Source: an uncultured Propionibacterium sp. (GTDB taxonomy: Bacteria > Actinomycetota > Actinomycetes > Propionibacteriales > Propionibacteriaceae). Taken from it: DNA of 41,676 nucleotides. Under the pieces are notes generated by a model. That model was not told the origin of the DNA and ran no database searches. It saw only the letters and a list, made by a program, of their open reading frames with translations. Shown one piece after another: positions 1-41,676 of the stretch; the first letter of the stretch is position 1, and each line of letters begins with the position of its first letter. Position numbers and translations under genes: made by a program. Location: assembly GCA_937867175.1 (NCBI GenBank), contig CALMKG010000310.1, forward strand, positions 1-41,676, written 5' to 3'.

Positions 1-1
1 C

Positions 2-343
2 ACGGACGCTGTCCTCAAACACGCCGAATCCGTCGGCGAGGGCTGCTCGGTCCACGGGCACCATCATGGCTACCTCGAGACCAAGGACGCCTACCTGTCG
101 CGCTTGCGTCGCATCGAGGGGCAGGTGCGGGGCATCGCCAGGATGGTCGAGGACGAGAAATACTGCATCGACATCCTGACCCAGATCTCGGCTGCCACCA
201 GCGCGTTGCAGTCGGTTGCCCTTGGTCTGCTGGACGAACACCTGAGTTCCTGCGTCCTGGACGCGGCCCGGCAAGGTGACGCCCAGGGCCGGGCGAAGCT
301 CGATGAGGCCAGCAAGGCCATCGCCCGGCTGGTTCGCTCCTGA
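2..343 (+). CDS. csoR: CsoR-family metal-sensing repressor (5' end outside the window)
   Basis: This is the C-terminal part of a CsoR/RcnR-type repressor, a small all-helical DNA-binding protein that releases its promoter when it binds Cu(I). The frame is open to the left edge with no ATG, GTG or TTG between base 2 and the family motif, so the start lies upstream. The diagnostic stretch RRIEGQVRGIARM is followed by YCIDILTQISA and then LLDEHLSSCV. These supply the Cys, His and Cys that form the Cu(I) site in CsoR proteins. A Gly/His-rich segment (HGHHHG) precedes the core, as in many actinobacterial members. The gene lies directly upstream of copZ and copA in the same direction, which supports copper as the signal. 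Nickel- or cobalt-sensing relatives differ in metal ligands, so copper is the best reading. Confidence 0.9.
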   Translation, partial: TDAVLKHAESVGEGCSVHGHHHGYLETKDAYLSRLRRIEGQVRGIARMVEDEKYCIDILTQISAATSALQSVALGLLDEHLSSCVLDAARQGDAQGRAKLDEASKAIARLVRS

Positions 344-415
344 AGCATCGGCCGTCCGCCACCGACCGGGGCCGCCGTGTCCCGTCAAACCCACAACCAC
401 TCGAAGGGAACCATC

Positions 416-622
416 ATGATCACCAACTACAACGTCACCGGCATGACCTGTGGACATTGCGTCGCCGCGGTCACCGAAGAGGTCTCGGCGATCCCCGGCG
501 TCAGCGAGGTTAAGGTCGAGCTTGCCGGCCCGATGCAGGTCGAAAGCACGGCTGAGGTCGACTTCGCCGCCGTGGTGGCTGCGGTCAAGGAGGCCGGCGA
601 CTACGAGGTGGCGCTGGCCTGA
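416..622 (+). CDS. copZ: Copper chaperone CopZ (single HMA domain)
   Basis: This 68-residue protein is a single heavy-metal-associated domain that should carry Cu(I) in the cytoplasm and deliver it to the CopA ATPase. The metal loop GMTCGHC places the two ligand cysteines at residues 12 and 15, with the usual babbab pattern ending in EAGDYEV. The ATG at 416 is preferred over an in-frame GTG at 377. A Shine-Dalgarno-like GAAGGGAA (403-410) ends five bases before it, and the extra N-terminal residues would be outside the family. The stop codon shares its last base with the copA start (TGATG), so the two are probably translationally coupled. The 72 bases between csoR and copZ show no clear promoter or operator. 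Confidence 0.95.
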
Positions 623-2895
623 TGAGCACCGGGGGTCAGGGCGAGTCCACCGCGGCACTGCGCACACAAGTCGGCAACCAGGTCATCGAACTGGACGTGC
701 AGGGCATGACCTGCGCGTCCTGTGCGGCACGCATCGAGAAGAAGCTGAACAAGCTCGACGGCGTGCAGGCCAGCGTCAACTACGCCACCGAGAAGGCCCA
801 CGTGGTCGTCCCGGCGCAGTTGGGTGCCGATGACCTCATCTTGACCGTGCAGGCCGCGGGCTACGATGCCGCTCTGCCCACTCCCGAGGCGCCGCCCCGC
901 GACCGGGCCGCCGAGATCAAGCGCCGCCTGCTCGTCAGCGCCGTCCTGGCGATCCCGGTGATCGCGATGGCGATGGTCCCACCGCTGCAGTTCCCGGGCT
1001 GGCAGTGGGTCAGCCTGCTGCTGGCCACCCCGGTGGTCACCTGGGCGGCCTGGCCGTTCCACAGATCGGCCTTGGTGAACCTGCGCCACGGCGCGTCCAC
1101 CATGGACACCCTGATCAGCCTCGGTACCTCGGCGGCCTACCTGTGGTCGGTCATCGCGCTGGTCTTCGGGTCGGCCGGCGAGATCGGCATGACCCACCAG
1201 TGGTCGTTCTCGCTGGAACGCGATCACCATCTCAGCGCCATCTACTTCGAGGCCGCCGTCGGCATCATCACCTTCATCCTGCTCGGCCGCTACATCGAGG
1301 CACGCTCCCGGCAGGACGCCAGCTCGGCACTGCGCGCGCTGGCCGAGGTGGGGGCCAAGTCCGTCACCAGGCTGCGGGACGGCGTCGAGGTGACGGTGCC
1401 GATCGACAAGCTCGCGGTGGGCGACGAGTTCGTCGTCCGCCCCGGCGAGAAGGTCGCCACCGACGGCGAGGTCGTCTCCGGCGACTCGGCGGTCGACAAC
1501 TCGGTGATCACCGGCGAGGCCCTGCCGGTCGAGGTGCGGGCGGGTTCCACGGTGGTCGGCGCCTCGGTGAACACCACGGGACGCCTGGTGGTGCGCGCGA
1601 CCGCGGTGGGCGCCGACACCCAGCTTGCCCAGATCGCCCGGCTGGTGGAACTCGCCCAGACCGGCAAGTCCCGCTCGCAAGCGCTCGCCGACAAGATCTC
1701 CGGGGTCTTCGTACCCACCGTGATCACGATCGCGCTGGTCACCGGGATCGGCTGGCTGCTCGCCGGGCAAGGGGCTACCTTCGCGGTCACCGCTGCCGTA
1801 TCGGTGCTGATCATCAGCTGCCCGTGCGCGCTCGGCCTGGCCACCCCGACGGCGCTGCTCGCCGGCTCACTGCGCGGTTCGCAGCTCGGCATCCTGATCA
1901 GGGGGCCGGAGGCCCTCGAAGAGGCCCACCGCATCGACACCATCGCGATGGACAAGACCGGCACCATCACGGCCGGGCAGATGAGCCTCGACTCGGTCGT
2001 CCCGACCAAGGGTGGCGATGAGGCCGAACTGCTGGCCGTGGCTGCGACGCTGGAGTCCGCGTCCGAGCACCCGATCGCCCGTGCCGTCGTTGCAGCCCAC
2101 AACGGACCTCTGGGTGAGCTGACAGGCTTCGCCAACGTGCCTGGACGCGGCGTCCGCGCGCTGGTCGACCGACGCCCGGCCGCCGCCGGCAACGCGGCAC
2201 TGATGGCCGACCTGGGGCTGGCAGTGCCAGGGGAACTGATCGCGGCAGCCGACGAGGCGGCCCGGCGGGGGGCCAGCGTGCTGCTGGTCGCCCTGGACGA
2301 CCGGATCGTCGGGCTGCTGACCGTCGCCGACCGGATCGCCCCGAACGCGGCCGCCGCCGTCACGCGCCTGCGGGAACTCGGGCTGCGCACCGTGATGGTG
2401 ACCGGTGACAACCAGGCCGCCGCCGAGTACGTGGCCGCGCAGGTCGGCATCGACGAGGTACGTGCCGAGGTGCTGCCGTCCGACAAGTTCGCTGTGGTGA
2501 CCCAGCTCCAGGCCGATGGCACGCACCACGTCGCGATGATCGGTGACGGCGTGAACGACGCTGCTGCGCTCAGCCAGGCCGACCTCGGCATCGCGATGGG
2601 GTCCGGCACGGACGCGGCGATCGCAGCGTCCGACCTGACGCTGATGCGCCACGACCTGATGCTGGCCGCGGATGCGGTGCAGCTGTCCCGGCGCACCCTG
2701 AACACCATCCGCGGCAACCTGTTCTGGGCGTTCATCTACAACGTGGCTGCTATCCCGATCGCCGCGTCCGGCTACCTGAACCCGATGTTCGCCGGTGCGG
2801 CCATGGCGTTCAGTTCGGTCTTCGTGGTCACCAACAGCCTGCGACTGCGCGGCTTCCGCCCAACCAGCTCGGTAAACGAAGTCGCGAGCAGCTGA
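622..2895 (+). CDS. copA: Copper-exporting P1B-type ATPase CopA
   Basis: This 757-residue inner-membrane pump exports Cu(I) at the cost of ATP. One N-terminal HMA domain carries GMTCASC (Cys31 and Cys34). The membrane region holds the metal-selectivity motif CPC at residues 400-402 in the sixth helix, typical of Cu(I)/Ag(I) pumps. The actuator motif TGEALP, the phosphorylation motif DKTGT (Asp444), the SEHP nucleotide-binding motif and the hinge GDGVND are all present and in order. Length and architecture match single-HMA bacterial CopA. It overlaps copZ by one base. It ends five bases before the convergent stop of the DHODH-like gene, leaving no room for a classic terminator between them. 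Regulation by the upstream CsoR is likely. Confidence 0.96.
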
Positions 2896-2900
2896 ACGGG

Positions 2901-4046
2901 CTACCGGGCGTAGATCTTCTTGGCGCGCTCCAGCCCCGAGATGTAGCCCGAGCGGGCGTACTGGGTGGCATCCGCATTCGACGGGACGGCGAGCAAGCCG
3001 CGCGCCCGGCTGAGATCCAGCTGTCGACGGGTGAGCCAGGACTGCACGCCGTCCACCAACTGACCGGCGTAGTCGGAGCCGTGCCGCACCAGGGCGGCCG
3101 TGGTCATCACCACGTCGGCGCCCGCCAACAGGTACTTGACCACGTCCTCCACGGTCTCGACGCCGGTGGTTGCGGCGAGCGAGGCATTGACCCGGCCGTA
3201 CAGCGCCGAGATCCAGCTGCGGGGCAGCTTCGCCTCTTCCTGGGTGCTCAGACCGAAGCCGGGCAGGACCGCCATCTGGTCCAAGTCGATGTCGGGCTGC
3301 AGGTAGCGGTTGAACAGCACCAATCCATCCGCGCCCGCCGCGTCCAAGGCCTGCGCCATCTTGCCGAAACTGGAAAGGTAGGGGCTCAGCTTCATCGCAA
3401 CCGGGACGCCGACCCGCGACTTCACCTCGTCGAGAATGTCCAGGTAGCGCTGCTCCACCTCACGGGCCGCCGTGGTGATGTCGCCCGGCACGTAGTAGAC
3501 ATTGAGCTCGATGGCCGCGGCGCCGGCGTCCTGCATACGCCGGGCGTTCTGCGTCCACTCGCCGGTGGTCGAGCCGTTAAGGCTGGCGATCAGCGGCACA
3601 TCGATGACCGGGGCCGCCTTCTCGATCAGCTCCAGGTACGTCCTTGTCAGGCCGGAGTCGTTGCTCGGCGCGGTGGGGAAGTAGCTGAGCGCTTCAGCGA
3701 AGCTCTCGGTGCCCTGCTCGGCCAACGCAGTCTCCCGCGCCGCCTCGTGGCGGATCTGCTCCTCGAACAGCGAGTACATGACGACCGCACCCACACCGCC
3801 GGCGGCCAGCGACTTGATGCCGTCCACCGTCTGGCTCAACGGGCCGGCCGAGGCGACCACCGGATTGCGCAGCCACAGGCCCATGTACCGCGTCCGCAGG
3901 TCGACGGGCCGAGACTGGTTCCGCTCGGCCTCGACGACCTGCGATCCGTTGGGCGCCAGCTGATCGGTTGCGCTGCTGCCCATCGCGGTCTTCTGCCGAT
4001 GCGACTCGGCCGCTGCCCGCAGGGCTTCAGGATCGAACTTCGACAT
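2901..4046 (-). CDS. DHODH-like FMN flavoprotein in the PFOR operon
   Basis: This 381-residue TIM-barrel protein resembles dihydroorotate dehydrogenase (COG0167) but is probably not one. After a polar N-terminal tail of about 50 residues, the barrel begins at LRNPVVASAGPLSQT. The conserved lysine motif MKLSPYLS and the phosphate-binding end TTGVETVEDVVKYLLAGADVV suggest that FMN is bound. The catalytic loop, NxSCPN or similar in true DHODHs, reads LNVYYVP here, and the protein contains no cysteine. It therefore lacks the usual Cys or Ser base and any Fe-S ligands. It is the third gene of the PFOR operon, and its ATG shares a base with the nifJ stop (TGATG). An in-frame GTG lies one codon upstream. 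It may take electrons from the PFOR complex; its substrate is unknown. Confidence 0.85.
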   Translation of the reverse strand: MSKFDPEALRAAAESHRQKTAMGSSATDQLAPNGSQVVEAERNQSRPVDLRTRYMGLWLRNPVVASAGPLSQTVDGIKSLAAGGVGAVVMYSLFEEQIRHEAARETALAEQGTESFAEALSYFPTAPSNDSGLTRTYLELIEKAAPVIDVPLIASLNGSTTGEWTQNARRMQDAGAAAIELNVYYVPGDITTAAREVEQRYLDILDEVKSRVGVPVAMKLSPYLSSFGKMAQALDAAGADGLVLFNRYLQPDIDLDQMAVLPGFGLSTQEEAKLPRSWISALYGRVNASLAATTGVETVEDVVKYLLAGADVVMTTAALVRHGSDYAGQLVDGVQSWLTRRQLDLSRARGLLAVPSNADATQYARSGYISGLERAKKIYAR

Positions 4047-7000
4047 CACCGGGTCTCCTTCCGGGCATCGGGGCTGAACATCTCGGCGGGACGGCCAGCC
4101 ATCATCTCGTACTCCTGGTAGCGGCGCAGTACGTGCTCCTGGCCGAGGTCGAGGAGCCGACGCGCCTCATCGGGGTCGGACTGCATCAGCATCTTGAAGC
4201 GCAACTCGTTCTTGCGGTAGTCGTTCAGCGAGATCCGCGGACGCGGCGAGTCGAGCAGGAACGGGTTGCGGCCCTCGTTGCGTAGCACCGGGTTGAACCG
4301 GATCAGCGGCCAGTGACCCGAGGCCACCGCCTTGTACTGCTGCTCCAGGCCCTTGCGCATGTCGATGCCGTGGCTGATGCAGTGGCTGTAGGCGATGATC
4401 AGGCTCGGGCCGTCGTAGGCCTCAGCCTCGCGGAACGCCTTGAGCGTCTGCTGCGGATCGGCGCCCATCGCGACCCGGGCCACGTAGACGTGGCCATAGG
4501 CCACCGCCTGCATCGCCAGGTCTTTCTTGTTGGTCGTCTTGCCCGCCGTGGCGAACTTCGCCACCGCGCCCAAAGGTGTCGACTTGGACGACTGCCCGCC
4601 GGTGTTCGAGTAGACCTCGGTGTCCATCACCAAGATGTTCACGTTGCGTCCGGACGCCAGCACGTGGTCGAGACCGGCCGAGCCGATGTCGTAGGCCCAG
4701 CCGTCGCCGCCGATGATCCACACCGACCTGCGCAGCAGGTGGTCGGCCACCGACCTCAGGTCGTCGACGAGCGGACCGGCGAGCTCGTCGAGACGCTCAT
4801 GCAGTCGCTGGATGTGCCGGTATTGGATCCGCAGCTCGTGCATGGTCTCTTGCGGCCCGTACAGCAGGCCGTCGACCAGTTCGTCATCAGCGATCTCACC
4901 GCGCAGTTCCGCCAGCCGCCTGCGGGCCAGTTCAGTGTGCAGGTCGGCGGCCAGCCGCATGCCCAGGCCGAACTCGGCGTTGTCCTCGAACAGTGAGTTC
5001 GACCAGGCCGGGCCGCGTCCCTCGTCGTTCTTGGCCCACGGGGTGGTGGGCAGGTTGCCGCCATAGATGGACGAGCAGCCGGTGGCGTTGGCCACCTGCA
5101 GCCGGTCACCGAAGAGCTGGGTGAGCAGCTTCAGATAAGGCGTCTCGCCGCAGCCCGAGCAGGCGCCCGAGAACTCGAACAGTGGGGTGAGGAACTGCAC
5201 GCCACGCACCGAGCCGAAGTTGACCCGGCTGCGTCGTGGCCGCGGCAGCGTCTCGAAGAACTTGACGTTCGCCCGCTGCTTGGTCCGATCCAGCACCGGC
5301 GCCAGGTTGATCGCCTTGCGTTGCGGCTGACCGATCGGCGAGACCGGGCAGGCCTCGACGCACAGCCCGCAGCCGGTGCAGTCCTCGGCGTAGATCTGCA
5401 GGGTGTAGCGGGTATGCGGCAGGCCGGCCGCGTCGAGAGGGGCCGATTCGAAGCTGGACGGGGCGTCGGCCAAGTGTTGCGGCTCGTAGTACTTGGCCCG
5501 GATCACCGCGTGCGGGCAGACGAACGAGCAGTTGCCGCACTGGATGCAGGTCTCGGGATCCCAGACGGCGATGATGTCGGAGATGTTCCGCTTCTCGTAC
5601 TGGGTGGTGCCGCTCGGATACGAACCATCCACCGGAAGCTTGCTGACCGGCAGATCGTCCCCCCGATCGACCAGCATCGCGGCGGTGACCTCGCGCACGA
5701 AGTCGGGCGCGTCCTGCGGCACCGCGGCGAGATAGCCGTGGTGGCTGGTGATGTGGTCGGGAACCTCGATCTTGTGCAACTGCGCAACCGCGCTGTCGAC
5801 GGCCACATGGTTCTTGCGGACGATCTCCATCGACTTGCGGGCGTAGGTCTTGGTGATCGATTCCTTGATCTTGTCGATCGCCAGATCACGAGGCAGGACG
5901 CCTGAGATCGCGAAGTAGCAGGTCTGCAGCACCGTGTTGGTGCGCCCACCCAGACCGGCCAGCCGGGCCACCTCATTGGCGTTGATCGCGTAGACGTCGA
6001 TGCCCAAGTCGATGATGCGTTGCTGCATCGGTGCGGGCAGCCGGTCCCAGATCTCGTCGGCCGGGAACGGCGCGTTCAACAGCAGCGTGGTGCCGTCGAC
6101 CCGTTCACCGTCAGGGCTGAAAATCGCCGGACGCGCGAACTCCAGCACGTCGATCCGTTCCAGGATCGACCAGTGGTGGCAGCCGATGAAGCCGGCCTTG
6201 TTGACCAGGTAGGGTGCCTTGATCGGGTCGGGGCCGAAGCGCAGGTGACTGGTGGTGCGGGAACCGGACTTCTTCGAGTCGTAGACGAAGTAGCCCTGAG
6301 CGTAGGTGTCGGCGTCCGAACCGAGGATCTTGATGGTGTTCTTGTTCGCGCCGACGGTGCCGTCGGAGCCCATGCCGTAGAAGACCGCACGCTTGGTGAG
6401 CGGGTCTTCCAGGTCGATAGTCGGGTCGTAGTCGAGTGACAGCAGCGTGACGTCGTCCTTGATGCCGACCGTGAAGCGGGGACGCGGGGCGTCCTTGGCC
6501 AGCTCGGTGAAGACCGCCTCGGCCATCGCGGGGGTGAAGTCTTTGCTCGACAGACCGTACCGGCCGCCGATGACGCGGGGCAGGATGGCCCGCTCACCCA
6601 AGCTGACCGCCTCGGCCAAGGCGGCCGTGACGTCCAGGAAGAGCGGCTCGCCGCCCGAACCGGGCTCCTTGGTGCGGTCGAGCACCGCGATCTTGGTGAC
6701 CGATGCCGGGATGGCGGCCAGCACAGCGTCGGTCGGGAAGGGGCGGTAGAGCCGGATGACCAGCATGCCGACCTTCTCGCCCTTGGTGCGCAGGTGCTGG
6801 AGCGCCTGCTCGACCACTTCGGCCCCGGAACCCATCACGACGACCAAGCGCTCGGCCTGGGGATCACCGATGTATTCGACCAGGTGGTACTGGCGTCCGG
6901 TGAGGGCAGCGAACTTGTCCATCTGTTCCTGCACAATGCCGGGAACCGCCAGATAGAACGGGTTGGCCGACTCGCGTCCCTGGAAGTAGACGTCGGGGTT

Positions 7001-7759
7001 CTGCGCGGTGCCGCGGATGAACGGGTGCGCGGGGCTGAGCGCCCGCTCGCGGTGCTGCAAGACCAGCCGCTCGGGTACCATGGCGCGCAACTGGGCGTCT
7101 TCCAGCATGTCGCAGGTGTTCAACTCGTGGCTGGTGCGGAAGCCGTCGAAGAAGTGCATGAACGGAACGCGGGAGTGCATGGTGGCGGCCTGGGCGATCA
7201 GGGCGTTGTCGTGGCACTCCTGCACCGAGTTGGACGCCAGCATCGCCCAACCGGTTTGGCGAGTGGCCATCACGTCCTGGTGGTCGCCGAAAATCGACAG
7301 GCCCTGCGCGGCCAGCGACCGAGCCGCCACGTGCATGACGGTGCTGGTCAGCTCACCGGCGATCTTGTACATGTTGGGGATCATCAGCAGCAGGCCCTGG
7401 GACGCGGTGAACGTCGTCGACAGGGCACCTGCCTGCAACGCGCCGTGCAGCGCGCCAGCCGCGCCACCCTCGGATTGCATCTCGATGACCGTCGGCACCT
7501 GCCCCCAGATATTGGGACGATCGACCGCCGCCCACTCGTCGGCGAGCTCTGCCATCGGTGAGCTCGGGGTGATCGGGTAGATCGAACACAGCTCGTTGAC
7601 ACGGAACGCGACGTCGGCGGCAGCGGTGTTCCCGTCGATGATGGAGCGTTCGCTCGGCTTGGCAGCGGGTTGGTCGCGGTCGAGGTTGGCCACCGGGTCT
7701 TCGGCACCCAGCATGTTCGGGTGGGGTGCCGGAATCTTCGCATCAGCAGTGGTAGTCAT
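4046..7759 (-). CDS. nifJ: Pyruvate:ferredoxin (flavodoxin) oxidoreductase, single chain
   Basis: This 1237-residue enzyme oxidises pyruvate and CoA to acetyl-CoA and CO2 while reducing ferredoxin or flavodoxin. All domains are fused. The pyruvate-binding domain carries YPITPSSPMAE near residue 60. The second transketolase-like domain follows, then a gamma domain (FYGMGSDGTVGANKN near 459). The 2x[4Fe-4S] domain has CIQCGNCSFVC near 737 and CTGCGLCVEACP near 792. The C-terminal TPP domain shows ACSGCGET near 865, CSSIYGGN near 895 and GGDGWAYDIG near 1017. It is slightly longer than typical PFORs because of an N-terminal extension of about 35 residues. The ATG at 7759 shares its first base with the upstream stop (TGATG). 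The enzyme is oxygen-sensitive in most bacteria, which fits an anaerobic lifestyle. Nothing suggests a break or frameshift. Confidence 0.96.
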   Translation of the reverse strand: MTTTADAKIPAPHPNMLGAEDPVANLDRDQPAAKPSERSIIDGNTAAADVAFRVNELCSIYPITPSSPMAELADEWAAVDRPNIWGQVPTVIEMQSEGGAAGALHGALQAGALSTTFTASQGLLLMIPNMYKIAGELTSTVMHVAARSLAAQGLSIFGDHQDVMATRQTGWAMLASNSVQECHDNALIAQAATMHSRVPFMHFFDGFRTSHELNTCDMLEDAQLRAMVPERLVLQHRERALSPAHPFIRGTAQNPDVYFQGRESANPFYLAVPGIVQEQMDKFAALTGRQYHLVEYIGDPQAERLVVVMGSGAEVVEQALQHLRTKGEKVGMLVIRLYRPFPTDAVLAAIPASVTKIAVLDRTKEPGSGGEPLFLDVTAALAEAVSLGERAILPRVIGGRYGLSSKDFTPAMAEAVFTELAKDAPRPRFTVGIKDDVTLLSLDYDPTIDLEDPLTKRAVFYGMGSDGTVGANKNTIKILGSDADTYAQGYFVYDSKKSGSRTTSHLRFGPDPIKAPYLVNKAGFIGCHHWSILERIDVLEFARPAIFSPDGERVDGTTLLLNAPFPADEIWDRLPAPMQQRIIDLGIDVYAINANEVARLAGLGGRTNTVLQTCYFAISGVLPRDLAIDKIKESITKTYARKSMEIVRKNHVAVDSAVAQLHKIEVPDHITSHHGYLAAVPQDAPDFVREVTAAMLVDRGDDLPVSKLPVDGSYPSGTTQYEKRNISDIIAVWDPETCIQCGNCSFVCPHAVIRAKYYEPQHLADAPSSFESAPLDAAGLPHTRYTLQIYAEDCTGCGLCVEACPVSPIGQPQRKAINLAPVLDRTKQRANVKFFETLPRPRRSRVNFGSVRGVQFLTPLFEFSGACSGCGETPYLKLLTQLFGDRLQVANATGCSSIYGGNLPTTPWAKNDEGRGPAWSNSLFEDNAEFGLGMRLAADLHTELARRRLAELRGEIADDELVDGLLYGPQETMHELRIQYRHIQRLHERLDELAGPLVDDLRSVADHLLRRSVWIIGGDGWAYDIGSAGLDHVLASGRNVNILVMDTEVYSNTGGQSSKSTPLGAVAKFATAGKTTNKKDLAMQAVAYGHVYVARVAMGADPQQTLKAFREAEAYDGPSLIIAYSHCISHGIDMRKGLEQQYKAVASGHWPLIRFNPVLRNEGRNPFLLDSPRPRISLNDYRKNELRFKMLMQSDPDEARRLLDLGQEHVLRRYQEYEMMAGRPAEMFSPDARKETR

Positions 7760-9387
7760 CACTTCTCCGCAATCATCTCGATGGCGTGCACGGGGCACTG
7801 GTCGTAACAGGTGGCGCATCCGGTGCACTTGGCGTAGTCGAAGCGGTAGCGATGGCCCTTGCCGAGCTTGATGATGGCGTCCTCGGGGCAGGCGCCATAG
7901 CAGCCGTCGCATTCGAAGCAGTTGCCGCAGCTCAGGCAGCGCCGGGCCTCGAACTCGGCCTCTTCGCTGGTCAGGCCTTTGACGACCTCGTCGAAGTCTT
8001 GGACGCGTTCACTGGCTGACAGTTCCGACTGGATGGAGCGGGGATGGTCACCGAAGTACCACAGGTTCAGATCGTCGAAGCCCACGATCGGGTGCTTGAT
8101 CTTCGGCGACTCCTGCCGGCGGTTCAGCCAGGCATCGATCTTTTTGGCGGCCTTCTTGCCGTGCCCGACGCCGATCGTCACCGTGCGCTCCGACGGCACC
8201 GCGTCGCCGCCGGCGAAGATGCCGGGCACGTCGGTCATCAAGCTGGCCGGGTCGACCTGCACGACATCGTCGGTGAACCGCAGCCCGGGGATGTTGCGCA
8301 GGAAGCCGGTGTCGGCCATCTGGCCGACGGCCATGATCACGGTGTCGGCAGGCAGCTTCTCGAACTTGCCGGTGCCGCGCGGCTTGCCCCACTCGTCGAG
8401 TTCCATGACCTCGACCTCGATCTCTTCGGAGACCTCGCTGATGGTGCGCAGCCAGTGGACCTTCACGCCCTCCTGCTCGGCGTCGGCGAGTTCTTCGGCG
8501 TGGGCTGGCATCTGTTCCTGGGTGCGACGGTAGATGATGACGGCCTCCTCGGCCCCCATCCGGATCGCCGACCGCGCGGCGTCCATGGCGGTGTTGCCGC
8601 CGCCGTAGACGGCCACCCGGCGACCGATCTTCGGCTTCTCGCCGGACGCGACGTCGCGCAGGAAGTCGACCGCGTCGACCATCTTGCCGGCGTCCATGCT
8701 GGGGATCTCGACCCGCTTCGACAGGTGCGCGCCGATCGCGATGAAGACGGCGTCGAACCGGCCGGCACGCTGCTCTTCGAGCAGGTCGTGCACCGGGTGG
8801 TTGAGCACGATCTTGACACCGAGGTCTGAGATGCGTTTGATCTCGGCGTCCACCACGTCGCGGGGCAGCCGGTACTCCGGGATGCCGTAGCGCATCATGC
8901 CGCCGGGCAACTCGCCGGCATCGTGGATCTCGACCTCATGGCCGACGCGGGCCAGGTGGTAGGCGGCCGACAGGCCTGACGGCCCGGCGCCGATGACCAG
9001 CACCCGGTAGCCGGTGTTGTTGCGTGGGGGATTGAAGCGCCAGCCGTTCTCGATGGCGAGGTCGCCCAGGTAACGCTCGACCGAGTGGATCGAGACGGCG
9101 CCGTCCAGTTCGACGCGGTTGCAGGCGGTCTCGCAGGGGTGGTAGCAGACACGGCCATGGATCGCCGGGAACGGGTTGTCGCGAACCAGCTGACGCCACG
9201 CGGCCTCGGCCTGGTTCTCTTTGATCAGGCGAAGCCATTCCTGGATGTTCTCACCGGCGGGGCAGGCGTTGTTGCACGGCGGGAGCAGGTCGACGTAGAT
9301 CGGCATCCGGGTCCGAACCGGTCCAACCCGGCCGGCGCCCTCCGCCAAGTCAGGCAGTTGGGTGATGTCAGGACGTCCATCAAACAT
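7759..9387 (-). CDS. GltD-like FAD/NAD(P) oxidoreductase with C-terminal 2[4Fe-4S] ferredoxin domain
   Basis: This 542-residue protein belongs to the glutamate synthase small-subunit/PreT family of NAD(P)-linked flavoproteins. Its N-terminal Fe-S region has CNNACPAG (Cys38, Cys42) and CYHPCETAC. The FAD-binding Rossmann motif VIGAGPSGLSAAYHLA follows near residue 130, and the NAD(P)-binding motif VYGGGNTAMDAA near 260. A ferredoxin-like tail carries CLSCGNCFECDGCYGACP (near 481) and CTGCATCYDQCP (near 521). No large glutamate synthase subunit is nearby. Instead the gene leads the PFOR operon and is coupled to nifJ by a TGATG overlap. It is therefore likely to move electrons between reduced ferredoxin or PFOR and NAD(P). 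A dihydropyrimidine-dehydrogenase-like role together with the DHODH-like protein is an alternative. The direction of electron flow cannot be read from the sequence. Confidence 0.9.
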   Translation of the reverse strand: MFDGRPDITQLPDLAEGAGRVGPVRTRMPIYVDLLPPCNNACPAGENIQEWLRLIKENQAEAAWRQLVRDNPFPAIHGRVCYHPCETACNRVELDGAVSIHSVERYLGDLAIENGWRFNPPRNNTGYRVLVIGAGPSGLSAAYHLARVGHEVEIHDAGELPGGMMRYGIPEYRLPRDVVDAEIKRISDLGVKIVLNHPVHDLLEEQRAGRFDAVFIAIGAHLSKRVEIPSMDAGKMVDAVDFLRDVASGEKPKIGRRVAVYGGGNTAMDAARSAIRMGAEEAVIIYRRTQEQMPAHAEELADAEQEGVKVHWLRTISEVSEEIEVEVMELDEWGKPRGTGKFEKLPADTVIMAVGQMADTGFLRNIPGLRFTDDVVQVDPASLMTDVPGIFAGGDAVPSERTVTIGVGHGKKAAKKIDAWLNRRQESPKIKHPIVGFDDLNLWYFGDHPRSIQSELSASERVQDFDEVVKGLTSEEAEFEARRCLSCGNCFECDGCYGACPEDAIIKLGKGHRYRFDYAKCTGCATCYDQCPVHAIEMIAEK

Positions 9388-9464
9388 GGGAAAGCCGTTT
9401 CCTAACTGGCTGGCCGACAGGCAGACGTCCGATTCCGAGCGTGCGCCTGGTTGGCAACCTCATT

Positions 9465-9504
9465 GTGACCGTGTACCTCTGCGAGGCGACTCTTGCACGG
9501 TCAC
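9465..9504. promoter_or_regulatory. 40-bp inverted repeat upstream of the PFOR operon
   Basis: GTGACCGTG (9465-9473) is repeated exactly as its reverse complement CACGGTCAC (9496-9504), with 22 bases between the arms. A smaller hairpin, CCTC-tgc-GAGG, is nested at 9476-9486. The element lies 78 bases before the operon start and 16 bases after the stop of the thiamine-binding protein gene, both on the minus strand. It could be an operator or looped binding site for the PFOR operon, or a terminator hairpin for the preceding gene. No run of T follows it, and no convincing -35/-10 pair is visible beside it. Confidence 0.5.
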
Positions 9505-9519
9505 TCTACTGCGCTGCGA

Positions 9520-9837
9520 TCACGCGATCGGTGCTGCCCCTCGATTCAGGGCCGCCTCGAGACGCTCGACCTTCCCGGTGAGTTCGCCACTGAAGCCGGG
9601 GCGGATGTCGGCCTTGAGGACGAGCGAGACTCGTGGCCCGAAACGACCCACCACTTCACAGGCCTGTTTGACCACGGCCAGGCACTCGTCCCAGCTGCCC
9701 TCGATGGTGGTGAACATTGAGTCTGTCTGGTTGGGTAGGCCGGAATCGCGGACGACCTGCACGGCAGCGGCGACGGCATCGTGCACCGAGCCTTGTTCGG
9801 TCGAGGTGGAGGGAGCGACGGAGAAGGCGACGAGCAT
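9520..9837 (-). CDS. MTH1187/YkoF-family thiamine-binding protein
   Basis: This 105-residue protein matches the thiamine-binding protein family formerly called DUF77. The hallmarks are the N-terminal strand MLVAFSVAPST, then GSVHDAVAAAVQVVRDSGLPNQTDSMFTTIEG and ECLAVVKQACEVV. Family members are small ferredoxin-like-fold cytoplasmic proteins that bind thiamine or its pyrimidine moiety, and their exact cellular role is unsettled. It is transcribed toward the TPP-dependent PFOR operon, but a 132-base gap with a large inverted repeat separates them, so co-transcription is uncertain. The start codon appears leaderless (see the -10 at 9844-9849). The C-terminal residues after the family core (LNRGAAPIA) are variable. 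Confidence 0.85.
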   Translation of the reverse strand: MLVAFSVAPSTSTEQGSVHDAVAAAVQVVRDSGLPNQTDSMFTTIEGSWDECLAVVKQACEVVGRFGPRVSLVLKADIRPGFSGELTGKVERLEAALNRGAAPIA

Positions 9838-9843
9838 GGCCCA

Positions 9844-9849
9844 AGACTA
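9844..9849 (-). promoter_or_regulatory. -10 hexamer TAGTCT of a probable leaderless transcript
   Basis: Read on the minus strand, TAGTCT is followed by six bases (TGGGCC) and then the ATG of the thiamine-binding protein gene. Transcription would start at or next to the A of the ATG. No Shine-Dalgarno sequence is present. The -35 region is not recognisable. Confidence 0.55.
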
Positions 9850-9917
9850 ATCTGGGTGCGGCTTGCGCCGTCGCGGGCAGGCGGCACAGCAGGTGACAAT
9901 GGTGCAAGGAGGCGGCG

Positions 9918-10736
9918 ATGCCCGAGGGCCACGTGATCCACCGACTGGCTGTCCGACTGGACGAACAATTCGCCGGACGGCAGGTGGGAGTGTCGAGCCC
10001 GCAGGGACGCTTCGCCGCAGCCGCCGAACTGCTTGACGGCACCCGGTTGGTGGGTTCCGACGCGGTCGGCAAGCACCTGCTGATCGACTTCGAGGACGCC
10101 CGCACGGTTTGGGTGCACCTCGGCCTGATTGGACGCTTCAGTTTCGGGCCCGACGCCGCGCCCACCAAGCCGGCGACCCTGCGGCTGCGGATCTCCGCAG
10201 CGGGCCGGGCCGCCGACCTGCGCGGGCCACAGTGGTGCCGGCTGATCGACCCGGTTGAACGCGCCGAGGTGATTGAGTCGGCCGGGCCCGACCCGCTGCG
10301 TCCGGATGCCGACCCCCAGCGGGCTTGGCGCAAGTTACAGGCCACCCGGCGCCCGATCGGCGTGCTGCTGATGGACCAGGCGGTCTTCGCCGGAGTGGGC
10401 AACATCTTCCGGGCCGAGGTGCTCTTCCGGCACGGCATCGACCCGGCGCTGCCCGCCAACCAGATGCCGCGGGCGGCCTTCGAGGCAGTCTGGGCTGACC
10501 TGGTGAGGCTGATGAGCTACGCGGTCGCGACGGGACGCATAGACACGGTGCACCCCGAACACACCCCGACAGCGATGGGACGGCCGGCGCGCGTTGACGC
10601 GCACGGCGGCGAGGTCTACGTCTACCGCCGGCGCGGCGAGCCCTGTCTGGTCTGCGGCACCGAGGTAGCCGGTCAGGTGATGGCAGGACGCAACCTGTAT
10701 TGGTGCCCAAGCTGCCAGCCGCCGGCGGCCTGCTGA
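9918..10736 (+). CDS. Fpg/Nei-family DNA glycosylase/AP lyase (Nei2-like)
   Basis: This 272-residue base-excision repair enzyme should remove oxidised bases and nick the abasic site. After removal of Met, the N-terminal Pro is the Schiff-base nucleophile, and the start MPEGH supplies the catalytic Glu3. The conserved lysine is Lys52 in VGKHLLIDF. The helix-two-turn-helix segment includes DQAVFAGVGNIFRAEVLF. The C-terminal zinc finger has CLVCG and WCPSC, giving four cysteines. MPEGHVIHR is characteristic of actinobacterial Nei-type enzymes rather than Fpg (MPELPEVE). The start is well supported by AAGGAGG (9906-9912) five bases upstream. It is transcribed away from the thiamine-binding protein gene and converges on the F420-type reductase gene. 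Confidence 0.92.
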   Translation: MPEGHVIHRLAVRLDEQFAGRQVGVSSPQGRFAAAAELLDGTRLVGSDAVGKHLLIDFEDARTVWVHLGLIGRFSFGPDAAPTKPATLRLRISAAGRAADLRGPQWCRLIDPVERAEVIESAGPDPLRPDADPQRAWRKLQATRRPIGVLLMDQAVFAGVGNIFRAEVLFRHGIDPALPANQMPRAAFEAVWADLVRLMSYAVATGRIDTVHPEHTPTAMGRPARVDAHGGEVYVYRRRGEPCLVCGTEVAGQVMAGRNLYWCPSCQPPAAC

Positions 10737-10787
10737 AACCGTGCACTGGTTGGACGAAAGAGCCGCGAGACGCCCGGGGGTGGCAAA

Positions 10788-11444
10788 TCAGCGGCGGTCC
10801 GAGCCGCTGCCGGCCGCGCTGACCAGCAGCAGCTGCCGCATACTCGCGGCGTCCAGCCACCGCCCGAAGACCGGGCCGTCGGGTTCTAGCAGCTTGGCCT
10901 TGTCCAGGCCGACCGGCACCGGGTCGAAGCCGATGTCGTCGACCAATTGGGCGACCAGTTCGCCGGCGCCACGATCATCGGCGGCCACCGCCACCGCCCG
11001 GCGGTTGGCAACCTCGCGGGAACGGGCATCGGCGGCGTAGTCGTTGTAGCCGAGGTGGTTCAGCGTCTTGACGATCCGCATCTTCGGGTTGCGGGCGGCG
11101 ATCAGCGCAGTGGTCGAACCGGTCCACCCGTGCAGCTCAGCCACGTCCCCGTCGACGGCGGGCCAGTTGTTCATCGGGTCGAGCACGACCTTGCCGTCCA
11201 GCAGCGAGTAGTCGAGTTGGCCGGACAGACCGAACGGGACGGCCAGCATGACGATGTCGGCCCGGGCGACCAGTTCTGGCAGGCTCACCAATTGGGCTTG
11301 GGGGACCATCGTCTCGACGATCATGGCGACCACCTCGGCCGGGGCGATGTCGCACATCAGCACCTGCCAGTCGGCATCGCTGGCGGCAAGTCCGAGTGTG
11401 GTTCCCAGCTTGCCTGCCCCGACGATTCCCAGAACCCGATCCAT
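10788..11444 (-). CDS. NADP:F420 oxidoreductase-type dinucleotide-binding protein (COG2085)
   Basis: This 218-residue Rossmann protein resembles F420-dependent NADP reductase. The dinucleotide motif GIVGAGKLGTTLG lies at the N-terminus. Further family features are ADIVMLAVPFG, LLDGKVVLDPMNNWP and the central MRIVKTLNHLGYNDYA. Family enzymes transfer hydride between NADPH and the deazaflavin F420, but many members of COG2085 have other or unknown substrates. It stands back to back with an LLM-class oxidoreductase that would use F420H2, which makes an F420-recycling role attractive but inferred. No Shine-Dalgarno sequence is evident before the ATG. The stop lies 51 bases from the convergent stop of the Nei gene, with no clear terminator. 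Confidence 0.8.
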   Translation of the reverse strand: MDRVLGIVGAGKLGTTLGLAASDADWQVLMCDIAPAEVVAMIVETMVPQAQLVSLPELVARADIVMLAVPFGLSGQLDYSLLDGKVVLDPMNNWPAVDGDVAELHGWTGSTTALIAARNPKMRIVKTLNHLGYNDYAADARSREVANRRAVAVAADDRGAGELVAQLVDDIGFDPVPVGLDKAKLLEPDGPVFGRWLDAASMRQLLLVSAAGSGSDRR

Positions 11445-11472
11445 GCCGGCTCAACGCCTGGTGCGGCGCCGG

Positions 11473-11484
11473 CATTCCGGAATG
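11473..11484. promoter_or_regulatory. 12-bp perfect palindrome CATTCCGGAATG between divergent genes
   Basis: The 69-base gap between the two divergent dehydrogenase genes contains this perfect palindrome, 28 bases from the reductase start and 29 bases from the LLM start. The near-central position suits an operator controlling both genes. No regulator gene lies beside it, and I do not recognise the motif. Confidence 0.45.
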
Positions 11485-11513
11485 ATTGGGCAGTTCGCCA
11501 CGTTGTCAAGACC

Positions 11514-12545
11514 ATGGCAGCAGCAATCGAATTCGGCATGGACACCTTCGGCGACCTGACCCATGACCTGGCCGGCCAACCTGTCAGCCACGCCCAGGTC
11601 GTCCGCAACGTGATCGCCGAGGCGGTGCTGGCCGACCAGGCCGGTCTGGACTACGCCGGGCTCGGCGAACATCACCGTGACGACTTCGCGATCTCGGCTC
11701 CCGACATGGTGCTCGCCGCCATCGCCGGGCGCACTGAGCAGATCAGGCTCAACACCGCGGTCACCGTGCTCAGTTCGGACGACCCGGTGCGCATCTACGA
11801 ACGATTCGCCACCTTGGACGCCATCTCGTCGGGCCGGGCCGAGATCACCCTGGGCCGCGGCTCGTTCATCGAGTCGTTCCCGCTGTTCGGTTACGAACTG
11901 ACCGACTACGAGGAACTCTTCGAGGAGAAGCTGGAGCTGTTCACCCGCCTGCGCACCAGCCAGCCGGTGACCTGGCAGGGCAAGCTCACCCAGAACCTCG
12001 ACCAGGTCAGCCTCTACCCGCCGATCGAGCGCGGCCTGCTGCCGACCTGGATCGCGGTCGGCGGCAGCCCCGAGTCGGTGATCCGTGCGGCACGGTACGG
12101 CCTGCCGCTGATGCTGGCCATCATCGGCGGCCCCCACACCCGGTTCGCCCCGTTCGTCGATCTGTACCACCGGGCGCTGGCCAAGTTCGGCCAGCCAGAA
12201 CTGCCGGTCGGGTTCCACTCCTACGGCCACATCGCCGCCACCGACGAGCAGGCCCGCGAGCAGTTGTACCAGCCGTGGCTGGCGATGACCGGACGCATCG
12301 GTGCCGAACGCGGCTGGCCGCGTCCCAACCGGGAACAGTTCGTCCACGAGATCGAACACGGCTCGATGTTGGTCGGATCGCCGGAAACGGTTGCCCACAA
12401 GCTCGCTGGAGCGATCCGGACGCTGGGGGTGTCGCGGGCCTCGCTGAAGGTCAGCTCGGGCACCCTGGCCCACGAACACCTGATGACCTCGATCGAGCTC
12501 TACGGCACCCGGGTCGTGCCGCTGGTGCGGGAACTGCTTGGCTGA
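11514..12545 (+). CDS. LLM-class flavin/F420-dependent oxidoreductase
   Basis: This 343-residue protein is a bacterial luciferase-like TIM-barrel oxidoreductase. Family landmarks are LDYAGLGEHHRDDFAISAPDMVLAAIA, the strand and helix RIRLNTAVTVLSSDDPVRIYERFATLD (starting QIRLNT here), GRAEITLGRGSF and the C-terminal VGSPETVAHKL. Members use FMN or F420 to oxidise or reduce varied small molecules, so the substrate cannot be named. The ATG at 11514 is chosen because homology begins at IEFGMDTF a few residues later. The frame is open further upstream, but that extension would run into the divergent gene. It is divergent from the F420-type reductase and shares its 69-base regulatory gap. The protein ends with LVRELLG, without extra domains. 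Confidence 0.88.
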   Translation: MAAAIEFGMDTFGDLTHDLAGQPVSHAQVVRNVIAEAVLADQAGLDYAGLGEHHRDDFAISAPDMVLAAIAGRTEQIRLNTAVTVLSSDDPVRIYERFATLDAISSGRAEITLGRGSFIESFPLFGYELTDYEELFEEKLELFTRLRTSQPVTWQGKLTQNLDQVSLYPPIERGLLPTWIAVGGSPESVIRAARYGLPLMLAIIGGPHTRFAPFVDLYHRALAKFGQPELPVGFHSYGHIAATDEQAREQLYQPWLAMTGRIGAERGWPRPNREQFVHEIEHGSMLVGSPETVAHKLAGAIRTLGVSRASLKVSSGTLAHEHLMTSIELYGTRVVPLVRELLG

Positions 12546-12626
12546 ATGGCCTTGTCGGGGCGACGCACAGTTGGCGCACAGCTGGGTGCAAGGCCGGGTA
12601 CAGCGGCTGTCGGGAGATTAGGACCC

Positions 12627-14120
12627 ATGAGATCTCCCCTCGCCAGGGTGCTGGCAGCCGGCGTATTGGCCGTGGTCCTGTTCTTCTCCGGGTGCTCGAC
12701 ATCGGGTTCGACGGGCGCCGGGGCGACGAGTAGCGGGACGACAGGGTCTGCCGTTGCGAGCGCTGCGCTGTTCGACGCCACGCGCGTCCACACGATCTCA
12801 CTGGCCATCGATGAAGCCGTCCTGGCCGACGTGCTCACCAGCTACGTGAACTCCGGTGACAAGAAGTGGGCGAGCGCCGACGTCACCATCGATGGCCAGC
12901 AGTTCAGCAACGTCGGCATCAAACTGAAGGGCAATTCCTCGCTGCGCGGGGTGAGTGCCGACAGCGATCCGGCGACCCTGCCCTGGCGGATCCGGCTGGA
13001 CAAGTACGTGGACGGCCAGAACCTCGACGGCTACACCGATATCACCGTTCGCTCGAACTCGACCTCGACCTCGCTGAACGAGGCCGTTGCCCTTGACCTG
13101 CTCGCCGAGACCGGCCTGGCCAGCCAACAGGCGATGTCGACCCGATTCTCGGTGAACGGCGGCACCGAAGTACTGCGCCTGACGTTGCAGAACCTCAACG
13201 AAGACTGGGTCAAGCAGAACTTCCCCCAGGCCGGGGCCGACTCCATCTTGTACAAAGCCGAAGCAGAAGGCGACTGGTCTTGGCGTGGGGCCGACGGCGA
13301 CTACAGCAGTGCCTTCGGCATTGAGACCGGGCCCAAGGACTATGCGCCGCTCATCGAACTGCTCAACCTGCTGAACAACGGCACGCAAGCCGAGATCACC
13401 GAGAAGCTTCCCCAGCTGGTGGATCTCGACTCGTTCGCGACCTATCTGGCATTCGAGGATCTGGTCAACAACTTCGACGACATCGATGGGCCGGGCAACA
13501 ACTCGTACCTGTTCTGGGACTCCGCGACCAAGAAGTTCACGATCGTCGCGTGGGATCACAACCTCGCCTTCGGGGTCAGCCCCGCGGGGAATGGCGACGG
13601 GATGGGCGGGGGAGCAGGCGGCGGTATGCCGAGCGGAGCGCCGAGTGGCATGCCGAGCGGAGCGCCGAGTGGCATGCCGAGCGGAGCGCCGAGTGGCATG
13701 CCGAGCGGCGCCCCCGGTCGTCCGAACGCGGACGGGGCCGATCGGCCGGCGCCGAGCGACTGGCCTTCGGACGCCACCGGCGCACCGAACCAGGCTGGAT
13801 CGCCAGCCACCCCGGCGGCTGGCGTCCCGGTTCGCGGCGGCGAGCAGGGCCAGGGGTTCCCCGGGGCCGGTGGCGGGACGATGCCCGCAGACCAGTCCAA
13901 TCCGCTGGTCACCGCATTCAACGCCAACACCGACTGGCAGGGCTTGTATGCCGCCGAGCAGACCAGGCTGCGTGCCGAACTCGTCACCTCCGGGCTGGCG
14001 AGCAAGGTAGTGGACGACCGGGCTGCGGTGCTCACCCAACAAGCCAGTGACCTCGTCTCCACCGAGACGATCAACTCGGAGGCCCAGGCGATCCTTGAAC
14101 AAGCCAAGGCCAACGGCTGA
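12627..14120 (+). CDS. CotH-like (protein-kinase-fold) lipoprotein with internal MPSGAPSG repeats
   Basis: This is a 497-residue exported lipoprotein. The signal peptide ends in the lipobox FFSGC, so Cys23 should be lipidated. The body matches the CotH family: the GIKLKGNSSLRG start, PWRIRLDKYVDGQNLDGYTDITVRS, LNEAVALDLLAETGLASQ, EDLVNNFDDIDGPGNNSYLFWD and the late motif WDHNLAFG. CotH of Bacillus is an atypical protein kinase of spore coats. Actinobacterial relatives are extracellular and of unknown target. After WDHNLAFG the chain is broken by a Gly/Pro/Ser-rich insert of about 110 residues with three exact MPSGAPSG units, before a helical tail that includes the usual final CotH segment. 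The ATG at 12627 follows GGGAGA and gives a proper signal peptide, whereas an upstream start would not. Confidence 0.82.
   Translation: MRSPLARVLAAGVLAVVLFFSGCSTSGSTGAGATSSGTTGSAVASAALFDATRVHTISLAIDEAVLADVLTSYVNSGDKKWASADVTIDGQQFSNVGIKLKGNSSLRGVSADSDPATLPWRIRLDKYVDGQNLDGYTDITVRSNSTSTSLNEAVALDLLAETGLASQQAMSTRFSVNGGTEVLRLTLQNLNEDWVKQNFPQAGADSILYKAEAEGDWSWRGADGDYSSAFGIETGPKDYAPLIELLNLLNNGTQAEITEKLPQLVDLDSFATYLAFEDLVNNFDDIDGPGNNSYLFWDSATKKFTIVAWDHNLAFGVSPAGNGDGMGGGAGGGMPSGAPSGMPSGAPSGMPSGAPSGMPSGAPGRPNADGADRPAPSDWPSDATGAPNQAGSPATPAAGVPVRGGEQGQGFPGAGGGTMPADQSNPLVTAFNANTDWQGLYAAEQTRLRAELVTSGLASKVVDDRAAVLTQQASDLVSTETINSEAQAILEQAKANG
13626..13708 (+). repeat. Coding 24-bp tandem repeat in the CotH-like gene
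   Basis: Three identical 24-base copies occupy 13626-13649, 13650-13673 and 13674-13697. A partial fourth copy runs to 13708 before it diverges. The unit is in frame and encodes Met-Pro-Ser-Gly-Ala-Pro-Ser-Gly, starting at residue 334. Exact identity at the DNA level, including codon choice, points to recent duplication. The copy number may vary between strains. Confidence 0.93.
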
Positions 14121-14152
14121 CGTCCCTCGGGTCACCGGGCAGGATTGGTGGG

Positions 14153-14809
14153 ATGAACCAACTGCTGAAGGGTGCGCTGGGGACGCTTGGGGTGGCGGTG
14201 GCTGGGTATTTCGCCGTGGGGGAGGCCAGCCACGCTTGGGCGCACCGGCAAGGTCTGGGCCATCCGCCGGCGGTGGCCGGACGCCGTGAGGTGATCCTGC
14301 TGCTGGGCTACCCGTCCAAACCCGACGGCAGCCCGCACCCGCTGCAACGCTGGCGGGCTCGGATCGCCGCCCGATCGATCAGTGCGCAGGCGGCGTCCAG
14401 CCAAATCGTCTGCACCGGGGCGGCGGTGCGGGGCGGACGCTCGGAGGCCGCAGTGCTGGCCGATCTGCTGCGCGAGCTGGGTGTGGCGGACGCCCAGCTC
14501 GTGCTGGAGGAGCAGGCTCGCACCACTTGGCAGAACGTCGAGTTCGCGATCCCGCTGCTGCGCCAGGCCGACGTGATCAAGGTGGCCTCGAATTCGCTGC
14601 ATGCCTGGCGTGCACGGCGGTTCCTGGCTCGTCAGCGTCCTGACCTTGCTGAGCGGGTGGCGGCGGCCGACGACTACCGCTTCGGCGAGTGCTGGTGGCT
14701 CAAGACGCCGCTGGCGGTCTACGAGGCGGTGGGCGCGTGGCGGGAGTGGCGTCACCCACGGCTGCCGGACGCGTCCCCGCCGCCCGCAGCGGTCAGCGGC
14801 TGCCCCTAA
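14153..14809 (+). CDS. DUF218 (YdcF/SanA/ElyC-type) membrane-associated protein
   Basis: This 218-residue protein belongs to the DUF218 family, whose members include SanA and ElyC of E. coli and are linked to envelope biogenesis. One hydrophobic N-terminal segment (GALGTLGVAVAGYFAVGEA) may anchor it. Family motifs are REVILLLGYPSK, IVCTGAAVRGGRSEAAVLADLLRELGV and LEEQARTTWQNVEFA, followed by the strand VIKVASNSLHAWRARRF. No biochemical function can be assigned. The ATG at 14153 follows a G-rich AGGATTGGTGGG. Its last 17 bases overlap the convergent end of cydC (14793-14809), so the two messages are antisense there. Confidence 0.85.
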   Translation: MNQLLKGALGTLGVAVAGYFAVGEASHAWAHRQGLGHPPAVAGRREVILLLGYPSKPDGSPHPLQRWRARIAARSISAQAASSQIVCTGAAVRGGRSEAAVLADLLRELGVADAQLVLEEQARTTWQNVEFAIPLLRQADVIKVASNSLHAWRARRFLARQRPDLAERVAAADDYRFGECWWLKTPLAVYEAVGAWREWRHPRLPDASPPPAAVSGCP

Positions 14810-16472
14810 CTGCCCACCTGCCGAGGTCGACCACCCGATCGCAGCGAGCCATCAGGTTCTCGTCGTGGGTGATCACCAGCAGCGAGGTTCCGGTCAGGGA
14901 CGCGAAGAGGTCGTCCAGCAGGGCGTCCGCGGTCTCCCGGTCCAGGTGTTCGGTCGGCTCGTCCAAGATGACCAGCCCAGGGCTCTCTGCGCCCACCAGC
15001 ACTCGTGCCAGGGCCACCCGCTGCGCCTCGCCGCCGGACAAGGTGGCGCCCTGTTCGCCGACGATCCGTTCCGGATCCAGCGTGAGCCCGGCGCGGACCA
15101 TCGCCGTCGCCACTTGCTGTTCACCGGCGTCCTTGTTGCCGATCTTCACGTTCTCCGCCAGCGTGGTGGCGAAGATGTGTGCGTCCTGGGCGAGGTAGCT
15201 GATCCGTGCCGGGGACGACAGGGCGCCGCCGCGCGCCGGGATCAGCCCCATGACGGTGGCAGCCAGCGTTGTCTTGCCCAAGCCGGACGGCCCGACCAGC
15301 GCCACCGATTCACCCGGCGCCACGCTCAGGTCGACGCCCCGCAGGATCGGTTCGGCGTCCGGCCAGCCGGCCGCCACGTCTACCAGTCGCAGCCCGGTCG
15401 CCGGTTCGGCGCCGGCCGCGGGCGTGTCCACCCGATCACCGGCACCTACCGGTTCGGCTTCCAGCACATCCAGGACGCGGCCCAGTGCGGTACGCGCCCT
15501 GGTGAGCGTCTGGGCGGCCTTGGTGAAGTCGGCGTAGACCTCGTGCAGCGCCAGCGGCACCAGCGCCAGGATGGCCAGATTGCGGGCGAGCATGTCGCCC
15601 GAGATCACGGCCTGCCCGCCGATCAGCAGCGCCGCGGCGACCGCCACCCCGGTCGAGGTCAACTGCATTCCGGAGGCGAGGCCCCTGGTCCAAGCGCCCT
15701 TCGACTCGGTCTCGCGCAACTCGGCGTCGACCGCGGACAGCCGGGAGACTGCGGCATCGGTTTGCCCGTAGGCCACCAGATCGGGCGCGCAGCGGGCCAG
15801 CTCGCGAACTTGGTCAGCCAACTCGCCGCGAGCCGGAACTGCCCGCTGGTCGGCGGCTCGTGACCAGCGTTGCGCCAACCAGGGCACGACGATGCCGGCG
15901 AAGACTGAGGTGGCCGCCAAGACCACCGCGAACAGCGGGCTGAAGACCGACAAGATGATGCTGGCGCCGAGCATCACGATCGCCGCCGAGGCGAACGGCA
16001 GCACCACCCGGACCACCAGGTCGACGATCGCCTCGACGTCGGCGGTGACGCGCACCAGCAGGTCGCCATGCCGGCGTCCCAACAAGGTGGTGCCGCTCAG
16101 CTTGTCGTAGGTGATGAGCCGCAGGGCACTTTGCATCCGTAGTGCCAGGTTGTGGCCGACCAGCCGTTCGAGGTAGCGGCCCACCCCTCGTCCGATGCCG
16201 AAGAACCGCACCCCGGCTGAGGCGGCCAGCAGGTACATCACCGGGGGATGCTCGGCGGCGCGGCTGAGCAGCCAGGCCGAGGTGCCCATCAGTGCGACCG
16301 ACGCGCCGCTGGCGAAGGTGGCGAGCGAGATCGCCACCACCAACTGCTGCCAGCCGTGGTCGGCCTGCCTCAGTAGCCGGCCGACCAGCGCAGCCACGTC
16401 GCGTGCCGCCGCCACGTCTCGCGGCGGTTTCGTCTCGGGTCTTGCCGCCAAGTCCGGCGCCGCCGCAGTCAT
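14793..16472 (-). CDS. cydC: Thiol-reductant ABC exporter subunit CydC
   Basis: This 559-residue half-transporter pairs with CydD to export glutathione- or cysteine-type reductants needed for assembly of cytochrome bd. A six-helix membrane domain fills the first 300 or so residues. The nucleotide-binding domain has the Walker A motif GPSGLGKTTLA, signature LSGGEAQRVALARVL and Walker B LVILDEPTEHLD. The gene overlaps cydD by four bases (ATGA) and is the last gene of cydA-cydB-cydD-cydC. It matches CydC rather than a generic lipid exporter mainly through this context and its order behind CydD. In actinobacteria lacking glutathione, the exported thiol is not established. Confidence 0.92.
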   Translation of the reverse strand: MTAAAPDLAARPETKPPRDVAAARDVAALVGRLLRQADHGWQQLVVAISLATFASGASVALMGTSAWLLSRAAEHPPVMYLLAASAGVRFFGIGRGVGRYLERLVGHNLALRMQSALRLITYDKLSGTTLLGRRHGDLLVRVTADVEAIVDLVVRVVLPFASAAIVMLGASIILSVFSPLFAVVLAATSVFAGIVVPWLAQRWSRAADQRAVPARGELADQVRELARCAPDLVAYGQTDAAVSRLSAVDAELRETESKGAWTRGLASGMQLTSTGVAVAAALLIGGQAVISGDMLARNLAILALVPLALHEVYADFTKAAQTLTRARTALGRVLDVLEAEPVGAGDRVDTPAAGAEPATGLRLVDVAAGWPDAEPILRGVDLSVAPGESVALVGPSGLGKTTLAATVMGLIPARGGALSSPARISYLAQDAHIFATTLAENVKIGNKDAGEQQVATAMVRAGLTLDPERIVGEQGATLSGGEAQRVALARVLVGAESPGLVILDEPTEHLDRETADALLDDLFASLTGTSLLVITHDENLMARCDRVVDLGRWAVRGSR

Positions 16473-18160
16473 CTGTCCACCTTCTCAACGTGCTCGCCGG
16501 TATAGGTGGGCGCAGGCAGCGGCCCGGGGGAGACCATCTCGTCGGCCAACGCCAGCAGGGCCGGACGATGACTCACCACGACCGCACCCACCCCCGCGGC
16601 CCGTACCGCGGCGACCGCCACCGCCTCGGTGGCCTGGTCGAGACCCGCAGTCGGCTCGTCCAGCACGAGCAGCCGTGCCCCACCCAGCTCGATCCGCAGC
16701 AGCGCCCGCGCCAACGCGACCCGGCGTCGCTCGCCGGCCGACAGCCCCTCGCCGTCGTCGGCGATCGGTCGCGCCGGTTCGAGCGCCTGCCCGCCGGCCC
16801 GGTCCAGACTCGCGCGCACCTGGGCGTCGGTCGCAGCGGGGAAACCGAGCCGCACGTTGGACGCGATGGTGCCGCGCAGCATGCCCGGGTCTTGGCCCAC
16901 CCAAGCGAGCTGGCGGCGCCAGGCGTCCATGTCGAGTTCGGCCAGGTCGACGCCCCCGACCCGGACGGCGCCGGAGGTGGGCGCGATGAAACCCATCAGC
17001 ACGTTCAAGGCCGTCGACTTGCCGCTGCCCGAACGTCCGACCAAGGCCAGCACCTCACCGGGCCGGATGGTGCAACTCAGGTCTTCCAGCGAGGCCCGGT
17101 CGGCGCCCGGGTAACGCACCCCGACCTGGTCGAACTCGATCTCGACGCCGGCCAGGTCACCGGGCGCGACGTGGCCGCCGACCGGGCTGCGTTCGCTGTT
17201 CTCAATGATCCCGAAGGCGGCTTCGGCAGCAGCTGTGCCGTCGGCCGAGTCGTGGAAGTGCACGCCGACCGCGCGGACCGGGATGTACGCCTCCGGCGCC
17301 AGGATCAGGATGAACAGCGCAGTGGTCAGGTCGAGCTGGAAGTCGACCACCCGGAAGCCGACGCTGACCGCGACCAGGGCCACCGAGAGGGTGGCGAGCA
17401 GTTCCAGCACGCCACCACTCAGGAAGGCGATTCGCAGCGTCTTCATCGTCTCGGTCCGCGAGGCGTCCTCGGTCAACCGCAGGCCACGCAGCTGCGCGCG
17501 GGCGCGTCCGAAGACCTGCAGGGTGGGCAGCCCGGTGATCAGGTCGGCAAAGTGGTTGGCGAGCCTGGTCTGCACCTGGTAGCGCCGACGCACCTGCGCC
17601 TGGGTGTGCCGGCCGATCATGATCATGAACAGCGGGATCAGCGGCAGGGTGACGGCGATGATCGCGGCCGAGACCCAGTCCTGCCCCAGCACCACTGCCA
17701 GCATCAGCAGCGGGATGAACGCGGCCATCACCAGCTGGGGCAGGTACTTGGCGAAGTACCCGTCGAGGGCGTCCAAGCCTTGCGTGGCGAGGTGGATCAG
17801 GGCGCTGGACGAGGTGGACGTGTCATTGGGACGCACGAGCCGGGCGGTCATCAGCTCGGTTCGCAGCGTCGACTTCACCGCCGCGGACGCCCGGTGTGCC
17901 AGCCACGAGTTCAGCCAGCTCAACCCGCCGCGCAGCACGAAGATGGCGATGATGGCCAGCACATAGGACGCGAAGCCGGGCAGCGGGCCGTCGAAATCGA
18001 GCCGGCCACTGTCGAAGACCCCGGCGACGGCGTGGGCGATCAACCAGGCCTGCGCGATGATGCAGCCGGCGTTCAGGACGCCAGTCGCCGCGACGGCGAC
18101 CAGGAAGCCCCTGGTCGCCGTCGCGCGCTGGAGTAGACGCTTGTCGAGTGCCCCCGCCAA
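16469..18160 (-). CDS. cydD: Thiol-reductant ABC exporter subunit CydD (probable TTG start)
   Basis: This half-transporter, about 563 residues long, is the partner of CydC. The membrane domain begins with LAGALDKRLLQRATATRGFLV. The ATPase domain has Walker A GRSGSGKSTALN, signature LSAGERRRVALARALL with Ala in place of the first Gly, and Walker B LLVLDEPTAGLD. The start is uncertain. No ATG or GTG lies close to the conserved N-terminus, and the nearest candidate is a TTG at 18160, two bases after the cydB stop. The next ATG, at 18253, would add about 31 residues encoded inside cydB that do not look like a CydD N-terminus. Translation therefore probably depends on ribosomes finishing cydB. Confidence 0.88.
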   Translation of the reverse strand: MAGALDKRLLQRATATRGFLVAVAATGVLNAGCIIAQAWLIAHAVAGVFDSGRLDFDGPLPGFASYVLAIIAIFVLRGGLSWLNSWLAHRASAAVKSTLRTELMTARLVRPNDTSTSSSALIHLATQGLDALDGYFAKYLPQLVMAAFIPLLMLAVVLGQDWVSAAIIAVTLPLIPLFMIMIGRHTQAQVRRRYQVQTRLANHFADLITGLPTLQVFGRARAQLRGLRLTEDASRTETMKTLRIAFLSGGVLELLATLSVALVAVSVGFRVVDFQLDLTTALFILILAPEAYIPVRAVGVHFHDSADGTAAAEAAFGIIENSERSPVGGHVAPGDLAGVEIEFDQVGVRYPGADRASLEDLSCTIRPGEVLALVGRSGSGKSTALNVLMGFIAPTSGAVRVGGVDLAELDMDAWRRQLAWVGQDPGMLRGTIASNVRLGFPAATDAQVRASLDRAGGQALEPARPIADDGEGLSAGERRRVALARALLRIELGGARLLVLDEPTAGLDQATEAVAVAAVRAAGVGAVVVSHRPALLALADEMVSPGPLPAPTYTGEHVEKVDR

Positions 18161-18162
18161 GA

Positions 18163-19245
18163 TCAGTACCCGGAGGTGGCGGACACCGGCGCATTCGTTG
18201 CCGCCGGCATGTTCTTGGTGCTGATGCGCTTCCGGAAGATGTAGTAGCTCCATGCGGAGTACGCGAGCACGATCGGGACGAAGATGAGCGCGGCGATGCT
18301 CATCACCCGCAGCGTGTACGGCGTGCTCGCGGCCACATTCATGTTGAACGAATCATCGGCCGAGACGAAGCCGAGGGTGCCGTACATCTTGATGAAGATC
18401 GTGACGAACAACATCAGGATCGAAAGCCCGGTACCGATGAAGGCCTGGTTCTCGCGAGCCTGGTTGCCGGACTCGCTGTGCATCACGATGGCGTAGCCCA
18501 GTGCAGCCACCGAGATGGCACCGGTCACCCACATCGCCACACCGGCGCCGGAGCCCAGGTACGGATTGTTCGAAGCCGGGTAGGCGATGTTGCCGATTAC
18601 GATGAACGCGGCCAGCAGGGCCACAGCGATCGGGCCGAGCATCTTGACGGCGCGGTTGGCCTTCTCGCGGACGCTGTCGGCGGTCTTCAGGCAGAGGAAG
18701 ACCGCCCCGTGCACGATGAACAGCGTCACGGTAAGGGCGCCGCCAAGCAGGCCGAATGGGTGGAAGAGTTCGAGGAGGCCTTGGGTCAGGTGTGGTGGGT
18801 CACCGGCGACCGGCATGCCTCGCCACATGTTCGCGAAGGCGATGCCGAGCACGAGCGAAACGATCAACGAGCCGATCGTGGCGCTCCAGTCGAAGGTGTC
18901 GCGCCAGTTGTCGTCCGGCATCAGCGCGCGGTACTCGAAGGCCACCCCTCGGGCGATGAGCCCGAGCAGCACCAGCAGCAGGGGCAGGTACAGACCGCTG
19001 AACAATGTCGCGTACCAGCCGGGGAAGGCTGCGAACATGGCACCGCCCGCGGTGATCAGCCAGACCTCGTTGCCGTCCCAAGTCGGGCCGACAGTGTTGA
19101 TCATGACGCGGCGTTCGGTGGGATCCTTGCCGATCACCGGGTAGAGCATCGCGACGCCGAAGTCGAAACCCTCCAGGAAGAAGAAGCCGATCCACAGCAC
19201 TGCGATCAGCAGGAACCAGATGAAGATCAACTGTTCGTGAGTCAT
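18163..19245 (-). CDS. cydB: Cytochrome bd oxidase subunit II
   Basis: This 360-residue polytopic membrane protein is the second core subunit of the bd quinol oxidase. The N-terminus MTHEQLIFIWFLLIAVLWIGFFFLEGFDFGV shows the conserved GFD motif, followed by INTVGPTWDGNEVWLI and GGAMFAAFPGWYATLFS, both typical of CydB. Later helices include GAISVAALGYAIV and FVPIVLAYSAWSYYIFRKRI. A GGAGCTGGAAA stretch lies just before the ATG and can serve as ribosome binding site. It follows cydA by 16 bases. Its C-terminal tail after the last helix is short and polar. Together with CydA it reduces oxygen to water at low oxygen tension. Confidence 0.96.
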   Translation of the reverse strand: MTHEQLIFIWFLLIAVLWIGFFFLEGFDFGVAMLYPVIGKDPTERRVMINTVGPTWDGNEVWLITAGGAMFAAFPGWYATLFSGLYLPLLLVLLGLIARGVAFEYRALMPDDNWRDTFDWSATIGSLIVSLVLGIAFANMWRGMPVAGDPPHLTQGLLELFHPFGLLGGALTVTLFIVHGAVFLCLKTADSVREKANRAVKMLGPIAVALLAAFIVIGNIAYPASNNPYLGSGAGVAMWVTGAISVAALGYAIVMHSESGNQARENQAFIGTGLSILMLFVTIFIKMYGTLGFVSADDSFNMNVAASTPYTLRVMSIAALIFVPIVLAYSAWSYYIFRKRISTKNMPAATNAPVSATSGY

Positions 19246-19261
19246 GTTTCCAGCTCCGTGA

Positions 19262-20767
19262 TCAGTAGGCGAACGACAGCGGGGCGTCGTCGTCGGTCCG
19301 CACCTTCGGTGGGGAGACGTCCGGTAGGCCCTTGGCGATGTAGGTGAAGAAGAGCTTCAGCACGACGACCGCGATGATGCCGTAGACGAGGGTGTAGGCG
19401 ATCATGCTGGTCAGTACGGAGGCGGCACCGACGTTCGGTGAGTTGGCGGTCCAGGTCGGCAGCACGCCGTAGATGATCCACGGCTGGCGGCCCATCTCGG
19501 TGAGGATCCAGCCGAACGAGTTCGCGATCAGCGGGAAGAACGGCAGCGTCCCCATCGTGTACTTCCACAGGTTGTTGGTCGGTGGCGTGCCGCCCTTGCG
19601 GGTGAACCACAAGATGAGTAGCGCGATGCCCATCGACACGAAGCCGAGCCCCATCATCATGCGGAAGCTCCAGAAGGAGACCATCACGTTCGGCACCGGG
19701 TCGACCGAAAGCTGCGCGAGTTCGCTGGAGAACTCCTCCTGCAACTGGTTACGCGAGCCATCCCAGGCCCGGTGGCCGTCGGTCAGGTATTGCTCGGTCA
19801 GGTCGTTGATGCCCTGCACTTCGGCGTTCGGATCGTTGAAGGCGAGGACGGACAAGACATAGGGCACCTCCCAGCTGAAGACCTCGGTGACCCGGGTGAT
19901 GCCCTCGGCGTCGCGCTCTTGGGTGTAGATGCCCACGATCGCGAAGCCAGCAGCTGTCTGGGTGTCGAGCAGGCCCTCGGACGCGGCGAGTTTCATCGGC
20001 TGGAACTTGGCGCCGACCTGCGCCTGGTAATGGCCCGAGCCCATCACGGCGATCGAAGCGACCAGGAGCACGTAGGCGCCCATCTTGGCGGTCTTGCGCC
20101 AAATACCGGCGTCGGGATGCACGGTGCCTTCGGGGGCCTCCTTGGCCACCTTGGCGAGTTTCCAGCCGGCCACGCCCGCCAACAGCCCGCCGGAGACCAT
20201 CAGCGCGGCCGGGATCTGGTGGCTGAACGCCGCGATGAAGAACGGGTTGGTGAACAGCATGCTGAAGTCGACCAGTTCGGCACGACCGTTGTTGTAGGTG
20301 GCCCCAGCCGGGTTCTGCATGAACGCATTGGCAGCCAGGATGAAGACCGCCGAGATGGTTCCGCCGAGGGCCGTCAGGTAGATCATCAGGTTGTGGACCG
20401 GGCCGGACAACCGGTCCCAGCCGAAGATCCAGATGCCGATGAAGGTGGATTCCAAGAAGAAGGCGACCAGCGCTTCGAGCGCGAGGGGTGCGCCGAAGAT
20501 GTCGCCGAAGAAGCGGGAGTACTCCGACCAGTTCATGCCGAACTGGAACTCCTGGACGATGCCGGTCACCACGCCCGCGGCGAAGTTGATCAGGAAGAGC
20601 TTGGCGAAGAACTTGGTCATCCGCAGCCACTGCACGTCCTTGGTGCGCAGCCACCGGGTCTCCATCACTGCGACCAGCCATGCGGTGCCGAGCGTGACGG
20701 GCACGAAGAAGAAGTGGTAGACAGTGGTGATTCCGAACTGCCAACGCGCGAGTACCTGGGCGTCCAT
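19262..20767 (-). CDS. cydA: Cytochrome bd oxidase subunit I
   Basis: This 501-residue membrane protein carries the three hemes and the quinol site of bd oxidase. The start MDAQVLARWQFGITTVYHFFFVP places His18 where the heme b595 ligand lies in E. coli CydA. The signature GRQPW is present in EMGRQPWIIYGVL. The periplasmic Q-loop region (KLAASEGLLDT through QLSVDP) is of the short type, with no large insert. No Shine-Dalgarno sequence precedes the ATG. A TAACGT hexamer seven bases upstream suggests a leaderless message. The 250-base gap to the divergent bioY is shared with the biotin operon. A half-site TTGTGA (20844-20849) in that gap recalls Rex operators but lacks its partner. Confidence 0.96.
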   Translation of the reverse strand: MDAQVLARWQFGITTVYHFFFVPVTLGTAWLVAVMETRWLRTKDVQWLRMTKFFAKLFLINFAAGVVTGIVQEFQFGMNWSEYSRFFGDIFGAPLALEALVAFFLESTFIGIWIFGWDRLSGPVHNLMIYLTALGGTISAVFILAANAFMQNPAGATYNNGRAELVDFSMLFTNPFFIAAFSHQIPAALMVSGGLLAGVAGWKLAKVAKEAPEGTVHPDAGIWRKTAKMGAYVLLVASIAVMGSGHYQAQVGAKFQPMKLAASEGLLDTQTAAGFAIVGIYTQERDAEGITRVTEVFSWEVPYVLSVLAFNDPNAEVQGINDLTEQYLTDGHRAWDGSRNQLQEEFSSELAQLSVDPVPNVMVSFWSFRMMMGLGFVSMGIALLILWFTRKGGTPPTNNLWKYTMGTLPFFPLIANSFGWILTEMGRQPWIIYGVLPTWTANSPNVGAASVLTSMIAYTLVYGIIAVVVLKLFFTYIAKGLPDVSPPKVRTDDDAPLSFAY

Positions 20768-20774
20768 GGCCGGA

Positions 20775-20780
20775 ACGTTA
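20775..20780 (-). promoter_or_regulatory. -10 hexamer TAACGT before cydA (probable leaderless start)
   Basis: On the minus strand TAACGT is followed by seven bases (TCCGGCC) and the cydA ATG. This spacing puts the transcription start at the start codon. No good -35 is seen 16-19 bases upstream, which is common for actinobacterial promoters. Confidence 0.5.
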
Positions 20781-20969
20781 CACCCTCAATCACTTCTGAT
20801 GGTGGGAGTTCGTGCCAGCCTCGGATTCGTGCTCGAAACGTTGTGATTGCGGCCCATTTGACCGGCGAAAAGGTGAGATATTCAGCCGCCAAGCGCAGAC
20901 CGGGGACAGGTGAGGCGACCTCGGGGGCGTGGTGGGCAAGCTATCGCAACGAGCGCACCGAGGGGTGAA

Positions 20970-20986
20970 TTGAACGGTGTTAGAGT
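20970..20986 (+). promoter_or_regulatory. BioQ-like operator and -10 of the bioYMN operon
   Basis: TGAAC-ggt-GTTAG (20971-20983) differs by one final base from TGAAC-N3-GTTAC, the operator reported for the TetR-type biotin regulator BioQ of corynebacteria. A TANNNT hexamer, TAGAGT (20981-20986), overlaps it and lies about 31 bases before the bioY ATG, so bound repressor would block the promoter. A purine-rich AAAGGCGG (21001-21008) is the likely ribosome binding site. The bioQ gene itself is not in the window. Confidence 0.55.
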
Positions 20987-21017
20987 GGGGCGTCCTTCTG
21001 AAAGGCGGTAGTCCCAA

Positions 21018-21647
21018 ATGCCAACCGGAACCATCCCCACGGCCAACGCCACCAGCCAGCCGATCCAGCCGGCCCGCGATCTGGCGCTGATCGCTGTCTT
21101 CGCCGGTGTCACCGCCGCTCTCGGTCTGATTCCCCCGGTCTACGTGCCGATCTCACCTGCGCCGATCACCGCGCAGTCGCTGGGTGTCATCCTTGCCGGT
21201 GCGATCCTGGGGGGACGCCGCGGCTCCGCGTCCCAACTGCTCTTCCTCGCCTTGGTCGCGCTCGGGCTGCCGTTGCTGTCCGGCGGGCGCGGGGGCATCG
21301 GTGTCTTCTTCGGCGTCACCTGGGGCTTCCTGATCGGGTGGCCGGTGGTGGCCGGGCTGATCGGCTGGCTCACCTACCGACTGGGCGCGCCGTACTCCAT
21401 CTGGAAGGGCACCATCATCAACCTGTTCTTCGGCATGGTTGTGCTCTACGCCATCGGCATTCCGGGCATGGTGGTGACCGGCAAGCTCGGCTGGGGTGCT
21501 GCGCTGGCCGCGAACCTGCCCTACCTGCCCGGCGATCTGATCAAGTGCGTGCTGGCCGCGTTCGTCGCGAAGGCCGTGCACTCGGCCTACCCGGGCCTGC
21601 TGCCCTGGCGCGGCAACGCAGTCGAACCCGCGCCTCCTAACCTGTGA
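21018..21647 (+). CDS. bioY: Biotin ECF transporter substrate-binding subunit BioY
   Basis: This 209-residue integral membrane S-component binds biotin. The family segments are recognisable: LALIAVFAGVTAALGLIPPVYVP, then SPAPITAQSLGVILAGAILGGRRG, the glycine-rich GLPLLSGGRGGIGVFFGVTWGFLIGWPV, and the late motif LAANLPYLPGDLIKCVLAAFVA. About six helices are expected. The gene starts a three-gene operon with its ATPase and T-component, as in other actinobacteria that carry a dedicated bioMN pair. The likely control site is the BioQ-like operator upstream. Biotin is needed for acetyl-CoA carboxylase and, in propionibacteria, for methylmalonyl-CoA carboxytransferase. Confidence 0.95.
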   Translation: MPTGTIPTANATSQPIQPARDLALIAVFAGVTAALGLIPPVYVPISPAPITAQSLGVILAGAILGGRRGSASQLLFLALVALGLPLLSGGRGGIGVFFGVTWGFLIGWPVVAGLIGWLTYRLGAPYSIWKGTIINLFFGMVVLYAIGIPGMVVTGKLGWGAALAANLPYLPGDLIKCVLAAFVAKAVHSAYPGLLPWRGNAVEPAPPNL

Positions 21648-21649
21648 CA

Positions 21650-22342
21650 ATGGTCCACATTGAGATCGACCACGTCAGCCACAGCTACGGGCAGGGCCCG
21701 CTGGCCCGGCCGGTGCTGAACGATGTCTGCGCTGACCTGACCGAACGCCGGATCGGTGTCGTCGGTCACAACGGCTCGGGCAAGTCGACGTTCGTCCGGA
21801 TGCTCAACGCCCTGCTGGTGCCCAGCCAGGGCGTCGTGCGGGTGAACGGGATGGACACCGCCAAGCAGGCCGGCAAGGTCCGCAAGCTGGCGGGATTCCT
21901 GTTCACCGACCCCGACAACCAGATCATCATGCCGACCGTCCGCGAGGACGTGGCCTTCGGGCTGCGCAGGTCGGGCCTGACCAAGCAGCAGGTCAACGAG
22001 CGGGTCGACCAGGCGCTGACGCGCTTCGGCTTGGAGAGCCACGGCGACCACCCCGCGCACCTGCTCTCCGGCGGCCAGAAGCAGTTGCTTGCGCTGGCGT
22101 CGGTCCTGATCACCGAACCCGAGTTGATCATCATGGACGAGCCGACCACCTTGCTCGACCTGCGCAACGCACGCATGATCGGACGAGTCATCGCAGACCT
22201 GCCCCAGACGGTCGTGCTGGCCACCCATCACCTCGATCTGCTGGACGAGTTCGACAGGGTGCTGGTCTTCGACGGCGGACGCTTGGTCGCTGACGCCCCG
22301 CCCGCGCGCGCACTGGACTGTTACCGAGGGCTGATGGTCTGA
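21650..22342 (+). CDS. bioM: Biotin ECF transporter ATPase BioM
   Basis: This 230-residue ABC ATPase energises biotin import. Walker A is GHNGSGKST, the signature is LSGGQKQLLALA, Walker B is ELIIMDEPTTLLD, and the switch His lies in LATHHLDLL. The length is that of a single EcfA-type subunit. The ATG at 21650 is chosen. A GTG at 21644 that overlaps the bioY stop (GTGA) would add two residues and is almost equally likely, since neither has a Shine-Dalgarno sequence. Close packing with bioY and bioN implies a single message. Confidence 0.93.
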   Translation: MVHIEIDHVSHSYGQGPLARPVLNDVCADLTERRIGVVGHNGSGKSTFVRMLNALLVPSQGVVRVNGMDTAKQAGKVRKLAGFLFTDPDNQIIMPTVREDVAFGLRRSGLTKQQVNERVDQALTRFGLESHGDHPAHLLSGGQKQLLALASVLITEPELIIMDEPTTLLDLRNARMIGRVIADLPQTVVLATHHLDLLDEFDRVLVFDGGRLVADAPPARALDCYRGLMV

Positions 22343-22343
22343 G

Positions 22344-22961
22344 ATGGCGATCGGTATCAACACCCTCGGCCTGTACCGTCCGGGCGACTCGCTGCTGCAC
22401 CGGGCCGGTGCCGCGGTCAAACTGGTCGGGCTGCTGGTGCTCGGCGCGATGTCGGTCTGGCTGCAAGGCAGTTGGTGGCTGGTACTGGTCGCACTGGCCG
22501 TGGTTGCATGCTGCTACCTGCTGGCCGGCTTCGGCGTCGGGGTGATGGCCAAGCAGGTGCGTCCCATGCTGTGGATCCTCGCGTTCACGGCAGCGATGAA
22601 CTGGTGGGCCGCAGATTGGCAGCGTGCGGTGTCGGTGGTCGGCATGATCGCCACCTTGGTGGCCGCCGCGGCATTGGTCACGCTCACCACCCCCACCACC
22701 GCGCTGGTCGATGTCGTGGTGCGGGGCGCCGCGCCGCTCCGCCGGTTCGGCGTCGATCCCGAGCGGATAGGGCTGACGTTGTTGCTCGGCATCCGCTGCG
22801 TCCCGGTCGTCGCGGGCCTGGCCCGTGAGGTGCGGGAGGCCCAGATCGCCCGCGGCGCGGTCCGTGACATCCGGGCGTTCGCCGTACCGCTGCTGGTCAG
22901 GGCCTTGCGCGACGCGGACGCCATCGGCGAAGCACTGGTGGCCCGCGGCTTCGACGACTGA
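22344..22961 (+). CDS. bioN: Biotin ECF transporter transmembrane subunit BioN
   Basis: This 205-residue EcfT-type membrane protein couples the BioM ATPase to BioY. Hydrophobic segments span roughly residues 25-65 and 72-115. The coupling motif of T-components, normally Ala-Arg-Gly, appears twice: in REAQIARGAV and at the C-terminus in ALVARGFDD. It begins one base after the bioM stop. It ends 13 bases before the convergent LacI-type gene, and this gap holds no evident hairpin. Confidence 0.93.
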   Translation: MAIGINTLGLYRPGDSLLHRAGAAVKLVGLLVLGAMSVWLQGSWWLVLVALAVVACCYLLAGFGVGVMAKQVRPMLWILAFTAAMNWWAADWQRAVSVVGMIATLVAAAALVTLTTPTTALVDVVVRGAAPLRRFGVDPERIGLTLLLGIRCVPVVAGLAREVREAQIARGAVRDIRAFAVPLLVRALRDADAIGEALVARGFDD

Positions 22962-22974
22962 CCCGGCTCGTCGA

Positions 22975-23988
22975 CTAACCCAGCGTGGATACCCGCGCCA
23001 CCAGGACCGGTTCAAGCAGCAGGTTGGAATGCTGATGGTCGGGATTGTTCAACTCGTCCTCCAGCAGCTCCAACGCAATCTCACCCATCCTGACCTCGTG
23101 CTGCTGGATGCTGGTGAGCGGGATGATCGCCGAGTTGCTGAACGCCAAGTCGTCGCAACCCATCACCGCAACGTCTTGGGGGACGCGCAGTCGGCCGTCC
23201 CTCACCAAGACCTGCAAGACCCCGATCGCCAGCAGGTCGCTGGTGCAGAAGATGGCGTCCGGGCGCTCATCGGCAGGCAGATCGAGGATGGCTTCGGCGA
23301 CCCGGCAACCGCACGCGATCGAGGTGTTGTCCACCCGCAGAAGCATGGCTTCGACGCCGGATTCGTGGGCCACCTGCCAGGCGCCACGCCACCGCCGGTT
23401 GGGTGAGGTCTGATCAGCCGGTGCGACTACTGCAATTCGGCGCCGGCCAGTCCCGACCAGGTGCTCGCAGGCCAATCTGCCGGAGGCGAAGTCATCTGCG
23501 GCCACCGAACACAGCCGTCCGCTGGGGTCGTGGGTGGATGCCAGCACGACAGGGGTGCCACGCTCGCTGATGGCCAACTCGGTCGAAACGTCGAGTGACC
23601 TCGGGGAAACGATGATGCCGCGGACTCGCTGCTGCTCGAACAACGACAGGTAGTGGCGTCGGCGGCTCAGGTCGCCCTGGCTGTGCGCGACGAAGAGGTA
23701 GAGATCTCGGCGCTCGGCCTCCTGCGCGATGCCAAGCCCCAGGTTGGCGAAGTACGGGTTGATGGGGTTGGGATACAGGTAGCCAACCATTGCCGAGCTG
23801 CCGACCTTCAGCTGCCGAGCGGCGTGGTTGGGGACGTAACCCAGCTCTTCGATCGCGGCCCGGACTGCGGCGCGGCGCCGCTCGGAGACGCGTTCGGGAC
23901 GGTTCAGCACGTGCGAGACCGTACCCACCGAGACCCCAGCAGCCTGGGCCACGTCCTTGATTCCCACGCGAGGGGGTCGCGCTGTCAT
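22975..23988 (-). CDS. LacI/GalR-family transcriptional regulator
   Basis: This 337-residue regulator has an N-terminal LacI-type helix-turn-helix (IKDVAQAAGVSVGTVSHVLNRPERVSE, residues about 9-35) and hinge region (YVPNHAARQLKVGSS). A periplasmic-binding-protein-like effector domain follows, with GYLYPNPINPYFANLGLGIAQEAERR and MGCDDLAFSNSAIIPLTSIQQ. Such proteins usually repress sugar or central-carbon genes and respond to a sugar or sugar phosphate; the effector cannot be read here. It lies downstream of the PPi-PEPCK candidate on the same strand, separated by a strong hairpin, so it probably has its own message. The ATG at 23988 has no clear ribosome binding site. Whether it controls its neighbour is unknown. 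Confidence 0.92.
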   Translation of the reverse strand: MTARPPRVGIKDVAQAAGVSVGTVSHVLNRPERVSERRRAAVRAAIEELGYVPNHAARQLKVGSSAMVGYLYPNPINPYFANLGLGIAQEAERRDLYLFVAHSQGDLSRRRHYLSLFEQQRVRGIIVSPRSLDVSTELAISERGTPVVLASTHDPSGRLCSVAADDFASGRLACEHLVGTGRRRIAVVAPADQTSPNRRWRGAWQVAHESGVEAMLLRVDNTSIACGCRVAEAILDLPADERPDAIFCTSDLLAIGVLQVLVRDGRLRVPQDVAVMGCDDLAFSNSAIIPLTSIQQHEVRMGEIALELLEDELNNPDHQHSNLLLEPVLVARVSTLG

Positions 23989-24011
23989 GGGAGCTAGTCA
24001 ATCATCGCCGA

Positions 24012-24057
24012 CTGTTGCCCGCCGGGGCTGTCCACCAGACAAGCGGACGGGCAACAG
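24012..24057 (-). terminator. Hairpin between the PPi-PEPCK candidate and the LacI-type gene
   Basis: CTGTTGCCCG (24012-24021) and CGGGCAACAG (24048-24057) are perfect reverse complements with a 26-base loop. The element starts 13 bases after the stop of the upstream gene and ends 24 bases before the regulator start, both on the minus strand. There is no T run after it, as is common in high-GC actinobacteria. A terminator or processing site is the simplest reading; an operator for the LacI-type gene is possible. Confidence 0.6.
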
Positions 24058-24070
24058 CTGCGGCGAGCGG

Positions 24071-27000
24071 CTAGCCGAACTGGGCTTGTCTGCCGATAGT
24101 GCCGACGAGGCTCTCGCGGTAATCGGCAGCTGTCATGCGCGCCAACTCGGCCTCGGCCTCCGCGATGCGGACGTCGAGGTTCATGCGGTGGGCCACCCGG
24201 TAGTTCCCCTCGGCCGAGGAGAACTCGCGCAGCCGGTCCAGTCCTCGCTGCTGATGGGCGACGTCCAGGTCGCGCTTGGCGTCCAGCCGTGCCGCGTACC
24301 AATCGCTGGCAAGCACCGACTCGCGGGTGAAGAGCTCTCGGAACTCTGGTGTGTCCAGCTTCCAGCCCTCAGCGGTCTGACCGTTGGCCATGATCTCCAG
24401 CAGCCCCTTGAGCGGGGGAACCGCCAACTCAATGCCGCCATCGTCGAAGTAGGCCTGGGCCACCCGCTGGTGGGTGGTCACGATGACGTCCATCGACTCG
24501 GCGAAGACCGCTTCGTCCTGCAACTCGGGTCGCAGCATGTCCTCGGTGAAGACCACATCGGGGTGCAGGAAGATGCGACCGAAGTAGGTGGTTGCGAACC
24601 GCTCGTTCATGCGGAAGCCGAGCCGGGAGGCCAAGACTCGGCGTCCCTCGTAGTCGAAATCCTCCACCTTCTCCAGGTAACCGTCCGCGATCAGCGTGGG
24701 CGCCCGACGCTCGTCCGGGCTCATCCGGCAGAAGATCTCCGGAATCAGCATCGAGATGTCGTGGTTGACGCGGACCTTCGGGCCGATGTAGCCCGCGGAA
24801 CTGAGCCAGCCGTCGTAGCCGGTCAATGCGTAGGCCAGGAAGTTGTTGTTCAGGTCGACGATCGGCAGCAGCGCATTGAACGGGCCCTTGGTGAGGGCGC
24901 CCTCGCTGCCGGCGCCGGTGGTTGACGGCGACTTGCCGGTCATCGAGGCGATGAACTCCATGAACAGTTCGGGCAACTCCATGTAGTGCAGCGGGTTGTA
25001 CACGCACAGCGGCGGCACGCCCTCTTCCGGCGGATTGTTGCGGCGTCCTGCGGCGACGATGTCGACCGGCATCGGTGCAACTGACGTGGTCGGCAGCTGG
25101 CGGACCAGTTTGGACGCCAGTTCGGCCGCGGCCGTCGCCTTGGGATTGGCGACGTCAGGACGAATCTGCAGGTAGCGCGGGTTCTTCGAGCGCTTGCCGT
25201 CGACGATGCGTGGCTGGTCGGAGGCGATCCAGAACTGCGGCGACGCGTCATCGGTCAGCTGGGCGACCCGGCGGATCAGATTCTTCATCGGCTCGGTGTA
25301 CTCGCTGAAGGCCTGCGCGCTTCCCATCAGGTCGCGGGCCGCTTCATGGGTGAGCGGCTCGAAGTTCGAGATGAACGTGCCAGGCTGCGACAGGTCGATC
25401 TCGGCCTGCTTGTCGTAGCCACGGTTGATGGCGTCATCCGGCCGCTGGAAGAGGAGCTGCTCACAGTTCTCCACGAACTTGCGCGACAGCCCGCCCTGGT
25501 TGCCGAAGCCCTCCGGAGCCTTCTGGAAGGGCAGGCAGACAGTGGAGGCGGTGATGTCGTCCTCAGTCTGCACCTTCAGCGCCGGGCTGAAGTCGGGACG
25601 CAGGCTGAACAGGCGCCAGGAGCCGTCGGGCTGGAAACCGACCCGCAGCTGGTTGGCGATGATCTTCTCGCCGTCCAGCCGCAGCGCGTTGCCCGGGCGG
25701 CCGTTCATGATGCCGACGCTGAAGTGGCTGCGCCAGTCGTCACCCCATTCCGGCTTGTAAAAGCGCTTGACCGTGAACAGCAGCTCTTTCACGTGCGCCG
25801 GGATCGAGCGCAGGTAGTGGTTGTAGTCGTCGTGGTAGGCGCTGCTCGGGGTGAGCAACTTGATGACCGAGCCGAGACTGCGTCGAGACGACATGATCGG
25901 ACGACGGTCCTTGCCGTTGTACTCCGGATTGGCGAACCGGTCGGAGAAGTCGGAGTCGAGCAGCCGCTGGACGTGGCGCATGTCTTCTTCGTAATTGGCG
26001 GCATAAGTGTTGCCGAAGACGAACGCGTCCGACAACGACTTGCTGATCTCGGACTTGCCGCCACCCGAGACAGTCGCCGGCTTGTGGCATTCGGTGGAGA
26101 TCGGAGAGACGTCGATCAGGTGCCATTGGGTCTCGTCCGATTCACGGTGCTTGGCGTAGACGCGGTATCCGATCGGGGTGATGTAGACCTTGCCGGTCAG
26201 CAGCTTGATGGTCTGCACCTGATCGTCGGAGTCGGTCCAGCTGATCGTCTGGTTGCGCATCGAGTACGTCGCGCCGCCGGGGACGAGCACCAGGTGCGGG
26301 TGCAGCCGATCGAAGGCGTGGCCTTCGGGTTGCGGGTCGAACCGGTCGGGGTCGCGGGCGAGCACGTCTTCGATCCGGTAGCTGTCTGGGGTGTACTTGT
26401 CGAGGAACTCCTGGCCGGCGTTGTAGGTCGGGAAGATCCGCGCGCCGCCGGCATGTTCCTCCTCGGCGCAGCCGAGCAGGTTCGCGGCATACGACAGCTG
26501 GGTCTTGACTTCTTTCTTGCAGTAGCCGAAGTAGTTGTCGGCGATGACGGTCACCATGACGCCGCGCTCGTCGCGGGCGCAGAGCTTGAACGCCTGACCG
26601 CCGTTGTAGCGCTCGTCCTCGTCCTGCCAGCATTGGCCATCGCGGCGCTCACGCTCGGTGGCGTCATCCCAGTGCGGCATACCCAGGCTCTTCTTGGTCA
26701 CCTTCGTGAGGTGGGGCGCGAGGATGACGCATCCGGTGTGCCCCGACCAGCCGTTCGGGTCGAGTGCAGCGTCGTTCTCGGGCAACTGCGGATCGCCGGC
26801 GTTGCCGAAGATGCCTTCGACGAAGTCGAGGTTGCAGACCAGGCCGCCAGGGACGATGAAGCGGGTTTCCATGGTCTTCGCGGGCCCGCGTCCCGGCACG
26901 GCCGGAACTACCAATGGACGCATCATCAAGGACACGAAGCAGGCGGCCGGGGTCGCCTGGTTGGCGGTGTAGGGCAGCACCATGTCCTCGTAGGGAGCCT

Positions 27001-27472
27001 TGAAGGCCAGCTGCAGCATCTGCGCGAAGACGTCTTTTCGGACCGAGATCTTGTCGTCGGGAATCGGCAGACCGCCCTGCGAGATGTGGAAGACGCCTGC
27101 GGTGGTGCGCCGGTCGTTGGCCGGGTTGTGCAGGACGCCGTTCGCGAGCCGGTAGCTCGCCAGCAGCGGCGAGTGGAACTCGTCGCCATCGAACGGCAGA
27201 CTCAGTCCGCGGGCGAGCCCCGCCTGGTCGAGGATGAGCGTCTGGTGCGGCAGTTGGGGCTGCACCGATGCGTCCGACAAGTAGTCATCCAGGAAGTCTT
27301 GGATGCGCTGGTCAGCCGGGCAGAGCCGATCGGACAGACGGCGCGAGAGCTCACGCTGCCGGGCGAGCAGCGGCTCCGCGAGCCCGATCTCGCCCTCCGT
27401 GCCTTCGGTGAAGGGCAGCTCGAGCAAGGCCAGTCGAAGGTTGATCGCGGCGTTCAAGGTATCGGAGGTCAT
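24071..27472 (-). CDS. Probable pyrophosphate-type PEP carboxykinase (PEP carboxytransphosphorylase)
   Basis: This 1133-residue cytoplasmic protein has no signal peptide or membrane segment. Its size and sequence style match the PPi-type PEP carboxykinase described in Propionibacterium and Entamoeba (EC 4.1.1.38), which interconverts PEP, CO2 and Pi with oxaloacetate and PPi. The family has almost no overall similarity to ATP- or GTP-PEPCK but keeps active-site elements. Two can be pointed to. NYFGYCKKEVKTQLSYAANLL (Lys319-Lys320) recalls the metal-binding YxGxxKK of ATP-PEPCK. A P-loop-like SGGGKSEISK (residues 469-478, Lys473) follows, in the same order as in PEPCK. The ATG at 27472 is chosen because the conserved-looking LNAAINLRLALLELPF follows at once; an earlier in-frame start at 27532 looks like non-coding sequence. 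A hairpin and an 11-bp tandem repeat lie upstream. The assignment is by recognition and motif order, not alignment. Confidence 0.75.
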   Translation of the reverse strand: MTSDTLNAAINLRLALLELPFTEGTEGEIGLAEPLLARQRELSRRLSDRLCPADQRIQDFLDDYLSDASVQPQLPHQTLILDQAGLARGLSLPFDGDEFHSPLLASYRLANGVLHNPANDRRTTAGVFHISQGGLPIPDDKISVRKDVFAQMLQLAFKAPYEDMVLPYTANQATPAACFVSLMMRPLVVPAVPGRGPAKTMETRFIVPGGLVCNLDFVEGIFGNAGDPQLPENDAALDPNGWSGHTGCVILAPHLTKVTKKSLGMPHWDDATERERRDGQCWQDEDERYNGGQAFKLCARDERGVMVTVIADNYFGYCKKEVKTQLSYAANLLGCAEEEHAGGARIFPTYNAGQEFLDKYTPDSYRIEDVLARDPDRFDPQPEGHAFDRLHPHLVLVPGGATYSMRNQTISWTDSDDQVQTIKLLTGKVYITPIGYRVYAKHRESDETQWHLIDVSPISTECHKPATVSGGGKSEISKSLSDAFVFGNTYAANYEEDMRHVQRLLDSDFSDRFANPEYNGKDRRPIMSSRRSLGSVIKLLTPSSAYHDDYNHYLRSIPAHVKELLFTVKRFYKPEWGDDWRSHFSVGIMNGRPGNALRLDGEKIIANQLRVGFQPDGSWRLFSLRPDFSPALKVQTEDDITASTVCLPFQKAPEGFGNQGGLSRKFVENCEQLLFQRPDDAINRGYDKQAEIDLSQPGTFISNFEPLTHEAARDLMGSAQAFSEYTEPMKNLIRRVAQLTDDASPQFWIASDQPRIVDGKRSKNPRYLQIRPDVANPKATAAAELASKLVRQLPTTSVAPMPVDIVAAGRRNNPPEEGVPPLCVYNPLHYMELPELFMEFIASMTGKSPSTTGAGSEGALTKGPFNALLPIVDLNNNFLAYALTGYDGWLSSAGYIGPKVRVNHDISMLIPEIFCRMSPDERRAPTLIADGYLEKVEDFDYEGRRVLASRLGFRMNERFATTYFGRIFLHPDVVFTEDMLRPELQDEAVFAESMDVIVTTHQRVAQAYFDDGGIELAVPPLKGLLEIMANGQTAEGWKLDTPEFRELFTRESVLASDWYAARLDAKRDLDVAHQQRGLDRLREFSSAEGNYRVAHRMNLDVRIAEAEAELARMTAADYRESLVGTIGRQAQFG

Positions 27473-27552
27473 GGCGCCCAGTTTTCCAGATCGCCCGCAG
27501 CGTGGAGAGCTTCGCCTCAACAAGCCTGTCAAATGGTTGGTGTTGCCAAGCA

Positions 27553-27585
27553 GTTGCCATCATCTGGGGCTGATGATTCGGCAAC
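27553..27585 (-). promoter_or_regulatory. 12-bp stem-loop upstream of the PPi-PEPCK candidate
   Basis: GTTGCC-ATCATC (27553-27564) pairs with GATGAT (27572-27577) and GGCAAC (27580-27585), leaving a seven-base loop and a two-base bulge. It lies 80 bases before the PPi-PEPCK start and 149 bases after the stop of the preceding gene, all on the minus strand. It could be a terminator for that gene, a 5' leader structure, or an operator. A TTGACA -35-like hexamer is found at 27532-27527 on the minus strand, but no good -10 follows it. Confidence 0.55.
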
Positions 27586-27660
27586 GGCCGCGGGAATAGG
27601 GAACTTCGGCTGCTCACAGTGTCGTCCACAGGCGACGTCGACGAGTGCACAGCGCCTTCC

Positions 27661-27682
27661 GGTTGTCCCCAGGTTGTCCCCA
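27661..27682. repeat. Perfect 11-bp tandem repeat upstream of the PPi-PEPCK candidate
   Basis: GGTTGTCCCCA occurs twice head to tail (27661-27671 and 27672-27682), so the copies sit one helical turn apart on the same DNA face. It lies about 190 bases upstream of the PPi-PEPCK start in the 261-base gap. Direct repeats with this spacing are typical of activator sites. Nearby TCGTCCACA (27622-27630) and TGTGGATCG (27688-27696) look loosely like DnaA boxes. Confidence 0.6.
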
Positions 27683-27733
27683 ATGGCTGTGGATCGTGGG
27701 CGGCAGACAGGGATCAACCACTAGCTGGGCCGC

Positions 27734-28390
27734 TCACACGGCCAACGACCGGGCCCGCAGTTTCGCCAACCCCGAGACCGGTCCGCTGAACCGCACCTCC
27801 GCGGCTCGCTCGCGTCCGAACAGCCAAAGCACGAGTTCGCTCGGCTCGCCGCTGACTGTGACCGGGGCACGGCCGGTCGCCACCACCGCCAGCTCGTCGG
27901 TTGGACGCCCGTCCCGCACGCGCTGCAAGAGCACACCGACCCGCACGCCCCGCAGTCGCCGGGTGGCCAGCTTGATCGCGGCATCCCAGAGCAGGTCGTC
28001 GGTCTCGGCGCCCAGCACCCGAGGGCGGACATCGAACGAACCGCCCCGCCGGAGGTCCTCGTGATGGACGAAGAACTCCAGTGCATTCGCTCGCTCGTCC
28101 ACGGCAGGCACCCGCATCGGGTTGAGTCGGCCCGGGCCCTGGGCCACCATGGCAACCAGTTGGTCGAAATCGGTCTCGGCCATCAGCTTGGCCATCCGGC
28201 GTTCCGCGGTGGGCTTGAGCGCCGGTACCGCGATGCCCGCGGCCGCGACCGGATCGCTCTCACGAAGGTGCAGATGCGCAGCCAAGTGGAAGGCGGTCCA
28301 ACCGGCGCACAGGGTGGGGGCGTCCGGGCCGAGCGTCGACATCAGTTCGCACAGTTCTTGGCGCTCAGATCGAGCCAGGGAGATGCTCAT
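27734..28390 (-). CDS. TIGR03085-type actinobacterial protein (DinB/mycothiol maleylpyruvate isomerase-like fold)
   Basis: This 218-residue protein resembles the actinobacterial TIGR03085 family, related to DinB and mycothiol-dependent maleylpyruvate isomerase four-helix bundles. Putative metal-binding histidines occur in AFHLAAHLHLRE and in EFFVHHEDLRR. The segment WTAFHLAAHLH, preceded by LCAGW, is the usual start of the fold. The C-terminal half (GRAPVTVSGEPSELVLWLFGR) resembles the SCP2/MDMPI C-terminal domain that accompanies these bundles. The biological role of this family is not known; a mycothiol-dependent reaction is only a guess from relatives. The start codon looks leaderless, with TAAGTT six bases upstream. 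It is divergent from the DUF6394-like/channel pair. Confidence 0.8.
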   Translation of the reverse strand: MSISLARSERQELCELMSTLGPDAPTLCAGWTAFHLAAHLHLRESDPVAAAGIAVPALKPTAERRMAKLMAETDFDQLVAMVAQGPGRLNPMRVPAVDERANALEFFVHHEDLRRGGSFDVRPRVLGAETDDLLWDAAIKLATRRLRGVRVGVLLQRVRDGRPTDELAVVATGRAPVTVSGEPSELVLWLFGRERAAEVRFSGPVSGLAKLRARSLAV

Positions 28391-28396
28391 GGACCA

Positions 28397-28402
28397 AACT
28401 TA
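28397..28402 (-). promoter_or_regulatory. -10 hexamer TAAGTT before the TIGR03085-type gene (probable leaderless start)
   Basis: On the minus strand TAAGTT is followed by TGGTCC and then the ATG, so the message would begin at the start codon. A TTGAGC hexamer 19 bases upstream (28427-28422) may act as a -35 element, though the spacing is long. Confidence 0.55.
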
Positions 28403-28452
28403 ATCGTCGACCGATCCGACGGCTCAATGACCGGCCACAAGGCGCAGATTCA

Positions 28453-28467
28453 GCCTTAGGCTAAGGC
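28453..28467. promoter_or_regulatory. GCCTTAG-G-CTAAGGC palindrome, DtxR/IdeR-like core
   Basis: A perfect seven-plus-seven palindrome with a single central base lies 30 bases before the start of the small membrane protein gene. Its central nine bases, TTAGGCTAA, equal the centre of the DtxR/IdeR iron box, but the flanking TTAGG/CCTAA arms are missing, so assignment to that regulator is weak. The position is right for an operator of the channel operon. Confidence 0.45.
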
Positions 28468-28496
28468 AGTCTCAGCCCGTAGTCCCTGGAGGACAC

Positions 28497-28880
28497 ATGA
28501 ACCTGGAGAAAGTCGTCTTCGGCTTCTTCATCACCCTCGCCGCCGCCCTCAACTTCGGTTTCTGGACGGGCCCCATCGACAACGTGATGGTGCACAACGG
28601 CGCAGAGCTTGCGGCAGCCCTGGTGGCGAGCCTGGTGGCCACCGTCCTCAAGTTCGGAGACCGCACCCAGCTGGGGGCCGTCCACTTGGCCACCAGCCTG
28701 GTGGCCGACCTGCAGTTGGTGGTCGCGGCCATCGTCTGGGTCTGGGCCCACGAAATGACCAGCGACGGTATGACGCCCGCGCACATGTCGATCGTGGTCT
28801 CGATGTCTGGCGGTGCACTGTTGGCCAACTTCATCTCGGTGGTGCTGATGGTCAGCGAAATCGTGCAGGTCCGGCGCTGA
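28497..28880 (+). CDS. Small four-helix membrane protein (DUF6394-like), partner of the potassium channel
   Basis: This 127-residue protein is almost entirely hydrophobic, with about four helices: KVVFGFFITLAAALNFGFWTG, ELAAALVASLVATVLKFG, LATSLVADLQLVVAAIVWVWA and ISVVLMVSEIVQV near the C-terminus. It has a strong GGAGG (28488-28492) four bases before the ATG. I believe it belongs to DUF6394, a family often found beside TrkA-domain potassium channels, but I cannot confirm this without a profile search. The next gene begins 11 bases later and encodes such a channel. A regulatory or auxiliary subunit role is therefore plausible. No catalytic motif is visible. Confidence 0.7.
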   Translation: MNLEKVVFGFFITLAAALNFGFWTGPIDNVMVHNGAELAAALVASLVATVLKFGDRTQLGAVHLATSLVADLQLVVAAIVWVWAHEMTSDGMTPAHMSIVVSMSGGALLANFISVVLMVSEIVQVRR

Positions 28881-28891
28881 GCTGAGTTCCG

Positions 28892-30727
28892 ATGCCCTCC
28901 CATACCGCAGCCACGCGTCAAGCGGTGCTGAGCGACGTCTTCTACCTGGTCCTGCGAAGGATGAGGTTCCCGCTGCTGCTGGTTATCGGGGTGTACACGT
29001 TCTGCACGGCCGGGCTGTCCATGATCCCCGGGACCGACGCCAACGGAGATCCGACCGCACCGCTCACCGTCTTCGAAGCGTTCTACGTGGTCAGTTACAC
29101 CTCGACGACCATCGGCTTCGGCGAGGTACCTGGTCCGTACAACGCCGCGCAGCGGATGTGGATGACCATGACCATCTACGTCTCGGTGGCTGTATGGACC
29201 TATTCGCTGTTCAACGTCATCGCGCTCCTGCAAGACCAGGGATTCCAGAACGCGGTGAAGATCTCGCGGTTCGCGCGTCGTGTCGGGCAGATGCGTCAAC
29301 CCTTCTACATCGTCTGTGGCATCGGCGAGACCGGACGCCTGGTCTGCCACGGGCTGGACCACCTGGGGCTGCGTTTCGTCGCGATCGATGAGGACCCGTT
29401 GCGCATCCAAGAGATGCGACTGGACGAGTTCTCGCTCGACCCTCCGGCGGTCGAAGGGGACGCCAGCCAGCCGGGGCTGCTCGAGCATGCCGGCCTGCTG
29501 AACCCGAACTGTCGGGGTGTGGTCGCCCTGACCGATGACGATCGCAGCAACCAGGCGATCGCGGTCACCGTCCGGCTGCTGTCGCCGCGGGTGCCGGTGC
29601 TGGCCCGCATTCGCAACGCCGAGACCGAGACCCACATCGGTGTCTTCGGCGGTGACGTGGTCATCAACCCGTTCGAGAGGTTCGCTGAGTACCTGGCGGC
29701 GGCCATCGCCGCTCCCGAACGCTATCGGCTGCGCGAGATGCTGACCGCGCTGGCGGGCGCCCCGATCATTCCCCTAACCAGGCCCCCGAAGGGCCACTGG
29801 ATCATGTGTGGCTACGGACGTTTCGGGCACGCGGTCACCGAGTCATTGCGTGCCGCCGGCATGGACATCAGCGTGGTCGACAACCTGCACTTCGACGAGG
29901 GCGGAGTGGACGTCAGAGGCACCGGGATCAGCAGCGAAGACCTGAAGGCGGCGGGTATCGACCGGGCGGTTGGTTTGGTGACCGGCAACGCGTCCGACAC
30001 GAAGAACCTCGCCATCGCGGTGACCGCCCGAGCACTCAACCACAACCTCTACATCATCAACCGGCAGAACCAGCTGAACAACGGCCCGCTCTTCGAGGCG
30101 TTCCACCAAGACCTTCTGATGGTGCCGAGCCGCGTCGTGGCGCAGGAGTTCCTGGCCCGCATCACGACCCCCATGCTCAGCCGTTTCCTGCGGCTGATTC
30201 CCCAGCTCAGCGAGGCGCGCAGCGCAGCCATCTACGCCGAGCTGGCGAAGCTCGACCCGGGGCGTCACCCCGAGGTCTGGGATCTGACGATATCTCCGCA
30301 GTGCTCGCCGGCCGCAGCCGAACTGACCCAGGCCGGCGGCCGGTTCACCGTGGGTCATCTGCGGGCCGATCCGTTCGATCGGGGCCGCCGGATGGGCCTG
30401 ATGGTCCTGCTGGTGCGGCGTGGCAACACGAGCTTCCAGTTGCCAACGGACGATTTCCTGCTGCAACTCGGCGATCGCCTGCTGCTCGCCGGGTCGCCGC
30501 GGGCGAAACGTCATGTCGAGCTGACCTTGGACAACCCCAACCACCTGAACTACGTCCTCACCGGTCAGGAGAGCCGCGGGGGAGCCGTCTGGCGCTGGCT
30601 GACCCGCAAGCACCCGCCGGAGGTCGTGCCGTTGCCGAGCCCCCAAGAGGTGCTCCCGCCGCTGACACAAGACGTGGGGCCCGATGACCTGAACCACGAC
30701 TTCAACACTTTCGACTACCGGGGCTGA
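28892..30727 (+). CDS. Two-helix potassium channel with two RCK (TrkA-N/TrkA-C) domains
   Basis: This 611-residue protein combines a channel pore and two cytoplasmic regulatory modules. Helix one spans about residues 26-46 and helix two about 90-113. Between them the pore loop carries TSTTIGFGE (residues 70-78), a variant of the TVGYGD potassium selectivity filter with Phe for Tyr and Glu for Asp. The first Rossmann RCK domain starts at YIVCGIGETGRLV (near 139), the second at WIMCGYGRFGHAV (near 302). A TrkA-C-like segment (LGDRLLLAGSPRAKRHVEL) ends the structured part before a proline-rich tail. Ligands of such domains include NAD(H), nucleotides, Ca2+ or c-di-AMP; which applies here is unknown. 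It is probably co-transcribed with the preceding small membrane protein. Confidence 0.88.
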   Translation: MPSHTAATRQAVLSDVFYLVLRRMRFPLLLVIGVYTFCTAGLSMIPGTDANGDPTAPLTVFEAFYVVSYTSTTIGFGEVPGPYNAAQRMWMTMTIYVSVAVWTYSLFNVIALLQDQGFQNAVKISRFARRVGQMRQPFYIVCGIGETGRLVCHGLDHLGLRFVAIDEDPLRIQEMRLDEFSLDPPAVEGDASQPGLLEHAGLLNPNCRGVVALTDDDRSNQAIAVTVRLLSPRVPVLARIRNAETETHIGVFGGDVVINPFERFAEYLAAAIAAPERYRLREMLTALAGAPIIPLTRPPKGHWIMCGYGRFGHAVTESLRAAGMDISVVDNLHFDEGGVDVRGTGISSEDLKAAGIDRAVGLVTGNASDTKNLAIAVTARALNHNLYIINRQNQLNNGPLFEAFHQDLLMVPSRVVAQEFLARITTPMLSRFLRLIPQLSEARSAAIYAELAKLDPGRHPEVWDLTISPQCSPAAAELTQAGGRFTVGHLRADPFDRGRRMGLMVLLVRRGNTSFQLPTDDFLLQLGDRLLLAGSPRAKRHVELTLDNPNHLNYVLTGQESRGGAVWRWLTRKHPPEVVPLPSPQEVLPPLTQDVGPDDLNHDFNTFDYRG

Positions 30728-30782
30728 TGCCGGCCGGGTGTCGAGGGCTTACCGGATCAGCGGGACGATGGCCGGTGGTCCG

Positions 30783-30798
30783 GGCAGGGTAGCCTGCC
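30783..30798. promoter_or_regulatory. Small inverted repeat GGCAGG-gtag-CCTGCC before the TauE/SafE gene
   Basis: A perfect six-base stem with a four-base loop sits 21 bases before the GTG start at 30819 and 56 bases after the channel stop. It may be a terminator hairpin for the channel operon or an operator. TAGCCT (30790-30795) inside it fits TANNNT, so it might overlap the exporter promoter. Confidence 0.35.
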
Positions 30799-30818
30799 AA
30801 GGTCGAGGGGAGCTTGCC

Positions 30819-31565
30819 GTGGTCTGGACATGGGTGCCGATGGTGATCGCTGCCTTGATCGTGGGCATCGCGAAAACTAGCTTCGGCGGCCTCGGCTCGA
30901 TCGCCGTGGCGCTGCTGGCGTTCGTGATGCCCACCAAGGAGTCCACCGCCGCTGCACTGTTGCTGTTGATCGTCGGTGACATCGTGGCGGTGCTGCGCTA
31001 CCGAAGTAACGCCGACTGGGGTCTGCTCAAGGGGCTGCTGCCCGCGGTGGTTCCCGGTCTGCTGCTCGGCGCGGTCTTCATCTGGGCGGTGGACGACCTC
31101 GTGCTGCGCCGGTCGATCGGCGCGCTGCTGCTCGTCTCGGTCCTGGTGCAGCTGGCGACCAAGCTGCGCGCCCCGAAGTCGACGCAGCTGTCGGACGACA
31201 ACCACCGTCCACCACGGGCCCTCACCATCGGGGCCGGTATGGCCGCTGGCTTCACGACCATGGCGGCCAACGCCGCCGGCCCGGTGACCGCGCTCTACCT
31301 GCAGCTGTCGCGGGTCGACAAGATGCGATTCCTGGGCACCTCGGCGTGGTTCTACTTCATCGTCAACCTTTCGAAGACACCGCTCAGTGCGTCCTTGGGG
31401 CTGTTCACGCCTCGGGTGCTGTCGTCGGCTGTGGTTCTGGTGCCGGTGGTCTTGGTCGGCACGGTGATCGGCGTCCAAGTAGTCCGGCGGGTTGACCAGC
31501 GGGCCTTCGACCTACTGACGCTCGCCACCTCGGTGGTGGCCGCCGGGGCCCTGATCGTGCTGTGA
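30819..31565 (+). CDS. TauE/SafE-family membrane exporter
   Basis: This 248-residue polytopic protein has the two-repeat arrangement of the TauE/SafE family (probable sulfite, sulfoacetate or other anion exporters). The first repeat reads VGIAKTSFGGLGSIAVALLAFVMPTKESTAAALLLLIVGD. The second repeat has GMAAGFTTMAANAAGPVTALYLQLSR. Both carry the conserved small-residue and proline pattern. The GTG at 30819 is chosen because GAGGGGAG (30805-30812) lies six bases upstream; a frame-open ATG at 30738 would put charged, non-family sequence before the first helix. The substrate cannot be inferred, and no sulfur genes are adjacent. Confidence 0.88.
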   Translation: MVWTWVPMVIAALIVGIAKTSFGGLGSIAVALLAFVMPTKESTAAALLLLIVGDIVAVLRYRSNADWGLLKGLLPAVVPGLLLGAVFIWAVDDLVLRRSIGALLLVSVLVQLATKLRAPKSTQLSDDNHRPPRALTIGAGMAAGFTTMAANAAGPVTALYLQLSRVDKMRFLGTSAWFYFIVNLSKTPLSASLGLFTPRVLSSAVVLVPVVLVGTVIGVQVVRRVDQRAFDLLTLATSVVAAGALIVL

Positions 31566-31602
31566 CGGCAGGAGTCGACGATGGCGTTTCCGAATGCCGG
31601 GG

Positions 31603-32055
31603 TCAGCCGTCGACGCCGGGGCTGACGGCGCCTGACCCGCGGTCGAGTTCGGTGATCAAGGCGTCGGTGATGCGACGTTGTTGGTCGCACTGCTGCAACT
31701 CGCTGGCGTACAGCTGTGTGGTGTCGTCCCTGGCTTGGGCGACCACGGTGTTCGCATCGGCGCACGGTGGGATCGGACCGGTGTTGAGGGCCCGGTGCAG
31801 TGCTTGTAGGAGGGCCTCCTGGTGGGCCAGCGGGTAGTCGACGGTGCGCACCTCGCCTTCTTCCTCTTCCACTCGCCGGACGGTGCCGTCGGTGATTGAG
31901 ACGGTCCAGGTGACTCGCCAGGCCGACTCGTGGGGGAAGCCGACGCTCCAGATCACTGTCGCGTGGGTGTAGTTGGGGCGCGCACCGCCGCTGCAAGCGG
32001 TGATGGCCAGCAGCGTGCCGATGAGCAGGCCGATCAGGGCAATTTTGGGTTTCAT
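31603..32055 (-). CDS. Small lipoprotein of unknown function
   Basis: This 150-residue protein has a signal peptide with lipobox AITAC, giving a lipidated Cys21. The mature part holds one compact domain (VIWSVGFPHESAWRVTWTVSITDGTVRRVEEEEGE), then a helical region with CADANTVVAQARDDTTQLYASELQQCDQQRRI. The two mature cysteines could pair. I do not recognise the family. It starts seven bases after the GH13 gene stop, with GAGGG as ribosome binding site inside the end of that gene, so the two are likely co-transcribed. Why a cytoplasmic glycosidase and a lipoprotein would share a message is unclear. Confidence 0.75.
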   Translation of the reverse strand: MKPKIALIGLLIGTLLAITACSGGARPNYTHATVIWSVGFPHESAWRVTWTVSITDGTVRRVEEEEGEVRTVDYPLAHQEALLQALHRALNTGPIPPCADANTVVAQARDDTTQLYASELQQCDQQRRITDALITELDRGSGAVSPGVDG

Positions 32056-32062
32056 GTAGCCC

Positions 32063-33589
32063 TCAGTGGACGCGCTTGTAGGGGGTGTAACCGTGGTGCG
32101 GTGTCGTGCGCGGGGCGAGGATGACCACCTGCTGCGGCGCCAAATCGATGGTGATCATGCCGTGGTAGTTGCGGTGGTGCCGACCGGTGAGGAGGTCGTC
32201 CATGCCTGCGATGTCCATCAGCTTCGAGTCTGGCAGCAGCACCGTCTCGAGCACCGGTTCGGACGATGGGTTGACCAACACGACCACGATGTCCGCGGCC
32301 CGGTCGGTGTGGCGTTCGAAACCCAGCAGCCGGTCGGTCTCCAGCCAGCGCAGATCGCCGACGCGCAGCGCGCGGCAGTCGCGTCGTAGTTCGATCAGTT
32401 GCCGGTGCAGGCCGAGGGTGGGGTTGTCGTCGTTGACCAGGTCCCAGCGCAGCGGGGCCCGGTTGGCGGGGTCGGAACCGCCTGTCTGACCGAGCTCGGA
32501 ACCGTAGTAGAGGTTGACTGCGCCGGGCAGGGTGAACTGCAGGATGGTCGCCAGTCGGCGGGCGGCGGCGTCGGGGACGGTCTCGGTGACGCGGGCCACG
32601 TCGTGGTTGTCGAGGTAGATCCAGCACTTGAGCAGGTGCTCAAAGTCGGCGTCGGCGTACAGGCGCTGCAGCATTCGCTGCGCATGGCTTGGGGTGATGT
32701 CGTGGTTGGCGGTCATCAAGATGATCTCGCGCAACGTGAATGCCAGCACGGCGTCGAGTGCGGGGAACCACTCGGCCGGATAGTTGCAGACCTCGCCGAG
32801 CACCAGCGAGCCGGGCTTCTCGTCGTGGGCGGCAGCGGTGAGTTCAGCCAGGTGGGCCGTGCCGATCTCGAATGCGACGTCGAGCCGCCAGCCGTCGACG
32901 CCGTCGCGCAGCCAGCTCCGGACGACCGAGTCGGACTTCTCCCACAGGTGCTCGCGGACCGCAGGCTCCTCGATGACCAGTTCCGGCAGGTTCACTGCCT
33001 TGGCCCAGGCACGGGCGCCGCCGGGGTAGTCGTCGTTGAAATCGAACCACCGGCGGGTGGCGGCGGCCGGGTCTGCGGCGGCGGCTCGAAACGCGGGCGA
33101 TTGGCGTCCCATGTGGTTGAAAACCCCGTCGAGGACCAGCCGCAGGCCTCGGTCGTGCAGGTCGGACGCGAGGGCTTTGACGTCGTCCCGGCTGCCGTAC
33201 TCGGGACGAACCTGCTGGTAGTCGAGGGCGTCGTAGCCGTGGTTGGTCCAGGCCAGGTGGATCGGGCACAGGTAGACCACGTCGGTGCCCAGGTCTGCGA
33301 TGTAGTCGAGGTGACGCCGCAGGCTGTCGATGTCACCGCCCCAAAAATCGAGCTCGTGCGACCAGACCTCGTGCTCGGCGAGGTAGACCCCCCGGGTGGG
33401 TGTCTCCTCCCAGCTGCGCAGTCGTTTGGGCTCGGGGTAGAGGCCTGCCTTCGCCGCCAGCCGGGCACTCGGGGCGAAACGGTCCACGATCAGCTGGTAG
33501 ACCACAGCGCCGTTGCGCCAGTCGGACTCCCGGCTCTCGTAGCGTCCGGCGAGTTGACGGTCATGGTCGTTCGCGTACTCAACGGGCAT
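32063..33589 (-). CDS. GH13 alpha-amylase-family glycosidase (neopullulanase/maltogenic type)
   Basis: This 508-residue protein has no signal peptide and should act on malto-oligosaccharides or related alpha-glucans in the cytoplasm. The barrel starts at NGAVVYQLIVDRFAPS, with FWGGDIDSLRRHLDYIADLGTDVVYLCPI next. Conserved region I is LVLDGVFNHMG. The nucleophile is Asp237 (GWRLDVAFE), the acid/base is Glu266 (VLGEV), and the third acid is Asp330 (YLDNHD). The pattern resembles GH13 subfamily 20 enzymes but lacks their N-terminal domain. A C-terminal beta domain ends the chain. The start is set at 33589 because a -10 hexamer (33602-33597) overlaps the upstream ATG at 33598, which would fall outside a message starting near 33590. 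The specific reaction is not determined. Confidence 0.88.
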   Translation of the reverse strand: MPVEYANDHDRQLAGRYESRESDWRNGAVVYQLIVDRFAPSARLAAKAGLYPEPKRLRSWEETPTRGVYLAEHEVWSHELDFWGGDIDSLRRHLDYIADLGTDVVYLCPIHLAWTNHGYDALDYQQVRPEYGSRDDVKALASDLHDRGLRLVLDGVFNHMGRQSPAFRAAAADPAAATRRWFDFNDDYPGGARAWAKAVNLPELVIEEPAVREHLWEKSDSVVRSWLRDGVDGWRLDVAFEIGTAHLAELTAAAHDEKPGSLVLGEVCNYPAEWFPALDAVLAFTLREIILMTANHDITPSHAQRMLQRLYADADFEHLLKCWIYLDNHDVARVTETVPDAAARRLATILQFTLPGAVNLYYGSELGQTGGSDPANRAPLRWDLVNDDNPTLGLHRQLIELRRDCRALRVGDLRWLETDRLLGFERHTDRAADIVVVLVNPSSEPVLETVLLPDSKLMDIAGMDDLLTGRHHRNYHGMITIDLAPQQVVILAPRTTPHHGYTPYKRVH

Positions 33590-33596
33590 GGCCCCC

Positions 33597-33602
33597 ATGT
33601 TA
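33597..33602 (-). promoter_or_regulatory. -10 hexamer TAACAT before the GH13 gene (probable leaderless start)
   Basis: On the minus strand TAACAT is followed by seven bases (GGGGGCC) and then the ATG at 33589. The G run could alternatively act as a ribosome binding site if transcription began further upstream. Confidence 0.45.
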
Positions 33603-33652
33603 TGTGGCCAGCGGTTGCTGTCGCGAAGTTAGGGGATAGCTGCCAGGTCGCC

Positions 33653-33658
33653 TAAACT
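33653..33658 (+). promoter_or_regulatory. -10 hexamer TAAACT before the L,D-transpeptidase gene (probable leaderless start)
   Basis: TAAACT is followed by eight bases (gatgcgct) and then the GTG start at 33667. There is no Shine-Dalgarno sequence. The divergent GH13 promoter is only about 50 bases away, so the two start sites are back to back. Confidence 0.55.
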
Positions 33659-33666
33659 GATGCGCT

Positions 33667-34842
33667 GTGACCCCTCAGCGCCTTGTTCCGAAACTGCTGG
33701 CAGGAGCCACAGCCCTGGTGATCGCTTTGGCCGGCTGTTCGTCAACTGGCTCTGACACCGCGCAGGTTTCCGCTGCATCAAGTGACTCTGCCGACCCGAC
33801 CGCGGCTGGCGAGCCGACCGCGACGACGCAGCCCGCTGCCCCGCAGACGACTGCGGCGCCCGAGGAACCCGCCACCGTTGAGCCGGCACCGACTCCGGAA
33901 TGGGTGGCCGCGACGCCCGCCGACCCGCGTCCGTTCAGCGAACCCGAGCTGATCCCGCAAGAGCTGAGCGTCGGCGTGCAGTCGCCGCTGGTTCGGGAGC
34001 TCCAGGTCCGGCTGCGGCAGGCCAGGTACCTGGCCATCGTCGACGTCACCGACATGTTCGGTGAGCAGACCCGCGCCGCGGTGGTCAATTTCCAGCGCGA
34101 CAACGGCCTGCCCACCACCGGCATCGTCGGGCAGCTGACCTGGGACGCGCTGCTGCCCAAGTCGCATCAGCCGACCGATGCCGAGCTGACCAATACCGAT
34201 GTCGGCCCGTGGTTCACCGGTCCGATGCACCCCGGCTTCATCATGGAGGTCCAGCACCGGCTGACCCAGGTCGGCATTTACCAGGGACCGGTCAACGGCG
34301 AGTTCGACCAGCCAACCAAGGACGCGATCGCGGCCTTCCGCACCAGCATCGGGTTGTCGGCGGGCGAAGTGATGGACGAGCGCGCCTGGGTGAACCTGCG
34401 CGGTCGCACCCGCAACCCCAGCTACGCTGAGCTCTTCACGGCGCCCCCGGCCAGCACCGAGACGCAGGACCTCGATCCGCGCTGCCTGACCGGCAAGGTG
34501 GTCTGCATCTCCAAGGAGCAGCTGAAGATGTCGTTGGTGGTGGATGGGCAGATCCAGTTCACCAGGCCGGCCAGGTTCGCGCGTCCCGGTTACGAGAGCC
34601 CGGTGGGCGAGTTCCGCGTTTGGTACATGAACAACGAGACCGTCTCGAGCATTTTCGGCGAGCGAACACCGATGCCGTACGCGATCTTCTACAACGGTGA
34701 CGTAGCCATCCACTTCTCAGATGACTTCGCCGACAACGGCTACGCCGGCGGCTCACACGGCTGCAGCCAGTTGAAGGACTACCAGGTTGCCAAGTGGCTC
34801 TACGAGCAGATGCAGGTCGGCGACCGCATCGTGGTCTACTGA
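33667..34842 (+). CDS. Lipoprotein L,D-transpeptidase with two peptidoglycan-binding domains
   Basis: This 391-residue exported enzyme should form 3-3 cross-links in peptidoglycan or attach stems to other molecules. The signal peptide ends in lipobox ALAGC (Cys24). A Thr/Ala/Pro-rich linker (about 30-85) leads to two PG_binding_1 repeats (near 100-160 and 185-245), seen in LVRELQVRLRQARY and MEVQHRLTQVGIY. The YkuD catalytic domain follows from about 275. Its active-site motif is AIHFSDDFADNGYAGGSHGC, with the nucleophile Cys366. The following SQL replaces the more usual IR/VN, so the domain is a variant but retains the His and Cys. The GTG start appears leaderless. Its end overlaps the convergent EamA gene by seven bases. 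Confidence 0.9.
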   Translation: MTPQRLVPKLLAGATALVIALAGCSSTGSDTAQVSAASSDSADPTAAGEPTATTQPAAPQTTAAPEEPATVEPAPTPEWVAATPADPRPFSEPELIPQELSVGVQSPLVRELQVRLRQARYLAIVDVTDMFGEQTRAAVVNFQRDNGLPTTGIVGQLTWDALLPKSHQPTDAELTNTDVGPWFTGPMHPGFIMEVQHRLTQVGIYQGPVNGEFDQPTKDAIAAFRTSIGLSAGEVMDERAWVNLRGRTRNPSYAELFTAPPASTETQDLDPRCLTGKVVCISKEQLKMSLVVDGQIQFTRPARFARPGYESPVGEFRVWYMNNETVSSIFGERTPMPYAIFYNGDVAIHFSDDFADNGYAGGSHGCSQLKDYQVAKWLYEQMQVGDRIVVY

Positions 34843-35819
34843 CATCGACTCGTGGGCAGACTCGGCGTGCCGGCCAGGCTGCTCGCGGATTGATCAGCTT
34901 GTCCGGGCCGGGTGGCGGGCGACCGCGAGGTGGCGTTGGCGACGTAGACGCCCAGCATGATCACCACGCCCCCGATCACCTGGAGCGGGCTGAGACGTTC
35001 GCCGAGTACCAGGGCAGCGGCCAGCACGGCGGTCAGCGTGGACAGCCCGATGAAGGTCGAGTAGCGGTTCGATCCCAGGTTGGCGATCGCCACCGTCTGC
35101 AGGAAGAACGCGCCCAGGGACGATCCCAGCGCGAGATAGCCGATGCCGGCCAGCAGTTCCGGATGCGTCAGCGGGATCGCCAGCACCTCGACGGTCCGCC
35201 CGTCGCCGGTCGCCTCGACGAGGGCGATCGTGGTAAAAACCACCGCGCCCACCGCCAGCATCGCGAACGTCTTGTCCAGCGCGCTGGAGGAGTCGTCACG
35301 TTCGGCGAAGACCGTGTACAGCGAGTAGGACGCCACGGCTGCCAACAGCAACAGGTAGCCGTACGGATTGAATCCCGTGGCCACCCCGCCCGCCGCGATC
35401 GTCGCGAACACACCGGCGAACGTGATCAGGATGCCGGTCACCTGCCGGGGTGACGGTGGGCGTCCCAGCACCAGCCAGGACGCGAGCAGGATGCCGACCG
35501 GGGCGGTCGCGATCAGGATGCCGCCCTCGGACGCTGTAGTCCGCTGCACGCCGAGTGTCTCCGCGGCGTAGTAGAGCAGCGGCTGGAACAGGGCGAGCAG
35601 CAGCAGCGGACGCAGGCTGTGGCGGGTCAGCGTGAGGCGGACGACGCGAGTTGCCAGCAGGACGCCCATCGCGCCCAGCGCGACGCTGAACCGCCACGCC
35701 AGCAGCGCGGCCGGGCTGATCGTTTCGACCGCGTCCTTGGTGAAGACGAAGCTGCAGCCGTACAACAGTTCGGTGGCCACCGCGGCCGCTACCCCGAGTG
35801 CCCCGCGGTTTGCCCTCAC
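34836..35819 (-). CDS. EamA-family drug/metabolite transporter
   Basis: This 327-residue membrane protein has ten predicted helices arranged as two EamA repeats. The first repeat begins GVAAAVATELLYGCSFVFTKDAVETISPAALLAWRF. The second ends with the typical SNRYSTFIGLSTLTAVLAAALVLGERLSPLQVIGGVVIMLGVYVA. DMT-family members export amino acids, nucleosides or other metabolites; the substrate is not evident. It starts with a GTG that overlaps the nucleoside kinase stop by four bases (GTGA), so the two are probably coupled. The pairing with a nucleoside kinase hints at a nucleoside-related substrate, which is only inference. The hydrophilic tail (last 30 or so residues) is not conserved-looking. 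Confidence 0.88.
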   Translation of the reverse strand: MRANRGALGVAAAVATELLYGCSFVFTKDAVETISPAALLAWRFSVALGAMGVLLATRVVRLTLTRHSLRPLLLLALFQPLLYYAAETLGVQRTTASEGGILIATAPVGILLASWLVLGRPPSPRQVTGILITFAGVFATIAAGGVATGFNPYGYLLLLAAVASYSLYTVFAERDDSSSALDKTFAMLAVGAVVFTTIALVEATGDGRTVEVLAIPLTHPELLAGIGYLALGSSLGAFFLQTVAIANLGSNRYSTFIGLSTLTAVLAAALVLGERLSPLQVIGGVVIMLGVYVANATSRSPATRPGQADQSASSLAGTPSLPTSRCQ

Positions 35820-37213
35820 GCCCAGTCCGGGTCGGTGTAGATGCTGTCGCCGATGAACTCCCGAAGGATCGAGTTGCAGGGGATGCCCTTGCTGTCGACC
35901 GGGTCGAAGAAGGTGAGCAGGTTGAGCAGCCGGTCCCTGGTGGCGGCGAACTCACTGTCGTCCGGGATCGTCGCCAGGCACTCGTCGGCCAGCGGCCGCA
36001 GCGCGTTCATCTCGTACATCAGGCTGGAGTTGAACATCATGTCCGCCTCCTCCTGATACCGGAAGATGTGGTTGTACTCGCCGCGCCGCACGCTGGCCCA
36101 CTGCCGGATGGTGTCTGCCGGCATGGTGCCGCGGTACCGGTTGTCGCGCACGATGCGTCGCAGCAACCTGATCTCGGTGGTCGGGACGCGGTTCATCAGG
36201 TCGATGTTCAGGCCGCCCAGGGCGCTGACGTAGAGCTTGAACAGTTGGGCGGTCGGCAGGTGGCCGGTGATCGCGGGGTTCAGCGCGTGGATGCCCTCAA
36301 TGAGCAGCACCTGGTCGTTGCCGACCACCATCGGGATGGTTTGTTCGTCCGGTGCGCCGCGCTCGAAGTCGAAGATCGGCGTTTCCACCGCCTCGCCGTC
36401 GACCAAGCGGCTGAGGTGATCGCGCAGCAGCGGCAGATTGAGCGCGTCGATCGTGTCGAAGTCGAAGTTGCCCTCGGCGTCCCGTGGCGAGACGGCCCGG
36501 TCGAGGAAGTAGTTGTCGAGCGACAGCGAGACCGGCTTGAACCCGTTCACCTGCAGCTGGGTGGCCAGCCGCTGCGCGGTGGACGACTTGCCCGAGGACG
36601 AGGGGCCCGCAATGAGCAGCACGCGCAGCGCCCGGCGTTGCGCCAGGATCTGGTCGGCGATGTCGGCCAGTTGCTTCTCGTGCAGCGCCTCGGCGATGCT
36701 GATCAGGCGCAAGGAGCGGCCCTGCTCGATCCAGAGGTTCACGTCGGCAGAGGTCTCGACGTCGATCTTGCCCAGCCACAGCTGGTTGTTTTCGTAGGCT
36801 GCGCTCAGGTGCACCGGCGGGATGAGTGGGCTGCCGTTGCCCTTGTCGATGTCCCCGAAGTCGACGATGAACCCGTAGCTGTACGGGATGAGCGCGAATG
36901 GCTCGACGCGGGAGGCGTCCTCGTTGGCTGGATAGACCGCGTCCACCACCAGGTCACCGACCTGATAGCGGTAGTAGCCGCCGTGTCTGCCCAGCAGCCG
37001 AATGTCGCCACCGCTGGCAACCCACTCCCGCAGCTGCTCGTCCACCGCCTTCACCTCTCTCGGCGACATGACCGAGCCGGCCAGGTTGCAGAAGACACCC
37101 TCCAGGATGGAGTACGAGGTCTTCAGCGACTCGTCCGGGAAGAGGTCGTGCACAACCTTGGCCAGGCCGAGCTTGACCGTCTGGCGCTCCATCCGCAGGT
37201 GGGTCTCACGCAT
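35816..37213 (-). CDS. Uridine kinase-like nucleoside kinase with ThrRS-like N-terminal domain
   Basis: This 465-residue protein couples an N-terminal accessory domain (about 1-190) to a phosphoribulokinase/uridine kinase domain. The N-terminal part includes GGDIRLLGRHGGYYRYQVGDLVVD, a region similar to the threonyl-tRNA synthetase second additional domain found in related nucleoside kinases, but no TGS domain precedes it. The kinase P-loop is IAGPSSSGKSST (Lys209). Downstream motifs are SLDNYFLDR, FDFDTIDALNLPLL and VLLIEGIHALNP. The C-terminal lid region (RRIVRDNRYRGTMPADTIRQW) is typical. The ATG at 37213 is chosen; another at 37192 also fits, and neither has a clear ribosome binding site. 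The phosphorylated nucleoside is not determined. Confidence 0.85.
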   Translation of the reverse strand: MRETHLRMERQTVKLGLAKVVHDLFPDESLKTSYSILEGVFCNLAGSVMSPREVKAVDEQLREWVASGGDIRLLGRHGGYYRYQVGDLVVDAVYPANEDASRVEPFALIPYSYGFIVDFGDIDKGNGSPLIPPVHLSAAYENNQLWLGKIDVETSADVNLWIEQGRSLRLISIAEALHEKQLADIADQILAQRRALRVLLIAGPSSSGKSSTAQRLATQLQVNGFKPVSLSLDNYFLDRAVSPRDAEGNFDFDTIDALNLPLLRDHLSRLVDGEAVETPIFDFERGAPDEQTIPMVVGNDQVLLIEGIHALNPAITGHLPTAQLFKLYVSALGGLNIDLMNRVPTTEIRLLRRIVRDNRYRGTMPADTIRQWASVRRGEYNHIFRYQEEADMMFNSSLMYEMNALRPLADECLATIPDDSEFAATRDRLLNLLTFFDPVDSKGIPCNSILREFIGDSIYTDPDWA

Positions 37214-37290
37214 GCGGTCATTGTGGCACTGGGGCCCTGGGCCGGCACAGTCGAGACCAGGGGTGGCGGGCGGACACACCCCAGACCCAC

Positions 37291-37296
37291 TAGGGT
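37291..37296 (+). promoter_or_regulatory. -10 hexamer TAGGGT before the HAD gene (probable leaderless start)
   Basis: TAGGGT is followed by six bases (cgtccc) and the ATG at 37303. No Shine-Dalgarno sequence or clear -35 is present. The divergent nucleoside kinase start lies about 90 bases away. Confidence 0.5.
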
Positions 37297-37302
37297 CGTC
37301 CC

Positions 37303-37935
37303 ATGCAGAATGAGGCGAACGAACCCCGTGGCTGGCTCGGGTGGCTGCGTCCGGATTTCGTCGTGGCCACCGTGCTCGACCTCACCGGAGAAGACATCAA
37401 ACGGATGTCGCCGGCCACTCGCGCGGTCTGCCTCGACATCGACGGGACGATCACCGACTACCATGCGCCCTCGGTTCCGGAGCGGTCCGTCGAGCGGTTG
37501 CAGAGCTACAACGAGACCGGATTGCTGACCTTCATCATCAGCAACTGCCACGACGAGCGGGTCACCGAGGTGCACCGCTTGTTCGGACCGTTGGTCACCG
37601 GCGTCCTCACCCCGGGCGACGCCGTCGATCCTGCAGACCCTCGTGACCGGCCCGGCAGGCACATCAAGCCGTCCCCCGACATGCTGGATGTGGTCGCCCA
37701 GCGGTACGGCCTGGCTTCGCGTGAACTGTTGATGGTCGGAGACCAGCTCTTCAAGGACGTTCTGTCGGCGAGGCGGGCCGGTGCGGCGTCCGTACTCGTG
37801 CCGCGGGAGGGCAGCAGGGATCACCTCGGGGTGCGGATCTTCCAGCGCCCGATCGAGGCAGTGCTGCGGGCGATGCTGCGCTTGCCTGTCAAGCGCAGGT
37901 CGTGGCCGCGGCGGCTGACGCGGGCACCGCGCTGA
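37303..37935 (+). CDS. YqeG/GEP4-type HAD phosphatase (class IIIA)
   Basis: This 210-residue protein is a HAD-superfamily phosphatase. Motif I is CLDIDGT, with Asp45 the nucleophile and Asp47 the acid/base. Motif II is the Ser in FIISNCHD. The Lys of motif III lies in HIKPSPDML, and motif IV is VGDQLFKDVLSARRAG. The N-terminus WLRPDFVVATVLDLTGEDI resembles the YqeG/GEP4 type, whose eukaryotic member is a phosphatidylglycerophosphate phosphatase. Bacterial YqeG substrates are less certain. The C-terminus is rich in Arg and Pro. It is divergent from the nucleoside kinase and appears to be transcribed from a leaderless promoter. Confidence 0.82.
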   Translation: MQNEANEPRGWLGWLRPDFVVATVLDLTGEDIKRMSPATRAVCLDIDGTITDYHAPSVPERSVERLQSYNETGLLTFIISNCHDERVTEVHRLFGPLVTGVLTPGDAVDPADPRDRPGRHIKPSPDMLDVVAQRYGLASRELLMVGDQLFKDVLSARRAGAASVLVPREGSRDHLGVRIFQRPIEAVLRAMLRLPVKRRSWPRRLTRAPR

Positions 37936-37940
37936 ACCTG

Positions 37941-37974
37941 GCCCGACGCCGAACAGGGCCCGACGCTGAACAGG
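37941..37974. repeat. 17-bp tandem repeat after the HAD gene
   Basis: GCCCGACGCCGAACAGG (37941-37957) is followed directly by GCCCGACGCTGAACAGG (37958-37974), one mismatch apart. A degenerate third copy (GCTGAACCTG) sits just before, across the end of the HAD gene. GGCCC/GGGCC pairs across the first unit (37940-37944 with 37956-37960), so it might fold into a weak hairpin. Confidence 0.7.
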
Positions 37975-38008
37975 TGCGGCAGTTGCGCCCGTGAGGCGGG
38001 AAAACCTA

Positions 38009-38037
38009 TGGCCAAGGCTTGTTGATCAGAGTAAAAT
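38009..38037 (+). promoter_or_regulatory. Predicted promoter of the LysM deacetylase gene
   Basis: TAAAAT (38032-38037) is a good -10 hexamer in an unusually A/T-rich patch for this window. TGGCCA (38009-38014) lies 17 bases upstream and matches four of six -35 positions. The start codon is about 54 bases downstream, leaving a leader of about 45 bases with the ribosome binding site AAGGGAAG (38075-38082). Confidence 0.5.
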
Positions 38038-38090
38038 TGTTGGTCACCCAAGGGTGTTCGGGGCCAGTCATCAGAAGGGAAGTGAGCGTG

Positions 38091-39278
38091 ATGGCTGCTA
38101 CTCACAAGACTCCCGCCGCGTTGACGACACTGTTCGTCCTGCTGCTCGGATTGCTGTTCCCTGCGGCGGCGAACGCGGCGAGCCCATCGATCCTCGTCTC
38201 ACGCGTGACTACTTCGGCGAAGGTGATGGCACTGACCTTCGACTTCGGCAGCGACCCGGGCAACGTCTGGCGAATCCTGCAGGTTCTGGCCGACCGCGGC
38301 GTCAAAGCGACCTTCTTCGTCACCGGGGAAGCCGCCGCCAACCACCCGGATGTCATCCGGTCTGTGGTGGCCCAAGGGCATGAGATCGGGAACCACTCCT
38401 ATTCGCACCCGTACTTCACGCAGCTCACGTCGGCACAGATGGCCGACGAACTCTCTCGCACCGCCACCGCCATTCGCAACGCCACGGGTCAGTCACCCCA
38501 ACCGTTCTTCCGGCCACCCTACGGGGACTACAACTCGCCCGTGCTGCAGGCGGCGGGCGATGCCGGCTACACCCACACGATCATGTGGACCATCGACACC
38601 GTCGACTGGCAAGGAGTGTCATCGGCGGCCGTGCGTGACGCCGTGCTGTCGCGCGCGACTCCCGGCGCCATCGCGCTGATGCATGTCGGGGGTGGCGCCA
38701 GCGGAACTCCGGACGCGTTGCCCGCGATGATCGACGGGCTCCGGGCGGCCGGGTACCAGCTGGTCACGGTCTCGGAACTGTTGGGGTCGACCCCCACCGG
38801 GCAGACCCTCTACGTGGTCAAGCCGGGCGACACCCTCTACCGGATCGCCAGCCTCTACGGCGTGCCCGTGTCGGCGATCGTCAGTGCGAACAACATCGCC
38901 AACCCCAACCTGATCTACCCCAACCAGGTGTTGGTGATCCCGACCGGCGCCACGCCATCGCCATCAACCGGAAGCTACACGGTGCAACCCGGTGACACGC
39001 TGTACCGGATCGCCGCCCGGTACGGAACCACGGTCACCGCCATCGCCAATGCGAACAACATCGCCAACCCGAACCTGATCTATCCCGGCCAGGTCTTGGT
39101 GATTCCGGGCGGCGGCAGTACGCCGCCGGCGACACGCACCTACACGGTGCAGCCCGGTGACACTCTGTACAGCATCGCGGGCAGATACGGCACGACGGTC
39201 AATGCCATCGTCACCGCCAACAACATCGCCGATCCCAACCTGATCCTTCCAGGTCAGGTGCTGGTCATCCCCGGGTAA
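38091..39278 (+). CDS. Secreted polysaccharide (peptidoglycan) deacetylase with three LysM domains
   Basis: This 395-residue exported protein has a signal peptide (hydrophobic [15 protein letters not shown]) without a lipobox. The NodB-type deacetylase domain spans about residues 45-235. Motif 1 is TFDFGSD (Asp51, Asp55), a variant of TFDDG seen in relatives as TFDAGSD. Motif 2 is HSYSH (His102, His106), motif 3 is RPPYG (Arg141). Three LysM peptidoglycan-binding repeats follow near 241-285, 296-340 and 351-395. The last two start with [10 protein letters not shown] and the first with [10 protein letters not shown], and each contains an ANNIA(N/D)PNLI stretch. The substrate is probably N-acetylglucosamine or N-acetylmuramic acid in the cell wall. 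The ATG at 38091 is used; GTG at 38088 is nearly as likely given the ribosome binding site. Confidence 0.9.
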
Positions 39279-39282
39279 GGCC

Positions 39283-40077
39283 ATGGCGTCACCGATCAGG
39301 ACGGTCATCGCCGCCGTGGCCGCCGCCACACTGGTGGCGTGCACCGGCTCCGGCGGCGATGTCCCCACCACCGTCGCGCCGACCAGCGGGGCGGCCACGC
39401 AATCGTCGGCCACCAGCGGGGCGACCAGTCTTCCTTCGACGCAATCCGTGACCCCGCCCAGCGTCCCGTCGGCAGCCCAGCTGGTCGGCCGACTGGCCAC
39501 CCCGGCCGACCTCGGCCCGGGTTGGAGTCTTTGGGAGGGCTTCGCGGACTGGCCGGGTGGCGCCCCCGGGGCGTTGCCGGACGAGCAACGCGCGCTGCTG
39601 CCTCAGCTTCCGCTGTGCCCACACGCAAGTGCGGAGGCTCGCGCGCTGGCGGAAGGCCTGCAGTGGCAGGGGTTCACCCAGTTGCACCAACAGACCCCAG
39701 ATCCGTTCGCGACCATGGTGGTGGCCCAGCAACTGCTGTTGGCCGACCAGCCCGACCGGATCGAGGCCACCTTCGCCACGCTCCGGGACGGCCTGGCCGC
39801 CTGCCTGACCAAGAATCTGCCGGCGGGGGAGTGGGAGATCGGGCTGCGGGAGTCGTTCGACGTCCCGGCGGTGGGTGATGACGTCTTCGCCGAGCGCAGC
39901 TCCAGCTTCGACCCGGGCGAAGCCAGACGCGACACCCGGCTGGTGCTGGTACGGGACGCGGCGATGCTGATGTTGATCCAGATCGACGAGGTGTTGATCA
40001 GAGCAGACGCCGAACCCACGCTGACCACGGACGTAGTCAACTCCGTCATCGTCACGATGGCCGACAAGCTGTCCTGA
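39283..40077 (+). CDS. Lipoprotein of unknown function, downstream of the LysM deacetylase
   Basis: This 264-residue protein has a lipobox LVAC (Cys20) after a short signal peptide. A Ser/Thr/Ala-rich linker (about 22-65) precedes a globular domain that starts at LVGRLATPADLGPGWSLWEGFADWPGG. The two cysteines in this domain (LPLCPHAS and LAACLTK) might form a disulfide. The layout, a tethered domain with a pair of cysteines and RIEATFATLRDGLAACL, is reminiscent of PknH-like sensor domains of actinobacteria, but I cannot confirm the family. It starts four bases after the deacetylase stop, with TAAGG as a possible ribosome binding site, so the two form one operon. It ends 51 bases before a convergent gene. 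Confidence 0.75.
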   Translation: MASPIRTVIAAVAAATLVACTGSGGDVPTTVAPTSGAATQSSATSGATSLPSTQSVTPPSVPSAAQLVGRLATPADLGPGWSLWEGFADWPGGAPGALPDEQRALLPQLPLCPHASAEARALAEGLQWQGFTQLHQQTPDPFATMVVAQQLLLADQPDRIEATFATLRDGLAACLTKNLPAGEWEIGLRESFDVPAVGDDVFAERSSSFDPGEARRDTRLVLVRDAAMLMLIQIDEVLIRADAEPTLTTDVVNSVIVTMADKLS

Positions 40078-40128
40078 TCACCCCCGGCTGAGGATTGCAG
40101 ACCTCCCGAGCCGGGGTCCGCAGACCTC

Positions 40129-40701
40129 CTAGCTCTCTTCGCGAAGCCGTGGCAGCGCGAAGTTCTGCGGCCGGATGCCGTGCTTGTCGGCGTAGAAGTC
40201 GCGGATGCGGTCCATGTCGGCGGTGACGTCCCCGCTGATGGTGATGGATGGGCCCAGGCCTGCAGTGTGGGTGGCCGAATCGACGTAGCCGAGCACCACC
40301 GGCAGGTCGGCGTCCCGGGCGATGCGGTAGAAGCCGGACTTCCAACGCCCCCCGCCCCGGCGGGTGCCCTCGGGTGCGATGACGAGCATCAGGGGACGTC
40401 CCGTCCGCGCCCGGACGACGATCTCGTCCACCAGGCCGGCAGGGTTGCCGCGGTCGACCGGGAGCCCGCCGAGGGCGCGCATCACCCACCCAAAGGGCGG
40501 CTTGAACAGGGTGTGCTTGCCGAGCCATTTCGGTGACAGCCCCAAGTCCCAGCAGATCGCGAGCATGAAGACGAAGTCCCAGTTGGAGGTGTGCGGGGCA
40601 CCGATGAAGACCGCAGAGCCTGAGGCGGGTGGTGGTTCGGAACGAAGGCGATAGCCCGAGACCGCCCAGAAGGCGCGGGCAAGCAGAGGCCTTACAACCA
40701 T
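40129..40701 (-). CDS. PlsC-type 1-acyl-glycerol-3-phosphate acyltransferase-like protein
   Basis: This 190-residue protein has the acyltransferase motifs HTSNWD (His37 to Asp42, the HX4D catalytic pair) and APEGTRRGGGRWKSGFYRIA, the acceptor and phosphate-binding region. The short length and the absence of clear membrane helices fit the cytoplasm-facing, membrane-associated PlsC-like subset often annotated as glycerol acyltransferase. The acyl acceptor may be lysophosphatidic acid or another lipid. The gene starts inside the last ten bases of the Gfo/Idh/MocA gene, suggesting co-transcription. No pathway link between the two is evident. Confidence 0.85.
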   Translation of the reverse strand: MVVRPLLARAFWAVSGYRLRSEPPPASGSAVFIGAPHTSNWDFVFMLAICWDLGLSPKWLGKHTLFKPPFGWVMRALGGLPVDRGNPAGLVDEIVVRARTGRPLMLVIAPEGTRRGGGRWKSGFYRIARDADLPVVLGYVDSATHTAGLGPSITISGDVTADMDRIRDFYADKHGIRPQNFALPRLREES

Positions 40702-41660
40702 GGCGACACGCTACCGAGGTGGGCGTCCATCAACTCCCGAGCCCACACGCTCAGCTGCGACCAGCGGGCGTCGGTGGCGCCGGCGTCCACCTGATCGGCG
40801 AAAGCGACGAGTTCGTGGTGCATGTTGTCGGGCGCGGCGGTGGGCACGTCGTACAGCACCTCCGGTTCACCACCGCGTGGCCACAGCACGATCATCGAGG
40901 TCTCGCCCACGTCGTCGAGGGTGAGCGCGGCGTCCTCGCCGTAGATGACGCTGGGATTGACACCCCGGGTGATCTTCGACCAGCTCAGGTCGACGACCAG
41001 CCCGTCGTAACCCCAAGTCATGCTGCCGGCTCCCTCGAATCCGTTGTCGAGCAAGAGGCTGGTTCCGGTAGTGTCCCGGGGCGGCCCGAACAGGTCAAGG
41101 GCAGGATGCAGACAGTAGACGCCGATGTCGGCCAAGGCAGAGTTGCCCAGCGTCGGGTCGAACGCGTTCATGTACTGGCCGGCGCGGAATCTGTCGTAGC
41201 GGGACGAATACTGCAGCTTCTCGATCCGGGCTTGGCGGACGACGCCCAGGCGTGGCAGGAGGTCGCGCACCAGCGAGTGCGCGGGGGCGTGCACGTTCCG
41301 CATCGCCTCCATCGCCACGACTCCCCGGCTCTGCGCGGCCGCGAAGATCTCGCGTACGTCGGCGGCCGAGGTGGCCATGGTCTTCTCGACCAGTACGTGA
41401 CATCCAGCCTCGATCGCCACCAGGGCCTGGTCGTGGTGTAAGGCATTAGGGCTGGCCACGTAGACGGCATCGACGACCTCGGCCATCGCGGCGAGGTCGT
41501 CGAAGGCTTGGTCGATCCCCTGGCGCCGGGCGAATTCTTGTCCGCGGGCGAGGTCTCGTGAGCAGACGGCGGCGGCCGTGACCCGGCCGTTCGTCGCCTG
41601 GCACGCGGCGACGAACCATTCGGTGATGAAGTTGGTGCCGATGATGCCGAAGCGCAGCAT
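40692..41660 (-). CDS. Gfo/Idh/MocA-family NAD(P)-dependent oxidoreductase
   Basis: This 322-residue protein has the N-terminal Rossmann fold (MLRFGIIGTNFITEWFVAACQ) and the family motif EKTMATSAADVREIF, in which the Glu-Lys pair of the usual EKP is followed by Thr. Between them is the usual AVYVASPNALHHDQALVAIEAGCHVLVEK. The C-terminal domain (DIGVYCLHPALDLFG) carries the conserved GxYxxH-like helix. Such enzymes oxidise or reduce sugars, inositols or related polyols, and some act on other substrates. GGAGGAG lies three bases before the ATG. Only 16 bases remain before the window edge, so its promoter is unseen. Confidence 0.92.
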   Translation of the reverse strand: MLRFGIIGTNFITEWFVAACQATNGRVTAAAVCSRDLARGQEFARRQGIDQAFDDLAAMAEVVDAVYVASPNALHHDQALVAIEAGCHVLVEKTMATSAADVREIFAAAQSRGVVAMEAMRNVHAPAHSLVRDLLPRLGVVRQARIEKLQYSSRYDRFRAGQYMNAFDPTLGNSALADIGVYCLHPALDLFGPPRDTTGTSLLLDNGFEGAGSMTWGYDGLVVDLSWSKITRGVNPSVIYGEDAALTLDDVGETSMIVLWPRGGEPEVLYDVPTAAPDNMHHELVAFADQVDAGATDARWSQLSVWARELMDAHLGSVSPWL

Positions 41661-41676
41661 GTCTCCTCCGTTACCG

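Follow-up and report, generated by a model that had tools for sequence, protein, structure and literature searches.

Pyruvate:ferredoxin oxidoreductase (PFOR) is a central carbon enzyme whose usual electron acceptors are ferredoxin or flavodoxin. Why, then, is it encoded between two flavoproteins in an uncultured Propionibacterium sp.? We addressed this question in a stretch of 41,676 nucleotides (contig CALMKG010000310.1; hereafter, the window) and by comparison with loci in other genomes.

The PFOR locus

The features of the locus, all on the minus strand, are as follows.

7759..9387, minus: gene 1 (P0001, 542 aa), GltD/NfnB-like FAD and NAD(P) reductase; NF009410 (PRK12771 reductase), 788.7 bits, cut-off 516
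7795..7938, minus: C-terminal Cys stretch of gene 1, residues 484-531; over the cut-off of Pfam Fer4, under those of the dicluster models
7757..7761, minus: TGATG, gene 1 stop (7761-7759) and PFOR start (7759-7757), one-base overlap
4046..7759, minus: gene 2 (P0002, 1237 aa), single-chain NifJ-type PFOR; TIGR02176, 1695 bits, cut-off 911
5348..5548, minus: Cys of the PFOR ferredoxin domain, residues 738-804 (medial and distal clusters); missing from short PFORs of the Bacteroidota phylum
4044..4048, minus: TGATG, PFOR stop (4048-4046) and gene 3 start (4046-4044), one-base overlap
2901..4046, minus: gene 3 (P0003, 381 aa), DHODH-like barrel; NF005741 "dihydroorotate dehydrogenase-like" (PRK07565), 427.5 bits, cut-off 303
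3492..3503, minus: residues 182-185 of gene 3 (N-V-Y-Y), aligned with the N-x-S-C catalytic loop of DPD/DHODH

Each protein belongs to the family named, and gene 2 carries POR, TPP and Fer4 domains (Pfam) with 12 of 12 cluster Cys. The first-pass annotation had read the locus as a GltD-like FAD/NAD(P) protein with a ferredoxin domain, followed by PFOR and a DHODH-like protein, with one-base overlaps at both junctions; family matches, coordinates and sequence agree with it. The window also contains cydAB-type genes and, in the cydDC position, two ABC half-transporters. Another PFOR pair elsewhere in this assembly (C545) was considered as contamination; its composition agrees with that of the window (r 0.985) and it was therefore kept as probably the genome's own, although the assembly is 7.8% contaminated.

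Conservation and separability of the flavoproteins

We surveyed the triplet across genomes, as the first-pass annotation had proposed: of 80 loci in other genomes, 31 have all three genes, arranged as in the window. PFOR and the DHODH-like gene stand without gene 1 in 26 loci, each with at least 1.7 kb of upstream sequence; the upstream sequence is too little for judging gene 1 in 19, and the remaining 4 are without a PFOR match at E 1e-20. Given this recurrence, the gene order is not due to chance. Within the 31 triplets, the start lies at most 20 bases from the upstream stop at 17 gene 1-PFOR and 18 PFOR-gene 3 junctions, the others being ambiguous; the in-frame start closest to the stop was chosen, which biases these counts toward tight spacing. 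A same-frame fusion of PFOR and the DHODH-like protein was sought by read-through in the 80 loci and none was accepted, the apparent one at locus L050 being a match that merely crosses a stop codon.

PFOR lies directly upstream of gene 3 in 77 of the 80 loci, and the two are neighbors in 29 of 30 further ones. According to hand tallies from coordinates, which also apply to the Actinomycetota, gene 3 is found less than 1 kb from PFOR in 28 of the 32 genomes of the cyanobacterial phylum with both genes (far from it in 3), and PFOR adjoins 49 of 50 strong DHODH-like matches in the Bacteroidota phylum; these two genome sets were drawn around the genomes of loci L078 and L064. Exceptions are locus L081, with gene 3 and no PFOR match in the 10 kb upstream, and genome G042, which has gene 3 and no NifJ PFOR over the cut-off.

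The flavoproteins are separable, and each pairs with an oxidoreductase in the absence of the other. Among 27 genomes with a locus of PFOR and gene 3 alone, none yielded a gene 1 ortholog in a search that scored all candidates except in one genome. Conversely, seven gene 1 orthologs (50 to 57% identity) lie away from NifJ, and in 7 of 7 fetched loci the ortholog is preceded by a PorA-like gene in the same orientation. Family models confirmed PorC-PorA-PorB followed by gene 1 at loci L117 and L121, and PorA-PorB at L116; these Por neighbors also match PadE/G/I models, all under the cut-off. Gene 3 and NifJ PFOR are absent, at the thresholds used, from all seven of these genomes. The pairing of Pad/Kor-type systems, a 2-oxoacid oxidoreductase with a GltD-like subunit in the same locus, is seen with PFOR in 31 of 80 loci and with a PorA-like gene in 7 of 7 fetched non-NifJ loci. 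Both the PFOR-gene 3 pair and the gene 1 reductase are spread over many phyla. Genome-set searches scored a small number of top first-look candidates in each genome (2 to 18, by search: 5 and 18 for the cyanobacterial set, 3 and 10 for Bacteroidota, 2 and 6 for Actinomycetota and 4 in another), so that second or weak copies may have escaped notice and an absence is valid only for the E-value given with it.

In a tree of unbroken PFORs of at least 1150 aa from 57 of the 80 loci (which leaves out the triplets L034, L044 and L082), one branch sets the PFORs of triplet cassettes apart. Five of the 29 rows labeled as pairs (L067, L075, L085, L092 and L093) run into a contig end upstream, and a search of their genomes gave no gene 1 ortholog. 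Since genes 1 and 3 share this single-branch cassette, a joint function is possible.

Gene 1, a reductase with a PorD-like domain

Gene 1 has an Fe-S domain at its N-terminus; in Pfam, it combines Fer4_20, Pyr_redox_2 and a C-terminal Fer4 match. Its C-terminus has an extra C-x2-C and then two C-x2-C-x2-C-x3-C motifs, and PorD models match residues 484-542 at 41 bits, under their cut-offs (120 and 60). All 30 aligned rows share fifteen Cys, Glu104 and YRR (286-288); the triplet rows come from 29 of the 31 loci (all but L034 and L059). The protein matches the NfnB structure 5jca_L at 263 bits; its AF2 model was poor (pLDDT 65) and was left out of the analysis. The first-pass annotation had suggested that a complex of the three proteins could link pyruvate oxidation to NAD(P); gene 1 is a plausible NAD(P)-linked partner of PFOR and its predicted NAD(P) outlet.

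Gene 3, a DHODH-like barrel without cysteines

The only Pfam match of gene 3 at 0.001 is DHO_dh (PF01180), and its AF2 model (pLDDT 86) finds pig dihydropyrimidine dehydrogenase (DPD) as best PDB match (Z 30.8). The catalytic Cys or Ser of PyrD sits in an N-x-S-C/S loop; gene 3 has Tyr at this position (residue 185), and Cys is found in 0 and Ser in 3 of the 62 rows of the family alignment (56 of 71 usable rows, five further loci and the window). The whole protein has no cysteine and no 4Fe-4S domain. Among characterized models the nearest are class 1B PyrD (TIGR01037, 89 bits, cut-off 270) and PreA (67 bits, cut-off 335), followed by quinone-linked class 2 at 30 bits (TIGR01036 gives 28, cut-off 200), which places gene 3 outside both PyrD and PreA. 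All 62 rows retain Lys219 and Asn246, which are predicted FMN contacts. We predict that gene 3 is an FMN electron-outlet subunit of PFOR, devoid of the catalytic Cys of pyrimidine dehydrogenases. One single-protein scan, reaching close relatives only, returned no viral relatives.

The first-pass annotation had recognized in the two flavoproteins the modules of DPD, and that part stands, as the module types are the same and DPD gives the best structural fit. Its description of them as a split PreT/PreA pair is misleading because the two proteins are separable. FAD, Fe-S and DHODH-fold modules are indeed all present. However, gene 3 fails the PreA model, lacks the Fe-S domain, and has lost the catalytic Cys and, by profile alignment, the equivalent of Lys574 of DPD; the 8Fe domain belongs to gene 1 rather than gene 3; the conserved partner of gene 3 is PFOR, and the 27 PFOR-gene 3 genomes do without gene 1, so the two are not one unit. 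A true split dihydropyrimidine dehydrogenase flanking PFOR by coincidence is therefore extremely improbable.

A second DHODH-like clade adjoins fumarate reductase instead of PFOR (loci L126 to L129), so that the DHODH-like family is not confined to PFOR. This suggests that the barrel was taken up beside fumarate reductase as well, and it may serve more generally as an FMN relay, with flavodoxin or menaquinone as acceptor. These loci are among 11 of 16 weaker rows fetched from the Bacteroidota phylum (L124 to L133 and L136), whose context was read except at L130, L132 and L133. Another weaker match, at L131, has acyl-CoA ligase and SDR neighbors.

Short PFORs and oxygen respiration

Inside PFOR, electrons pass over proximal, medial and distal 4Fe-4S clusters. 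The eight Cys of the ferredoxin domain are kept in 58 of 58 full-length PFORs compared and in 0 of 3 short PFORs from the 198-genome Bacteroidota-phylum set, which lack exactly this domain and retain the four Cys of the proximal cluster. In the short PFOR operon, a DHODH-like gene starts 10 to 12 bp downstream and is followed by a flavodoxin gene. The three genomes represent one lineage (their PFORs are 80 and 91% identical), and the DHODH-like proteins in two of them are ~33% identical to gene 3. We cite this operon as a putative case of an FMN subunit replacing the ferredoxin domain.

Gene 3 also follows cytochrome oxidase among PFOR genomes. In the Actinomycetota it is present in 32 of 35 genomes with COX1 vs 6 of 42 without, and in the cyanobacterial phylum in 32 of 39 vs 0 of 44 (E≤1e-60). 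The six COX1-negative Actinomycetota comprise four members of one family with reversed gene order, genome G086 and the window's own genome. The cross-tabulations were built from hand-copied genome lists (the cyanobacterial one entered as counts) and exclude eight gene 3 genomes with no PFOR over the cut-off. The pattern in two phyla suggests that gene 3 is favored in oxygen-respiring lineages, with counts that are confounded by phylogeny and contain few independent contrasts.

A PFOR with two candidate electron exits

Our preferred reading, to which we give a probability of roughly 0.55, is that the operon gives PFOR two dedicated electron exits: a reductase that serves NAD(P) and a subunit with FMN. 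Pyruvate and CoA would be oxidized at the TPP of PFOR, with electrons moving to the proximal, medial and distal clusters. By one exit, they would enter the PorD-like 8Fe domain of gene 1 and pass through FAD to NAD(P)+, giving a pyruvate:NAD(P)+ oxidoreductase by analogy with the Azoarcus enzymes that couple 2-oxoacid oxidation to NAD(P). By the other, gene 3, a DHODH-fold FMN protein past pyrimidine chemistry, would dock on PFOR and deliver electrons to flavodoxin or the quinone pool, and could stand in for the PFOR ferredoxin domain. Extended to the whole DHODH-like family beside nifJ, the proposal is more tentative, at somewhat below even odds: an unrecognized PFOR subunit of oxygen-respiring lineages, whose FMN would lie near the proximal cluster and could replace the ferredoxin domain, and which would be the second outlet in the triplet.

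Among known enzymes of this kind is phenylglyoxylate:NAD+ oxidoreductase. The 2-oxoglutarate:NADP+ oxidoreductase of Azoarcus evansii (Ebenau-Jehle 2003, as cited in the part of PMC10134865 available to us) likewise joins a 2-oxoacid oxidoreductase to a GltD-family FAD/NAD(P) subunit. Unlike the Azoarcus enzymes, the system described here has a single-chain NifJ oxidoreductase and an extra DHODH-like protein; the likeness is drawn at the level of architecture. In Synechocystis, nifJ, sll0743 and sll0744 (a DHODH by annotation) are tabulated under one transcription unit in the accessible part of PMC11368403.

Gene 3 could instead be a protective or maturation factor, a DHODH-fold shield or a repair protein for PFOR clusters under oxygen with no outlet function. 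Its distribution with COX1 in two phyla, including its absence from all 44 COX1-less cyanobacterial-phylum PFOR genomes, is what such a role would predict. However, short PFORs devoid of the ferredoxin domain keep the DHODH-like gene, followed by flavodoxin, and invariant FMN contacts are not expected in a mere shield, so we find this role unlikely.

The other alternative comes from a 2020 paper on the PFOR and flavoproteins of Propionibacterium, of which McCubbin is reportedly an author. The part of that text available to us (PMC7650540) already describes the same three-gene arrangement, its co-transcription and co-regulation, and a nifJ1 knockout with crippled growth, and proposes on these grounds a bifurcation hypothesis. 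PFOR and genes 1 and 3 would form a bifurcating or confurcating complex in which oxidation of ferredoxin and of quinol is coupled to the reduction of NAD(P)+, or which runs in the opposite direction. That the three genes move as one cassette and that gene 1 resembles NfnB, the large subunit of NfnAB, is consistent with this. Yet each flavoprotein occurs with an oxidoreductase and without the other, and gene 1 differs from NfnB in its extra C-terminal 8Fe domain and C-terminally placed Cys pair. The NfnA subunit is of the PyrK/FNR type; gene 3 has no such domain and, since it matches DHO_dh only, is not an NfnA subunit. Moreover, pyruvate to NAD(P) is downhill by redox potential, and bifurcation would be unneeded. 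The models applied in this analysis make gene 3 neither NfnA-like, as read in PMC7650540, nor closest to the quinone-linked DHODH; as reported there, the knockout removed PFOR and left the flavoproteins intact. Ferredoxin/quinol coupling in P. freudenreichii is assigned in the consulted part of PMC8360058 to FixABCX, which was detected in the proteome, while PMC7650540, in its accessible part, reports FixABCX as not found. We thus regard a bifurcating complex as quite improbable. What our cross-phylum gene comparison adds to the published account is the separability of the flavoproteins, which suggests two separable electron exits.

Significance

If many respiring bacteria do equip PFOR with an NAD(P) outlet and an FMN outlet of its own, this could explain how facultative bacteria obtain NAD(P)H from PFOR and why cyanobacteria retain the enzyme in an oxygenic cell. 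In this respect, the short PFOR offers a natural experiment. A large database family labeled dihydroorotate dehydrogenase-like would also gain a function.

An operon with a PFOR gene flanked by two flavoprotein genes

The window sequence and the family models confirm the arrangement read in the first-pass annotation, i.e., a GltD-like gene (gene 1), a PFOR gene and a DHODH-like gene (gene 3), with one-base overlaps joining P0001 to P0002 and P0002 to P0003.

Operon genes in the window
9387-7759, minus strand: P0001, gene 1, GltD/NfnB-like FAD/NAD(P) reductase, 542 aa
7759-4046, minus strand: P0002, PFOR, 1237 aa
4046-2901, minus strand: P0003, gene 3, DHODH-like barrel, 381 aa

P0001 scored 788.7 bits with NF009410 (cut-off, 516) and has Fer4_20, Pyr_redox_2 and a C-terminal Fer4 match; its C-terminus also matches PorD models weakly (41 bits, below their cut-offs). 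P0002 is a PFOR of the NifJ type (TIGR02176, 1695 bits against a cut-off of 911), and P0003 matches NF005741, "DHODH-like", with 427.5 bits (cut-off, 303), DHO_dh being its sole Pfam match. A heavy-metal P-type ATPase gene (622-2895) is convergent to the operon and ends 5 bp from the gene 3 stop. A gene for a thiamine-binding protein (PF01910; 9520-9837) precedes gene 1 in the same orientation; PFOR itself depends on thiamine diphosphate.

The assembly of the window has 607 contigs, with a completeness of 93% and a contamination of 7.8%. The window PFOR clusters with Propionibacteriaceae in the PFOR tree, and gene 3 is 92% identical across 157 residues to a Brooklawnia MAG fragment (locus L091). 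The assembly also holds, on contig C545, a second PFOR and gene 3 pair without gene 1 (locus L123, G000:C545, 2620-7234). The composition of this contig agrees with the window, and the PFOR of the pair is 53% identical to that of the window over residues 739-1222. Aldolase_II and FGGY kinase genes adjoin this pair.

PMC7650540 (2020) places the Propionibacterium PFOR between a glutamate-synthase-small-chain-like gene and a DHODH-like gene, reports that the three are co-transcribed and identically regulated, and describes severely crippled growth in a P. freudenreichii nifJ1 (PFOR) knockout. It also proposes an energy-conserving bifurcating complex, where NAD(P) and ferredoxin would be bound by an NfnB-like subunit and quinols oxidised by an "NfnA-like" one. 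Therefore, the main idea of the first-pass annotation, a complex linking pyruvate oxidation to NAD(P), perhaps by bifurcation, is not new; its interpretation overall is supported in part and was in part already published.

Distribution and gene order

Of 296 Actinomycetota genomes, 46 (the window's own among them) have a gene 3 relative at E ≤ 1e-40, and 77 have NifJ PFOR above the cut-off. For the other 45 genomes with gene 3, printed coordinates and inspection of fetched loci place it next to PFOR, or to a fragment of one, in 42, the exceptions being two that are ambiguous at contig ends (G129 and G093) and one with no PFOR above the cut-off (G042). Six genomes of one family (G019, G047, G071, G147, G158 and G232) show the reversed order, with the DHODH-like gene 5' of PFOR. 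Among 30 fetched loci, which exclude the window's own locus and include the second copy from its assembly, 29 had a PFOR match beside gene 3. The DHODH-like gene of G042 lies at 5053-5952 of locus L134 (G042:C301), where none of three adjacent frames matched Pfam at 1e-8.

A 12-row gene 3 profile run against GTDB returned at least 580 relatives among at least 589 pattern matches, the best 80 of which were kept as the locus set. PFOR matches were found 5' of gene 3 in 77 of these 80, and were missing upstream in L091, which starts at a contig end, and in L089 and L081, with 1.5 and 10 kb upstream. The survey of triplet conservation suggested in the first-pass annotation found gene 1, PFOR and gene 3, in that order, in 31 of the best 80 loci; 26 others have PFOR and gene 3 without gene 1 despite at least 1.7 kb upstream, 19 have too short an upstream sequence, and four have no PFOR match at 1e-20.

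One fully supported branch of the PFOR tree (58 rows, namely 57 loci and the window; quick method, midpoint root) parts 29 triplet rows from 29 others, and none of 500 shuffles gave an equally clean split. The triplet rows, several of which are MAGs, belong to Actinomycetota, Pseudomonadota (Rhodobacter capsulatus, Methylococcaceae and Contendobacter), Nitrospirota, Myxococcota, Acidobacteriota and one Verrucomicrobiota MAG, the last positioned beside the dividing branch. The triplet cassette may have a single origin, and its spread across phyla suggests transfer as a unit.

Gene 1 as a separable, putative NAD(P) module

Gene-1 orthologs (≥55% identity) were present in all five triplet genomes tested and in none of 27 genomes with a PFOR and gene 3 locus lacking gene 1 (21 with room upstream and six at contig ends), eight of which hold only paralogs of 35-41% identity. 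Seven further Actinomycetota orthologs (50-57%) come from genomes in which neither NifJ PFOR (above the cut-off) nor gene 3 (E ≤ 1e-40) was found, and all seven are preceded, in the same orientation, by a PorA-like gene; family models identify PorC-PorA-PorB followed by gene 1 in loci L117 and L121, and PorA-PorB in L116. Judged by gene content, the two flavoproteins are separable. Gene 1 therefore looks like an NAD(P) module for 2-oxoacid oxidoreductases of differing architecture. One precedent is phenylglyoxylate:NAD+ oxidoreductase, whose PadE/G/I models match the Por neighbours of gene-1 orthologs, below the cut-off; another is the 2-oxoglutarate:NADP+ oxidoreductase of Azoarcus evansii, as cited in PMC10134865.

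Across all 30 rows of gene 1, no variation is seen at Glu104 or at 15 Cys, five of them N-terminal and ten C-terminal. This number of Cys would suffice for four clusters, two each in the GltD-like and PorD-like domains, with the C-x2-C pair for the GltD-like clusters probably supplied from the C-terminal side.

A DHODH fold predicted to lack pyrimidine chemistry

The AF2 model of gene 3 (pLDDT, 86) fits best to pig DPD (Z, 30.8; rmsd, 2.7; 274 aligned). Cys671 is the catalytic residue of DPD; Lys574 and Lys709 are likewise numbered as in DPD. In a profile alignment to DPD and PyrDB, the Cys671 site falls on residue 185 of gene 3, a Tyr, where Cys occurs in none and Ser in three of 62 rows, and the whole protein contains no Cys. 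The Lys574 site corresponds, with moderate alignment confidence, to Val89 (Val in 61 rows, Ile in one), while the Lys709 site (Lys219) and the PyrDB Asn (Asn246, presumably DPD Asn736 by its spacing) are kept in all 62. Going by the residues at these sites, gene 3 is no pyrimidine enzyme.

The "NfnA-like, quinone-type" reading of gene 3 in PMC7650540 is unsupported by the family models, because class 1B PyrD (89 bits) and PreA (67 bits) score above quinone-linked class 2 (30 bits) and Pfam matched no NfnA-type domain in the protein.

Association with oxygen

In the cyanobacterial phylum (117 genomes), PFOR (E ≤ 1e-150) occurs in 83 genomes, gene 3 (E ≤ 1e-60) in 33 and the cytochrome oxidase marker COX1 in 65. 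Among PFOR genomes, gene 3 is found in 32 of 39 with COX1 versus none of 44 without it. The distance between it and PFOR is below 1 kb for 28 of these 32 and 3 kb for G406, and the two lie apart in G398, G369 and G431; G332 has gene 3 without PFOR. For the 77 Actinomycetota genomes with PFOR above the cut-off, the counts are 32 of 35 with COX1 versus 6 of 42 without, a table whose Fisher values ignore relatedness and which omits eight gene 3 genomes without PFOR above the cut-off, five of them COX1 positive. The association is a lead, not proof, as phylogeny confounds the counts.

The window's own genome is COX1 negative. The window that holds the PFOR cassette also holds a cytochrome bd cluster (14796-20767):

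18166-20767, minus strand: cydB- and cydA-type genes
14796-16472 and 16472-18253, minus strand: two ABC half-transporter genes, in the cydDC position

Domain-deleted PFORs in Bacteroidota

In the Bacteroidota phylum, 198 genomes were covered, of which 108 have PFOR above the cut-off and 62 have gene 3 relatives at E ≤ 1e-60 (66 rows). Of the strong rows (≥476 bits), 49 of 50 adjoin PFOR, the exception (G589) being at a contig end. Three of the 16 weaker DHODH-like rows (G490, G587 and G627) lie 3' of PFORs of 1070-1076 aa that lack exactly the ferredoxin domain. Each of the 58 full-length PFORs compared has all eight Cys of this domain, and the three short ones have none of them; these retain the four proximal-cluster Cys and gave no Fer4 match in the Pfam scan. 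The short PFOR is followed after 10-12 bp by the DHODH-like gene and then by flavodoxin; the three genomes belong to a single lineage, their PFORs being 80 and 91% identical.

Loci with short PFOR, DHODH-like gene and flavodoxin
L124, 2639-7552
L125, 2340-7139
L136, 3053-7890

Four other weaker rows form a second DHODH-like clade, with fumarate reductase genes downstream. All four loci matched the flavoprotein subunit; L128 and L129 also matched the cytochrome b subunit, and L128 the Fe-S subunit. Between the DHODH-like and fumarate reductase genes, L126 and L127 carry a PF04199 cyclase-like gene and L129 an ORF of equal length. None of the nine remaining weaker rows is beside a PFOR above the cut-off; among the four of these that were fetched, L131 has acyl-CoA ligase and SDR genes as neighbours.

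Loci with DHODH-like and fumarate reductase genes
L126, 926-6183
L127, 1584-5969
L128, 1620-6139
L129, 938-6156

Proposed role of the DHODH-like family

PFOR oxidises pyruvate; gene 1 would provide a direct route from PFOR to NAD(P)+, and gene 3 a predicted FMN route for PFOR electrons. Gene content, separability, the lost residues and co-occurrence are observed, whereas we infer the FMN in gene 3, the docking and the acceptors. With the short PFORs, the gene 3-type FMN route would have to take over the work of the absent ferredoxin domain. Bifurcation is possible but unnecessary, since the potential of pyruvate is low enough for direct NAD(P)+ reduction.

For Synechocystis, PMC11368403 tabulates nifJ, sll0743 and sll0744 (annotated DHODH) as one transcription unit and includes them among genes transiently induced under dark microoxic conditions. 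Beyond this paper and PMC7650540, we recognised none treating the nifJ and DHODH-like pair in the literature searched, with subscription literature mostly outside the search. As far as these searches show, three findings are new, namely the separability of the flavoproteins, the oxygen pattern and the PFOR without its ferredoxin domain. They open the role of the DHODH-like family to direct testing.
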